43,106 nt of DNA from a virus, in the IMG/VR virus record IMGVR_UViG_3300048687_000057, positions 1-43,106 of that record. One strand, 5' to 3'. A program made the position numbers and the translations under genes. This document shows, piece after piece, positions 1 to 43,106 of this stretch (the stretch's first letter is position 1; each line of letters opens with the position of its first letter). A model generated the notes under the pieces. That model ran no database searches and had not been told where the DNA came from. It saw nothing but the letters and a program-made list of their open reading frames with translations.

Positions 1-54
1 CGTCCGGCCAGCACACGCACCTGAGCCCGACACCCTGTTCTGAGGAGCCCGCCC

Positions 55-1836
55 GTGAGCAACGTCCGCCCCTTCCAGCGCGACACGGCGGACCACGACG
101 GCCCCAACCGCACATCACCACACGATGCGGAAGCCGAGGCCTACGTGGCCGGCATCGTCATGCACGACCGCGTCGCCTACCTGGAATGCGCCGAAGTCCT
201 CGACCGCAAGGACATCTACAGCCCCGCGATCCGTCTCATCTGGGACGTCGTCGGCGGCATGGTCGCCGAGGGCAAGCAGCTCCACCCCGTCACCGTGAAG
301 GCGGAGATCGCACGACTGAAGCGGCTCCACGAGGTCGAGGGCGGCAACCTCGTCGACCGCCTCGGCTCCGAAACCATCAGCGCGGGCATGGCGGCCTCGT
401 TCGCCGAGCAGATCGCCGAACGCGCCGAACTGCGCCGCTGGGACGAGCACGCCAACGACCTCAAAGCGAAGATCCTGTCCGGTGCCACCGTCGACGAACT
501 CGACCGGCTCGCCGACAAGCACCGCGAGCAGGAACAGCGCCGCCACACCGCCCACGGCCCCACCCACCTCACCGGCTCGTTCATCGACTGGGACCCGTTC
601 TTCGCCACCGACTTCGGGAACGTCGAACTCCTCCTCGGCGGACTCATGGCACCCGGCCAGCAGATCACCATCGTCGGCGACGGCAAGGCCGGCAAGTCCC
701 TCTTCACGCAGGAGTGGTTGTGGCGCATGGCCACGGGCCAGTCGTTCCTCGACGACCGGGCGCGCCCGCCCGTGCCGCTCCTGTACGTCGACGCCGAGAA
801 CGGCCACCAGGACGTTCAAGGACGCCTCCTGTCCTACGGCGGCGGGCCCGGACGTATGGGCCTCATGACGTACGCCTCGTTCCCGCCCGTACGCCCCCTC
901 GACACCGCAGGCGGCGGCGCCGACCTCCTCGCCATGGTCGCCGAATGCGAAGCCCAACTCGTCTGCCTCGACACCGTGTCCCGCTTCATCTCCGGCCCCG
1001 AGAACGACGCCGACACCTGGCTCGCCCTCTACCGCCACACCCTCCTCCCGCTCAAGCGCGCCGGCATCTCCAGCGTGCGCCTCGACCACCTCGGCAAGGA
1101 CAGCGAGCGCGGCGCCCGCGGCTCCTCCGCCAAGAACCAAGACGTGGACCACGTATGGGAGTTGCGGGCGCAGGGCGGCGGCACCGTCGTCCTCAAGCGC
1201 ACCTACACGCGTACCGGGATCGGCCCGGACTCGTTCGTCATGCTCCGCCAGTACCGCAAGGACGGCGACGCCTACGTGCCCGGCGCGACCCGGCACGTCC
1301 TGATGACCTACGACACCCCGACCGAGCGCGTCGAGGAGGGCTCCGTGGGGTGGCTGGTCCGCAAGCTCGACGACCTCGGTCTCCCGAACGATGCGGGCAA
1401 TCCGCGCACGAAGGCGGCCCTCGCGAACGCCGGGATCAAGATCGCTAAGAACAAGATCGAAGCCGCCGTCCGGGAACGGAAAAACCGGGACAACTTGGGT
1501 TCCCCCGACAGGTTCCCCGAGACCGTCCCCGAAGACGTTCCCCGGGAACCTTCCCCGGGAACCCCCACGGGATCCGAAAACCCGCAGGTCAACCATTCCC
1601 CGGGAACCTCGCGGGAACGTTCCCCCGACCCAGGTTCCCCCACTTCCCCCCCACCGAAGGTGGGGGAAGGGGAAGGAACGGCCACCCCACAGGCCACAGA
1701 CGAACCCCTCTGCACCGTCTGCGAACACCCCCTCCACGGCTACCGCCTCGACCGCGGCTACACCACACACCTCGCCTGCGACCCCGACACCGGCAGCCAC
1801 CCACCCCAACAACACGAACCCCACGATGCCGCCTGA
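55..1836 (+). CDS. DnaB/RecA-fold replicative helicase with C-terminal zinc motif
   Basis: Probable phage replicative helicase or primase-helicase (593 aa). Residues about 20-110 resemble the DnaB N-terminal helical domain. A RecA/AAA_25-type ATPase core follows, with Walker A GDGKAGKS at residues 208-215, a YVDAEN strand near 244-249 and a Walker-B-like LVCLDT with Asp306. Residues about 480-545 are a low-complexity Pro/Glu/Ser linker, and the C-terminus has a CxxC...HxxC zinc-type motif. The GTG start has GAGGAG about 8 bases upstream. It is shorter than a fused primase-helicase and no TOPRIM motif is visible, so helicase or loader is the safer call. It sits at the head of the early small-gene cluster. 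The linker is built from repeated GGGAAC/GTTCCC hexamers (separate entry). Confidence 0.85.
   Translation: MSNVRPFQRDTADHDGPNRTSPHDAEAEAYVAGIVMHDRVAYLECAEVLDRKDIYSPAIRLIWDVVGGMVAEGKQLHPVTVKAEIARLKRLHEVEGGNLVDRLGSETISAGMAASFAEQIAERAELRRWDEHANDLKAKILSGATVDELDRLADKHREQEQRRHTAHGPTHLTGSFIDWDPFFATDFGNVELLLGGLMAPGQQITIVGDGKAGKSLFTQEWLWRMATGQSFLDDRARPPVPLLYVDAENGHQDVQGRLLSYGGGPGRMGLMTYASFPPVRPLDTAGGGADLLAMVAECEAQLVCLDTVSRFISGPENDADTWLALYRHTLLPLKRAGISSVRLDHLGKDSERGARGSSAKNQDVDHVWELRAQGGGTVVLKRTYTRTGIGPDSFVMLRQYRKDGDAYVPGATRHVLMTYDTPTERVEEGSVGWLVRKLDDLGLPNDAGNPRTKAALANAGIKIAKNKIEAAVRERKNRDNLGSPDRFPETVPEDVPREPSPGTPTGSENPQVNHSPGTSRERSPDPGSPTSPPPKVGEGEGTATPQATDEPLCTVCEHPLHGYRLDRGYTTHLACDPDTGSHPPQQHEPHDAA
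1470..1655. repeat. GTTCCC/GGGAAC hexamer cluster inside the helicase gene
   Basis: About ten copies of GTTCCC or its complement GGGAAC lie within roughly 190 bases, several fused into the palindrome TTCCCCGGGAA. They encode the disordered linker of the helicase. The clustering could be a by-product of a Pro/Arg/Glu-rich linker, or a protein-binding or origin-type site embedded in the gene. The sequence shows the repeats; the function is not known. Confidence 0.6.
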
Positions 1837-1860
1837 CCCCGCGCGCATTCGGTTACACCC

Positions 1861-1876
1861 GCCCCGCGCGCGGGGC
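1861..1876. terminator. 16-bp G+C palindrome between helicase and tRNA
   Basis: GCCCCGCGCGCGGGGC is a perfect palindrome three bases before the tRNA. As RNA it would form a short hairpin that could end helicase transcription or mark a processing point for the tRNA 5' end. There is no U tract, as is usual in high-GC actinobacteria. Confidence 0.35.
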
Positions 1877-1879
1877 CCC

Positions 1880-1954
1880 GCCCGGGTCGCGCAATCGGTA
1901 GACGCAGCCGCCTTAAAAGCGGCCCAAGTGCGGGTTCGAATCCCGCCCCGGGCA
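1880..1954 (+). tRNA. tRNA with anticodon UAA (reads the Leu codon UUA)
   Basis: A full cloverleaf can be drawn. The acceptor stem is 1880-1886 with 1947-1953, and discriminator A is at 1954. The D stem is 1889-1891 with 1903-1905, and the D loop contains GG. The anticodon stem is GCCGC/GCGGC (1907-1911, 1919-1923) around loop CTTAAAA, giving anticodon TAA at 1914-1916. The T arm is GCGGG-TTCGAAT-CCCGC. CCA is not encoded. The codon read is UUA, the rare Streptomyces codon normally served by bldA tRNA. Oddly, the variable loop is only 6 nt (CCAAGT), whereas bacterial tRNA-Leu has a long variable arm, so leucine charging is uncertain. It lies between the helicase and the next early gene, so probably co-transcribed. 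Confidence 0.85.
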
Positions 1955-1966
1955 CGCCCGATCGAC

Positions 1967-1984
1967 CGACACCACGAAGGAGCA
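1967..1984 (+). repeat. 18-nt duplicated translation leader, copy 1
   Basis: CGACACCACGAAGGAGCA, containing the ribosome site AAGGAG, lies just before the ATG at 1987. An identical 18-mer recurs at 2431-2448 before the next gene. Shorter relatives (ACCAGGAGCGCC) precede the genes at 4083 and 5695. Confidence 0.7.
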
Positions 1985-1986
1985 CC

Positions 1987-2418
1987 ATGACCGACCATCA
2001 GCCCGACCCCGCCGACCAGGCCCCCGTCCCGCTCACGCCCGAACTCGTCTCCGCGATCCTTCGCGACCCCGACAGCCCGTACTTCCCGTCACGGATCACC
2101 GTGTTCTGCGACGACTGCGGCGTCGAGGAGACCGGCGAGTTCATGGTCCGCGAGGACATGACCCGCGACGAGCGGTACGGCGTCGCCCGCAAGCACCTCG
2201 TCGCCACGAAGGGCTGGTCGTGCACGCCCGGCCCGGACGACCTCTGCCCGACCTGCGCGGCCCGGCCGGCGTGCGCAAAGTGCCGGCTCCCGTTCAACCC
2301 GGACGACCAGCGGTTCGACGGCCACGCCCAGCACCGCGACACCCCGTACTGCCGGATCTGCGTCAACCGCTGCCACGACACCGAGATCGCCGACCACCGC
2401 TGCGTCATCTGCGCCTGA
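1987..2418 (+). CDS. early zinc-motif protein
   Basis: A 143-aa protein with many paired cysteines: CDDCG near residue 40, then CPTC, CAKC, CRICVNRC and a terminal CVIC. This pattern suggests two or three zinc-bound knuckles, with roles in DNA, RNA or protein binding. No enzyme motif is seen. The start ATG follows AAGGAG at a good spacing. It is the first gene after the tRNA and is followed at 35 bases by the 2453 gene. Proteins of this look are common, and uncharacterised, in Streptomyces phages. Confidence 0.7.
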   Translation: MTDHQPDPADQAPVPLTPELVSAILRDPDSPYFPSRITVFCDDCGVEETGEFMVREDMTRDERYGVARKHLVATKGWSCTPGPDDLCPTCAARPACAKCRLPFNPDDQRFDGHAQHRDTPYCRICVNRCHDTEIADHRCVICA

Positions 2419-2430
2419 CCACAACCCGCC

Positions 2431-2448
2431 CGACACCACGAAGGAGCA
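2431..2448 (+). repeat. 18-nt duplicated translation leader, copy 2
   Basis: An exact copy of the 18-mer at 1967-1984. It carries the AAGGAG ribosome site for the GTG start at 2453. Confidence 0.7.
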
Positions 2449-2452
2449 CACC

Positions 2453-2794
2453 GTGCCCAACCGCATCTTCACCCGCGACCAGCTCGACGAGTGGGGCGTC
2501 CCCCACGACCTCCCCGAGGAAGAGCACGCCGCCGACTACCCCGACGCCGCGATCGAGCTGCACCGCGAGCAGACCGGCAGCCGCCGATGGGTGTCCGTCC
2601 ACAAGCTGATCTTCCGGGCCCCCGACGACGGCAAGGCATACCGCGTCACGTTCGAGGTCGGCCTCACCGAGGAGCAGGAAGACCACGATCCGTGGGCCGA
2701 CGAGGACACCGTCACGGGCGTCGAGGTCGAGCAGCGCACCGAGACCGTCACCCGTTGGAAGCCCGTCTCCTCGCGGCCCGCTGTCGAGCAGTGA
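2453..2794 (+). CDS. conserved-looking small early protein
   Basis: An acidic 113-aa protein with a mixed alpha/beta look and no membrane segment or cysteine motif. The GTG start is supported by the AAGGAG copy in the duplicated leader. It opens with a helix-rich stretch (RDQLDEWGVP, then DLPEEEHAADYPDAAIEL) and continues with strand-like segments (SVHKLIFRAP, KAYRVTFEVGL). The function is not recognised. A strong hairpin follows it (2804-2834), so it may end the first early transcription unit. Confidence 0.65.
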   Translation: MPNRIFTRDQLDEWGVPHDLPEEEHAADYPDAAIELHREQTGSRRWVSVHKLIFRAPDDGKAYRVTFEVGLTEEQEDHDPWADEDTVTGVEVEQRTETVTRWKPVSSRPAVEQ

Positions 2795-2803
2795 GCCGCA
2801 GCA

Positions 2804-2834
2804 CGGCCGCCCCCGCTGATATCGGGGGCGGCCG
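2804..2834 (+). terminator. strong hairpin terminator
   Basis: The perfect 12-bp stem CGGCCGCCCCCG/CGGGGGCGGCCG encloses a 7-nt loop. It follows the stop codon at 2794 by nine bases. There is no T tract, which is normal for Streptomyces terminators. Confidence 0.75.
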
Positions 2835-2871
2835 GCACCGCCAGTCCACCACGCGACGCCCCGGAGCCACC

Positions 2872-3438
2872 ATGACCACCGACCCACTCGCCCTCCTCCG
2901 CACAGCAGAGGCGTACCTGGCCGCAACACACGAGCACGCGTCCCGCCACGACAACCTCGGCGCCGACTTAACCTGCGGCGGCTGCGCGCTGCGGGAGCGG
3001 ATCAGCGTCGTACTCACCGCCGCGGCGTCCGCGCCCGCCGACCCGTGCCACCCCTGCGGCTGCCCCCGCCGCTTCAACCGCCACGCCGACGGCTGCCCCG
3101 TCCGAGACCGCATCGTCGAGGCGCTCCTCACCACCCCGCACGAGGGATGGACCTACAAGCCGGGCCAAGAGAAGTGGGATCACCACAAGCACGGCGATCA
3201 GCCCGGGCACGACTACGCGATCTACTGCGCGCTCTGCGTGAACAACGTGGGCGTCCTCGCCGACGCGGTGCTCGCCGTCCTCGCCGCCCCCGCCGACCGA
3301 GCCTCCGTACTGCGCGAAGCCGCCAACCGAGCGTGGGAGCACGGGCGGTCGCTCGCCTCGACCGACGACGAGCTCGGCATCGCAGGCGAGATCCAAGCCG
3401 AACTCCTCCGCATGGCCGACGAGGAGCAGCAGCCGTGA
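2872..3438 (+). CDS. early zinc-motif protein containing a TTA codon
   Basis: A 188-aa protein starting at ATG 2872 after GGAG. It has CGGC near residue 35, a CHPCGC cluster near residue 62, then CPVRDR and CALCVNN, arranged like two zinc-binding modules with helical linkers. The C-terminal third (VLREAANRAW onwards) is a charged helix-rich tail often seen in Streptomyces phage and prophage proteins. Codon 33 (2968-2970) is TTA, so full translation needs a UUA-reading tRNA, either host bldA or the phage tRNA at 1880-1954. It is the first gene after the 2804 terminator and overlaps the next by GTGA. Confidence 0.65.
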   Translation: MTTDPLALLRTAEAYLAATHEHASRHDNLGADLTCGGCALRERISVVLTAAASAPADPCHPCGCPRRFNRHADGCPVRDRIVEALLTTPHEGWTYKPGQEKWDHHKHGDQPGHDYAIYCALCVNNVGVLADAVLAVLAAPADRASVLREAANRAWEHGRSLASTDDELGIAGEIQAELLRMADEEQQP

Positions 3439-3611
3439 TCGTCCACGACCTCGCCGACCTCGGCGCCACCTTCATCGGCCGCGCCGTCCTCACCGTCGGC
3501 GCTTCGGCCGGCGCCGCGGCCGCGCTCCTCCTCGGCGGCCTCGCCCTCGCCGCCCACCTCCGCAGCCGGACCCGCACCGCGCGCGCCTTCGAGTATGAGG
3601 AGGCCGCCTGA
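3435..3611 (+). CDS. small single-pass membrane protein
   Basis: The 58-aa product starts at GTG 3435, overlapping the previous stop by four bases (GTGA). A hydrophobic Ala/Leu/Gly segment spans about residues 16-42, followed by an Arg-rich tail (RSRTRTAR), which fits a membrane anchor with a positively charged cytoplasmic end. Translational coupling on both sides supports it as a real gene: its stop overlaps the next start (TGATG). Function unknown. Confidence 0.55.
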   Translation: MIVHDLADLGATFIGRAVLTVGASAGAAAALLLGGLALAAHLRSRTRTARAFEYEEAA

Positions 3612-3967
3612 TGCCCATACGACCCGAGAACCGCGACCGCTACCCGACCAACTGGCGGGAGATCAGCCTCCGTATCCGCACCATCCGCGCCGCCGGACGC
3701 TGCGAATGCCGAGGCGAATGCGGCGACAACCACAACGGCCGATGCACCGCCGAGCACGGCAAGGCGCACCCCGTCACCGGCTCCAAGGTCGTACTCACCA
3801 CAGCCCACCGCGACCACACCCCCGAGCACGTTGACGACGTCAACCTGTTCGCCGCTTGTCAGCGCTGTCACCTGCGCTACGACCGCGAGCACCACCGGCA
3901 GACCGCGGCCGCCACCCGCCGCCGCGCCATCGAGGACGCCGGCCAACTCGCCCTGGCCGAACCGTGA
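3611..3967 (+). CDS. HNH-like nuclease-fold protein
   Basis: A 118-aa protein with an HNH pattern. CECRGEC near residue 32 gives a zinc knuckle. LTTAHRDHTPEH near residue 62 supplies the first His, DDVNLFAACQRCHLRYD supplies the central Asn and a CxxC pair, and DREHH ends the motif. HNH proteins cut or nick DNA and in phages often assist packaging or homing, but this one lies in the early region away from the terminase. The start overlaps the upstream stop. Catalysis is inferred from the motif only. Confidence 0.7.
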   Translation: MPIRPENRDRYPTNWREISLRIRTIRAAGRCECRGECGDNHNGRCTAEHGKAHPVTGSKVVLTTAHRDHTPEHVDDVNLFAACQRCHLRYDREHHRQTAAATRRRAIEDAGQLALAEP

Positions 3968-4173
3968 TCACCGCGCTCGCGATCGGCCTCGTCCTCGGCC
4001 CGTTCGTCTCCGCGCTCCTGCTCACCATCCGGTGGGCAGGGCGCACCCTCCTCAACCGCACCTCCGACACCAGGAGCGCCCCATGCCCCGCGAATCCTTC
4101 CCGCTCCCCAACGGCCCCTACCTCGCCTACGGCGTCGCCGACGCTCCCGACGGCACCCACGAAGTCCGCATGA
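3964..4173 (+). CDS. possible small membrane protein, overlapping the next gene
   Basis: GTG 3964 overlaps the previous stop by GTGA. The first 25 residues form one hydrophobic segment (LAIGLVLGPFVSALLL) followed by TIRWAGR, a typical anchor. Beyond residue 40 the frame runs out of phase inside the well-supported gene at 4083 and becomes a Pro/Ser/Thr-rich sequence, probably a by-product of overlap. The reading frame is plausible because coupling is conserved along this cluster, but the 91-base overlap lowers confidence. Confidence 0.4.
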   Translation: MITALAIGLVLGPFVSALLLTIRWAGRTLLNRTSDTRSAPCPANPSRSPTAPTSPTASPTLPTAPTKSA

Positions 4174-4301
4174 TCGACCGCGAGGCCCTCGACAACCCGC
4201 GCGAGCGAGCCATCTGCCGGGCGCTCCTCCTCCACGCGATCGCGCTCCTCGACGAGAGCGAGCTGACGCGCGAACTCGGCATCTCTCGGCTAGAGCCGTG
4301 A
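4083..4301 (+). CDS. small early protein
   Basis: A 72-aa soluble protein starting at ATG 4083 with AGGAGCG upstream. The first half is strand-like (FPLPNGPYLAYGVADAP), the second half is a long charged helix (NPRERAICRALLLHAIALLDE). No known motif. It overlaps the 4298 start by GTGA, in line with translational coupling through the whole 2.9-5.0 kb cluster. Confidence 0.6.
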   Translation: MPRESFPLPNGPYLAYGVADAPDGTHEVRMIDREALDNPRERAICRALLLHAIALLDESELTRELGISRLEP

Positions 4302-4456
4302 CCGCCGAGCAGCTCGCCCTCGACGAACCCGAGCTGGACGACGAGGAGTTCGACGACGACCCCGCCGGCCCGGACCTCCCCGCCGACCTCCGCGGCCAAC
4401 GCATCCCCGCCGGCGCCCACATCACCGACCTCCACCTCACCGGGAGCTACCTATGA
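4298..4456 (+). CDS. very acidic small early protein
   Basis: A 52-aa protein with GTG start overlapping the previous stop. About a third of its residues are Asp or Glu (LDEPELDDEEFDDD). No membrane segment. Small acidic phage proteins can mimic DNA or bind host enzymes, but nothing in the sequence identifies a partner. The stop overlaps the next start as ATGA. Confidence 0.5.
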   Translation: MTAEQLALDEPELDDEEFDDDPAGPDLPADLRGQRIPAGAHITDLHLTGSYL

Positions 4457-4875
4457 CACCCGCACTCCGCACCGCCCGATGCCTCACCGCGGCCGCCGCA
4501 CTCAGCAGCGCCACCTCCGCCTACCTCGTTGCCACCGGCTCGTACTGGTTCGCCGTCGGCGTCGTCTACGTGGCCGGCGTCCTCGCCTGGTGCGCCGACC
4601 GCGAATACGCCGACGTCCGCATGCGCCGGTACAGAGCGCAGCTCGCCGAACGCAAAGCCCGCGGCCTGCCCATCGACCCGGCCGTGTTCCAGATCATCCC
4701 GTGCTGCGCCTTCTCCACCCACGGCGACGGCACGGCCCACGGAGCGGACTGCCTGCGCGGGCCCGACGCGGTAGCGGAGCTCCAAGCCGCGTGCTGCGTC
4801 GAGGCGTTCGTGTTCCGCGGCGCCAGCCACAACCCCACCTGCCCGACGCGCACGACGAGGAGCAACGCCGCATGA
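4453..4875 (+). CDS. membrane protein with cysteine-rich C-terminal half
   Basis: A 140-aa protein with two hydrophobic segments at about residues 10-28 and 31-48 (WFAVGVVYVAGVLAW), then a basic stretch (RMRRYRAQLAERKARG) and a cytosolic tail with CC, C, CC and C positions that could bind a metal. The start ATG overlaps the upstream stop. It resembles uncharacterised proteins of Streptomyces phages. Role unknown. Confidence 0.6.
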   Translation: MTPALRTARCLTAAAALSSATSAYLVATGSYWFAVGVVYVAGVLAWCADREYADVRMRRYRAQLAERKARGLPIDPAVFQIIPCCAFSTHGDGTAHGADCLRGPDAVAELQAACCVEAFVFRGASHNPTCPTRTTRSNAA

Positions 4876-5042
4876 CGGGCCCGTCGTCCGTCCCCCGCGG
4901 CGAGCACGCGCCCACCCGCGAGGAGACCCGCCTCGTCGGCCACGGCGAGACCGTCGTCGACACCGACCACGACGAGCACATATCGCCCCGCCCGAACCGG
5001 GCCACCAGGCGCGCCATGCAGCGCGCAGCACGGAGGAAGTGA
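4872..5042 (+). CDS. small basic-tailed early protein
   Basis: A 56-aa product from ATG 4872, overlapping the previous stop by ATGA. The C-terminus is highly basic (RATRRAMQRAARRK), suggesting nucleic acid contact. The N-terminal part is acidic and His-containing (DTDHDEHI). It is the last member of the tightly coupled small-gene chain before the exoribonuclease. Confidence 0.5.
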   Translation: MTGPSSVPRGEHAPTREETRLVGHGETVVDTDHDEHISPRPNRATRRAMQRAARRK

Positions 5043-5044
5043 CC

Positions 5045-5599
5045 ATGCGCATCTTCTACGACACCGAGTTCCTCGAAGACGGCCACACCATCGAGCTGAT
5101 CAGCATCGGCGTGGTCACCGAGGACGGTCGCGAGTACTACGCCGTCAACCGGCACATGCCGAAGCGCCGCATTCGCAAGCACGAGTGGCTGATGGCCAAC
5201 GTCGTACCGGGCCTGCCCAAGCCGCACGGGGACTGGAACCTCCACATGCCGAGGACGTGGCTGTTCAACTACCGCGACCCGGCCGTGAAGCCGGTAGCCC
5301 AGATCGCCGACGAGGTACGCGACTTCATCCTCGGCACGGACCCGAACGAACTCCCGCACGTCGAGCTGTGGGCTTGGTACGGCGCCTACGACCACGTGGC
5401 CCTTGCCCAGCTCTGGGGACCCATGATCAACCTGCCCGAGGGGATCCCGATGTGGACCAACGACCTCCGACAGGAGGCCGAGCGGCTCGGTGTCGCTAAG
5501 TCGATGCCGGAGCAGCCGGTCGGCGTGCACAACGCGCTCGCCGACGCCCGGCACAACCTGATCCGCGCGCGGTACCTCGACAGCCTCGCTCGCGCCTGA
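5045..5599 (+). CDS. DEDDh 3'-5' exoribonuclease (Rv2179c-like)
   Basis: A 184-aa single-domain exonuclease of the DEDDh superfamily. Asp6 and Glu8 in YDTEF form the first motif. ELWAWYGAYDHVAL holds the second Asp, and HNALADARHNL supplies the final His and Asp (HxxxxD). Length and motif spacing match the small actinobacterial Rv2179c-type 3'-5' exoribonucleases, which trim single-stranded RNA tails using two metal ions. I chose ATG 5045 over GTG 5039 because GGAGG at 5032-5036 lies 8 bases from the ATG but only 2 from the GTG. It could degrade host RNA or process the phage tRNA; both are inference. Confidence 0.85.
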   Translation: MRIFYDTEFLEDGHTIELISIGVVTEDGREYYAVNRHMPKRRIRKHEWLMANVVPGLPKPHGDWNLHMPRTWLFNYRDPAVKPVAQIADEVRDFILGTDPNELPHVELWAWYGAYDHVALAQLWGPMINLPEGIPMWTNDLRQEAERLGVAKSMPEQPVGVHNALADARHNLIRARYLDSLARA

Positions 5600-5609
5600 G
5601 CAGCACGAA

Positions 5610-5647
5610 GGGGCGCGCCCACGATCTCCCCAGACCAGGCACGCCCC
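5610..5647 (+). terminator. hairpin after the exoribonuclease gene
   Basis: GGGGCGCGCC pairs with GGCACGCCCC over ten positions with one mismatch, around an 18-nt loop. It lies ten bases after the stop at 5599 and before the next gene at 5695. Confidence 0.45.
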
Positions 5648-5694
5648 CACCGGTGGCAACACCGTACCGCCCCACCAGCACCAGGAGCGCCACG

Positions 5695-6441
5695 ATGAAC
5701 ACCACCGCCCAGCACCTCCGCACCATCGCCCTCCACTGGCAGGACCTCCGTGAAGCCGCCGGAGCCCCCGCCCAGTTGGGAGCCTTCGGCCTCGGCCTCC
5801 GCGGCTACCTCGCCCGCCTCGACGACGCCGACGCCGAGCAGCTGGAGTACGAGCGCCACCAGGCCGCGCACCTCCGCTCCCTGGAGCGCGACCCGCTCCA
5901 GCTCGGCGACCGCCCCACCCCGATCCGGTTGCACATCCTCGACACCATGCGCGCCGTCGAGGCCGCTCTCACCGCCTGCGCCGACGACATTGCCCGGCAG
6001 GTACAGCGCACGCCGATGGCCATGCCGAGCGCCCGCTCCGCGACCTACGCCAGCCAGCGCGAGGCCGACGTCGCCCACCAGGACCGGCAGCGCCAAGCCG
6101 CCCTTGCCCGCGCTGATCTGGCCGACCCGCGCAGGTGGCGGCACACCGGCCGCCGCGACGCCGTACGCGCCGCCCTCTGGCTCTGCGCCCGCGTCGAGTA
6201 CCGGCCCGGCCCGTGCAAGCCGCTGAACGAACAACAGGCCAGCCGAATTGCGAAGGTCGCGGCCGGCGCCGCCGAGCGCGTCGAGCGCGCCCTCGACATC
6301 GCCGCGCAGCAGCGGGCGATCGCCCAACGCTGCGCGTGCGGCGGGGAGATCACCATGCACGGAGGCGAGGGCCGGGCCCCGGTCGCGCACTGCGAAGGGT
6401 GCGGACGGATCTGGACTGAACGCGGGGTGGTCGCGGCGTGA
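5695..6441 (+). CDS. helical protein with C-terminal zinc ribbon
   Basis: A 248-aa protein from ATG 5695 with AGGAGCG upstream. It is largely alpha-helical and charged. The C-terminus has a four-cysteine ribbon, CACGG followed by CEGCGRIW. A patch near residue 150 (RWRHTGRRDAVRAAL) is basic. The domain arrangement, helical body plus ribbon, is common in uncharacterised Streptomyces phage proteins with a probable nucleic-acid role. No catalytic motif is seen. The stop is followed by the damage-type promoter at 6466-6488. Confidence 0.65.
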   Translation: MNTTAQHLRTIALHWQDLREAAGAPAQLGAFGLGLRGYLARLDDADAEQLEYERHQAAHLRSLERDPLQLGDRPTPIRLHILDTMRAVEAALTACADDIARQVQRTPMAMPSARSATYASQREADVAHQDRQRQAALARADLADPRRWRHTGRRDAVRAALWLCARVEYRPGPCKPLNEQQASRIAKVAAGAAERVERALDIAAQQRAIAQRCACGGEITMHGGEGRAPVAHCEGCGRIWTERGVVAA

Positions 6442-6465
6442 AACCGAGCGTTCACGCCAGCAGCG

Positions 6466-6488
6466 TTGTCAGTGCTGGCAGTTACTCT
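6466..6488 (+). promoter_or_regulatory. RecA-NDp (PafBC-type) DNA-damage promoter
   Basis: TTGTCAGTG (6466-6474), eight bases, then TACTCT (6483-6488) matches every fixed position of the actinobacterial RecA-independent damage promoter, tTGTCRGTG-N8-TAnnnT, which in mycobacteria is activated by PafBC. The ATG at 6495 lies six bases after the -10, so transcription would begin at or next to the start codon and give a leaderless mRNA. The match is direct; regulation is inferred. Confidence 0.75.
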
Positions 6489-6494
6489 CCCGGC

Positions 6495-6941
6495 ATGACG
6501 GTCAAAGGCACATTCACGGTCGAGCTATCGGGGCCCTACGAGCAGCGGGACGCACTGCTGCGGGAGCTCGCGGGCGCCTCCATCGCCGCGCAGTACATCG
6601 CCCCATCGGCTGAAGGACCGGACGAGGAGGCCAAGGGGTGGGTTCGAGCCGAGTTCCACGAAGGAACGGAGTCGCCTGGAGCCGACTTTCAGCGGGCCTG
6701 CCTCGATAAGACCACAGCTCTTGGGGCCCGGTTCGGCTACGAGTTGCGCAGCCACGGGATTGTCGTCAGCGGCGCCAGCGACCTTCGGCACATCGTGGAC
6801 AAGCGCACAGGGAAAGTCCTCATGAAGGGTTTTGGCTTCCCGCCCAACGCAGTGCGGCTGTTCGCTGAAGAAACCGGGATCCCTCTGGAGTACCTGGAGC
6901 TGCGAGAGCCGCCTGGCATGTGGGACGTGCCCGAGGCGTGA
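6495..6941 (+). CDS. unrecognised protein under a damage-type promoter
   Basis: A 148-aa soluble protein with no family I recognise. An in-frame GTG at 6438 overlaps the upstream stop and would add 19 residues, but that extension crosses the promoter, so ATG 6495 as a leaderless start is preferred. The sequence has a strand-like start (KGTFTVELSGPYEQRD) and a late FGFPPNAVRLFAEETGIPLEYLEL segment. Codon use is a little less G/C-biased than neighbours, hinting at an acquired cargo gene. The context suggests expression when host DNA is damaged, independent of LexA. A perfect terminator follows. Confidence 0.65.
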   Translation: MTVKGTFTVELSGPYEQRDALLRELAGASIAAQYIAPSAEGPDEEAKGWVRAEFHEGTESPGADFQRACLDKTTALGARFGYELRSHGIVVSGASDLRHIVDKRTGKVLMKGFGFPPNAVRLFAEETGIPLEYLELREPPGMWDVPEA

Positions 6942-6948
6942 AGGCGGG

Positions 6949-6975
6949 CCGTGCCCTCGTGACCCGAGGGCACGG
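6949..6975 (+). terminator. perfect 11-bp hairpin terminator
   Basis: CCGTGCCCTCG pairs with CGAGGGCACGG around the 5-nt loop TGACC, eight bases after the stop at 6941. Together with the promoter at 6466 it encloses a single-gene unit. Confidence 0.8.
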
Positions 6976-6992
6976 AACCGCGTTACCGAGTC

Positions 6993-7181
6993 GTGGACCT
7001 CGACGACGACGTGACCTTCGCGCCCCGGCCGCCTGCCCCGCTGCTCCCCGTGCTCGACCTCGACGACGCGCACGAGCTGATGGGGCTGCTCGCGGACGTA
7101 CGCGACGGGCACGAGGCGGACGTCGAGCTCGCGCGCTACCTGCTCGGGAACCTCGCGGCGAGGGTGCCGTCTCGCGAGTGA
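6993..7181 (+). CDS. small acidic protein
   Basis: A 62-aa reading frame from GTG 6993 with only a weak ribosome site, immediately after the 6949 hairpin. It starts DLDDD, has a Pro-rich section and ends with an amphipathic helix (LDDAHELMGLLADVRD...ELARYLLGNLAARV). Third positions are mostly G/C, which supports coding. Function unknown. Confidence 0.5.
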   Translation: MDLDDDVTFAPRPPAPLLPVLDLDDAHELMGLLADVRDGHEADVELARYLLGNLAARVPSRE

Positions 7182-7211
7182 CGGCGTCCACAACGCCCGT
7201 CGAGCCGGCGC

Positions 7212-7370
7212 CTATCGCGTCTGCCACCACACGATCAGGCCGGTGACGACAGCGCCACCCGCAGCAGTGCAGGCGCCTTTCACCAGGCCCCCAACAGCGT
7301 CGTCTCGGTAGCGGCGCACGAATGCGCCCACGCGTCCGAGCCTTGATTCGGCAATCTCGATACTCTTCAT
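7212..7370 (-). CDS. possible small tail-anchored membrane protein
   Basis: A minus-strand frame of 52 aa from an ATG at 7368-7370. It starts MKSIEIAESRLGRV, has a basic stretch (FVRRYRDD) and ends in a hydrophobic segment (AAGGAVVTGLIVWW) just before the C-terminus. The same frame stays open to 7481, but that N-terminal part is Pro/Arg-rich and looks non-coding. The ribosome site is weak. It converges with the 6993 gene. Confidence 0.35.
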   Translation of the reverse strand: MKSIEIAESRLGRVGAFVRRYRDDAVGGLVKGACTAAGGAVVTGLIVWWQTR

Positions 7371-7866
7371 ATGCAGCTCTCGTGTTCTTCCTGGCGGAGG
7401 GACTGGACTGCGCTTGGGAAGCCCACCTCGGCATGGCCTAGGAACCTTGGCCGGGGTCGGGCTTCCCTCCTTCTCGTTCATTGGACTGTAGAGCGTTCCC
7501 TACCCGCTTGTTAGGGGCGCCTGGCGAGGCCGTGTAGTGGCTGGTCAGGGTCGTCGTAGAGATCGGACAGCGGATTGCCTGGTGCGATTCAGCGACCCCC
7601 CGGACCAGCACTGCACGGGAACCTCATACCCTCCCGCTGGCCAGATGGATGCGCACGGCGCCGACCGCTACGCCGCCAGGGAAACAGCGCAGACCAAACG
7701 AGGTCATCCGCCTCTTGGAGGAGCGCTTCGAGGGGCTGCGCGGCAGGCAAAGGCAGTGGCCAGCACGAACCCCGCTGGCAGACGGCGTGTACTTCACCAA
7801 CCACGGCATCGAGGAGCTGCGAAGCGCCCAGGCGAGGAGGAAGTCACCTTTGAGTGGCTGCCTGCG
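7371..7866. other. roughly 500-base region without a convincing gene
   Basis: Several short frames cross this stretch but none has a good ribosome site plus G/C third-position bias. The best is a 77-codon plus-strand frame (listed separately). A CTAG-containing motif, TTCCTAGGCCAT on the minus strand near 7434-7445, resembles the half-site of the palindrome at 10331-10358. The composition suggests a decayed insertion or recombination scar between the early genes and the regulator block. Confidence 0.4.
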
Positions 7867-7882
7867 CTATGCCGCCTCGTAG
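7649..7882 (+). pseudogene. doubtful ORF, possible regulator remnant
   Basis: A 77-aa frame with a segment (RRPNEVIRLLEERFEGLRG) resembling the first helix of Streptomyces XRE-type regulators, after which no helix-turn-helix follows. No clear ribosome site. I read it as a decayed gene end or a chance frame. Confidence 0.2.
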
Positions 7883-8079
7883 TGATGCGCGCGCCCGCCC
7901 CGCCACTTCACCCACGACGGATCGTCGAGCAGCCGTTCCGCATCCTCCAGCCCGGCCCGACGCAGGAACTCGATCACGTCCGCGTCGCTGTGCGCGAGGC
8001 CGAGGATCTGCCCGCGCGCAACGACGCGCCGGCCGCCCGTGCCGAGCGGCGGGTGCACGACTATCGGGACGCTCACCAT
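7867..8079 (-). CDS. small conserved Streptomyces-type protein
   Basis: A 70-aa minus-strand protein beginning MVSVPIVVHPPLGTGGRRV. The pattern 'VVHPPL..GGRRV..RG..LG.A.S..DV.EFLRRAGL' followed by DDP..V.WRGG is familiar from small uncharacterised Streptomyces proteins. GGAGG lies immediately before the ATG, and a GTG two codons later has four-base spacing, so the start could be 8079 or 8076. It is divergent from the regulator at 8193, sharing the upstream region. The function is unknown. Confidence 0.6.
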   Translation of the reverse strand: MVSVPIVVHPPLGTGGRRVVARGQILGLAHSDADVIEFLRRAGLEDAERLLDDPSWVKWRGGRAHHYEAA

Positions 8080-8139
8080 GCCTCCAGGGTGCGACGGCCC
8101 GGCTCGGTCCGCAGCTCGCGCGCCTCGTTGCCGAATAAA

Positions 8140-8155
8140 TCGAACACGTGCTCTA
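8140..8155. promoter_or_regulatory. imperfect LexA-box-like palindrome
   Basis: TCGAACACGTGCTCTA matches 10 of 12 fixed positions of the actinobacterial SOS box TCGAAC-N4-GTTCGA and contains the palindrome CACGTG. It lies between a TTGCCG hexamer (8128-8133) and the start at 8193, where it could repress the small regulator. Only a candidate. Confidence 0.3.
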
Positions 8156-8192
8156 GTTAAAGGGAAGTGATCGCCAAGACTCCGGGGTGACC

Positions 8193-8435
8193 ATGTCCCG
8201 CACCACCACCTCACTACCCGCCGACATGCGACAGGCCAGCATCGAGCGCGCGCACCGCGAGCTGCTTCTCAAGCTCGACGGCGAGCCGAGCGTGCGCGAA
8301 CTGGCCGACGCCGTCGGCGTCACCCCCTCGACGATCAGCCTCCAGCTCAAGAAGATGCGCGAGCGCGGCATCGACATCCGCACGCGCGGCTGGAGACGCC
8401 GGCGCATGTGCCCGCACTGTGGCGGCGACCTGTGA
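8193..8435 (+). CDS. small winged-helix-like DNA-binding protein
   Basis: An 80-aa protein from ATG 8193 (an in-frame GTG lies at 8187). It has a helix-turn-helix resembling the LexA N-terminal domain (VRELADAVGVTPSTISLQLKKMRERGIDI) and a basic tail ending in a half zinc ribbon, CPHCGG. The resemblance covers DNA binding only; no LexA protease domain is present. It overlaps the next gene by GTGA. Likely role: transcription control in the early or lysogenic switch. Confidence 0.7.
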   Translation: MSRTTTSLPADMRQASIERAHRELLLKLDGEPSVRELADAVGVTPSTISLQLKKMRERGIDIRTRGWRRRRMCPHCGGDL

Positions 8436-8662
8436 CCTACACCCCGCCCGGCCGCTATCACGTCGCCTTCGACTGCGACGGCGCGCGGATCCTCGACGGC
8501 TGGTGGGACGACCCGGACACGGCCGACCGGAAGTTCGACGGGCTCCAGGCGCAGCGCGAGGAGCACGCCAGTACGCGGCTACTCCTCACCGAGTGGGACG
8601 ACGGCCGGGAGTGGCCGCTCCGCGAGTGGCCAGCCCCTGCGGAGCCCGCAGGCGACTGGTGA
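8432..8662 (+). CDS. small Trp-rich protein coupled to the regulator
   Basis: A 76-aa acidic protein from GTG 8432, overlapping the regulator stop. It is rich in Trp and Asp (DGWWDDPDTADRKFDG, LTEWDDGREWPLREWP). The pattern resembles small Streptomyces proteins of unknown role. It ends the plus-strand pair; a minus-strand gene faces it. Confidence 0.55.
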   Translation: MTYTPPGRYHVAFDCDGARILDGWWDDPDTADRKFDGLQAQREEHASTRLLLTEWDDGREWPLREWPAPAEPAGDW

Positions 8663-8709
8663 CGTGCTGAGAACTGTGCGGCGGTGCAGCGCAACCCCTG
8701 CCCGACTGG

Positions 8710-9363
8710 TCAGTACAGCGCCAAGCCGAACGCGGGGCCGATACCCGGACCCACCCCATCGAATCCCTCAAGGTCGCCCTCGGTTATAGACGTACCGTCA
8801 TCGAACTTGCTGGTGTGACCGCCTACTTCGAACGTGTACTCATCGTGCCCCTTAGGGACGTCCACCTCGAACGCGAAGGAGCAGCCGTACGTGTCGACCG
8901 CCGCCACATTTCCCAGAGATTCGTCGTAGTAGGCGCCGTGCGGCTCGCCGAAGAGTCTTGAACTACCGACAGTGCCTGTGGCGATTTGGTCGCCGGAGCC
9001 GTCCTTGACGACGACCTCAGAGCCCACGTGAACATCCGAATACATGCTGGATCCGGATGTATCGCACGAGCTGTCCAGGACAGGCGGAACCGCGTTCAGC
9101 ATCGCCGAACCGTTTATGTGCATCGTGCCGTGCGGCATGACCAATGCTGTGGTGGTGCCGGCCACGGCGATACACAGGCAGGCAACCAGCAGAACGCGCG
9201 TCTTGCGGCTGAGCTTGGAGAGTCTCGCGCCGCCCATTCTCTTCCGCCACTTGGCGGCTCCCGTCGGTGACACATCCGGGGAGTACGACAGTGGGGGCGG
9301 GAAGGCGCCAGGGTCGGCCCCCTCAGGCGGAGGCGGGCCCTGCTCACGTTGGTCGACCGTCAT
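8710..9363 (-). CDS. single-pass membrane protein with extracytoplasmic domain
   Basis: A 217-aa minus-strand protein from an ATG preceded by GGAG (spacing about 7). Residues 1-40 are Pro-rich and cytosolic, then a basic patch (WRKRMGGARLSKLSRK) precedes one membrane helix (VLLVACLCIAVAGTTTALV). The remaining 140 residues are a Gly/Ser/Asp-rich domain with strand character and two cysteines that could form a disulfide. This is the build of a surface-exposed lysogenic-conversion or exclusion protein, but no family is recognised. It is transcribed against the phage modules, as expected of an independently expressed cargo gene. Confidence 0.65.
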   Translation of the reverse strand: MTVDQREQGPPPPEGADPGAFPPPLSYSPDVSPTGAAKWRKRMGGARLSKLSRKTRVLLVACLCIAVAGTTTALVMPHGTMHINGSAMLNAVPPVLDSSCDTSGSSMYSDVHVGSEVVVKDGSGDQIATGTVGSSRLFGEPHGAYYDESLGNVAAVDTYGCSFAFEVDVPKGHDEYTFEVGGHTSKFDDGTSITEGDLEGFDGVGPGIGPAFGLALY

Positions 9364-9459
9364 GGAGGTGCTCCTTCACGCTTCATCCTGGGCCACATGG
9401 GGATGCCACCAGGACGAGCGGGAGTGCTCAGACGGACTTGCGTAGCGCGCTTCGTCGGT

Positions 9460-9495
9460 GGCCGGTGCAGGCATCCGGGATCATGAGCACCGGCC
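9460..9495 (-). terminator. hairpin between two minus-strand genes
   Basis: GGCCGGTGC pairs perfectly with GCACCGGCC over nine bases around an 18-nt loop. It lies between the minus-strand genes ending at 9599 and starting at 9363. Confidence 0.45.
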
Positions 9496-9598
9496 GCCAG
9501 TCACAGGAATCAAGGATGCGACGTACACCTCTGCGCGAGAAGGGACTTTGGCCCTTGAGAGCGAGTTCAAACGTCATGCCCGGCCTAGCCGCGAGGGC

Positions 9599-9838
9599 CT
9601 ACTCCTCCGGCTTCGGAGGGTGCCGGGTGATCTGCCGGAGCTGCTTCTCGACGTCGAACCGGCTGAGGTCGTTGTCCTTGGCGTACGCGGTGACCGCGGC
9701 CTGAGCCTCGGCCACCCTGTCGAACCAGAGCTCGCGCTGTGCCGTGAGCTCGTCGCCGTCGAGGTGCTCCAGCTTCTTGCCCTCGTCGTCGGCCGCGCGC
9801 TGCAACTTGATCAGGTCATCCGGAAGTTCGATTGCCAC
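9599..9838 (-). CDS. small coiled-coil-type protein
   Basis: A 79-aa protein from a GTG at 9836-9838. It is almost all helix (LIKLQRAADDEGKKLEHLDGD, then AVTAYAKDNDLSRFDVEKQLRQ). Proteins starting 'MAIELPD.LI.LQR.AD' are frequent in Streptomyces chromosomes and mobile elements, without a known function. No motif for catalysis or membrane insertion. Confidence 0.6.
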   Translation of the reverse strand: MAIELPDDLIKLQRAADDEGKKLEHLDGDELTAQRELWFDRVAEAQAAVTAYAKDNDLSRFDVEKQLRQITRHPPKPEE

Positions 9839-9884
9839 GAGCGGATCTTAAGCCAGAGCGCACGACGGGGCGCGGCGACGCGAA

Positions 9885-9917
9885 CGCCCCTCACACGGGG
9901 TCTAGGTGCGAGGGGCG
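9885..9917. terminator. hairpin, CGCCCCTC/GAGGGGCG
   Basis: An 8-bp perfect stem with a 17-nt loop in the intergenic space between two minus-strand genes (9838 and 10063). Confidence 0.4.
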
Positions 9918-9961
9918 CCCACAAGCATTTCTCCCGCAGTGGCCCTAACGGATGCAGGGGT

Positions 9962-9993
9962 GTGCTCCCCGGCCGCCGACGACCGGGGAGCAC
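9962..9993. terminator. strong 11-bp hairpin terminator
   Basis: GTGCTCCCCGG pairs perfectly with CCGGGGAGCAC around a 10-nt loop and is followed by TGATCATTTCT. It probably ends the minus-strand regulator transcript that comes from 10287. Confidence 0.65.
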
Positions 9994-10062
9994 TGATCAT
10001 TTCTGCGTGCGGCCGCCCAATATCGTTACCCCGAGTACGGCGAAGCCCCCGCCCGTGCGCAG

Positions 10063-10287
10063 CTACGCCTCCGGGTCCACCAGGTCGGTCCGCTTCCCCT
10101 GCCGCTTCTGCCGCTCGCGGAAGTACGGGGCCGCAAGCCTCCAGTCCACCGCCTTGGACCGCCCCACAGGAACGACGGGCGGGAAGTCCGGGTCCTCGCG
10201 CGACAGTTGAGAAACCCGCTGGTGACTGAGGGAGTCCTCGATCCCCTCGGCAACCACTCGCCGCGCCACTTCACGGAACGACACCAT
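10063..10287 (-). CDS. small DNA-binding regulator or excisionase-like protein
   Basis: A 74-aa protein. The start is the ATG at 10285-10287, because AAGGAGGG sits six to seven bases upstream; the open frame runs further up, to the palindrome at 10331, but that part is poorly supported. The sequence (FREVARRVVAEGIEDSLSHQ, RVSQL, DPDFPPVVPVGRSKAVDW) has the helix-turn-helix and 'DPDFP' wing of AlpA/Xis-like actinobacterial proteins. Such proteins act as excisionases or as transcriptional switches. It is divergent from the 10465 cassette, with a perfect palindrome between them. Confidence 0.65.
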   Translation of the reverse strand: MVSFREVARRVVAEGIEDSLSHQRVSQLSREDPDFPPVVPVGRSKAVDWRLAAPYFRERQKRQGKRTDLVDPEA

Positions 10288-10330
10288 GTCTGGCCCTCCT
10301 TCGGGCTCGGCCATGGGCACCATCTTTCCT

Positions 10331-10358
10331 GACTTCCTAGCCATATGGCTAGGAAGTC
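10331..10358. promoter_or_regulatory. 28-bp perfect palindrome, operator candidate
   Basis: The half-site is GACTTCCTAGCCAT followed by its exact complement. It lies 44-71 bases upstream of the start at 10287 and 107 bases upstream of the divergent gene at 10465, the position of an operator. CTAG is rare in high-GC actinobacterial DNA, so two copies in a perfect palindrome are unlikely by chance. The inner CCTAGCCAT recurs at 42983-42991, upstream of the integrase. Confidence 0.7.
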
Positions 10359-10385
10359 GCTACGGTCGTACTCGGTAACGGGAAA

Positions 10386-10427
10386 ACCCCTCGACCCATG
10401 TGGCGTTGGAGCGCCGGGCCGAGGGGT
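10386..10427. promoter_or_regulatory. hairpin in the leader of the 10465 cassette
   Basis: ACCCCTCG pairs with CGAGGGGT across a 26-nt loop that itself contains a GGCG/CGCC stem. On the minus strand the stem is followed by TTTTCCC, so it also reads as a leftward terminator. In the rightward direction it could be a leader attenuator 38 bases before the start codon. Confidence 0.4.
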
Positions 10428-10464
10428 GGACCCTCTCTGACTGCGACGAAAGAGCAGGTCCGCC

Positions 10465-10947
10465 ATGGAGCGTACCCAGATCGAACCAGCCCGCGAAGCC
10501 CCTCCCGGCATCCACCTCGTCGAGATCTACGACGCCTTCGACGGCGTCCTGGAGGGCTACACCACCCCCACCCGCACCGAGGAGACGCTCGTCTACGCGG
10601 CCGGCATGGGAACCCTCACCCTCGACGAGCAGCTCACCACCCCCGCGGGCGCCCCGTACCGCGCGGTCCGAATCGGCGACGGCGACCACGCGACCGTCTA
10701 CGTGTTCGGCGCCGTCTCGTTCCCCGTCGCCCACGCTTACGGGCTGCTCCTGCTGCTGGCCCGCCGCCTCGACGACCTCCCTGCGCACCGGCCGTTCGCG
10801 ACGCTCCAGCTGTACCGGGAGATCAACCTGTTCGCTGACGACTCCGCGGTCCGGGTCCTGCTCCGCGACCTCGCGCCGAAGCCCGCCGTCGGCGAGCCCG
10901 CGAGCGCGTACGCCGCCCGTCTGCGGCAGAGCGCGGAGAACCTGTGA
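10465..10947 (+). CDS. first gene of the membrane-protein cassette, unrecognised
   Basis: A 160-aa soluble protein of mixed alpha/beta character (GIHLVEIYDAFDGVLEGYTTP, ATVYVFGAVSFPVAHAYGLLLLLARRLDD). No enzyme motif. The start ATG has a weak GAGCAGG upstream. It is coupled through TGATG to the next gene and so opens a six-gene operon of mostly membrane proteins. Homologues of this look occur in Streptomyces integrative elements without a known role. Confidence 0.6.
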   Translation: MERTQIEPAREAPPGIHLVEIYDAFDGVLEGYTTPTRTEETLVYAAGMGTLTLDEQLTTPAGAPYRAVRIGDGDHATVYVFGAVSFPVAHAYGLLLLLARRLDDLPAHRPFATLQLYREINLFADDSAVRVLLRDLAPKPAVGEPASAYAARLRQSAENL

Positions 10948-11102
10948 TGAGCAGCGAGCCCACCGAGGCCGAGCGGGTCGCCGCACTCCAGAAGCAGGCC
11001 GCCGCCGACTACGCCAAGGCACAGTCCGCCGTGCAGCAGGCCGCCGCCCGCGACCAGCTCGCCGAGGCCATCGCCCACGGCAACGAGCAGGCGGCCACCT
11101 GA
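10947..11102 (+). CDS. small Ala/Gln-rich helical protein
   Basis: A 51-aa protein, ATG overlapping the preceding stop (TGATG). It is a single Ala/Gln-rich helix (VAALQKQAAADYAKAQSAVQ). The stop overlaps the next start in the same way. Its position in the coupled chain is the main support. Confidence 0.5.
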   Translation: MSSEPTEAERVAALQKQAAADYAKAQSAVQQAAARDQLAEAIAHGNEQAAT

Positions 11103-11278
11103 TGCCGGACACCTTCGGCGGCACCTGGAACCGTCCCGACCAGTCCGGCCAAGGCCGCAGCCAGCGCGAGCTCCAGGACCGCGCGAACTACGACAACCAG
11201 CCGCAGGCCGGATGCGGGGCCATGTTCCTGCTCTGCGTCCTCGCCGTGGCCGCCGTGATCGGCGCGGTCATCACGTGA
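11102..11278 (+). CDS. small tail-anchored membrane protein
   Basis: A 58-aa protein with a hydrophilic N-terminus (SQRELQDRANYDNQPQ) and one C-terminal membrane helix (AMFLLCVLAVAAVIGAVIT). The start overlaps the 10947 gene stop. Small membrane proteins of this type accompany Spd genes in Streptomyces conjugative elements. Confidence 0.5.
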   Translation: MPDTFGGTWNRPDQSGQGRSQRELQDRANYDNQPQAGCGAMFLLCVLAVAAVIGAVIT

Positions 11279-11378
11279 GGGACAGCGCCCGGGCGTTCCT
11301 CGGCCTTGTCCACTGACCGGCCGGGCCCGGCCTTCCCCCGCCGGGCCCGGCCACCCTCTCGCTTCCTGGAGTAGCTCC

Positions 11379-12785
11379 GTGAACGCAGACCAGCTCACCG
11401 AGTGGGCGGTCGCCAACCCTTGGCCGGCCGCCATCACCGCAGTGTTCGCGGCTGTCGTCGCCACCTTCCTTGCCGTGGCCCTGTGGCATGCGGCGGACGC
11501 GATCCGTGCGTTCAGGTTCCCGCCCGCCGCGGTCCTCGTCGCCGCGGCCGGGGCCCTCGTCTGCACCGCGTACTCCGGTGACACGTCCTGGCGGTTCGCC
11601 GAGAACTGGCTCGACATGGCGGACGCTACCGAGCGGGCCGCGATGTTCGCCGCGGCCGAGCTCGCCCTCCTCGCCTGCGGGATCATGGCGCGCGCCCACA
11701 AGGCCGCGACGACCACCGACGCCAAGGCGGGCACGGGCGGTGTGCCCGGCGTCCTCATGTGGCTCATCACCGCAGTGCTCGTCATCCCCTGCTACGCCGA
11801 GTCCGGGATCGTCGGCGGCACCGTCCGCGCCGTCATCGGCCCCGTCATGGCCGGCATGCTCTGGCACCTCGCTATGGGCCTGGAGATCCGCGTCGCCCGC
11901 CCGGCCGCCCTGTCCTCCGGGCTGCTCCCTGTCATCGGCCGCGAGCTGCGCGAGCGGATGCTGTCCCGCCTCGGCCTCGCCACCCGCGACCGCACCGCCG
12001 AGCAGATCAGCCGCGACCGGGCCACCGCGCGCGCCGTACGCCTCGCGTCCCGGCGCCACCTCCGTGCGTGGGGACGGGCCCGACTCGCTGCCGCGGTCGC
12101 CCGCGCCTGCGTCGGGATCGACGGGGCGCAGCGTCACCGGCTCCTCCTCGAACTCGCCGCCCGCCGTACCTCGGCGGAGCTGCGGACCGTACCTCTGGTG
12201 TCTCCGTGGGCGAGTACGCCCGTACTCGACGAGCCGCACCCGCCTACCCCGCTCGGCGTGGCCGGCGCCGAACTCCGGCGCCTCGACCCGTTCGAGGTCG
12301 TCACCCAAGTACGGGCCGCGCACCCGCTGAAGACCGCGGCCGAGATCGCCGCCCTGTGCGGCGAGTACGGCGTACCCGTCTCCGAGACGCAAGTACGCAT
12401 CGCGACCCGAGCAGGGTTCCCACCTGCACAGGTACACCCCGAGGTACACCCCGCGCCCGTACTTCCCGAACTGCCCGAGCCCGAAGCCGTGCACGAGCAG
12501 GGCCTCCTCCTCGACCTCGCGCTCACCGACGCCATCCCGAACCCGATGGCCGCACCCGTACCCGTACTCGCCGCGGACCGTACCCGCGACCAGGTACACG
12601 CCCACGTACCCGACGGAGACGTACCCGCCGAACTCCTCGACCGCGCCCGCAAGGTCGACGCCGAGTACAGGCGCACCCACCGCGGACAGCCCGCCTCTAT
12701 CCGCGCGCTCAAGACCGCACTCCGCATTGGCCAGCCGCGCGCCGAGCAGGTACGCGACGCCCTCGCCGAGAGGCCCACCCCATGA
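11379..12785 (+). CDS. Spd-like multi-pass membrane protein with long cytosolic tail
   Basis: A 468-aa protein from GTG 11379, GGAG eight bases upstream. The first 170 residues contain about four membrane helices (AAITAVFAAVVATFLAVALW, AVLVAAAGALVCTAY, AELALLACGIMA, VLMWLITAVLVIPCYA). The cytosolic part includes a conserved-looking stretch (IGRELRERMLSRLGLATRDR) and a helix-turn-helix-like C-terminus (TALRIGQPRAEQVRDAL). The layout matches 'spread' (SpdB-type/DUF2637-like) membrane proteins of Streptomyces plasmids and AICEs, which help plasmid spread between mycelial compartments. No TraB/FtsK translocase is in the window. Many Val codons in the second half are the rare GTA (see findings). 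Confidence 0.6.
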   Translation: MNADQLTEWAVANPWPAAITAVFAAVVATFLAVALWHAADAIRAFRFPPAAVLVAAAGALVCTAYSGDTSWRFAENWLDMADATERAAMFAAAELALLACGIMARAHKAATTTDAKAGTGGVPGVLMWLITAVLVIPCYAESGIVGGTVRAVIGPVMAGMLWHLAMGLEIRVARPAALSSGLLPVIGRELRERMLSRLGLATRDRTAEQISRDRATARAVRLASRRHLRAWGRARLAAAVARACVGIDGAQRHRLLLELAARRTSAELRTVPLVSPWASTPVLDEPHPPTPLGVAGAELRRLDPFEVVTQVRAAHPLKTAAEIAALCGEYGVPVSETQVRIATRAGFPPAQVHPEVHPAPVLPELPEPEAVHEQGLLLDLALTDAIPNPMAAPVPVLAADRTRDQVHAHVPDGDVPAELLDRARKVDAEYRRTHRGQPASIRALKTALRIGQPRAEQVRDALAERPTP

Positions 12786-13345
12786 CCGACACCCGACCCG
12801 GACCCGATGAAAAGCGGATCCGCTACCTCCTCCGCAGAGCAGGCGTAGGGCCCGACGCCGACGAGCAGATGCTCCCGGCCACTCCGGCGCACCTGCCCGC
12901 AGGGTTCGAGCCGCGCGCCCGTGACTGGCTCGACGACATCCTCGACGGCAACACCGACCAGCCCACGCCCCGTCCCGAGCGCACCCCGCGCAGAGCCAAG
13001 CCCGCCAAGCCCGACGCCGCGCCCCGTGAGCGTCGCGACTGGTCGTGGCTGTGGCAGTGGCTCCGCCCTTGGGGCACCTTCACCGCCGGCGCCGTGAGCG
13101 TCCTGCCTCTCTTCAACGGCTGGTCCCTGGCCACCGGTTGGGCACGCGTGCTGCACGAGATGCGCGACGACACGATCGGGGGCGCCTACACCGCCGCCGC
13201 CCTCGCCGTCGCCGCCACGTACCTGCTCGACCTCAAGCGACGTCGCTGGCTGCTGCGCCTCGCCCTGGTCACCTCCGTGATCGGGTCCCTCGGCGTCCTC
13301 GATTGGTTCGATCCGATCACCTTCGTCACAGGAGTCCACCGATGA
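12782..13345 (+). CDS. membrane protein, Spd-like cassette
   Basis: A 187-aa protein, ATGA overlap with the 11379 gene. The N-terminal 90 residues are basic and Pro-rich, followed by three likely membrane helices (FTAGAVSVLPLF, YTAAALAVAATYLL, LALVTSVIGSLGVLDWF). Arg/Lys clusters at the helix borders (DLKRRRW) suggest a cytosolic N-terminus. The role is probably structural, in a membrane complex with its neighbours. Confidence 0.55.
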   Translation: MTDTRPGPDEKRIRYLLRRAGVGPDADEQMLPATPAHLPAGFEPRARDWLDDILDGNTDQPTPRPERTPRRAKPAKPDAAPRERRDWSWLWQWLRPWGTFTAGAVSVLPLFNGWSLATGWARVLHEMRDDTIGGAYTAAALAVAATYLLDLKRRRWLLRLALVTSVIGSLGVLDWFDPITFVTGVHR

Positions 13346-13854
13346 CCGGCAGCACCGGCCTCACGCTCGCGGGCGTCGCCGCAGTCCTCGTCGTCCTGTG
13401 GGCGAACCTGCGCCCCTGGTGGAAGGGCGACCGCGACCCCGCCAAGCTCAAGTCGTTCGGGCTCGGCTCGCTGCTCGGCGCCGTGTCGACGATGTGCGCG
13501 GGTGGAGTCCTCGGCTGGCTTGCCGGATGCTCCGCGAGCATCGCGAACACGGGCGGCAGCAAGGGCGTTCAGGCCGCCACTGGCAAGACGTCCGACGCCG
13601 CGATCACGAACGGGAGCCTCGGTCAGCTCACCCCCGAGGGTGCCGTGATCGTCTTCCTGATCACCTGCGCAACGATCTTCGCGTTCCGAGCCGCGGGCAA
13701 GGACGAGCGCAAGCGCATGGTCGGCGGGATCTTCTGCGGCGTCTGCCTGTGCCTCACCGCGGGCGTTGCCTCGCTGCTGAACTGGCTGCCCGGCCTGATC
13801 AACCAGGCGGGCACCATCCTCCGTAGCAGCGTCGAGGGGGCGGGCCTGCTGTGA
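13342..13854 (+). CDS. membrane protein, Spd-like cassette
   Basis: A 170-aa protein, overlapping the previous stop by four bases. Four hydrophobic segments are visible (LTLAGVAAVLVVLWAN, LLGAVSTMCAGGVLGWLAG, AVIVFLITCATIFAF, GIFCGVCLCLTAGVASLL), leaving a short loop rich in Gly, Ser and Thr between the second and third. It resembles small multi-pass membrane proteins of actinobacterial conjugative elements. Coupled to the 13851 gene by GTGA. Confidence 0.55.
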   Translation: MTGSTGLTLAGVAAVLVVLWANLRPWWKGDRDPAKLKSFGLGSLLGAVSTMCAGGVLGWLAGCSASIANTGGSKGVQAATGKTSDAAITNGSLGQLTPEGAVIVFLITCATIFAFRAAGKDERKRMVGGIFCGVCLCLTAGVASLLNWLPGLINQAGTILRSSVEGAGLL

Positions 13855-14462
13855 AGCACCTCCTCACGCGTACCATGCGCGCCCACGCCGCAGACCGCCT
13901 CGCCCGCGGCAGCGCCCTGGTCCTCCAGCGTCGCACCGTGGGGATCACGGCGTGGATCCGCGCGGGCCGCCGCGCCGACCTCACCGGCTGGCGGGCCGCG
14001 CTCGGCCCTCTCGTGCGGCTCCTCCTCGTCGGCCTGGTCGCCTACGTCGCGTACGGCATCATCCGCGCGCTGCCCTGGCTCCTCGGCCTCCTCGCCGCCC
14101 TGTGGTGCCGGGCCGCCTGGAAGGCCGGCCGAACCCCCGAACAGCCAGCCGCCGAAGCCTCCTCGGCGCTGCCCCCTGGGGAGACGACGCGCGCCCTTCT
14201 CCTCGACCTCATGGGGAGCGACTCCGCGGTGCATCTCTCCACGGTCCTGGACCACCTCCAGAAGCGCCCCGATACCGCGCCCCTCACGGCCTCCTGGCAG
14301 GTGTCCGATGTGCGCGCGCAGTTCGAGGCTCTGGGCATCCCCGTGCACCCCAAGGTGAAGGCCGGCGGGAGGGGCCCGACGAGGGGCGTCCGCCGCGTGG
14401 ATCTGGCCCCTTCCCCGGACGCCGCCGAGGAGACGTCTACCGCGCCGTCTACCGCCGTCTGA
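13851..14462 (+). CDS. membrane protein with cytosolic winged-helix-like tail
   Basis: A 203-aa protein from GTG 13851. A membrane region covers about residues 50-85 (LVRLLLVGLVAYVAYGIIRALPWLLGL). The tail (TTRALLLDLMGSDSAVHLSTVLDHLQ, then WQVSDVRAQFEALGIPV) has a winged-helix look, with RGPTRGVRRVDL giving a basic wing. A membrane anchor plus DNA-binding tail would suit a protein that holds DNA at the membrane. The gene end lies inside a TCTACC repeat array that continues past the stop. Confidence 0.55.
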   Translation: MKHLLTRTMRAHAADRLARGSALVLQRRTVGITAWIRAGRRADLTGWRAALGPLVRLLLVGLVAYVAYGIIRALPWLLGLLAALWCRAAWKAGRTPEQPAAEASSALPPGETTRALLLDLMGSDSAVHLSTVLDHLQKRPDTAPLTASWQVSDVRAQFEALGIPVHPKVKAGGRGPTRGVRRVDLAPSPDAAEETSTAPSTAV

Positions 14463-14522
14463 CCTGCGGGTCTACCGGCTCATCTACCGCCATCTACCGG
14501 GCTATCTACCCGGTCATCTACC
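14436..14522 (+). repeat. iteron-like TCTACC array
   Basis: TCTACC occurs at 14436, 14448, 14471, 14483, 14493, 14505 and 14517, with a degenerate TCTGACC at 14458. Steps are 10-13 bases, close to one helical turn. The unit is roughly (C/G)(A/G)TCTACCGS. The array starts inside the last Spd-like gene and carries on beyond its stop with the same period, so it is not explained by coding. It resembles plasmid iterons or a partition or transfer locus. The protein that binds it is not known. Confidence 0.75.
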
Positions 14523-14564
14523 CCGGGGCGGCCGCCCTACCGCCATGCAGATCGGCCGCCCCGG
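14523..14564 (+). terminator. 12-bp hairpin after the iteron array
   Basis: CCGGGGCGGCCG pairs perfectly with CGGCCGCCCCGG around an 18-nt loop. It directly follows the last TCTACC copy and probably ends the 10465-14462 operon. Confidence 0.6.
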
Positions 14565-14601
14565 TTCACCCATCCCGATCACACGAGACAGGAGCGTCAT
14601 C

Positions 14602-14754
14602 ATGGCATTCGGACGTAGCACCCCCTCGGAGAAGGCACTCGCGGAGACCGTCGCCGAGCTGCCGGACAACCCGGCCGAGTGGACCGCGGAGCAGAACAGC
14701 GAGTACACGGAGAAGTCGAACACCGTGATGCGCGAGAACGCCACGCGGCCGTAG
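14602..14754 (+). CDS. small hydrophilic protein
   Basis: A 50-aa protein from ATG 14602, with AGGAG about seven bases upstream. Charged and helical (PSEKALAETVAELPDNPAEW, then EQNSEYTEKSNTVM). It stands alone between the 14523 hairpin and a convergent minus-strand gene. Function not recognised. Confidence 0.55.
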   Translation: MAFGRSTPSEKALAETVAELPDNPAEWTAEQNSEYTEKSNTVMRENATRP

Positions 14755-14848
14755 CGGCACTGCCACACTGGGACCTCGAGCCGGGTAGCGCCCGGCAGTT
14801 GGCCCCGTCACGTCCCCTGTCGTGGCGGGGCCTCATCGCTTTCAGCGA

Positions 14849-15457
14849 CTATCGCATCTCCCGCAAGTCACCGTGTTCGTCCAACTGCCATCGCACTCCA
14901 TTGTTGTCGGTGAAGAGCAGGTGTGGGCGGCCGCCTCGCGCGATGGCATCGAGTTCAGACCAGAAACGCCAGCGCGCTCCGCCACCCACCACTGCTGCCA
15001 TGGAGCCCGTTGGCGCCCCCGCGGGCAACCACCGGTCGTCTCGGAACGGTGTGCTCACGAGTGTCAGACGGACGCCGCCGGCGGCCGGTTCGCCGCCAAA
15101 GTGCGCCGTGACATCGTGCAGCGGTTCAGCACTTTCGTTGTGCATTCGCACGACAAAGATGTTGTTGATGGGGTCGCCGTTGTTATCTGCCGGGGCCGTC
15201 GTCCCGACAGACTCCACAACCTCCATGGAGACCATCTCCGCTTGACTGCTTCGCCTGTCGGCCAGTGCTGCGCGAAGCTCTTCACGTTCAAGGAGCAGGT
15301 TCGCGGCCTGCTCAGTGATCAAGTCGCTCTGTTTGGTGATGAACCCGCGTTGCTCCCTAATCTGATCGCGCTGGCTCTTCAAGGTCAGCAAGGTGGCGCC
15401 AGCAGCCACAGCGGCGAACCCGGAGCCAACCCACGTCGCAAGATCTCCCGCATCCAT
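14849..15457 (-). CDS. membrane-anchored coiled-coil protein, cargo candidate
   Basis: A 202-aa minus-strand protein, best start ATG 15455-15457 (MDAGDLATWVGSG). The N-terminus is a membrane helix (WVGSGFAAVAAGATLLTL), then a coiled coil (QRDQIREQRGFITKQSDLI, LLLEREELRAAL) and a C-terminal beta-rich domain (NNIFVVRMHNESAEPLHDV, WRFWSELDAI). The arrangement is frequent in host-type accessory proteins of Streptomyces. Codon use is less G/C-biased than the virion genes, and the strand is opposite, so it is probably a cargo (moron) gene. No ribosome site is evident. Confidence 0.6.
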   Translation of the reverse strand: MDAGDLATWVGSGFAAVAAGATLLTLKSQRDQIREQRGFITKQSDLITEQAANLLLEREELRAALADRRSSQAEMVSMEVVESVGTTAPADNNGDPINNIFVVRMHNESAEPLHDVTAHFGGEPAAGGVRLTLVSTPFRDDRWLPAGAPTGSMAAVVGGGARWRFWSELDAIARGGRPHLLFTDNNGVRWQLDEHGDLREMR

Positions 15458-15690
15458 GGAGGGATTCTCGGGCTGAGGCCGCCGAGAGAAGTGCCGCCGA
15501 CCCAACCGTGACCCACCCGAAACAACAGCAATTCATCGCACGTTGAATTACTGGCTGCGATCGTGCACACTGGGCCGCAGATTTGGCATGCCCGGAAACA
15601 GACGAACCCACAAAAGGTCCGCAACGGGCATTCCCACTTACACCACACGCCGCGATGATGGCCCCTCAGCACACCCGTCCTGGGGGGACC
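15458..15690. promoter_or_regulatory. divergent A/T-richer intergenic region
   Basis: This space separates two divergent genes and is noticeably richer in A/T than its surroundings. It holds an inverted pair AATTC...GAATT near 15531-15549 and a TTGAAT hexamer. It is expected to hold promoters for both the minus-strand membrane protein and the lipoprotein, but no -35/-10 pair is convincing enough to name. Confidence 0.4.
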
Positions 15691-16086
15691 ATGAACCGCC
15701 GCACAACCGCCGCCGGCCTACTCGTCGCCGCGGCCCTCGCACTCACCGCCTGCTCGTCCGCCGACAACGGCGACGCCAAGCCCAAGGCAAGCGCCACCGA
15801 CAAACCGAAGGCAAGCACCACCGAGAAGGCCAACCCGAACAAGCTCGACGACGCCGCCAAGTTCGCCTGCGACGACTTCGCCAAGGACTACCAGAGCGCG
15901 GACACCACACAGGCCCGCCTCGACCTCGCCCACAAGGTCAACAAGTGGGCGCCGAAGTCGTACACCAAGAACATCGCCGACAACGGCAAGGTGCTCGCCC
16001 GCGGCGCGGGCGGCTCCGACGGGTCATGGCAGATCGCCGCGGACACCTTCGCGCAGTCCTGCCTCGACGCCGGCTGGAAAGCCTGA
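15691..16086 (+). CDS. lipoprotein
   Basis: A 131-aa lipoprotein. The signal has RR at residues 3-4, a hydrophobic core, and the lipobox LTAC with Cys21. A Lys/Ala/Thr linker with an internal repeat (KPKASATD, KPKASTTE) follows, then a globular domain of about 80 residues with two Cys. Start ATG after GGGGGG. The domain (FACDDFAKDYQSADTTQARLDLAHKV) is common in Streptomyces lipoproteins. Placed just before the terminase with its own terminator, it may be expressed from the prophage; phage lipoproteins of this size can block DNA entry by related phages, which here is inference. Confidence 0.7.
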   Translation: MNRRTTAAGLLVAAALALTACSSADNGDAKPKASATDKPKASTTEKANPNKLDDAAKFACDDFAKDYQSADTTQARLDLAHKVNKWAPKSYTKNIADNGKVLARGAGGSDGSWQIAADTFAQSCLDAGWKA

Positions 16087-16101
16087 CCAACCCCACTGAC
16101 G

Positions 16102-16132
16102 AGCCCGGCCGTCCCGTTCCCGCGGCCGGGCT
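16102..16132 (+). terminator. hairpin between lipoprotein and terminase genes
   Basis: AGCCCGGCCG pairs perfectly with CGGCCGGGCT around an 11-nt loop, 16 bases after the lipoprotein stop and 27 before the small terminase. Confidence 0.65.
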
Positions 16133-16158
16133 CCCGCACGTCCCGAGGAGGTGACCCC

Positions 16159-16653
16159 ATGCCACCACCGAAGGTCAGCAAGGGCGGCCTCGTCACCGCC
16201 GAGGATCGCGCCGAGATCATCCGGCTCCATGGCGAAGGCCACGGCCGCAACGAGATCGCCCGGATCACCCGACGCTCGCAGCGCACGGTGTCCCTCATCT
16301 GCGCCGAGGAGGGCCTCACGTTCGACATCACCGTGACCGAGGAAGCCACCCGGCACCGCATCGCCCAACTCGCCGAGCGCCGCGCCGTCCTGGCCGAGGC
16401 GCTCCAGGGCGACGCCGAGCGCCTCACCGAACTCATGTGGTCGCCGGCCACCGTCTACAGCTTCGGCGGCAAGGACAACGTCTACCGGGAACGGGACGTC
16501 AACGAGCCCCCGGCCGCCGACAAACGCAACCTGATGGCCGCGGCGAACGTCGCGATCGAGAAGTCCCTGAAGCTCGTCCCGCCGGAGCGCGAGGACGCCG
16601 AGGGCCTGGCCGCGGTCGACCAGTGGCTGAGGGGAATGATCGGCGGCGAGTAG
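16159..16653 (+). CDS. terS: terminase small subunit
   Basis: A 164-aa protein with an N-terminal helix-turn-helix (AEIIRLHGEGHGRNEIARITRRSQRTVSLI) for recognition of the packaging site, a helical oligomerisation region and a C-terminal tail for contact with the large subunit. The start follows GAGGAGGTGA, an unusually strong ribosome site. Its position directly before the large terminase is decisive. It opens the late operon. Confidence 0.8.
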   Translation: MPPPKVSKGGLVTAEDRAEIIRLHGEGHGRNEIARITRRSQRTVSLICAEEGLTFDITVTEEATRHRIAQLAERRAVLAEALQGDAERLTELMWSPATVYSFGGKDNVYRERDVNEPPAADKRNLMAAANVAIEKSLKLVPPEREDAEGLAAVDQWLRGMIGGE

Positions 16654-16662
16654 GGGGCGGCA

Positions 16663-17958
16663 ATGTTCAAGCCCCTGACCGGCAAGTCCTTGCGCGCGAC
16701 GAGCCTTGCGGCCGCACGCGGGAACCTGTGGGAGGGCGCAGTCCGCTCGGGCAAGACCATCGGCTCGATCATGGTGTGGCTGCGGTACATCCGCACCGGC
16801 CCACCAGGCGCCCTCGCAATGATCGGGAAGACCGAGCGGACGCTGAAGCGGAACATCATCGACGTCATCGAGCAGATGGTCGGCAAGAAGCGCTGCGTGT
16901 ACCGCGCGGGCGCGGGCGAGGTCGTCATCTTCGGCCGCACCATCTACGTGGCCGGCGCGAACGACGAGAAGGCCGTCGACAAGATCAAGGGCCTCACCCT
17001 CGCAGGCGCGTACTGCGACGAGGTGACGACCTATCCGGAGAACTTCTTCCGGATGCTGGAGACCCGGCTCAGCGTCGCGGGCGCGCAGTGGTTCGGCACG
17101 ACCAACCCCGAGGGCCCCAACCACTGGCTGAAGAAGCAGTACCTCGACCGGGCCCGCCTGCATCTGCGCCGTGACGGAACGCTGGTGGAGACGCAGGACC
17201 CGAAGGCGCTGGATCTGCACCGGTTCTCGTTCACCCTGGACGACAACCCGTCGCTGCCGGCCGACTATGTGGCGTCACTGCGGCGCTCGCACCAGGGCCT
17301 GTTCTACAAGCGGTACATCCTCGGCGACTGGTGCCTCGCCGAGGGCGTGATCTTCGACAGCTTCGACGAGGCGCGGCACGTCGTCGACATCGTCCCGGAG
17401 GTCTCGCGGTGGATGTGTGTGGGCCTGGACTACGGCACGGTCAACCCGTTCGCTGCGCTGCTGATCGGGATCGGCACCGACGAGCGCATGTACGTGGCCT
17501 CCGAGTACCGGCACGACTCGCGGGTGGCACAGCGGCAGTTGACGGATGCGCAGTACAGCGAGGGCCTGCGGCGCTGGTTGGCGACGTACGAGCACCGGGG
17601 CACGAAGGGGGTGTCCCCGTCGTGGGTGTTCGTGGACCCGTCGGCGGCCTCGTTCATGACGCAGCTGTGGTCGGACGGCATGCCCGGGGTGGCGAAGGCC
17701 GACAACGATGTGAAGGACGGGATCCGCAGCGTCGGTTCGGCGTTCGGCGCGGATCTCCTGTCGGTCCACCGCTCGTGCACGGGCCTGTTGCAGGAGCTCC
17801 CGGGATACGTGTGGGACTCGAAGGCGTCCGAGAAGGGCGAGGACAAGCCGCTGAAGGTCGACGACCACAGCGTGGATGGCCTGCGGTACGGGCTGCACAG
17901 CTCGATCAGCGAATGGCGGCACCTGCTGCCCACCACACCTTTGGAGGTGGCTGCCTGA
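16663..17958 (+). CDS. terL: terminase large subunit
   Basis: The 431-aa packaging motor. The ATPase domain begins with AVRSGKT (Walker A, about residues 27-33), and LAGAYCDEVT gives the Walker B Asp and catalytic Glu. TTNPEGPNHWL is a conserved coupling-type motif. The C-terminal RNase H-like nuclease shows GLDYGTVNPFAALLIG, VFVDPSAASF and VDDHSVDGLRYGL, whose acids bind the metals. Length and motifs match the PBSX/SPP1-type terminases of Gram-positive phages. It translocates DNA into the prohead through the portal and cuts it at termination. Confidence 0.92.
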   Translation: MFKPLTGKSLRATSLAAARGNLWEGAVRSGKTIGSIMVWLRYIRTGPPGALAMIGKTERTLKRNIIDVIEQMVGKKRCVYRAGAGEVVIFGRTIYVAGANDEKAVDKIKGLTLAGAYCDEVTTYPENFFRMLETRLSVAGAQWFGTTNPEGPNHWLKKQYLDRARLHLRRDGTLVETQDPKALDLHRFSFTLDDNPSLPADYVASLRRSHQGLFYKRYILGDWCLAEGVIFDSFDEARHVVDIVPEVSRWMCVGLDYGTVNPFAALLIGIGTDERMYVASEYRHDSRVAQRQLTDAQYSEGLRRWLATYEHRGTKGVSPSWVFVDPSAASFMTQLWSDGMPGVAKADNDVKDGIRSVGSAFGADLLSVHRSCTGLLQELPGYVWDSKASEKGEDKPLKVDDHSVDGLRYGLHSSISEWRHLLPTTPLEVAA

Positions 17959-18152
17959 TGACCGCGATGGCGAGCATCCCCGTGTACCTCACCCTCGGCA
18001 CCGGCTCGGCCACGGAGATCGGGCAGATCGAGCTTGAAGCCAGCGCCGATGGGACGTTCACCCTCACCGCGTTCGACGTCGTCGCAGCCCTGCGGGAGAC
18101 CGCGGACGCCATGGAAACCGCAGCGAGGGAGGTGGATGATGCCGCTTCCTGA
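17958..18152 (+). CDS. small protein between terminase and portal genes
   Basis: A 64-aa protein, TGATG overlap with the terminase stop. A strand-like N-terminal half (IPVYLTLGTGSATEIGQIEL) and a helical C-terminal half. It overlaps the portal start by 14 bases. Unrecognised, but the coupling on both sides supports it. Confidence 0.6.
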   Translation: MTAMASIPVYLTLGTGSATEIGQIELEASADGTFTLTAFDVVAALRETADAMETAAREVDDAAS

Positions 18153-19728
18153 CAAGGGCATCGCGTGGCCGCCGATCCACCCCGCGATCCAGGCCGACAT
18201 GGCCGACTGGTCCGCGTGGCTGTCCGCCAATCCCGACCGGCTCTCGTACCGCTACCGCAACCGGCACCGCGACAACGGGCGTTTCGGCCCGGCCGAGAAC
18301 CGGCCGAGCCAGTACCGCGGCGGCGTCGTTGGTCGCATGTCCCGCTGGTTCTGGGGCGAGCCCACCCCGCTCGGCGAGAAGCGCGCCAACCTCCACATGC
18401 CGCTCGCCCGGGACATCGCCCGCACGTCGGCCGATCTCCTGTACTCCGAGCCGCCCGCCCTGAAGGTCGACCACACTGCAACGCAAGGCGTCCTCGAAAC
18501 GCTCCTCGCCACCGGCCTGAAGCGCACCCTCATCGCCGCGGGCGAGACCGGCTCCGGGCTCGGCGGCTCCTACCTGCGCATCGTGTGGGACACCGACATC
18601 AGCCCGCTCCCGTGGATCGGGCGCGTCCGCGGCGACTGCGCCGCACCCGAGTTCGCGCACGGGGAGAAGCTGCGCGCCGTCACCTTCTGGACCGTACTGG
18701 AGGCCGACGGGCAGAACGTCGTACGTCACCTGGAGCGCCACGAGCCTGGGTACGTCCTGCACGGCGTGTACGAAGGCACCGTCGACAACCTCGGCAAGCC
18801 CCGCCAGCTCACCGACTTCCCCGCGACCCGGGACCTCCTGCCCGTGCGGAAGCTACCGCCGGGCATGGAGAAGAAGCTCCTCGTCGCGTACGTCCCGAAC
18901 ACCATGGACGCCCCCGACTGGGAGGACCTTCCCGGCGCCGCCGGCCTCGGCACGTCGGACTTCCAGGGCGCGGAGACGTTCCTGTCGGCGATCGACGAGA
19001 CGTACACGAGCTGGATGCGCGACATCCGTCTCGCGAAGTCGCGCATCATCGTGCCCTCCGGCTATCTCCTCAACGCAGGCCCGGGCTCCGGCGCGGTGTG
19101 GGAGGACCGCGAGGTCTACGCCCCGATGAACGTGCCGCCGACGTCCGACCACGCCATCACCTTGAACCAGTTCGTCATCCGCCACGAGGAACACCGGGCC
19201 ACGGCAGCAGAGTTGACCAACAAGGTCATCCACAACGCCGGGTACAGCTCGGGGACCTTCGGCGACGACTCGGCCGGCGCAGCGGTGACGGCGACGGAGA
19301 TCAAGGCGCGCAACGCCCGCTCGATGAGCACCCGCGCCAGGAAGGCGGAACTCTCCTCCCCGGAGCTCGCGGACATCACCGAGTCGTGGCTGATGCTGCT
19401 CGCCTCGGACATGTTCCCCAGCGCGCCCTCCGTCGAGGTAGTGCGTCCGGACGTCCAGTTCCAGGACTCGGTACAGGACGACGTGAAGACGCTGGCTGAG
19501 ACCGCGGCCCTGTGGGCGCAGGCCGAGGCCGCGTCGACACAGGTCAAGGTCGCCTTGCTACATCCGGATTGGGACGAGCACGACCAGAAGGCGGAGACGG
19601 ACCGGATCATGCGGGAAGCCGGGCGCCTCGTCGAAGACCCGACTCGCCTGGGTGCCGACCGGCCCGACTTCGGTAGCGAACCTCCTGCGGACGACGGCGA
19701 GCCGGGGCAGGGCGTCGTCGAGGAGTAG
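18139..19728 (+). CDS. portal protein
   Basis: A 529-aa portal of the SPP1 gp6-like family. Two ATG codons are adjacent (18136, 18139); the second has better spacing from GGGAGG. Recognisable parts are the N-terminal wing (RYRNRHRDNGRF), HMPLARDIARTSADLLYSEPP, the stem region ('SYLRIVWDTD', 'FDSVQ'-like strands) and the long C-terminal helix region with ATEIKARNARSM. Twelve copies form the ring through which DNA passes. Gene order terminase-portal-minor capsid supports the call. Confidence 0.88.
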   Translation: MPLPDKGIAWPPIHPAIQADMADWSAWLSANPDRLSYRYRNRHRDNGRFGPAENRPSQYRGGVVGRMSRWFWGEPTPLGEKRANLHMPLARDIARTSADLLYSEPPALKVDHTATQGVLETLLATGLKRTLIAAGETGSGLGGSYLRIVWDTDISPLPWIGRVRGDCAAPEFAHGEKLRAVTFWTVLEADGQNVVRHLERHEPGYVLHGVYEGTVDNLGKPRQLTDFPATRDLLPVRKLPPGMEKKLLVAYVPNTMDAPDWEDLPGAAGLGTSDFQGAETFLSAIDETYTSWMRDIRLAKSRIIVPSGYLLNAGPGSGAVWEDREVYAPMNVPPTSDHAITLNQFVIRHEEHRATAAELTNKVIHNAGYSSGTFGDDSAGAAVTATEIKARNARSMSTRARKAELSSPELADITESWLMLLASDMFPSAPSVEVVRPDVQFQDSVQDDVKTLAETAALWAQAEAASTQVKVALLHPDWDEHDQKAETDRIMREAGRLVEDPTRLGADRPDFGSEPPADDGEPGQGVVEE

Positions 19729-19743
19729 CAGCGGGGGTGTGCC

Positions 19744-20853
19744 ATGCCCGTCAGCCCGGCCACCGCCGAAGATCTCGCCACCGCGATCAGCACCCTGTAC
19801 GAACAGGCCGAACTGTCGCTGATCGAGAAGATCACGCAGGCGCTCGCTGAGGGACTCGACAGCCCGCTGTGGGCGGACTTGAAGCTGGCCGCCGTGGGTC
19901 ACCTGCAAACGGCCATCGAGGACGTTATTGTCGCGTTGCAAGCCAGCGCCGCGACCGCCGTCCAGCAGGCCGTGGCCGAGGCGTACAACCGCGGCGCTCA
20001 TGCGGCTGTGGTCGAACTCGGCGCGTTGGCCCCCGCGGTCGCCGAGATTCCCGCCGGGGCGCACGTCATTGACCGGCTCGCGGCGGCACTGATCGGGGAG
20101 ACGCAGCCGACGCACCTGCGGGTGCTGCGTGCCACGATGGACGCCTACCGCCAGGTCATCGCCGAGGCCACCGCGGGCCCGCTGCTCGGCACGCAGACCC
20201 GCCGCCAGGCCGCACAACGCGCTCTGACCAAGTTCGCGGACCGCGGGATCACTGGCTTCGTCGACAACCGGGGGCGTGCCTGGAACCTCACCTCCTACGT
20301 GGAGATGGCGTCCCGCTCCGCGCTCGGCCGGGCGGCCGTACAGGCGCACACGGACCGACTCGGCGCCGCCGGCGTCGAGCTGGTCATCGTCTCGGACGCT
20401 CCGGAGGAGTGCCCGCGCTGTAAGCCGTGGGAGGGCAAGATCCTGCGACGCGACGGCGCATCCGGTGCGGGCACCGTCGAGGTCGAGCACGCCATCGAGG
20501 ACGACGAGATGGTGACGGTGGACGTGGCCGGGTCATTGCCGGAGGCGCGTGCGGCCGGGCTGATGCACCCGAACTGCCGGCACACGATCGGCGCGTACTT
20601 GCCCGGGGTGACTCGGTCGCCAGGCCCGAAGAAGGCGCGGTCGCGGGCGACGTACGAGCAGTCGCAGCAGCAACGGTACTTGGAGCGGCAGGTGCGGGCG
20701 TGGAAGCGCAAGGCCGCGGCGGCCGTGGATGACGACCGTCGGAAGACGGCCAACGCGAACGTGCGCGCCTACCAGGGCCGCATCCGTGAGTTGGTAGACG
20801 AGTCGGGCCTGCCTCGCAAGCGTCACCGTGAGCAACTCACCGCACCACGCTGA
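19744..20853 (+). CDS. phage minor capsid protein (MuF-like head morphogenesis)
   Basis: A 369-aa protein with a helical N-terminal half for capsid interior or portal binding. The C-terminal domain is of the minor-capsid type, with TSYVEMASRSALGRAAVQAH, a cysteine pair (CPRCKPWEG), and the typical LMHPNCRHTIGAYLPG. The 'P.C....G' to 'HPNCRH' pair is the hallmark of Minor_capsid_2/MuF-like proteins. It may be ejected with DNA or help the portal assemble. The tail is basic and Gln-rich (YEQSQQQRYLERQVRAWKRK). Confidence 0.82.
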   Translation: MPVSPATAEDLATAISTLYEQAELSLIEKITQALAEGLDSPLWADLKLAAVGHLQTAIEDVIVALQASAATAVQQAVAEAYNRGAHAAVVELGALAPAVAEIPAGAHVIDRLAAALIGETQPTHLRVLRATMDAYRQVIAEATAGPLLGTQTRRQAAQRALTKFADRGITGFVDNRGRAWNLTSYVEMASRSALGRAAVQAHTDRLGAAGVELVIVSDAPEECPRCKPWEGKILRRDGASGAGTVEVEHAIEDDEMVTVDVAGSLPEARAAGLMHPNCRHTIGAYLPGVTRSPGPKKARSRATYEQSQQQRYLERQVRAWKRKAAAAVDDDRRKTANANVRAYQGRIRELVDESGLPRKRHREQLTAPR

Positions 20854-21014
20854 CCACCCGGCTTGTCGCATGCAGCGCACCCGTCCTCGATGGGACGCAG
20901 CACTTGGGGCCCCTGTCCGTTCGGAAGCACCATGGCCCGCTCCTGTACTGGCCCTCCGCAGGCAGGGCAGCTCGCGCCGGTTCGGGCGCCGTAGTGGATC
21001 TCTCGCTTTGTCAT
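20823..21014 (-). CDS. antisense zinc-ribbon protein in the head module
   Basis: A 63-aa minus-strand protein from ATG at 21012-21014. It has a four-cysteine ribbon, CPACGG near residue 16 and CAACD near residue 47, and starts TKREIHYGARTG. AAGG lies nine bases upstream. It overlaps the minor capsid gene end by 31 bases antisense and fills the only large gap in the late operon (20854-21125). Codon use is less G/C-biased than the virion genes. Probably a small cargo gene; function unknown. Confidence 0.45.
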   Translation of the reverse strand: MTKREIHYGARTGASCPACGGPVQERAMVLPNGQGPQVLRPIEDGCAACDKPGGQRGAVSCSR

Positions 21015-21046
21015 GCGGCGGACCTTGGCACGGCACGCGCCTTACC

Positions 21047-21066
21047 GTCGCGCGCTGCTGCGCGAC
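21047..21066. terminator. hairpin GTCGCGC/GCGCGAC upstream of the scaffold gene
   Basis: A 7-bp perfect stem with a 6-nt loop, 60 bases before the scaffold start. It could moderate read-through from the minor capsid gene. Confidence 0.3.
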
Positions 21067-21125
21067 CTCACAGACTTCCGGCCGCCGCACGGCGCCCGGG
21101 CAACCCGAAACGGGAGAAGAACACC

Positions 21126-21914
21126 ATGCAGGTCCCTTTCACACGGCGGGGCTTCCGGCACCCGCTGGCGACCCACTCCGCTCTGGACGTGCTCGGCTAC
21201 CGCCGCAACGGTGCGCCGATCTACGCCATCGCAGGTGGCAACGGCGAGGGCGAAGGCGGATCCGAGTCCGGCGAGTCCGGATCCAATGAATCCGGCGAGT
21301 CCGGGCAAGGCGCCGAGTCGGCCAACGGGCAAGACTCCGAGCAGGGCGGACAGTCGTCCGGACAGGAATCCGGAGAATCCGGATCGCAGTCCGGCGAGAA
21401 GGACTGGAAAGCCCACGCCCGCGAGTGGGAGAAGCGCGCCAAGGCCCACGCCAAGGAAGCCGAAGCGGGCACCAAGGCACGCGAGGAGCTGGAGAAGCTC
21501 AAGGCCGCGAACATGACGGAGCAGGAGAAGGCCGTCGCCGCCGCAGAGAAGGCAGGCCGCACGGCCGCCGCTCAAGAGGCGCAGGCCGAGATCGAGAAGC
21601 GCGACTCGCAGCTTCGCGAACTCACCATCCGCGACGCCATCCGCGACCGAGCGGAGAAGCACGGCGCCAAGGCGCACTCGCTACTGGACTCCGTCTCCTT
21701 CCGCGCGAAGATCGCCGACCTCGACCCCGACGCCAAGACGTTCGGCGCCAACCTCGACGACGCGATCAAGGCGGCCGTCAAGGACAACCCGGCCTTCGCC
21801 ATGCAGCCTGCCGGAAAGTCCGGCGGGGACCTGTCGGGCGGCACCCAAGAGGGCGCCGCGAAGAAGCGCAGCGGCTCGCTCTCAGGAGCGATCGCGACCC
21901 ACTACCAGACCTGA
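21126..21914 (+). CDS. capsid scaffolding protein
   Basis: A 262-aa protein upstream of the major capsid gene. Residues 1-35 are basic (TRRGFRHPLATHSALDVLGY), 38-95 a Gly/Ser/Glu/Gln low-complexity stretch, and 95-200 a long charged helix (AREWEKRAKAHAKEAEAG, KAREELEKLKAANMTEQEK) typical of DUF4355-like scaffolds. The C-terminus (AIRDRAEKHGAKAHSLLDSV, then a Gly/Ser/Lys tail) would bind the capsid protein. It shapes the prohead and is removed before DNA filling. The start follows GGGAGAAG. Confidence 0.8.
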   Translation: MQVPFTRRGFRHPLATHSALDVLGYRRNGAPIYAIAGGNGEGEGGSESGESGSNESGESGQGAESANGQDSEQGGQSSGQESGESGSQSGEKDWKAHAREWEKRAKAHAKEAEAGTKAREELEKLKAANMTEQEKAVAAAEKAGRTAAAQEAQAEIEKRDSQLRELTIRDAIRDRAEKHGAKAHSLLDSVSFRAKIADLDPDAKTFGANLDDAIKAAVKDNPAFAMQPAGKSGGDLSGGTQEGAAKKRSGSLSGAIATHYQT

Positions 21915-21929
21915 TCCCGGAGGATCCTC

Positions 21930-23006
21930 ATGCCCGTGACGCTTGCTCAGGCGCAGATCAACACCCAGGCCGACGTCGACTACGCCGTCATCGACAACCT
22001 GCGCCGCTACTCGTGGCTGTTCGACCAGATGGTGTTCGACGACACCGTCACCCCCGGCACCGGCGGAGCCACGCTCACCTACGGCTACACCCGGCTGAAG
22101 ACCGCGCGCGGCGCCTCGTTCCGTGCGGTCAACGCCGAGTACACGGCCGGCGTTGCGGAGCGCGAGCGCAAGACCGTCGACCTCAAGCCGCTCGGCGGCG
22201 CCTTCGAGGTCGACCGCGTTCTGGCGAACCTCGGCGCCTCGGCGACCAACGAAGTCTCGTTCCAGATGCAGCAGCTCCTCACCAGCGTGCGTTCCACCTT
22301 CCAGTCGGAGATCATCAACGGCGACACGGCTGTCGACGCCAACGGCTTCGACGGCCTCGACAAGATCCTGACCGGGCAGTCCACCGAGTACGTGCCGCTC
22401 AGCGAGGGCATCGACACCGGCTACCTCGACTGGACGCCAGGAACCATCAACACCCAGTCCCTCGCCATGGCTGCGCTTGACCACCTCGACGGGTTCCTGT
22501 CGCGCATCCAGCCCTCGCACACCGGCGGCGGCGACTCCGGCGCCCCGGGAGCGCTCCCGCCCGGCGTCAAGGCGATCCTCGGTAACACCACGTCCATCAC
22601 CCGCGTGCGTGCGCTCGCCCGGTGGGCGGGCATGTACACCGCGAGCAAGGACGACCTCGGCCGCCAGGTCGAGCAGTACGGTCCGTGGACCCTGGTCGAC
22701 CTCGGCGACAACGCCACGGGCGCGGCCCCGGTCGTCCCGATCGAGTCCCGCGACACGGACGCAGGCGGCTCCGGCGGAAGTATCTCGAACCTGACCGACC
22801 TGTACGCCGTCTCCTTCGGCCTGGACGCGCTGCACGGCGCCTCCCCGGCCGGGCAGCCGCTGCTCCAGACGTGGATGCCGGACTTCTCCGTCGCGGGCGC
22901 GGTCAAGAAGGGCGAGATCGAGATGGGCCCGGTCGCCGCGGTCCTCCGCAACACGAAGGCGTGCGGCGTGCTCCGCAACGTCCGAGTGGCAGGGGCGGCT
23001 CTCTGA
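21930..23006 (+). CDS. major capsid protein
   Basis: A 358-aa protein with HK97-fold character, in the correct place after the scaffold. The N-terminal arm (QAQINTQADVDYAVIDNLRRYSWLF) is followed by E-loop-like strands (TYGYTRLKTARGASFRAVNAEY), and the body has FEVDRVLANLG, VRSTFQSEIINGD and ILGNTTSITRVRALARWAGMY. It forms the icosahedral shell. The start ATG follows GGAGG. It overlaps the next gene by TGATG. Confidence 0.88.
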   Translation: MPVTLAQAQINTQADVDYAVIDNLRRYSWLFDQMVFDDTVTPGTGGATLTYGYTRLKTARGASFRAVNAEYTAGVAERERKTVDLKPLGGAFEVDRVLANLGASATNEVSFQMQQLLTSVRSTFQSEIINGDTAVDANGFDGLDKILTGQSTEYVPLSEGIDTGYLDWTPGTINTQSLAMAALDHLDGFLSRIQPSHTGGGDSGAPGALPPGVKAILGNTTSITRVRALARWAGMYTASKDDLGRQVEQYGPWTLVDLGDNATGAAPVVPIESRDTDAGGSGGSISNLTDLYAVSFGLDALHGASPAGQPLLQTWMPDFSVAGAVKKGEIEMGPVAAVLRNTKACGVLRNVRVAGAAL

Positions 23007-23365
23007 TGCGCTACGACGTGACGGCTCCCGCAAAGGGATTCAGCGGCGACGTGGCAGGCGTGGTCTTCTCCAAGGGCCACGCCGTCGTCGACGAGGACAC
23101 GCACGCCCGCGCGCTGGCGTACTTCCGGCGCAAGGGCTACGACGTCGCTGTCCAGGAGTCCAAGAAGGCGCCGAAGGCCAAGGCGCAGGAGCCGCAGACG
23201 CCGACTGAGCCGCCTGCCCCGCCTTCGGAGCGTCCGGCTCGCAGTGCCTCGAAGGATGAGTGGGTCGCCTACGCCCGCAGCGTGGCCGCCGACTCCGACG
23301 AGGAGGCCGCGATCGACGGCCTCACGAAGGAGCAGCTCATCGAGCGGTATGGCAGCGAGGCGTGA
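23006..23365 (+). CDS. head protein with C-terminal LTKEQLIERYG module
   Basis: A 119-aa protein, coupled to the capsid gene. The N-terminal half (VTAPAKGFSGDVAGVVFSKG, RRKGYDV) resembles small decoration-type or connector proteins. A Pro/Lys linker leads to a C-terminal module (DEWVAYARSVAADS, then LTKEQLIERYG) that recurs in the next protein. Function unknown; probably a structural head protein or accessory. Confidence 0.6.
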   Translation: MRYDVTAPAKGFSGDVAGVVFSKGHAVVDEDTHARALAYFRRKGYDVAVQESKKAPKAKAQEPQTPTEPPAPPSERPARSASKDEWVAYARSVAADSDEEAAIDGLTKEQLIERYGSEA

Positions 23366-23646
23366 TGGCCGCGATGTTCCGCTACCGCAACACCAACAAC
23401 GGTGACGTGGTCGAGTACGAGCACCCGGACGCGCGGTTGGAGATGCTCCCGAACTGGGAGCGTCTCGGCGCCGAGGCCGCACCGGAGACGGGCGGTCCGG
23501 CCGACGAGCAGGACGGTCGGCCGGCCAAGTCGGCGCCGAAGTCGGCGTGGCTGGCGTACGCGCGAGGCCGGGTGAAGGACGCCGACGAGAACGACGAGCT
23601 GGACATGCTCACGAAGGACGAGCTCGTCGAGCGCTACGGCGCGTGA
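23365..23646 (+). CDS. head protein, partial paralogue of its neighbour
   Basis: A 93-aa protein, TGATG overlap. Its start, FRYRNTNNGDVVEYEHPDAR, is typical of small actinophage proteins after the capsid gene. The C-terminal 36 residues (SAWLAYARGRVKDA, LTKDELVERYG) match the end of the 23006 product, showing duplication or shared recruitment of a small helical module. Confidence 0.6.
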   Translation: MAAMFRYRNTNNGDVVEYEHPDARLEMLPNWERLGAEAAPETGGPADEQDGRPAKSAPKSAWLAYARGRVKDADENDELDMLTKDELVERYGA

Positions 23647-23681
23647 ATCTGACTCGTTCGCCAGCGATTTGGGGGTGACCC

Positions 23682-24092
23682 GTGTTCGGTCAGCGTGTGT
23701 ACGCGACGGTTGCGCAGCTCGTCGAGTACCTCGGCACGGATCCGCCCGCTGGCGCGGACCGGCTCTTGGCGCAGGCGTCGCGGCTCCTGGAGTCGGACTT
23801 CCTGCTCGCGGCGTTCTACGACACGGGTGACGACGGCATGCCGTCCGACACGGAGGTCGCTGCGGCGTTCGCCGAAGCCGTGTGCGCGCAGGTGCAGTTC
23901 TGGGGCGAGGTCGGCGAGGAGACCGACATCTCCGGCCCGCTCCAGGGCGTCACCCTCGGCAGCCTCAACTTGCAGTTCGGCGCAGGCGACAACCGGTCCA
24001 GCCCGTCGTACTACGCGCCCCGCCTGGTGCGCGCGCTCGCCGTACTGCCCGTGGACAAGTTCCGCATGGGCGTCGTCACCGGGGGTTGGTGA
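23682..24092 (+). CDS. head-tail connector (adaptor)
   Basis: A 136-aa protein, GTG start after GGGGGTGA. The N-terminal part (YATVAQLVEYLGTDPPAGADRLLAQASRLLES) is the helical pattern of HK97 gp6-like head-tail adaptors, which form a ring beneath the portal. Order after the capsid genes agrees. The stop overlaps the next start. Confidence 0.75.
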   Translation: MFGQRVYATVAQLVEYLGTDPPAGADRLLAQASRLLESDFLLAAFYDTGDDGMPSDTEVAAAFAEAVCAQVQFWGEVGEETDISGPLQGVTLGSLNLQFGAGDNRSSPSYYAPRLVRALAVLPVDKFRMGVVTGGW

Positions 24093-24409
24093 TGGCCCGG
24101 ATTCCTGGCTGGCTCCTCGTCCACACGATCACCGTGGAGCCGTACGAGGGCGACGGCTCCAAGGGCCCCATCTACGGGCCGCCCGTGAGCGTGCGGTGCT
24201 TCCTCGACGAGCAGACCCGCGCCGTCCGCTCACCCGGCGGCGACACCGTCACCTCCTCCTCGACCGCCTACGCGCGGCCGGGCGTGGACGCGCCGCCACT
24301 GTCCCGCGTCACCACGGCGGGCGGCCGCATCACGAAGGTCATCCAGCTCAAGGACCGCGCGGGCGGGCGCCTGCGCACCCCCGACCACGTGGAAATCCAG
24401 CTCGAATAA
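24092..24409 (+). CDS. head-tail joining / head-closure protein
   Basis: A 105-aa beta-rich protein (LLVHTITVEPYEGDGSKGPIY, VRCFLDEQTRAVRS), like the phage head-closure proteins that plug the connector after packaging. Coupled to the adaptor gene by GATGG overlap. Confidence 0.7.
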   Translation: MARIPGWLLVHTITVEPYEGDGSKGPIYGPPVSVRCFLDEQTRAVRSPGGDTVTSSSTAYARPGVDAPPLSRVTTAGGRITKVIQLKDRAGGRLRTPDHVEIQLE

Positions 24410-24420
24410 GGAGGCCCGCC

Positions 24421-24771
24421 GTGGCCCAACGCTTCCGACTGAACTTCAACGGGGCCCCGGCAGAGCACGCCATCCGCGCGGCCGCCGCCCGCGGCCTCCA
24501 CCTCGCGGCCGAGCATGTCCTCACCGAGTCACAGGCCGTCGTCCCGCTCGATGAGAGCCCACTCCAGCAGTCCGGTATGGCGTCCGTCGACGAGGGGACG
24601 CTCACGGCCGCCGTCTCTTATGACACTCCATACGCCGTCCGCCAGCACGAGGAGATGGACTACCGGCACGCGCCCGGACGGCAGGCCAAGTACCTGGAAC
24701 AGCCGCTCAACGAGAACCGCGGGCAGGTCGCCGCGCTCATCGCCGCGCAGATCAGGCGGGCCCTGCGGTGA
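24421..24771 (+). CDS. HK97 gp10-like minor tail-neck protein
   Basis: A 116-aa protein with AAGGAGG before the GTG start. The pattern is helix (AEHAIRAAAARGLHLAAEHVLTESQ) then VPLDESPLQQSGMASV and YDTPYAVRQHEEMDYRHAPGRQAKYLEQPL; the phrase 'YA..QHE...Y.H..G.QAKYLE' is typical of gp10-like neck proteins. It links the connector and tail tube. Confidence 0.75.
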   Translation: MAQRFRLNFNGAPAEHAIRAAAARGLHLAAEHVLTESQAVVPLDESPLQQSGMASVDEGTLTAAVSYDTPYAVRQHEEMDYRHAPGRQAKYLEQPLNENRGQVAALIAAQIRRALR

Positions 24772-25199
24772 GCTACACGAGCAGCCTCCTCGGCGGCATC
24801 GCCGGCCTCCTCGTCGAAGCCGGCGTCGGCGTCTACCAGCCCGACGCAGTGATCGCCGACCCGGAAACCGGGATCTTCCGAGGCGTCATGCCGGCCACAC
24901 CGGAGCGGGCGCTCGGCATCAACGACTACCCGGTCGAGGACGGCGGCGGCACCGACGTGATCACGGGCGTGCAGATCCGCATGCGCGCGGGCCGGGACCC
25001 GGACGCGATCGCCGACCTCGCCGACGCGGTGTTCAGCGTGCTGCACATGCGCGAGCACTACAGCGCGGGCGGCGTGCACGTGGCGCTGTCGTGGCGGCAG
25101 TCGCAGGCGTGGATCGGGCAGGACGCGCACGGCCGCATGGAACTGACCTCGAACTACTACTTCCGGACCTCTCGGCCGGGCCCCCACCAGCACGAATAG
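24768..25199 (+). CDS. tail terminator protein
   Basis: A 143-aa protein, GTG start overlapping the upstream stop (GTGA). The alpha/beta sequence (IAGLLVEAGVGVYQPD, VITGVQIRMRAGRD, VFSVLHMREHYSAGGVHVALSWRQS, SNYYFRTSRP) matches siphophage tail-terminator proteins, which cap the growing tube and bind the head connector. It is in the expected place before the tube gene. Confidence 0.75.
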   Translation: MSYTSSLLGGIAGLLVEAGVGVYQPDAVIADPETGIFRGVMPATPERALGINDYPVEDGGGTDVITGVQIRMRAGRDPDAIADLADAVFSVLHMREHYSAGGVHVALSWRQSQAWIGQDAHGRMELTSNYYFRTSRPGPHQHE

Positions 25200-25209
25200 G
25201 AGCACCCCT

Positions 25210-25695
25210 ATGTCCACACCTGTGGAAACGAACGTCACTGCGCTCGCCCGGCGTTGGCGCCTGGAGGTCAACGTCGGTACGGCGGCGACGCCGGACTGGA
25301 AGCTGTGCCCGGGCGTCGTCGAGTTCCAGCCCGCCTCCGAGCCGAACATCGAGGACAGCAGCGACTACGACTCGGACGGTTGGGCGGGCAACACCAAGAC
25401 CGGGCAGAGCTGGGAAGTCAGCGTCACGATCAACCGGAAGATCAACGATCAGACGAAGGTGTACCACCCCGTCCACGAGGCGATCCGCCTCGCGCACTTC
25501 GCCTACGGCTCCGCCAACCTGGTGCACCTGCGGTACATGGACCGCAACGGCCTGCCGGAGGCGTACGAGGGCAAGGCCATCCCCGAGTGGGCGGAGTCCG
25601 GCGGCGAGACCACCGACCTCGGACAGGTGGAGATCACGTTCACCGGCGACGGCCCGCTGGAGACCATCGACAACCCGCTCGCGGTCACGCCCTGA
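25210..25695 (+). CDS. major tail tube protein
   Basis: A 161-aa beta-rich protein (RRWRLEVNVGTAATPDWKLC, VEFQPASEPNIEDSSDYDSDGW, WEVSVTINRKIND) of the tail-tube family. GGTDD-type loops and a C-terminal strand pair (GQVEITFTGDGPLETI) agree. It polymerises into the tube around the tape measure. RBS AGGAG. The stop overlaps the chaperone start. Confidence 0.82.
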   Translation: MSTPVETNVTALARRWRLEVNVGTAATPDWKLCPGVVEFQPASEPNIEDSSDYDSDGWAGNTKTGQSWEVSVTINRKINDQTKVYHPVHEAIRLAHFAYGSANLVHLRYMDRNGLPEAYEGKAIPEWAESGGETTDLGQVEITFTGDGPLETIDNPLAVTP

Positions 25696-26216
25696 TGGCC
25701 GCACAGTTCGAGGCGCTCGGCGATTTCCTCGATGACTGGCTGGAGTTGCCGGTGCGCTGCAAGGACGGGCAGACCCGCATCTTCAAGGTTCCGTCGCCTC
25801 CGGCAGAGGACGGCCTGCGGATCGACCAGGTCACCACGATGGCCGCCCGCCTCGCTCTGGGAGGTGCGCCCGCCGACGAGGAGATCCTCAACGACGACGA
25901 GGAGAAGGACCTGTTCCGGCTCGCCCTCGGCGACGCCTACGACGAGATCATTACCCACGTCGCCTGGACCCGCTTCCGGCACATCGCGATGACCGCCGTC
26001 GTGTGGATCACCTCCAGCCGTGAGAACGCGGCCGCCTACTGGGCTGCGGGTGGCGACCCTTCTCTCCTGGCCCCGAACCGGCAGGCCCGTCGATCGCAGA
26101 CCAACGGCGCCTCGGCGTCGGCTGCGGCGAATACGACCCGGTCACGGGGCTCTACGAGTGGTACGAAGGCGGGCTCACGCCGCAACGGACGGGGCGGAAA
26201 GGCGCACCGCAGGTAA
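25695..26216 (+). CDS. tail assembly chaperone, zero-frame product (gpG)
   Basis: A 173-aa protein with an ordered N-terminal domain (ALGDFLDDWLELPVRCKDG, ARLALGGAPADEEILNDD). Beyond residue about 130 the zero frame turns into a Ser/Thr/Arg/Gly-rich tail and loses G/C bias at third positions, while the -1 frame gains it, as expected when the ribosome shifts. It assists folding of the tape measure and tube subunits. Confidence 0.78.
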   Translation: MAAQFEALGDFLDDWLELPVRCKDGQTRIFKVPSPPAEDGLRIDQVTTMAARLALGGAPADEEILNDDEEKDLFRLALGDAYDEIITHVAWTRFRHIAMTAVVWITSSRENAAAYWAAGGDPSLLAPNRQARRSQTNGASASAAANTTRSRGSTSGTKAGSRRNGRGGKAHRR

Positions 26217-26416
26217 CCCGCGAGGCCCTGCTCGAACAGTGGCCGCTAGTCGAGGCCGACATGCACGAGGTGTACGGCCTCGACCTCTCCTGCGGCGTCA
26301 TGCGCGAGCGGTCGTGGCGCTGGTTCCTGATCCGCCTGTACGGCCTGCTCTCAGCGGACTCCCGCATCGCACGGCACTTCGCACCTCCTGACCCCAAGCC
26401 AGCCCGAAGGAGGTAG
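26024..26416 (+). CDS. tail assembly chaperone, -1 frame extension (gpGT)
   Basis: An open frame one base back from the 25695 gene, open from after the TGA at 26021 to the TAG at 26414-26416. From about 26090 it reads like protein (LGVGCGEYDPVTGLYEWYEGG, then REALLEQWPLVEADMHEVYG, RSWRWFLIRLYGLL) with G/C third positions, and has no proper start of its own. This is the classic gpG/gpGT fusion made by programmed -1 frameshifting. The slip site is not certain; CCCCGAA at 26071-26077 and CGGAAAG at 26195-26201 are possible. The tape-measure start follows at once. Confidence 0.75.
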   Translation, partial: ERGRLLGCGWRPFSPGPEPAGPSIADQRRLGVGCGEYDPVTGLYEWYEGGLTPQRTGRKGAPQVTREALLEQWPLVEADMHEVYGLDLSCGVMRERSWRWFLIRLYGLLSADSRIARHFAPPDPKPARRR

Positions 26417-26420
26417 CGCC

Positions 26421-28964
26421 GTGGCGCTCAACGTCGGTGAACTCGCCGGAACGATCACCCTCGACGCCTCCGGTGTCGCCGAGGGCCTGCGCGATGCCGA
26501 GCGCCAGATGCAGCACGCGGGCAACCAGATGGGCGCGGACGCCGAGCGCGCCGGACAGCAGGCCGGGGAGCAGCTCGGCGAGGGCATCACCCGAGGCGCC
26601 GACGGCCGACTCCGCAACGCCCAAGGCCAGTTCGTCCGCGCAGGACAGACGGCTGGCGCAGGCGTCGCCGAGGGAGCCAACCGGGGTGCGCGCAGCCTGC
26701 CCACCGACATGGAACGGGTCGGCCAGCGGGCAGGCGACAGCCTCGGCGACGGCATGCGCCGCACGTCGGGCAGCGTCGGCGAAGCGGCCGGCGCCGCGGG
26801 CGACGAGGGCGGGCAGTCGTTCATGCAGCGGATGCGCGGGCGCGCGTCCGCGGGCGTGAGCGATGTCGCGACCAGCATCCGCTCGGGCCTGTCCTCCAAG
26901 CTCGGGCTGGCGGCGATCGGTGCGGCGGCCGGCGCGCTGCTCATGCAGGGCATGCAGACCGCCCTCGATCAGTCCCGCATCACCGGCCGTCTCGGCGCCC
27001 AACTCGGGGCGACGGGTCCGGAGATGAAGAAGTATGGGCACATCGCGGGGCAGATGTATGCCAATGCGGTCACCGAGGATTTCCAGGGTGCCGCGGACGC
27101 GATCTCGGCGGTGATGCGGGCGGGTATCGCTCCGCCGGGGGCGACGGAGGCGCAGCTCCAGTCGCTCGCCACGAAGGTCTCCGACCTGGCGAACACGTTC
27201 GAGCTGGATCTCGGGCAGACCGCGAACGCGGTTGGCCAGATGATCAAAACGGGGTTGGCGAAGAACGGCACCGAGGCCGTCGACGCGCTGACCCGCGGCC
27301 TCCAGAAGATGGGCCCGAGGGCCGATGACATTGCCGATACTTTCAACGAATACTCGACGATCTTCCGGCAGATGGGGTTGTCCGCCGCCGACGCGACCGG
27401 GCTCCTGTCGCAGGGCATGAAGGCGGGCGCGCGGGACACCGACGTGGTCGCGGACGCCCTGAAGGAATTCGTCCTGATCACGCAGACCGGCGGGGGCAAG
27501 GTCGACGACGCGTTCAAGAAGATCGGCCTGTCCGGCAAGGAGATGCAGGCCGCGTTCGTGAAGGGCGGCCCGACGGCGCGTGCAGCCCTGGACAAGGTCT
27601 TCGAGGGCCTGTCCAAGATGAAGGACGGCACCGACAAGAACAACGTCGCCCTGACCCTGTTCGGCACCAAGTCGGAGGACACGCAGAAGGCGCTCATGGC
27701 GCTCGACCCGTCGTCGGCCACTTCCGCGCTCGGCAAGATGGGCGGTGCTGCCGACCGGATGGGCGACAGCCTGCGGGACAACGCGGGCACGCGCCTGGAG
27801 GCGTTCAAGCGCGGCATTCAGCAGAACGTCGTGGACTTCCTCGGCGGCCAAGTCCTCCCCGCCTTCCAGAAGGTCAAGACGTTCGTCGTGCAGCACTTCG
27901 GCGGCATGTGGGCCGAGGCCGGGAAGAACGGCGCCACCGGCCTCGACCAGTTCTTCGCGTTCCTGCCGCTCCTCGGCGAGAAACTCGTCACGAAGATCAA
28001 GGAACTCGCCCCGAAGGCCGTCTCCGGTTTGCAGCAGCTCGGCACCGACATGGCGAACTGGATGATGGAGAACCCCGACAAACTCTTCAAGATCGCCCTA
28101 CTCGCTCAGGCGATCATCCTCGGAATGTCACTGCTGCCGATGCTCGTCCTCGCAGCGGTCGTCGCCGCCGCAGGCATGATCGTGATGAGCCTCGGCAAGC
28201 GCCTCATCGAAGGCGCAGGGGAGCGACTCAGCGCCTTCGGCTCCATCATGGCCACGTTCTTCGGCAACCTGTGGTCCACCTACGTCGCCACCCCCTTCAG
28301 CACGTTCTTCACGAACTTCACGACGTGGGTGGGGAGTCTGCCCGGTCGTGCCGGCCGGGCCCTGTCGAGCCTCGGCTCCACGATCGCGCTCGCGGCCTCC
28401 CGCGGCTTTCAGATGTTCCGGGACGCCGCGGCCCGCAAGGGCACCGAGTTCCTCGTGTGGGTGGCCGGGCTACCGGGCCGGATCTCGCGGGCCATCGGCT
28501 CCCTGAAAGACCTCCTCGTCTCCAAGGGCGCCGACGTCGTCCGCGGTCTCCTGGCCGGTGTCGAGTCCATGGGCGGTTGGCTCCGCTCGCGGCTGATGTC
28601 GTTCGCCAAGGGGATGATCCCGGGCCCGATCGCCAAGGCACTCGGCATCCACTCCCCGTCCAAGGTGATGGCGTCGCAGGTCGGCCGGTGGATCCCGGCC
28701 GGTATCGCGCAGGGCGTCGAGGCGAACACGGGCGTCCTCGACCGGACGATGTCCAACCTCGTCGACACCCCGACCCCGTCCGCCGCCATGGCCTCCTCGG
28801 TCGGCGGGGCGGTGGCCGGCGCTTCCGGCGGTGGCGGCTCGTCCGCCATCACCCTCCGCGTGGACACCGGCGGCTCAGCGGCCGACGAGCTGCTCGCCAA
28901 CCTCATCCGCCAGTTCGTGAAGGTGCGCGGCGGCAACGTTCAGACCGTCCTCGGAAGGGGGTGA
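26421..28964 (+). CDS. tape measure protein
   Basis: An 847-aa protein. Residues 1-170 are Gln/Ala/Gly-rich helices with repeated 'AERAGQQAGEQLGEGI' type units. Residues 190-460 form a TMP core like the phage-related minor tail TP901 domain (AMQTALDQSRITGRLGAQLG, FQGAADAISAVMRAG). Several hydrophobic segments (LAQAIILGMSLLPMLVLAAVV) lie near 550-590, and the C-terminus holds the 'AKALGIHSPSKVMASQ' motif typical of siphophage tape measures. At about 1.5 angstrom per residue the tail would be near 127 nm. The start is GTG, with AAGGAGG ten bases upstream. Confidence 0.92.
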   Translation: MALNVGELAGTITLDASGVAEGLRDAERQMQHAGNQMGADAERAGQQAGEQLGEGITRGADGRLRNAQGQFVRAGQTAGAGVAEGANRGARSLPTDMERVGQRAGDSLGDGMRRTSGSVGEAAGAAGDEGGQSFMQRMRGRASAGVSDVATSIRSGLSSKLGLAAIGAAAGALLMQGMQTALDQSRITGRLGAQLGATGPEMKKYGHIAGQMYANAVTEDFQGAADAISAVMRAGIAPPGATEAQLQSLATKVSDLANTFELDLGQTANAVGQMIKTGLAKNGTEAVDALTRGLQKMGPRADDIADTFNEYSTIFRQMGLSAADATGLLSQGMKAGARDTDVVADALKEFVLITQTGGGKVDDAFKKIGLSGKEMQAAFVKGGPTARAALDKVFEGLSKMKDGTDKNNVALTLFGTKSEDTQKALMALDPSSATSALGKMGGAADRMGDSLRDNAGTRLEAFKRGIQQNVVDFLGGQVLPAFQKVKTFVVQHFGGMWAEAGKNGATGLDQFFAFLPLLGEKLVTKIKELAPKAVSGLQQLGTDMANWMMENPDKLFKIALLAQAIILGMSLLPMLVLAAVVAAAGMIVMSLGKRLIEGAGERLSAFGSIMATFFGNLWSTYVATPFSTFFTNFTTWVGSLPGRAGRALSSLGSTIALAASRGFQMFRDAAARKGTEFLVWVAGLPGRISRAIGSLKDLLVSKGADVVRGLLAGVESMGGWLRSRLMSFAKGMIPGPIAKALGIHSPSKVMASQVGRWIPAGIAQGVEANTGVLDRTMSNLVDTPTPSAAMASSVGGAVAGASGGGGSSAITLRVDTGGSAADELLANLIRQFVKVRGGNVQTVLGRG

Positions 28965-28967
28965 CTC

Positions 28968-31900
28968 GTGGCCTTTCCCGAGGACCCTCTGGGGCTGCGC
29001 GTCGAGATCAAGGCCGGGCAGTGGACGGACATCACGGGGGACGTCTACACCCGCGACGCGATCACGCACACGCGCGGCATCCGGTCGGGCAGCACGACGG
29101 CGGAACCTGCATCGGTGCCGCTCACGATCAACAACCGCGACGGACGGTACAGCCCTCGCAACCCGATGAGTCCCTACTACGGGCTCATCGGCCGCAACAC
29201 GCCCGTACGCCTGTCGCTGCCGGGAGGCGGCCGCTTCCTCGACCTCGACGGCGACCCGACCAACTACGCCTCGACGCCCGACACGTCGGCGCTGGACATC
29301 ACCGGCGACATCGACCTCCGGATCGAGCTGTCGGCGTCCTGGTACCGGCCCGGGGTGCAGATGCTGCTCGGCAAGTGGGGGGCGGCCGGGACCCGTTCCT
29401 ACCTGCTGCGGATCGAGGACGGGCGCCTGTTCTTCTACTTCAGCCTCGACGGCACCGCCACCTACACCATCGCGCGGACTCTGCCCACACTCCCTGAGCG
29501 GGCCGCACTGCGCTGCACCCTGGACGTTGACAACGGCAACGGAGGGTGGGCCGTCGCGCACTATTGGGCGCCCTCCCTGGTCAGCCCCTGGGAGCAGTTC
29601 GGCAAGACGTACACCTACGTCGGCGTACCGTCGGCCCCCCTTACCCTCTTCTCCGGCCCGGCACCGCTGGCCGTCGGTCCCAGCGACGTGCCCGCGGGCC
29701 GCCTGCCATTCGAGGGCAAGGCCTACCGCGCCGAGGTGCGCTCCGGCATCAACGGAACGGTCGTTGCGAACCCTGACTTCACGCAACGCCCCGTTGGCGC
29801 CGCGCCGTTCACCGACTCCGCGGGCCGCACCTGGTCGTTCTCAGGGACGGCCGCCGTAGCAGACCGGCGTGACCTGTTCGTCGGCGAGATCGCCTCATGG
29901 CCGCAGAAGTGGAAGTCGTCCGGCGCAGACGTGTGGACGCCCGTGCAGGCGGCCGGGATCCTGCGCCGCTACGGGCAGGGCGTGAAGGCCCTCGACTCCA
30001 CACTGCGCCGCCGTATCCCCTCCGGGAAGCCAATCGCGTACTGGCCGATGGAAGAGGACCAGGGCGCTACCCGAGCCTTCTCACCGATCAAGGGCGTCAC
30101 ACCGGCTGCCCTGACCGGGGTGGAATTCGGCGCCCTCAGCACCCTGCCCTCGTCCAAGCCCCTGCCGAAGATCAGCGCGGGCGGCACACTGTCCGCCATC
30201 GTGCCCGCGCACACGGACCGCGGCGAGTGGCAGATGGAGCTTGTCTACAACGCCGACGACAAGCCCCCGCCGGCCACGGAGTTGTGGAAAGACTTGATCG
30301 GCGTCTCGACCACCGGGGCGGTCCGCCGCTGGGTCGTCGGCATGCGCGGTGACTCGGTGCGCCTGTACGGCTTCAACCAGGCAGGGGAAGACATCGTCTT
30401 CCGCTCCATGACGGCCGGTGCCGACGTCTTCCACGGCTGGGTGCGCCTGCGCCTCTGGGCTCGCGACAACGGCACCGGCGGTGTCGAGTACCGCATCGAT
30501 TTCCAGGACGTGGGCGGCGACGCGGGCGGCATCGGCGGCACCATCACGGGCGCTGCCGGCCGTGTCACGGCGGTGACGGGAACGTGGGCGGAGGCCATGG
30601 AGGGGTGGGGCATCGGCCACCTGGCAGTGCTGCCCACCGCGGCGAACAGTCTCTACACCGGTTCCGACGATGGATACGCGGGTGAAACTGCGTGGGATCG
30701 GGTGCGGCGTCTCGCGTCCGAGGAGGCCACCCCCGTCGCCCGGATCGCCGGCCCGCTCGATACGCAGCGCGTGGGCCCGCAGCGCCCGGAGACGCTCCTC
30801 GCCCTGCTCCAGGAGGCGGCGGACGCCGACGGCGGCATGCTCGTCGAGTCACGGGACCGGCTCGGGATCCTCTTCCGCGACCGCTCGTCGCTGTACACGC
30901 AGGAGCCTGCGCTGGTTCTCGACTACGCGGCCGGGCAGATCGCCGCTGATTCGCTGGAGCCGACGGACGACGACGACGCCACCCGCAACGACGTCACCGT
31001 CAAGCGGGATGGCGGCAGCGAGTCGCGCGCGGTGCTTGAGGAGGGCCCGCTGTCGGTGCAGGCTCCGCCGGACGGGATCGGCCTGTACGACGAGTCGGTC
31101 ACGCTGAACGTCGACGATGACGTGCAGCTGGAGTACATCGCGCCGTGGCGGCTGCACTTGGGCACGTACGACGGGGCGCGGTATCCGTCGGTGACGATCC
31201 GGCTGCACAAGCATCCGGAGCTGATCGACACGGTGCTCGGGCTGCGCGAGGGCGACATCCTCCGCATCGTCAACCTTCCTCCGTGGGTGGCGTACGGGCC
31301 GGTGGATCTCCTCGTCACCGGCCTGTCCGAGACCTATCTGCCGCGCACGTGGGTGGCGACGCTGACGTGCGAGCCGGGCGGCCCATGGATGACCGCCAAG
31401 ACCGACCACCCGACCTACGGGAAGGCGGACACGGGCGGCAGTCAGCTCGGAACCGGTGTCTCGGCAACGGACGGCACGCTCGCCGTGCGTACGACCGTCG
31501 GCGCACAGTGGACGACCGACCCGAAGGAGGCACCGTTCGACGTCCAGGTCGGTGGCGAGGTCGCCCGCGTGGAAGCGGTGGGGCGGCTCATCAACGCCAA
31601 CCCCTGGTTCGAGCAAGGGATCGCGGGCTGGACTGCCGCCGCTGGCACGATCGCCTGGGAGCAGACCATCGTCCACCCGAAGGGCACGGGGTCCATCCGG
31701 CTCACGCCAGCGGGCACCGCGGAGTCGCACTCCGCAGACTCCCCGCTGTCACCGGTCGGCAGCGTCGTCCCTGGTGCCACGTACAAGCTGTGCGGCTGGT
31801 TCTACTCGCCCACGGGTGCCTCGGACGTCCGGCCATCGGTCTACTGGTACAGCGACGCTGGCACGTATCTCTCGGCGCAGGGCGGCGTCACGCCCGCCGT

Positions 31901-32771
31901 TCCAGCCGGCCAGTGGACCTATCTGGAGTCGACCGTGACGGCTCCGGCCAACGCGGGTCGCCTGAAGGTTCGGGCCCGCCAGGGCGGCACTCCGCCCGCC
32001 AGCCAGGTTCTCTACGCCTGGGGTGTTCGCGCCATCTTGGCTGACGCCTCCGCGTTGTCGGACACGTTCAGCCGCTCGGTCACGGGCGGGTGGGGCGTCG
32101 CTGACACGGGGCAGGTATGGACGTCGTCCGGCGGCACCGTGTCCTCGGACTACTCGGTGAACGGCACGGTGGCACGCCAGGTCCACAACACCCGGGATCT
32201 GTTCCGCGTCTGCTACCTCAACGCGGTGCAGCTCGCCGACGTCGAGATGACGGCGACCCTCACCGTCCCGGTCGCCCCCACAGGGGATGGCATCTGGACG
32301 TACTTCCTCCTCCGCACCAACTCCGCCAGCGGTGTGTACTACTTCGCTCGGATCTACTTCGGCCTCGTCGGACAGGCCGAACTGGAGATCCGTAAGCGCA
32401 CGCCCTCCGAGACCACGCTCGCCGCCGCACCCGTCCACATGACCCACACCGCCGGCCAGTCCTACAAGGTCCGCTTCCGGGCCGAGGGCCCGAACCTGTA
32501 CGCGAAAGCGTGGAAGGCCCAGGACCCCGAGCCGAGCGCGTGGCAGGTGACGGCCACCGACACCAGCATCCCGGGGCCGGGCGGGATCGGGCTGCGGTCC
32601 TACGTCAGCCCGAGCAACACCAACGCGCTACCGATCGCGGTCAGTTTCGACGACGTGCGCGTCGCGGATACGCAGGTCTTCACCGTCACGCGCTCCCGGA
32701 ACGGCGTCGTCAAGCCCCATGCCGTGGGCGTCCCGCTCTCCCTCGCCCACCCGGCGATCGCATCCCTGTAG
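28968..32771 (+). CDS. large minor tail protein with LamG/CBM-like modules
   Basis: A 1267-aa protein right after the tape measure. The N-terminus (VEIKAGQWTDITGDVYTRDAI) is like distal-tail/baseplate proteins. Jelly-roll modules of LamG/concanavalin type appear at about 90-260 and 345-520 (AYWPMEEDQGATRAF), then a tail-hub-like region (VRRLASEEATPVARIAGPLD). A carbohydrate-binding-type module lies at about 885-1010 (NPWFEQGIAGWTAAAGT), and a final LamG-like module near 1035-1230. It probably forms the tail tip that binds cell-wall sugars. GTG start; the stop TAG is followed by AGGAGG for the next gene. Confidence 0.8.
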   Translation: MAFPEDPLGLRVEIKAGQWTDITGDVYTRDAITHTRGIRSGSTTAEPASVPLTINNRDGRYSPRNPMSPYYGLIGRNTPVRLSLPGGGRFLDLDGDPTNYASTPDTSALDITGDIDLRIELSASWYRPGVQMLLGKWGAAGTRSYLLRIEDGRLFFYFSLDGTATYTIARTLPTLPERAALRCTLDVDNGNGGWAVAHYWAPSLVSPWEQFGKTYTYVGVPSAPLTLFSGPAPLAVGPSDVPAGRLPFEGKAYRAEVRSGINGTVVANPDFTQRPVGAAPFTDSAGRTWSFSGTAAVADRRDLFVGEIASWPQKWKSSGADVWTPVQAAGILRRYGQGVKALDSTLRRRIPSGKPIAYWPMEEDQGATRAFSPIKGVTPAALTGVEFGALSTLPSSKPLPKISAGGTLSAIVPAHTDRGEWQMELVYNADDKPPPATELWKDLIGVSTTGAVRRWVVGMRGDSVRLYGFNQAGEDIVFRSMTAGADVFHGWVRLRLWARDNGTGGVEYRIDFQDVGGDAGGIGGTITGAAGRVTAVTGTWAEAMEGWGIGHLAVLPTAANSLYTGSDDGYAGETAWDRVRRLASEEATPVARIAGPLDTQRVGPQRPETLLALLQEAADADGGMLVESRDRLGILFRDRSSLYTQEPALVLDYAAGQIAADSLEPTDDDDATRNDVTVKRDGGSESRAVLEEGPLSVQAPPDGIGLYDESVTLNVDDDVQLEYIAPWRLHLGTYDGARYPSVTIRLHKHPELIDTVLGLREGDILRIVNLPPWVAYGPVDLLVTGLSETYLPRTWVATLTCEPGGPWMTAKTDHPTYGKADTGGSQLGTGVSATDGTLAVRTTVGAQWTTDPKEAPFDVQVGGEVARVEAVGRLINANPWFEQGIAGWTAAAGTIAWEQTIVHPKGTGSIRLTPAGTAESHSADSPLSPVGSVVPGATYKLCGWFYSPTGASDVRPSVYWYSDAGTYLSAQGGVTPAVPAGQWTYLESTVTAPANAGRLKVRARQGGTPPASQVLYAWGVRAILADASALSDTFSRSVTGGWGVADTGQVWTSSGGTVSSDYSVNGTVARQVHNTRDLFRVCYLNAVQLADVEMTATLTVPVAPTGDGIWTYFLLRTNSASGVYYFARIYFGLVGQAELEIRKRTPSETTLAAAPVHMTHTAGQSYKVRFRAEGPNLYAKAWKAQDPEPSAWQVTATDTSIPGPGGIGLRSYVSPSNTNALPIAVSFDDVRVADTQVFTVTRSRNGVVKPHAVGVPLSLAHPAIASL

Positions 32772-32780
32772 GAGGCTCTC

Positions 32781-34415
32781 TTGGCTACCCCTGTCGAGTG
32801 GCGGCCCGGCATGGACATCACGGCCGGCCGTCTGGAGTCCATGAACCAGCGGCAGCAGTTCATGGTCACCAACTACGGCGCCGATTCGTCAGGCGGGACG
32901 AATGCGGCGCCGGGCATCCAGGCCGCGCTCAATGCCGCGCGCGATCTCGGGGGCGCGCAGGTACTCGTGCCACCGGGCGTCTACCTGATCGGGCAGACTC
33001 TCCGCATCTACAGCAACACCAGGTTGACGTTGATGCAGGGCGCCGAATTCCGGCGGAACGTCGCCGGAACGATGCTCATCAACGGTGACTCGGGGCAGGC
33101 GTTCGGCGGTTACACCGGCCACTCTCGGATCGTCATCGAGGGCGGCCTCTGGAACATGAGAGGGTCGACGTCGGGCCTGACGGGCAACGCGATGTGCATC
33201 AGCATCGGCCACGCCACCGACATCGTGATCCGCGACCTGGAAGTCCGCGACGTCTCCGGCTACCACGCCATCGAGCTCAACTCGACCAGCCACGGCCTCG
33301 TCGAGAACTGCCGGTTCCGCGGCTACGTCGACAACACCTCGGACAAGTCCCGCAGCTTCTCAGAGGCCGTGCAGATCGACCTCGCCAAGGGCAGCGGGGA
33401 ATTCGGGGGGTTCGGCCCGTACGATCACACCCCCTGTGTCGACGTCCTGGTCCAGGGCTGCCACTTCGGGAACTCCGACACCGCGGGTACGACGGCATGG
33501 CCGCGCGGGGTGGGCTCGCACTCGGCGACGATCAAGGCGTGGCACCGCCGCATCCGCATCGCCAACAACTCGTTTGAGGGCCTGCTCCAGTTCGCTGTCA
33601 GCGCCTACAACTGGGAAGACGTCACCGTCACCGGCAATACGTTCGTGTCCTGCGGCAGTGGCGTGCGCCTTCGAACTGTCATCGAGGCTGACCTCAACGA
33701 CACGATGAACACCGACGGCGTCCAGACGAACGCCAGCCAGCAGATGCGCAACCTCGCAGTCACCGGCAACACCTTCCGCGGCGGCACCGGCTACGACAAC
33801 GTGATCGTCGCGCTCGGCGAGATCACAGGCACCGTGCTGAACGTCGCGATCACCGGCAACACCATCGACGGCTCCGGCGGCACGGAATCCGCGATCCGTC
33901 TCCAGCGCGTATCGCGCGCGGTCGTCAGCGACAACGTCATCTCCAACTCGTCAGGCACCGGCATCAGCACGTCCTACCAGAACAACACCGTGATCTCGGG
34001 AAACGTCGTGTGGGGCGCCGGGGCCTTCGGCATCACGATGGACAACTCCGACAACAGCAACATCATCGGGAACACCATCCGTGACCCGCAGCAGTCCGGC
34101 ATCTTCCTCAATGGGCCAGGCACCGACATTCAGGTGAGGGACAACTTCGTCGACGGCGCCAACCAAGCCGGGCTCACGACCTCCATACCGGCCGCGATCC
34201 GCTTGTCCACGACGGCGCTGACGGCGGTGGCCATCACAGCCAACAAGTGCCGCCCGGGCGGGGCCGCGAAGCCCGCCCGCAACGGCCTGTACATCGCGGC
34301 GGGGCATTCCGGCGTCCAGCGATTCGGCAACGACATGCGCGGGACGTGGGCCGGGGGAAACCCCGGGATCGACGACGGAGGAACCTCGCAGACGGCCGCC
34401 ACAGACCTGCAATAG
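32781..34415 (+). CDS. beta-helix tailspike (pectate-lyase-like)
   Basis: A 544-aa protein. The start is TTG 32781, chosen because AGGAGG lies about six bases upstream and no ATG or GTG precedes the fold. An N-terminal attachment part is followed by 'NYGADSSGGTNAAPGIQAAL', the usual opening of the pectate_lyase_3 fold, then right-handed beta-helix rungs repeating 'ITGNTI', 'ISGNVVWG', 'IIGNTIRDPQQSGIFL'. It would bind and perhaps cleave surface glycans. Catalytic residues cannot be assigned. A hairpin terminator follows. Confidence 0.85.
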   Translation: MATPVEWRPGMDITAGRLESMNQRQQFMVTNYGADSSGGTNAAPGIQAALNAARDLGGAQVLVPPGVYLIGQTLRIYSNTRLTLMQGAEFRRNVAGTMLINGDSGQAFGGYTGHSRIVIEGGLWNMRGSTSGLTGNAMCISIGHATDIVIRDLEVRDVSGYHAIELNSTSHGLVENCRFRGYVDNTSDKSRSFSEAVQIDLAKGSGEFGGFGPYDHTPCVDVLVQGCHFGNSDTAGTTAWPRGVGSHSATIKAWHRRIRIANNSFEGLLQFAVSAYNWEDVTVTGNTFVSCGSGVRLRTVIEADLNDTMNTDGVQTNASQQMRNLAVTGNTFRGGTGYDNVIVALGEITGTVLNVAITGNTIDGSGGTESAIRLQRVSRAVVSDNVISNSSGTGISTSYQNNTVISGNVVWGAGAFGITMDNSDNSNIIGNTIRDPQQSGIFLNGPGTDIQVRDNFVDGANQAGLTTSIPAAIRLSTTALTAVAITANKCRPGGAAKPARNGLYIAAGHSGVQRFGNDMRGTWAGGNPGIDDGGTSQTAATDLQ

Positions 34416-34432
34416 CCCCAACCACCCTGTAC

Positions 34433-34455
34433 GCCCCGAGCCCTGTGGCCGGGGC
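34433..34455 (+). terminator. terminator after the tailspike gene
   Basis: GCCCCG pairs with CGGGGC, and an inner GCC/GGC stem extends it around a 4-nt loop. It is followed by CTTTCTC, a T-rich tail rare in this window. It separates structural and lysis genes. Confidence 0.65.
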
Positions 34456-34478
34456 CTTTCTCATGTCTGGAGGCCCGC

Positions 34479-34967
34479 ATGTCCCCCTACGTGTGCTCAC
34501 TCAAGGTCGACACCCCGCAGGCCATGCCCGGCGGCGGCGAGTACAACATCGTCCGCTTCCCGTACGAGCAGGGCGCCGAGTCCTACGACCCGCACTGCAT
34601 GCACGAACCGGCCGACCCGCTCGGCTACCAGGTGCAGGACTGGCAGCGCGACGACCGCTCCGGGCTGATCTGGCCGGCCGTGGATGGGTGGGCGACGCTC
34701 ACGGCGCTCATCTACTGGGAGGCCGGCGACTACACCGAGCTGCGCGACCGGTTCGTGCGTGACCCGCTCGACCTTGCGGGCGGCGCGGACTCGACGGCGA
34801 CGGAGCACCGGCCGCCGTCGCCTGGTCAGCAGTTCTTCCACAAGACGCACGAGATGTTCGTGCATCCCGGCACGCCGGTGGCGCTGCTCGCGGCGCACAA
34901 CGCACCCAAGTCGTGCCGGATCACTCTCGCCGAGTTCAAGCTCGCCATCCACCCCGAAGGGACCTGA
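34479..34967 (+). CDS. putative tail-associated protein
   Basis: A 162-aa soluble protein from ATG 34479, GGAGG eight bases upstream. Beta-rich start (PYVCSLKVDTPQAMPGGGEYNIVRFPYEQGAESYDP), Trp-rich centre (WQRDDRSGLIWPAVDGWATL) and a C-terminal FKLAIHPEG. It lies between tailspike and endolysin genes, where small tail accessory proteins are usual. No family recognised. Confidence 0.6.
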   Translation: MSPYVCSLKVDTPQAMPGGGEYNIVRFPYEQGAESYDPHCMHEPADPLGYQVQDWQRDDRSGLIWPAVDGWATLTALIYWEAGDYTELRDRFVRDPLDLAGGADSTATEHRPPSPGQQFFHKTHEMFVHPGTPVALLAAHNAPKSCRITLAEFKLAIHPEGT

Positions 34968-34971
34968 CCCT

Positions 34972-35799
34972 GTGGCCAGACTCTCCAGCGCTACGTGGCG
35001 CCCGATCCCCGTCAACTACACCAAGGGCGGGCAGTCGTCCGTGCGTGGCGTGGTCGTGCACATCATGGCCGGCACTCTCGCGGGCACCGACAGTTGGTTC
35101 CGCAACAGCCGGGCGCAGGCCTCGTCGCACTTCGGCACCGGCAAGACCGGTGCTCTCTATCAGTGGGTGGACACGGCCGACCGCGCGTGGGCGCAGGCGG
35201 GCGGCAACTCGTCGTGGCTGTCGGTCGAGAACGAGGGCCAGGGCGGCGACACCCTGACCGATGCCCAGCTCACCGCGAACGCCGAGGTACTCGCGTGGGC
35301 CCACAAGACCGAGGGCGTCCCTCTCCAGGTCGCGAACTCACCGAGCGGCCGGGGCCTCGGCTATCACGCGATGGGCGGCTCCGCGTGGGGCGGGCACACC
35401 TCGTGCCCGGGCCCGAAGATCGTCGCCCAACTTTCCGAAATCGTGGCCCGGGCGCAGCGCCTCGTGGCCGGACAGAGCATCGAGGAGGACCCCTTGGCGG
35501 GCATGACCAAGAAGGACATCTACGACGCGGTGTGGCGCACGGACTCCGTCCCTGCCCCGGAGACCTCGTCCACGATCAAGACGAACCCCACGTGGCAGGC
35601 CGTCAGCGTGCTGACGGACATCTCCAACCGGGTCCGCTCCACGGAGGCCACAGTCACCGCACAGTCGGCCACGATCAAGACGCTCGCGCAGGCACTCGCC
35701 GACCGCGGCGACCCGGTCGACGTCGACGCGCTCATGAAGCGCATCACCGACGCCATCGAGTCCGTGACCGTCCGCCTGGACGTCGCCCCCCAGAACTGA
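34972..35799 (+). CDS. endolysin, N-acetylmuramoyl-L-alanine amidase (PGRP/amidase_2)
   Basis: A 275-aa lysin from GTG 34972. The amidase domain covers about residues 10-165: His30 in VVVHIMAG, FRNSRAQASSHFGTGKTG, the 'WSVENEGQ'-like SWLSVENEG segment and GGHTSCPG with the zinc His and Cys. It cleaves the bond between muramic acid and the stem peptide. Residues about 185-275 are a helical tail (MTKKDIYDAVWRTD, TIKTLAQALADRGDP) that may bind the wall or control activity. No signal peptide, so the holin must release it. Confidence 0.88.
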   Translation: MARLSSATWRPIPVNYTKGGQSSVRGVVVHIMAGTLAGTDSWFRNSRAQASSHFGTGKTGALYQWVDTADRAWAQAGGNSSWLSVENEGQGGDTLTDAQLTANAEVLAWAHKTEGVPLQVANSPSGRGLGYHAMGGSAWGGHTSCPGPKIVAQLSEIVARAQRLVAGQSIEEDPLAGMTKKDIYDAVWRTDSVPAPETSSTIKTNPTWQAVSVLTDISNRVRSTEATVTAQSATIKTLAQALADRGDPVDVDALMKRITDAIESVTVRLDVAPQN

Positions 35800-35806
35800 G
35801 GCACCC

Positions 35807-36136
35807 ATGAAGATCTTCGGCAGAGAGCCCGCGCTCATCATCTCCACCGTCAGCGCGGGCCTGTCCCTCATCGTGACCTTCGGCTTCGGCCTGAACGCGG
35901 AACAGGCCGCGGCGATCGTCGCCGTCATCTCCGCCGTGTTCGCCGCAGCGACCGCAGCGGTGACAAGGCCGATCGCCCCCAGCGCGTTCACAGGACTCGT
36001 GGCAGCCGCTGTAGCGCTGCTCGCGGCGTACGGCCTGAACGTGTCCGCGGAGAGCGTGGGAGCGCTGAACGCCGCGGTGCTCGCCGTGCTCGGCCTGGTG
36101 ACGCGCGGACAGGTGGCACCGAAGCCGGAAGCCTGA
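35807..36136 (+). CDS. holin
   Basis: A 109-aa protein with three hydrophobic segments (PALIISTVSAGLSLIVTFGFG, AAIVAVISAVFAAATAAV, FTGLVAAAVALLAAYGL) and short charged ends, seven bases after the amidase stop. The size, order and topology are those of actinophage holins that open the membrane for the endolysin. ATG start after a GAGGCACCC stretch. Confidence 0.8.
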   Translation: MKIFGREPALIISTVSAGLSLIVTFGFGLNAEQAAAIVAVISAVFAAATAAVTRPIAPSAFTGLVAAAVALLAAYGLNVSAESVGALNAAVLAVLGLVTRGQVAPKPEA

Positions 36137-36180
36137 CCCCTGCCCGCTGTTCGACCTGGCCGTGATGGAGGGGGTGTTAC

Positions 36181-36513
36181 GTGGACGCAGCGACGCTCGG
36201 CGCCGTCGGAACGATCGTCGTCGGGCTCGCCGCGGCCATGGCCGCCATCATCGGCCAGCGCGGAGCCAACCGGGCCAACCACTCGGGCGCTGTGCTGAGC
36301 GGATACGGAGGGCTCGTCGACCAGCTCCAGGAGGAGCGCGACAAGCTCACGACGAAACTCGTCGAGAACGAGCAACTGTTGGCGGCCGCGTACGGCGAAC
36401 TCGCCACCGAGCGCACGGAGAAGGCCGACCTCCTCGGGCAGATCCGAGACCTGAGCGACGAGAACCGTCGCCTACGCCGACAGATCGCCGAACTGGGAGG
36501 CCAACCGACGTGA
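36181..36513 (+). CDS. membrane protein with coiled coil, accessory lysis candidate
   Basis: A 110-aa protein from GTG 36181, GGAGGGGG seven bases upstream. One N-terminal membrane helix (LGAVGTIVVGLAAAMAAIIG) leads to a long coiled coil (LVDQLQEERDKLTTKLVENEQLL, TEKADLLGQIRDLSDENRRLRRQ). This build is common for second holin-like or Rz-like proteins beside the endolysin of actinophages. It overlaps the next gene by GTGA. Confidence 0.7.
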   Translation: MDAATLGAVGTIVVGLAAAMAAIIGQRGANRANHSGAVLSGYGGLVDQLQEERDKLTTKLVENEQLLAAAYGELATERTEKADLLGQIRDLSDENRRLRRQIAELGGQPT

Positions 36514-37217
36514 GTGGACGCCACGCACAGCCGCTCCTCGTCCGCCGGTGGCGCTCCCTCATGCTCGCGGCGATCCTCCTCGTCCTGTCCGGGGCGGTCC
36601 TCCTCGTGTGGATGCGCATCGACGCCGAGGCGCACCGTGCCGACCAGCTGGGGGCCGAGGCATCGCGCCGGAGCGGCGACGTGCGGACGCTCGCCGAGGA
36701 CGTTCGGATCCTGCGCAAGCAGGTGCGCGCGGAGGGGGGCACGCCTGCCGCACCGGATCCGTCGCGCGCGGTTGACCTCCCGGCGCGGGTGAAGGATCCC
36801 GTACTCGTGCCGGGGCCACGGGGCCGTCAGGGTGCGTCGGGGAAGCCCGCGCCGACTGTTATGCCGAAGCCGGGTCCGTCGGGTGCACCGGGGGCGTCGG
36901 GCGAACCTGGCGCTCCGGGCGCGGACTCGACGGTGCCGGGCCCCGCCTCGACCGTGCCGGGACCGTCAGGACCGCCGGGACCTGCGGGGAAGGACGGCAA
37001 GGACGGCAAGGACGGGTCGGACGCGACGACGTCGTGCCCGGCCGGCTACTCGTGGCAGGCTCCGGCCGACGATCCTGATGCGCTGGTGTGCCGGCGGACG
37101 GGTGCGGCTCCTGCTCCGGAGCCGAGTCCGTCGGACAGTCCGCTTCCGCAGGCTGCGGCTCTTGATCCTCAGCGCCGCCAGTACGTTCGGCGTGGACGGC
37201 GAGCACCCACTCGGTGA
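36510..37217 (+). CDS. membrane-anchored collagen-like protein
   Basis: A 235-aa protein from GTG 36510. A membrane helix lies at about residues 15-36 (SLMLAAILLVLSGAVLLVW), then a coiled coil (LGAEASRRSGDVRTLAEDVRILRKQ) that could trimerise. Gly-X-Y repeats run at about 100-170 (GPSGAPGASGEPGAPGAD, GPSGPPGPAGKDGKDGKDG), and a C-terminal 'SCPAGYSWQAPADDPDALVCR' type module closes it. The coiled coil, collagen stretch and Cys pair suggest an external trimeric stalk. It belongs to the lysis block. The last 359 bases are overlapped antisense by the 36859 gene. Confidence 0.7.
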   Translation: MSGRHAQPLLVRRWRSLMLAAILLVLSGAVLLVWMRIDAEAHRADQLGAEASRRSGDVRTLAEDVRILRKQVRAEGGTPAAPDPSRAVDLPARVKDPVLVPGPRGRQGASGKPAPTVMPKPGPSGAPGASGEPGAPGADSTVPGPASTVPGPSGPPGPAGKDGKDGKDGSDATTSCPAGYSWQAPADDPDALVCRRTGAAPAPEPSPSDSPLPQAAALDPQRRQYVRRGRRAPTR

Positions 37218-37344
37218 CGAGCTGCTCGTATTCGCGTCGCTGCTCGTCGTGGAGCCATCCGCCGGAGCGCAGCATGAGTTGGCGGATCTGCTCGTTGATC
37301 TGGTGAGCGCTCCGCTTCTGGCGGGGTAACTGCGTGGCGGACAC
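36859..37344 (-). CDS. minus-strand protein with a TTA codon, overlapping the collagen-like gene
   Basis: A 161-aa frame from a GTG at 37342-37344. The first 70 residues look coding (SAHQINEQIRQLMLRSGGWL, DEQRREYEQLVTEWVLAVHAE) and resemble small Streptomyces phage proteins. The rest is Pro/Arg-rich because it runs antisense to the collagen repeats, so the stable protein may be only the N-terminal part. Codon 6 is TTA (37327-37329), so it needs a UUA tRNA. A TAACGT hexamer lies seven bases before the GTG, suggesting a leaderless transcript. Confidence 0.55.
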   Translation of the reverse strand: MSATQLPRQKRSAHQINEQIRQLMLRSGGWLHDEQRREYEQLVTEWVLAVHAERTGGAEDQEPQPAEADCPTDSAPEQEPHPSAGTPAHQDRRPEPATSSRPGTTSSRPTRPCRPCRPSPQVPAVLTVPARSRRGPAPSSPRPERQVRPTPPVHPTDPASA

Positions 37345-37413
37345 ATGTAGAACGTTAGCTCTGCTCGTGAAGCCAAGGGGAGAGCATTACCGGACGCGCA
37401 TATGCCATTACAT

Positions 37414-37441
37414 GCCCCCGCCGCCCTCGGGCGGTGGGGGC
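37414..37441 (+). terminator. 13-bp hairpin with T-rich tail
   Basis: GCCCCCGCCGCCC pairs with GGGCGGTGGGGGC (one G-U) around a TC turn and is followed by CGCTTTGTTGTG. It closes the late/lysis unit just before the 37573 operon and is one of the best terminators in the window. Confidence 0.75.
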
Positions 37442-37456
37442 CGCTTTGTTGTGTCC

Positions 37457-37507
37457 GATTGCGCGCAATCTGCAACCTGAGAAGGTGATCTGCAATCCTC
37501 GGCAATC
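37457..37507. promoter_or_regulatory. operator region: GATTGCGCGCAATC palindrome and GCAATC repeats
   Basis: GATTGCGCGCAATC (37457-37470) is a perfect 14-bp palindrome. GCAATC repeats at 37492 and 37502, ten bases apart. The core GCGCGCAATC occurs again at 39186-39195, beyond the end of the operon. The pattern fits a binding site for the XRE regulator encoded at 38310 or a divergent control point with the 37344 gene. Confidence 0.65.
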
Positions 37508-37572
37508 CGCCCGCACGCGCCACCCAGCGCGTCGCATGCTGGTTGCCCCAACACCCGCTGACGGAGGACGAC

Positions 37573-38313
37573 ATGACCCTGCGGTTCATCGGCACCAACA
37601 GCGACGATGGCGACTGCCCCACCCTGTACGACATCGCGGAGACGGACGAGATCCTGGTGCAGGGCGAGATCGAGACGGATCCCGAGCACCTCGCCGCGCT
37701 GCGCGACGTGAAGCCGACGGAGTCGTTCGTCCGCGTTCCCCGCGAGTTGCTTACCCGCTACTCGCCGCGCGAGCCTGCGCCTGCCCTGACTCCGTTCAAG
37801 GAGATCAGCCACCTGTTCCGCGAGTTCCGGCACACCGCCTGGCGCCTGGAGACCCGCCGCACCTACGCCTCCGACCGCACCGGCGCGAAGTGGCAGCGCT
37901 GGCTCGCCGGGGAGGACATCGCCGCGGAGCCGCCCAACGCGTGGCGGGTGAACGTCAAGGAGCAGACAGCGCAGGGCAAGAGGATCGGTCGCGTACGGAT
38001 CGTCGACGAGCCGGCCACCGACAACCAGCGGTTCCTCGCAGCGAGCGCGCCGAGCAACCTGGCCGCGGGCGAGGACATCCGCCACCTCACCCGCGCCCGC
38101 GCGCTAGAACTGCGCCTGCCCGATTACGACTTCTGGCTGTTCGACTCCAAGATCCTCGCGCGGTTCGCGTTCGACGACGAGGACACCACCCTCGGTGTGT
38201 ACGTCACCGAGGACCCCGCCGAGGTACTCGCCGCCTGCCAGGCCCGCGACGCCGCATGGCACCACGCCCTCCCTGCCACCGAGTTTGAGCAGCGGGTACG
38301 TTCCAGTGTGTGA
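37573..38313 (+). CDS. DUF6879-like protein, partner of XRE/DUF5753 regulator
   Basis: A 246-aa protein from ATG 37573 with GGAGG upstream. The C-terminal half has the pattern of the DUF6879 family found next to Streptomyces XRE regulators: 'FKEISHLFREFRHTAWRLETRRTY', 'GEDIRHLTRARALELRLPDYDFWLFDS', then YVTEDPAEVLAACQARDAAWHH. The first 80 residues are an added domain with acidic strands (CPTLYDIAETDEILVQGE). Such pairs are often viewed as toxin-antitoxin-like or developmental control units. It overlaps the regulator start by GTGA, so both are made together. Confidence 0.7.
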   Translation: MTLRFIGTNSDDGDCPTLYDIAETDEILVQGEIETDPEHLAALRDVKPTESFVRVPRELLTRYSPREPAPALTPFKEISHLFREFRHTAWRLETRRTYASDRTGAKWQRWLAGEDIAAEPPNAWRVNVKEQTAQGKRIGRVRIVDEPATDNQRFLAASAPSNLAAGEDIRHLTRARALELRLPDYDFWLFDSKILARFAFDDEDTTLGVYVTEDPAEVLAACQARDAAWHHALPATEFEQRVRSSV

Positions 38314-39149
38314 GTGAGTTCCAAGAAGCCCGGCAGATCCTCGGCGCGCGACTCTCGGAGTTGCGTGCCGAGTCGGGTATGGAGGGCAAAGACCTCGCCG
38401 CGACGCTCGGGTGGCAGCCCTCGAAGGTGAGCCGCCTACAGAGCGGCAAGCAGACGGCGAAGGCCTCGGACATCACCGAGTGGGCGGCCGCCGTTGGCCG
38501 GCCGGACGTTGAGCCGGAGCTCCAGGGCCTGCGCGCTGGCGTCGAGTTGAAGCACCGGACGTGGCGGCGGCAGCTCGCGGGCGGGCACGCCGAGCGGCAG
38601 AAGCTCGCGATCCGCGAGACCGCGGCAACGCGACTGATCCGGGCGTTCGAGGTGGCCCGTATCCCTGGGCTGTTGCAGACCCGCGAGTACGCGCGCGTCA
38701 TCTTCGACTCGAATGCCCGGTTCCGCGAGATCCCGGCGACGACGGACAAGGCCGTCGAGAACCGGCTGCGCCGGCAAGAGGCGCTGTACGAGCCGGGCAA
38801 GGAGTTCCGGTTCCTGCTGTGCGAGGCTGCGCTGTATCACCGGTCATGCCCGGCGAGCGTGATGGCCGCGCAGCTCGACCGCCTGTTCAACGTGGTCGGC
38901 CAGCCCCAAGTCGACCTCGCGGTCATCCCGTTCGGGTCGGAGCTGCGGCGGACGGCCGCGCATTCGTTCTGGATCTACGACCGGCGGCAGGTGATTGTGG
39001 AGACGATCACCGAGGAGCTGTGGCTCACGGCCGAGGACGACATCCGCCTGTACGAGCGGGCGTGGGAGTGGCTCGACTCGTCGGCCGAGCGCGGCCAGAT
39101 CGCCCGCCGCCTGATCGGCCGCGCACGGGCGTCTCTTGATCTCACGTGA
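38310..39149 (+). CDS. XRE/DUF5753 (WhiJ-type) regulator
   Basis: A 279-aa protein. The N-terminal helix-turn-helix (LGARLSELRAESGMEGKDLAATLGWQPSKVSRLQSGKQ) is of XRE type. The C-terminal domain (ETAATRLIRAFEVARIPGLLQTREYARVIF, then VVGQPQVDLAVIPFGSEL and SFWIYDRRQVIVETITEEL) is DUF5753. WhiJ, AbaA-locus and Scr1-like regulators of Streptomyces have this build and work with small partner proteins in development and in toxin-antitoxin-like control. The GTG start is coupled to the upstream gene. Phage repressor or host-modulation roles are both possible. Confidence 0.85.
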   Translation: MSEFQEARQILGARLSELRAESGMEGKDLAATLGWQPSKVSRLQSGKQTAKASDITEWAAAVGRPDVEPELQGLRAGVELKHRTWRRQLAGGHAERQKLAIRETAATRLIRAFEVARIPGLLQTREYARVIFDSNARFREIPATTDKAVENRLRRQEALYEPGKEFRFLLCEAALYHRSCPASVMAAQLDRLFNVVGQPQVDLAVIPFGSELRRTAAHSFWIYDRRQVIVETITEELWLTAEDDIRLYERAWEWLDSSAERGQIARRLIGRARASLDLT

Positions 39150-39178
39150 ACAACCCGGGCAACTGACGAACCGTTAGA

Positions 39179-39195
39179 TACAATCGCGCGCAATC
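39179..39195 (+). promoter_or_regulatory. -10-like TACAAT with overlapping GCGCGCAATC motif
   Basis: TACAAT (39179-39184) fits an actinobacterial -10 element and is followed at once by CGCGCGCAATC. The 10-mer at 39186-39195 is identical to the one in the 37457 palindrome. A promoter for the 39236 gene repressed by the neighbouring XRE protein is the simplest reading. No clear -35 is seen. Confidence 0.45.
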
Positions 39196-39235
39196 GATCA
39201 ACAACCGCGCACCCCACACCCCTACGGTCCACGCC

Positions 39236-39694
39236 ATGGCCGCAAAACGCCGCGCAACCAATCACCCACCCGGTGACGCCTGGCTTGCCGAATGCTCCGG
39301 GCACGAGCGCCTCGTGCACGAGGTGTGGTCGGTAGGCGGACTCGCACCGATCCACTGCACCCAATGGCTCGCCGCCGAAGCCCAACTCGCCACCGCACTG
39401 GAAGCCCGCAAGCGCATCCCCGCCAAGGCGCGCGGCCCCCTGCTCCTCGACTCCGGGCTGGACGCCGCATGGTGGCTCGTCCCACTGGACGCCGCCGACG
39501 AACTCGCCGACATCCGCCCCCTCACCGTGCACCCCTACGACTGGCCGCTGCACTGCCCGTCACCCCAGCGCCCGGCAGGCGGCCGGTTCTGGCTCGACGC
39601 CCCAGACGGCTCGGGCAAAGTCACGGATCCCGCCTGCCTGGCCGCAGCGTTCGGGCCCGCAGTCAGCGCACTCCGCGCGGAGGCATTCGGATGA
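39236..39694 (+). CDS. unrecognised Streptomyces-type protein
   Basis: A 152-aa soluble protein with no ribosome site, 51 bases after a TACAAT element. The sequence (DAWLAECSGHERLVHEVWSVGGLAPI, ARGPLLLDSGLDAAWWLVPLDAADEL, VHPYDWPLHCPSPQRPAGGRFWL) resembles proteins of Streptomyces mobile elements that share features with bifunctional primase-polymerase N-termini, but catalytic residues are not evident. It is coupled to the next gene by ATGA overlap. Confidence 0.55.
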   Translation: MAAKRRATNHPPGDAWLAECSGHERLVHEVWSVGGLAPIHCTQWLAAEAQLATALEARKRIPAKARGPLLLDSGLDAAWWLVPLDAADELADIRPLTVHPYDWPLHCPSPQRPAGGRFWLDAPDGSGKVTDPACLAAAFGPAVSALRAEAFG

Positions 39695-40026
39695 CCCCAA
39701 GAACAGCACCAGTCCCGGCGGCCGCCGAGCCGATCCTCGTATCCGTACCGCCCGTCAACACACTGTCCGAGCCACAGCGATGCGGGCGCAGTTGCGTGTG
39801 GTGCAGCAGCGCTCTCGCGATGGGCCACAGCGTCGACGTCGGCGAGCGCGATGACGAGAGCGGCCGGCACTGGTTCCCGCGCGGCTGCCCGCGATGCTCG
39901 GCGAAGCAGGTGTACGTACAGCTCATAGAACACGCCGCATCCTGCGAGCAGTGCGTCGACAACGGCGGCTTGTGCCCGGCCTCCGCCGAGCTGCGGCGAG
40001 CACTCAAGGAAGGGCGGGCGCGATGA
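39691..40026 (+). CDS. zinc-motif protein
   Basis: A 111-aa protein, ATG overlapping the preceding stop. Cysteine pairs at CVWC, CPRC, CEQC and CPAS suggest two zinc knuckles (CGRSCVWCSSAL..., RGCPRCSAKQVYVQLIEHAASCEQC). Common type in Streptomyces integrative elements and phages; DNA or protein binding likely. Confidence 0.6.
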   Translation: MTPRTAPVPAAAEPILVSVPPVNTLSEPQRCGRSCVWCSSALAMGHSVDVGERDDESGRHWFPRGCPRCSAKQVYVQLIEHAASCEQCVDNGGLCPASAELRRALKEGRAR

Positions 40027-40235
40027 CCACCGACCGCGGGCGGATCTGCTGGCAATGCGACGAGCCGATCCAGTCCGCTGATGAGGTCGTTTTGGCCGAC
40101 GTCTTCAGCAACTCGGGCGCAGGGGCAAGCATCGAACTGCACCGCACGTGTCCCGTGGCGCCCTCGCCGAGGCAGACCGCCCCGGTCGGATGGGGTGCAC
40201 GTAGCGACCGCGTCGCTCCGCCGTCCCAGAACTGA
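40023..40235 (+). CDS. small zinc-motif protein
   Basis: A 70-aa protein with CWQCDEPI near residue 9 and HRTC near residue 46, forming a possible zinc site. ATGA overlap with the upstream gene. The Pro/Arg tail has no structure that can be seen. Confidence 0.55.
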   Translation: MTTDRGRICWQCDEPIQSADEVVLADVFSNSGAGASIELHRTCPVAPSPRQTAPVGWGARSDRVAPPSQN

Positions 40236-40353
40236 CCATGCCCCCGCCGCCGGCATCTCCACGGATCCCCCGACGGCGGGACGTGCGGCCGTCCGTGCCC
40301 GTGCGCCGGGCGGCCGCTTCAATCTCCCGCACACCCAGACCCCGTGCGCGGGC

Positions 40354-40387
40354 GGGCGGCGGCATGACGGCGGAAGTGCCGCCGCCC
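40354..40387 (+). terminator. hairpin upstream of the 40408 ORF
   Basis: GGGCGGCGGCA pairs with TGCCGCCGCCC over eleven bases around a 12-nt loop. It lies between the 40235 stop and the ATG at 40408, so it may end the zinc-protein operon. Confidence 0.5.
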
Positions 40388-40407
40388 ATCAATTCGGAAG
40401 GTGCCAC

Positions 40408-40530
40408 ATGACCGAATGGACCGACCCTCGGCACGCGGCCCTGGTCGCAGCCTGGCGGCGCGCACAGCAATCGGCTCCCCGCCCGGAGGAGCGGCCGGTG
40501 CGGGGCTTCACGGTTCCCGTAAAAAGCTGA
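40408..40530 (+). CDS. very small basic protein
   Basis: A 40-aa protein from ATG 40408 with GGAAGG upstream (TEWTDPRHAALVAAWRRAQQ...RPVRGFTVPVKS). It converges with the XRE gene at 40542. The size makes it uncertain, but the ribosome site and G/C bias support it. Confidence 0.45.
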   Translation: MTEWTDPRHAALVAAWRRAQQSAPRPEERPVRGFTVPVKS

Positions 40531-40541
40531 CGCTCCCCGAA

Positions 40542-40772
40542 CTAGACGAGGTCGCGGAGCGGGACGCCGAGCGCGTCGGCGATGCGGATCAGGTTGTCGA
40601 GGACTGGCGAGGCGTGACCCTGCTCGATCCTGTTGATCGCCTGCCGGTCGAGGCCGGCCCGTTCCGCCAAGGTCTCCTGCGTCATGTTCGCGTGGAGGCG
40701 TGCGGCCCGGATGCGGTCGCCGACGGCGCGTCGGGCGGCGAGGACGCGGGGCGTGGGTGGGGCGGGCGGCAC
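40542..40772 (-). CDS. small XRE-family repressor candidate
   Basis: A 76-aa protein that is essentially one XRE helix-turn-helix domain (IRAARLHANMTQETLAERAGLDRQAINRIEQGHASPV, then NLIRIADALGVPL). Start GTG 40770-40772, with a stop two codons upstream. No strong ribosome site. Single-domain XRE proteins beside attP and integrase are frequent lysogeny regulators. The upstream space holds paired repeats that could be its operators. Confidence 0.78.
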   Translation of the reverse strand: MPPAPPTPRVLAARRAVGDRIRAARLHANMTQETLAERAGLDRQAINRIEQGHASPVLDNLIRIADALGVPLRDLV

Positions 40773-40812
40773 CCGTCAACCGTTGCTGCACCATGATCCA
40801 CTGTCTGTATCG

Positions 40813-40852
40813 TCGACCGTACATTCTTCGATCACGAATCGACCACACATGC
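40813..40852. promoter_or_regulatory. repeats upstream of the XRE gene, operator candidates
   Basis: TCGACCGTACATTC (40813-40826) and TCGACCACACATGC (40839-40852) are imperfect direct repeats 26 bases apart. Between them is the inverted repeat TCGAT-CACGA-ATCGA (40828-40842). They lie 41-80 bases upstream of the minus-strand XRE start. Confidence 0.5.
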
Positions 40853-40989
40853 AAGAGCTGTGCGAACAAGGGGCACGGTCGAGTGATTCCAGGCATGGAC
40901 CCCGGCGTTCGTGGCACCCACCCCGGCACTGTGCATATGACAACTGCACTGGCCCTAGACCGCCCTCAGCGCTGCGAATGAGGGCTCAT

Positions 40990-41033
40990 GGCGCTCTCCT
41001 CGGATGTACGCCCGTCCGTCCGAGGAGGGCGCC
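40990..41033. terminator. 14-bp hairpin
   Basis: GGCGCTCTCCTCGG pairs with CCGAGGAGGGCGCC (one G-U) around a 16-nt loop. Confidence 0.6.
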
Positions 41034-41103
41034 CTCGTGTTTGTGGCTGAGATGGGTTCACGGTGTCACCCCGGAAGCGGGGTAGCCCCTACCGTTGAAC
41101 GCA

Positions 41104-41136
41104 ACGGCCCCCGCCGACGATTGCGGCGGGGGCCGT
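41104..41136. terminator. 13-bp perfect hairpin
   Basis: ACGGCCCCCGCCG pairs perfectly with CGGCGGGGGCCGT around a 7-nt loop. One of the most stable stems in the window. Confidence 0.7.
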
Positions 41137-41302
41137 GGCCTGTGGTCCGGGCCTCCCCGCCCAGAGTCACAGGAAGTCGACGAGCGCCCGTCTGGCGCGC
41201 GCGGGGAGACGCGCCAGCCCTCGTCGGAACCGACTGTATGCCCCATCGAGGCAGCGACCACTCCCCCGAACGGGTGACCCGCACAGCAAGATCACTAGGG
41301 GT

Positions 41303-41323
41303 TGTGGACTCTATGTGGACTTC
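41303..41323 (+). repeat. attP arm repeat, left copy (TGTGGACTCT..GTGGA.TTC)
   Basis: TGTGGACTCTATGTGGACTTC. A near-copy in the same orientation lies at 41552-41571. The two flank the attachment core, as arm-type integrase sites do. Confidence 0.55.
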
Positions 41324-41333
41324 GATCACAGGA

Positions 41334-41365
41334 GAGGCCTCCCGGTGATCTCACCGAGAGGCCTC
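41334..41365 (-). terminator. terminator downstream of the tRNA half-gene
   Basis: GAGGCCTCCCGGTGA pairs with TCACCGAGAGGCCTC at 14 of 15 positions. On the minus strand it follows the tRNA 3' end by about 20 bases, so after integration it could end the rebuilt host tRNA transcript. Confidence 0.65.
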
Positions 41366-41386
41366 TGACCTGCTACTTACACACGG

Positions 41387-41433
41387 TGGGCGCGGACGGT
41401 TTCGAACCGCCGACATTCTGCTTGTAAGGCAGG
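41387..41433 (-). other. attP core: 3' half of a tRNA-Val(UAC) gene
   Basis: On the minus strand, CCTGC-CTTACAA-GCAGA forms an anticodon arm (anticodon TAC), followed by variable loop ATGTC, T arm GGCGG-TTCGAAA-CCGTC, acceptor half CGCGCCC and discriminator A. The 5' half of the tRNA is absent, so it is not a working gene. Tyrosine integrases of Streptomyces commonly use such tRNA 3' halves, which restore the host tRNA on insertion. The exact core limits cannot be set without the host sequence. Confidence 0.75.
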
Positions 41434-41453
41434 TCTTCCATCTGACCAGCGTT

Positions 41454-41534
41454 TCCGAGATCCTCCGAGAGCCTCCGAGAGCGTTCTACGGCCCTCACGA
41501 CTCCCCGAATTGGGATCTTCCGAGATCCTCCGAG
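41454..41534 (+). repeat. phased TCCGAG repeats, integrase arm-site candidates
   Basis: TCCGAG occurs at 41454, 41464 and 41474 (exact 10-base steps) and again at 41519 and 41529. A 17-mer, TTCCGAGATCCTCCGAG, is repeated at 41453-41469 and 41518-41534. They lie between the attP core and the integrase stop. Confidence 0.7.
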
Positions 41535-41551
41535 CACCCCCGAGGGGGTCC

Positions 41552-41571
41552 TGTGGACTCTTCGTGGATTC
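41552..41571 (+). repeat. attP arm repeat, right copy
   Basis: TGTGGACTCTTCGTGGATTC, in the same orientation as the copy at 41303-41323, on the other side of the core. Confidence 0.55.
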
Positions 41572-41583
41572 CCGCCCGATCCG

Positions 41584-42876
41584 TCACTCAACGGCCCGGA
41601 GTCCACGTTCCTCTCCCCCCTCCCCGGTCAACGCCGTACGCACCCGCTCCTGCGCGCCCTCGCCCTCGTGGGTGTAGATCCACGTGACCTTCCCGCCGCG
41701 CTTCTGCCCGAGGAAGGCCTGCGTATCCACCTCCGCCACACCCGCGTGATGCAGACGACTCGCGACGTCGTGCCGGTACTCGTACAGCCGCGGCCACCAC
41801 TCAGTGCGACCCGTTTCCGGATCCTTCACCTTGCGCGCCACGCCCGCCTGCTCAATGGCCTTCTTCCACGGGCGCTGCAAGTTGTTCATGTTCAGCGCAG
41901 CCCCCTTCGGGCCCCGGAACACCAGCTCCTCCGTGTGCAGGTCGTATCCGTCACCGAGCGCTGAACGCGTGCGCTTCGGCTGCCACTTGGCGACCATCCA
42001 GCGCAGCGCCTCCATCGCCGTCGGCGTCAACGGCACCGTCCGGAACCCCGCCTCGGTCTTGGGCGCCTCCTGCCTACACAGACGCCCCCGGTCGAGCACC
42101 AGGATCTCCCGCACCTGAACCGTCATCGCCTCCTCGTCCACGCAGTGCAGCCGCAGACCCGCGTATTCGCCGGGCCGCATGCCCGTCTCGTACGCGAAAT
42201 CACGGAGAATGCGCTGGTAGTACTCGGGAAGCGCCGCATGGATCAGCGCGTACTGCGCGGCCGTGGGCGGCTTCAGATCGTCGGGGTGCTTGGCCGGCTT
42301 TGGCGCCGTGACCTCCAGATGCTCGGCGGGATTGTCCTTGATCCGCTCGCCGTCCTTGATCGCAGCGTCGAGGAGCGAGATCATCAGCCGCCGCACCTGG
42401 CACTGCGTCCGGTACCCCTTCACCTCGCGCGTGAGCCACGCCTGAAGCGACATGTAGTCCAGATCGATCAGCTTGTACTTGGACCACTTCGGTTCGATGT
42501 GCGCGGTCCAGACGCTCTCTTTCCGGTTCCGGGTCTTGACCTTCCCCTTCTTGCTCTGGACCTCCCAGTACTGCGCCCACCAGTCGCCGACGCGGATCTT
42601 GCCCCGTTCCGGGTCCCGGTAGTTGCGCTGCCGGACGGCCGTGCGCGTCTCGTCGAGGAACGCCTCAGCCGCCTTCTTACCGCCGTCCGCGATGGTGAAG
42701 TTGCGCGCCTTCTGCGTGCCGGTGGGGTCGCGGTAGCGAGCCTGCCACGAGCCGACGCAGTCGCGGCGCGGCTTGCGCTCGCCGTGCTTGGCCGGCGGGT
42801 ACGCCGCCAGGCACAACGGGCAGCCGCACGCCTTCGAGCGGATCTGTCGCGGGTTGTTCGCCGGCCTACGCGGCAT
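41584..42876 (-). CDS. int: tyrosine recombinase integrase
   Basis: A 430-aa site-specific recombinase. I place the start at ATG 42874-42876, with GGGGAGAG upstream; the frame stays open to 43059, but that part looks non-coding. An N-terminal Cys cluster (CGCPLC, residues 18-22) precedes an AP2-like arm-binding region (GSWQARYRDPTGTQK), a SAM-like core-binding domain (about 92-190) and the catalytic domain. Arg234 (TGMRPGEY), Lys273 (KTEAG), Arg368 (YEYRHD) and Tyr401 (WIYTHE) form the active site. The box II His is replaced by Tyr365 and the later His by Gln391 (FLGQ). It would catalyse insertion at tRNA-Val. The gene ends 150 bases from the attP core. Confidence 0.9.
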   Translation of the reverse strand: MPRRPANNPRQIRSKACGCPLCLAAYPPAKHGERKPRRDCVGSWQARYRDPTGTQKARNFTIADGGKKAAEAFLDETRTAVRQRNYRDPERGKIRVGDWWAQYWEVQSKKGKVKTRNRKESVWTAHIEPKWSKYKLIDLDYMSLQAWLTREVKGYRTQCQVRRLMISLLDAAIKDGERIKDNPAEHLEVTAPKPAKHPDDLKPPTAAQYALIHAALPEYYQRILRDFAYETGMRPGEYAGLRLHCVDEEAMTVQVREILVLDRGRLCRQEAPKTEAGFRTVPLTPTAMEALRWMVAKWQPKRTRSALGDGYDLHTEELVFRGPKGAALNMNNLQRPWKKAIEQAGVARKVKDPETGRTEWWPRLYEYRHDVASRLHHAGVAEVDTQAFLGQKRGGKVTWIYTHEGEGAQERVRTALTGEGGEERGLRAVE

Positions 42877-42991
42877 GCCGCTCTCCCCGTCCGCGCGGGG
42901 TGGCCCGGCCTGTGCCGTAGCTCCGCGCTTGAAGATCGGCAGGGAATGCCGCACTTTCCGGATGGCCCATGGCCCGTATGGGCCTAGCCAT
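42866..42991 (-). CDS. possible 41-aa ORF overlapping the integrase start
   Basis: From ATG 42989-42991, with AAGGTG six bases upstream, the frame reads MARPIRAMGHP and ends GERHAA, overlapping the integrase start by 11 bases. It has no helix-turn-helix, so it is not an obvious excisionase. It may serve as a leader peptide coupling integrase translation, or be a chance frame. Confidence 0.3.
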   Translation of the reverse strand: MARPIRAMGHPESAAFPADLQARSYGTGRATPRGRGERHAA

Positions 42992-43106
42992 GCTTGATCA
43001 CCTTGTCGCTCCTCCGCTGCTTGGGGATGTGCGTGAGGAGCCGGACCGGCTCCCCGCACCAGCAGCGTGCACCCGACTGCCCCTGAGGGATGGCAAGTTC
43101 GGCGAG

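Follow-up and report, generated by a model that had tools for sequence, protein, structure and literature searches.

An element at positions 6466-6488 of a virus genome is probably a functional host-type RecA-NDp promoter, from which ssDNA-loaded PafBC together with the sigma-A polymerase would drive a leaderless gene, and it can be regarded as a phage-owned case of a known promoter class. The DNA analysed, referred to here as the window, is a virus record of 43,106 bases with 69.5% G+C. Prophages are usually described as detecting damage by means of RecA and LexA-like repressors. A conserved PafBC promoter carried by a phage, if true, would add a second route in which ssDNA itself is sensed, and by which the expression of phage genes could be timed to replication. 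No promoter of this kind was found in the titles, abstract openings and inspected passages of the open-access literature dealing with PafBC or RecA-NDp and phages.

Membership of the RecA-NDp (PafBC-type) class was judged by the consensus TTGTCRGTG-N8-TANNNT, in which 12 fixed bases were scored. This pattern is matched exactly by the site, which reads TTGTCAGTG-CTGGCAGT-TACTCT and is followed by CCCGGC and then by the ATG (Table 1). The gap between TTGTCA and TACTCT is 11 nt, so the promoter is not a -35/-10 pair of normal spacing. The full pattern occurs once in the window, in none of the 100 dinucleotide-preserving shuffles of it, and a backwards control pattern gave no matches in the window. 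An earlier note on this DNA had placed a full-match RecA-NDp element within 6466-6495; that interval is correct, the match is exact and the only full one in the window, and the relatives described below keep the element.

Table 1. Features of the promoter, the gene behind it and the probable end of its transcript (window coordinates).
Feature	Position	Strand	Remarks
PafBC-type upstream (-26) element TTGTCAGTG	6466..6474	+	Conserved in L002, L003, L154 and L158
-10 hexamer TACTCT (TANNNT)	6483..6488	+	8 bases past the -26 element; N8 invariant in all close homologues
ATG start and putative transcription start (+1), leaderless	6495..6497	+	N6 from the -10 hexamer in every close homologue
Acidic protein, 148 aa, pI 5.0, predicted ferredoxin-like fold	6495..6941	+	No Pfam/PHROG/NCBIfam family
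GC-rich 11-bp hairpin, probable transcript end	6949..6975	+	z -3.6; no U tract

The window carries genes for a DnaB-like helicase (55-1836), an HNH endonuclease, an Rv2179c-like exonuclease, a terminase, a portal and a major head protein, and further genes for a tape measure, a tail spike, an endolysin, a Cro/CI-type HTH protein and a tyrosine integrase. The presence of the integrase and the Cro/CI-type protein indicates a temperate phage, which bears out what the earlier note had taken it to be. The structural genes match their counterparts in Streptomyces phages, SV1 for example, at around 68% nucleotide identity along part of the length, and show up to 86% protein identity to those of an S. 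harenosi contig. The gene under study follows the replication module, its immediate upstream neighbour being a phrog_7575 gene, and no paralogue of it occurs elsewhere in the window. Its third-position G+C is 0.78 versus 0.89-0.96 in the other genes measured, and this lower value suggests that it was acquired later than its neighbours. A distantly related gene, which has no counterpart in the window, is found on the minus strand of another contig (L164, 9611-10009), adjoining the structural genes of the S. harenosi prophage.

In the proposed mechanism, ssDNA would accumulate after damage in the lysogen or, presumably, during phage replication. The host PafBC, once loaded with ssDNA, would steer the polymerase carrying sigma-A to TTGTCAGTG, and transcription would begin at or beside the first base of the start codon at 6495; the resulting mRNA would be leaderless, cover this gene alone and encode the acidic, putatively ferredoxin-like protein of 148 aa. 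In mycobacteria, ssDNA activates PafBC, which contacts a -26 element via sigma adaptation (PMC11804915). This property, the location of the gene after the replication module (DnaB-like helicase, HNH endonuclease and Rv2179c-like exonuclease) and the occurrence of the same promoter form before YqaJ-type recombinase genes of other phages are also consistent with a variant of the explanation, namely a mainly lytic promoter at which replication ssDNA activates PafBC, the gene being a replication-coupled delayed-early gene and not one that answers environmental damage in a lysogen. This variant is possible rather than likely; damage in a lysogen would give the same signal, so that the sequence cannot separate the two sources of ssDNA.

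In Streptomyces, the host genus, the motif is a mark of the DNA-damage regulon. In the S. harenosi genome there are 16 motif matches versus none for the control, and the motif precedes recA, uvrA, ruvC, xseA, a UDG-family gene and the genes for a helicase with a UvrB-interaction domain, a DEAD helicase and a sigma factor. The sites are not all at repair genes, as one of them lies before a CoA-transferase frame. Of 150 Streptomyces genomes, 117 contain the exact leaderless form, with about 313 matches (summed from the table of matches) versus none for the reversed pattern. In S. coelicolor, a RecA-NDp gene has been reported to be UV-inducible (PMC5087735). On the other hand, the PafBC motif of M. 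smegmatis was not found to be conserved in S. venezuelae by an initial search, and the pathway was called unproven in Streptomyces (PMC9380542). The counts from the 150 genomes add evidence that the motif is abundant in a genus where the published motif search doubted its conservation.

Close homologues of the gene, whose proteins are 57-61% identical, are found in the S. harenosi contig (L002), in two IMG/VR contigs (L003 and L154) and in another Streptomyces genome (L140/L158), and the phrog_7575 gene also precedes the gene in L002, L003 and L154. The upstream regions of L002 and L003 are nearly the same, which left four distinct sequences for the comparison, those of the window, L002, L154 and L158. 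The element, with its N8 and N6 spacing, is present in all close homologues and keeps 11-12 of the 12 fixed bases: the window and L154 match all 12, and L002/L003 and L158 have one fixed-position mismatch each (T1 to A in L002, T8 to C in L158). Mean pairwise identity among the four sequences is 92% at the fixed bases, 42% in the spacers and 40% in the 20 nt upstream. When the upstream stretch of each homologue was shuffled 200,000 times, at least 11 of the 12 fixed bases were never recovered at the same place. In the 56-kb related phage record of L154, the sole full motif lies again at this gene. The PafBC-type reading of the earlier note is thus supported by an independent test of conservation, and the refuting outcome that it had named, close relatives with the gene but without the motif, was not seen, all of them retaining the element.

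More distant members of the family behave differently. In L147-L151 and L153 (24-33% identity) a TANNNT hexamer lies 6-8 nt before the start, but TGTCAG is missing from its position; L156 lacks both the motif and a leaderless arrangement. Therefore, PafBC control would be a feature of one clade, and the gene family can presumably be expressed without PafBC. These distant promoters are an argument for regarding the promoter as leaderless but damage-independent, with a real TANNNT and a TTGTCAGTG match that is incidental or serves another activator. This alternative is nevertheless unlikely, given that all close homologues have TGTCAG at the same spacing between flanks that drift to about 40% identity, that none of the shuffles reaches the match, and that in the host genus the motif stands before repair genes.

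With respect to translation, no Shine-Dalgarno sequence was found before the ATG at 6495, and protein similarity to the homologues starts exactly at this codon. An in-frame GTG at 6438, from which the reading frame is open, overlaps the stop codon of the upstream gene (GTGA), and translation coupled to that gene would yield a product of 167 aa and reduce the motif to coding sequence. Such a reading is very improbable, because the -10 element of L154 and L140/L158 (TAGTCT and TAGCCT) contains an in-frame stop codon, which makes an upstream in-frame start impossible in these homologues and fixes the ATG as the start. The earlier note had proposed a leaderless start, a single-gene unit and a terminator of its own for the gene. 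The first two stand, with the ATG six bases past the -10 hexamer and this spacing found in every close homologue. As for the third, a GC-rich hairpin is present in the window (CCGTGCCCTCG-TGACC-CGAGGGCACGG, starting 8 nt past the stop codon), but its conservation in the relatives is not clear, and a simple terminator scan requiring a T run found no terminator. Finally, a chance match of the motif, with which the single site in the window would agree, is extremely improbable in view of its conservation in the close homologues and its absence from the 100 window shuffles and, at 11 of 12 bases, from the 200,000 shuffles of each upstream stretch.

The encoded protein was compared with Pfam, PHROGs and NCBIfam using 11 family members, with nothing convincing found, and the 148-aa protein had no protein match in phage and plasmid collections. 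Weak matches in large ORFs (L144-L146) were judged spurious. The AlphaFold2 model is fairly confident (pLDDT 81) and its predicted topology is beta-alpha-beta-beta-alpha-beta plus beta-beta-alpha-beta. Its best PDB match with Foldseek is VC0424 (1nxi; E 1.6e-3, TM 0.50, 91 columns, rmsd 2.7), which is an RraB protein. The ferredoxin-like fold is widespread, so the predicted resemblance to RraB, for which no sequence library gave support, is a weak lead and not a sign of membership; the model of the distant member L156 (pLDDT 57) is too poor for the fold comparison to be repeated. The likeliest role, itself a doubtful one, might be that of a small regulator or inhibitor whose target is a partner from the host or the phage while induction or replication is under way.

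The same promoter form has been observed in other phages. Among viral contigs, the high-GC leaderless form gave 25 matches versus 5 for a reversed-element control; contigs with a G+C of 0.6 or more accounted for 17 matches, 15 of them starting ORFs of at least 59 aa, versus none for the control. The high-GC families behind the motif comprise a protein of about 420 aa with an RNase_T exonuclease domain, zinc-ribbon-like proteins of 63-64 aa, and proteins of 335-340 aa and of 59 aa. The leaderless motif of the RNase_T family was seen in L067, L110, L168 and L179, high-GC contigs of 92-96 kb, the domain having been tested in L179. For the zinc-ribbon-like family there are three homologues: the motif is kept in two that are identical to each other and is absent from the third, which is 72% identical. 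In low-GC phage contigs (L186-L235), a YqaJ recombinase family has at least 10 of the 12 fixed bases at the same spacing in 45 of 48 scored starts, a count that speaks of conservation and not of frequency, since the query was picked for having the motif and many members are near-identical. This family was gathered by protein homology. A family of 80-95 aa (LEPRLQKL..GTDILHGELKNLM) has the leaderless motif in the low-GC contigs L020, L026, L028 and L034 and in many more, and has no Pfam family. It may tentatively be proposed that actinobacterial phages broadly use the ssDNA-activated host PafBC as a second, RecA-independent sensor for leaderless genes, namely the window gene, the YqaJ recombinase family, the exonuclease family and the small zinc-ribbon-like proteins; the trigger would be either damage or the phage's own replication.

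Three known systems can be compared with the one described here. The first is RraB (VC0424), an RNase E inhibitor fold to which the predicted model of the 148-aa protein is alike as its best PDB structural match, whereas the Pfam RraB sequence profile matched none of the 11 family members at E values up to 5. The second is provided by prophage genes controlled by LexA and RecA, for instance those governed by LexA in S. venezuelae (PMC9380542), which are also phage genes expected to answer host DNA damage. Their control is of the derepression type, in contrast to that of the window gene, which would be of the activator type and has no actinobacterial SOS box above chance nearby: the operator CGAAC-N4-GTTCG was not found at the promoter, its nearest weak match (6281-6296) has three mismatches, and the total of SOS-box matches across the window is at chance level. 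Elsewhere, at 8193-8435 on the plus strand, the window encodes a winged-helix protein that matches LexA_DNA_bind weakly (E 1.1e-4), with a TCGAAC half-site upstream (site 8140-8155), and the related phages L154, L157 and L003 carry TCGAACAAGGTTTCTACT before a LexA N-terminal-like gene, the gene itself being seen in L154 and L157. The third system is that of the actinobacterial RecA-NDp/PafBC promoters of repair genes (recA, uvrA, ruvC and SCO6735). These promoters serve host repair genes, whereas that of the window serves a temperate-phage gene without assigned function; they have the same -26 element, N8 spacer and TANNNT -10 hexamer, and the leaderless N6-ATG form seen at the phage site is common on the chromosomes of Streptomyces.
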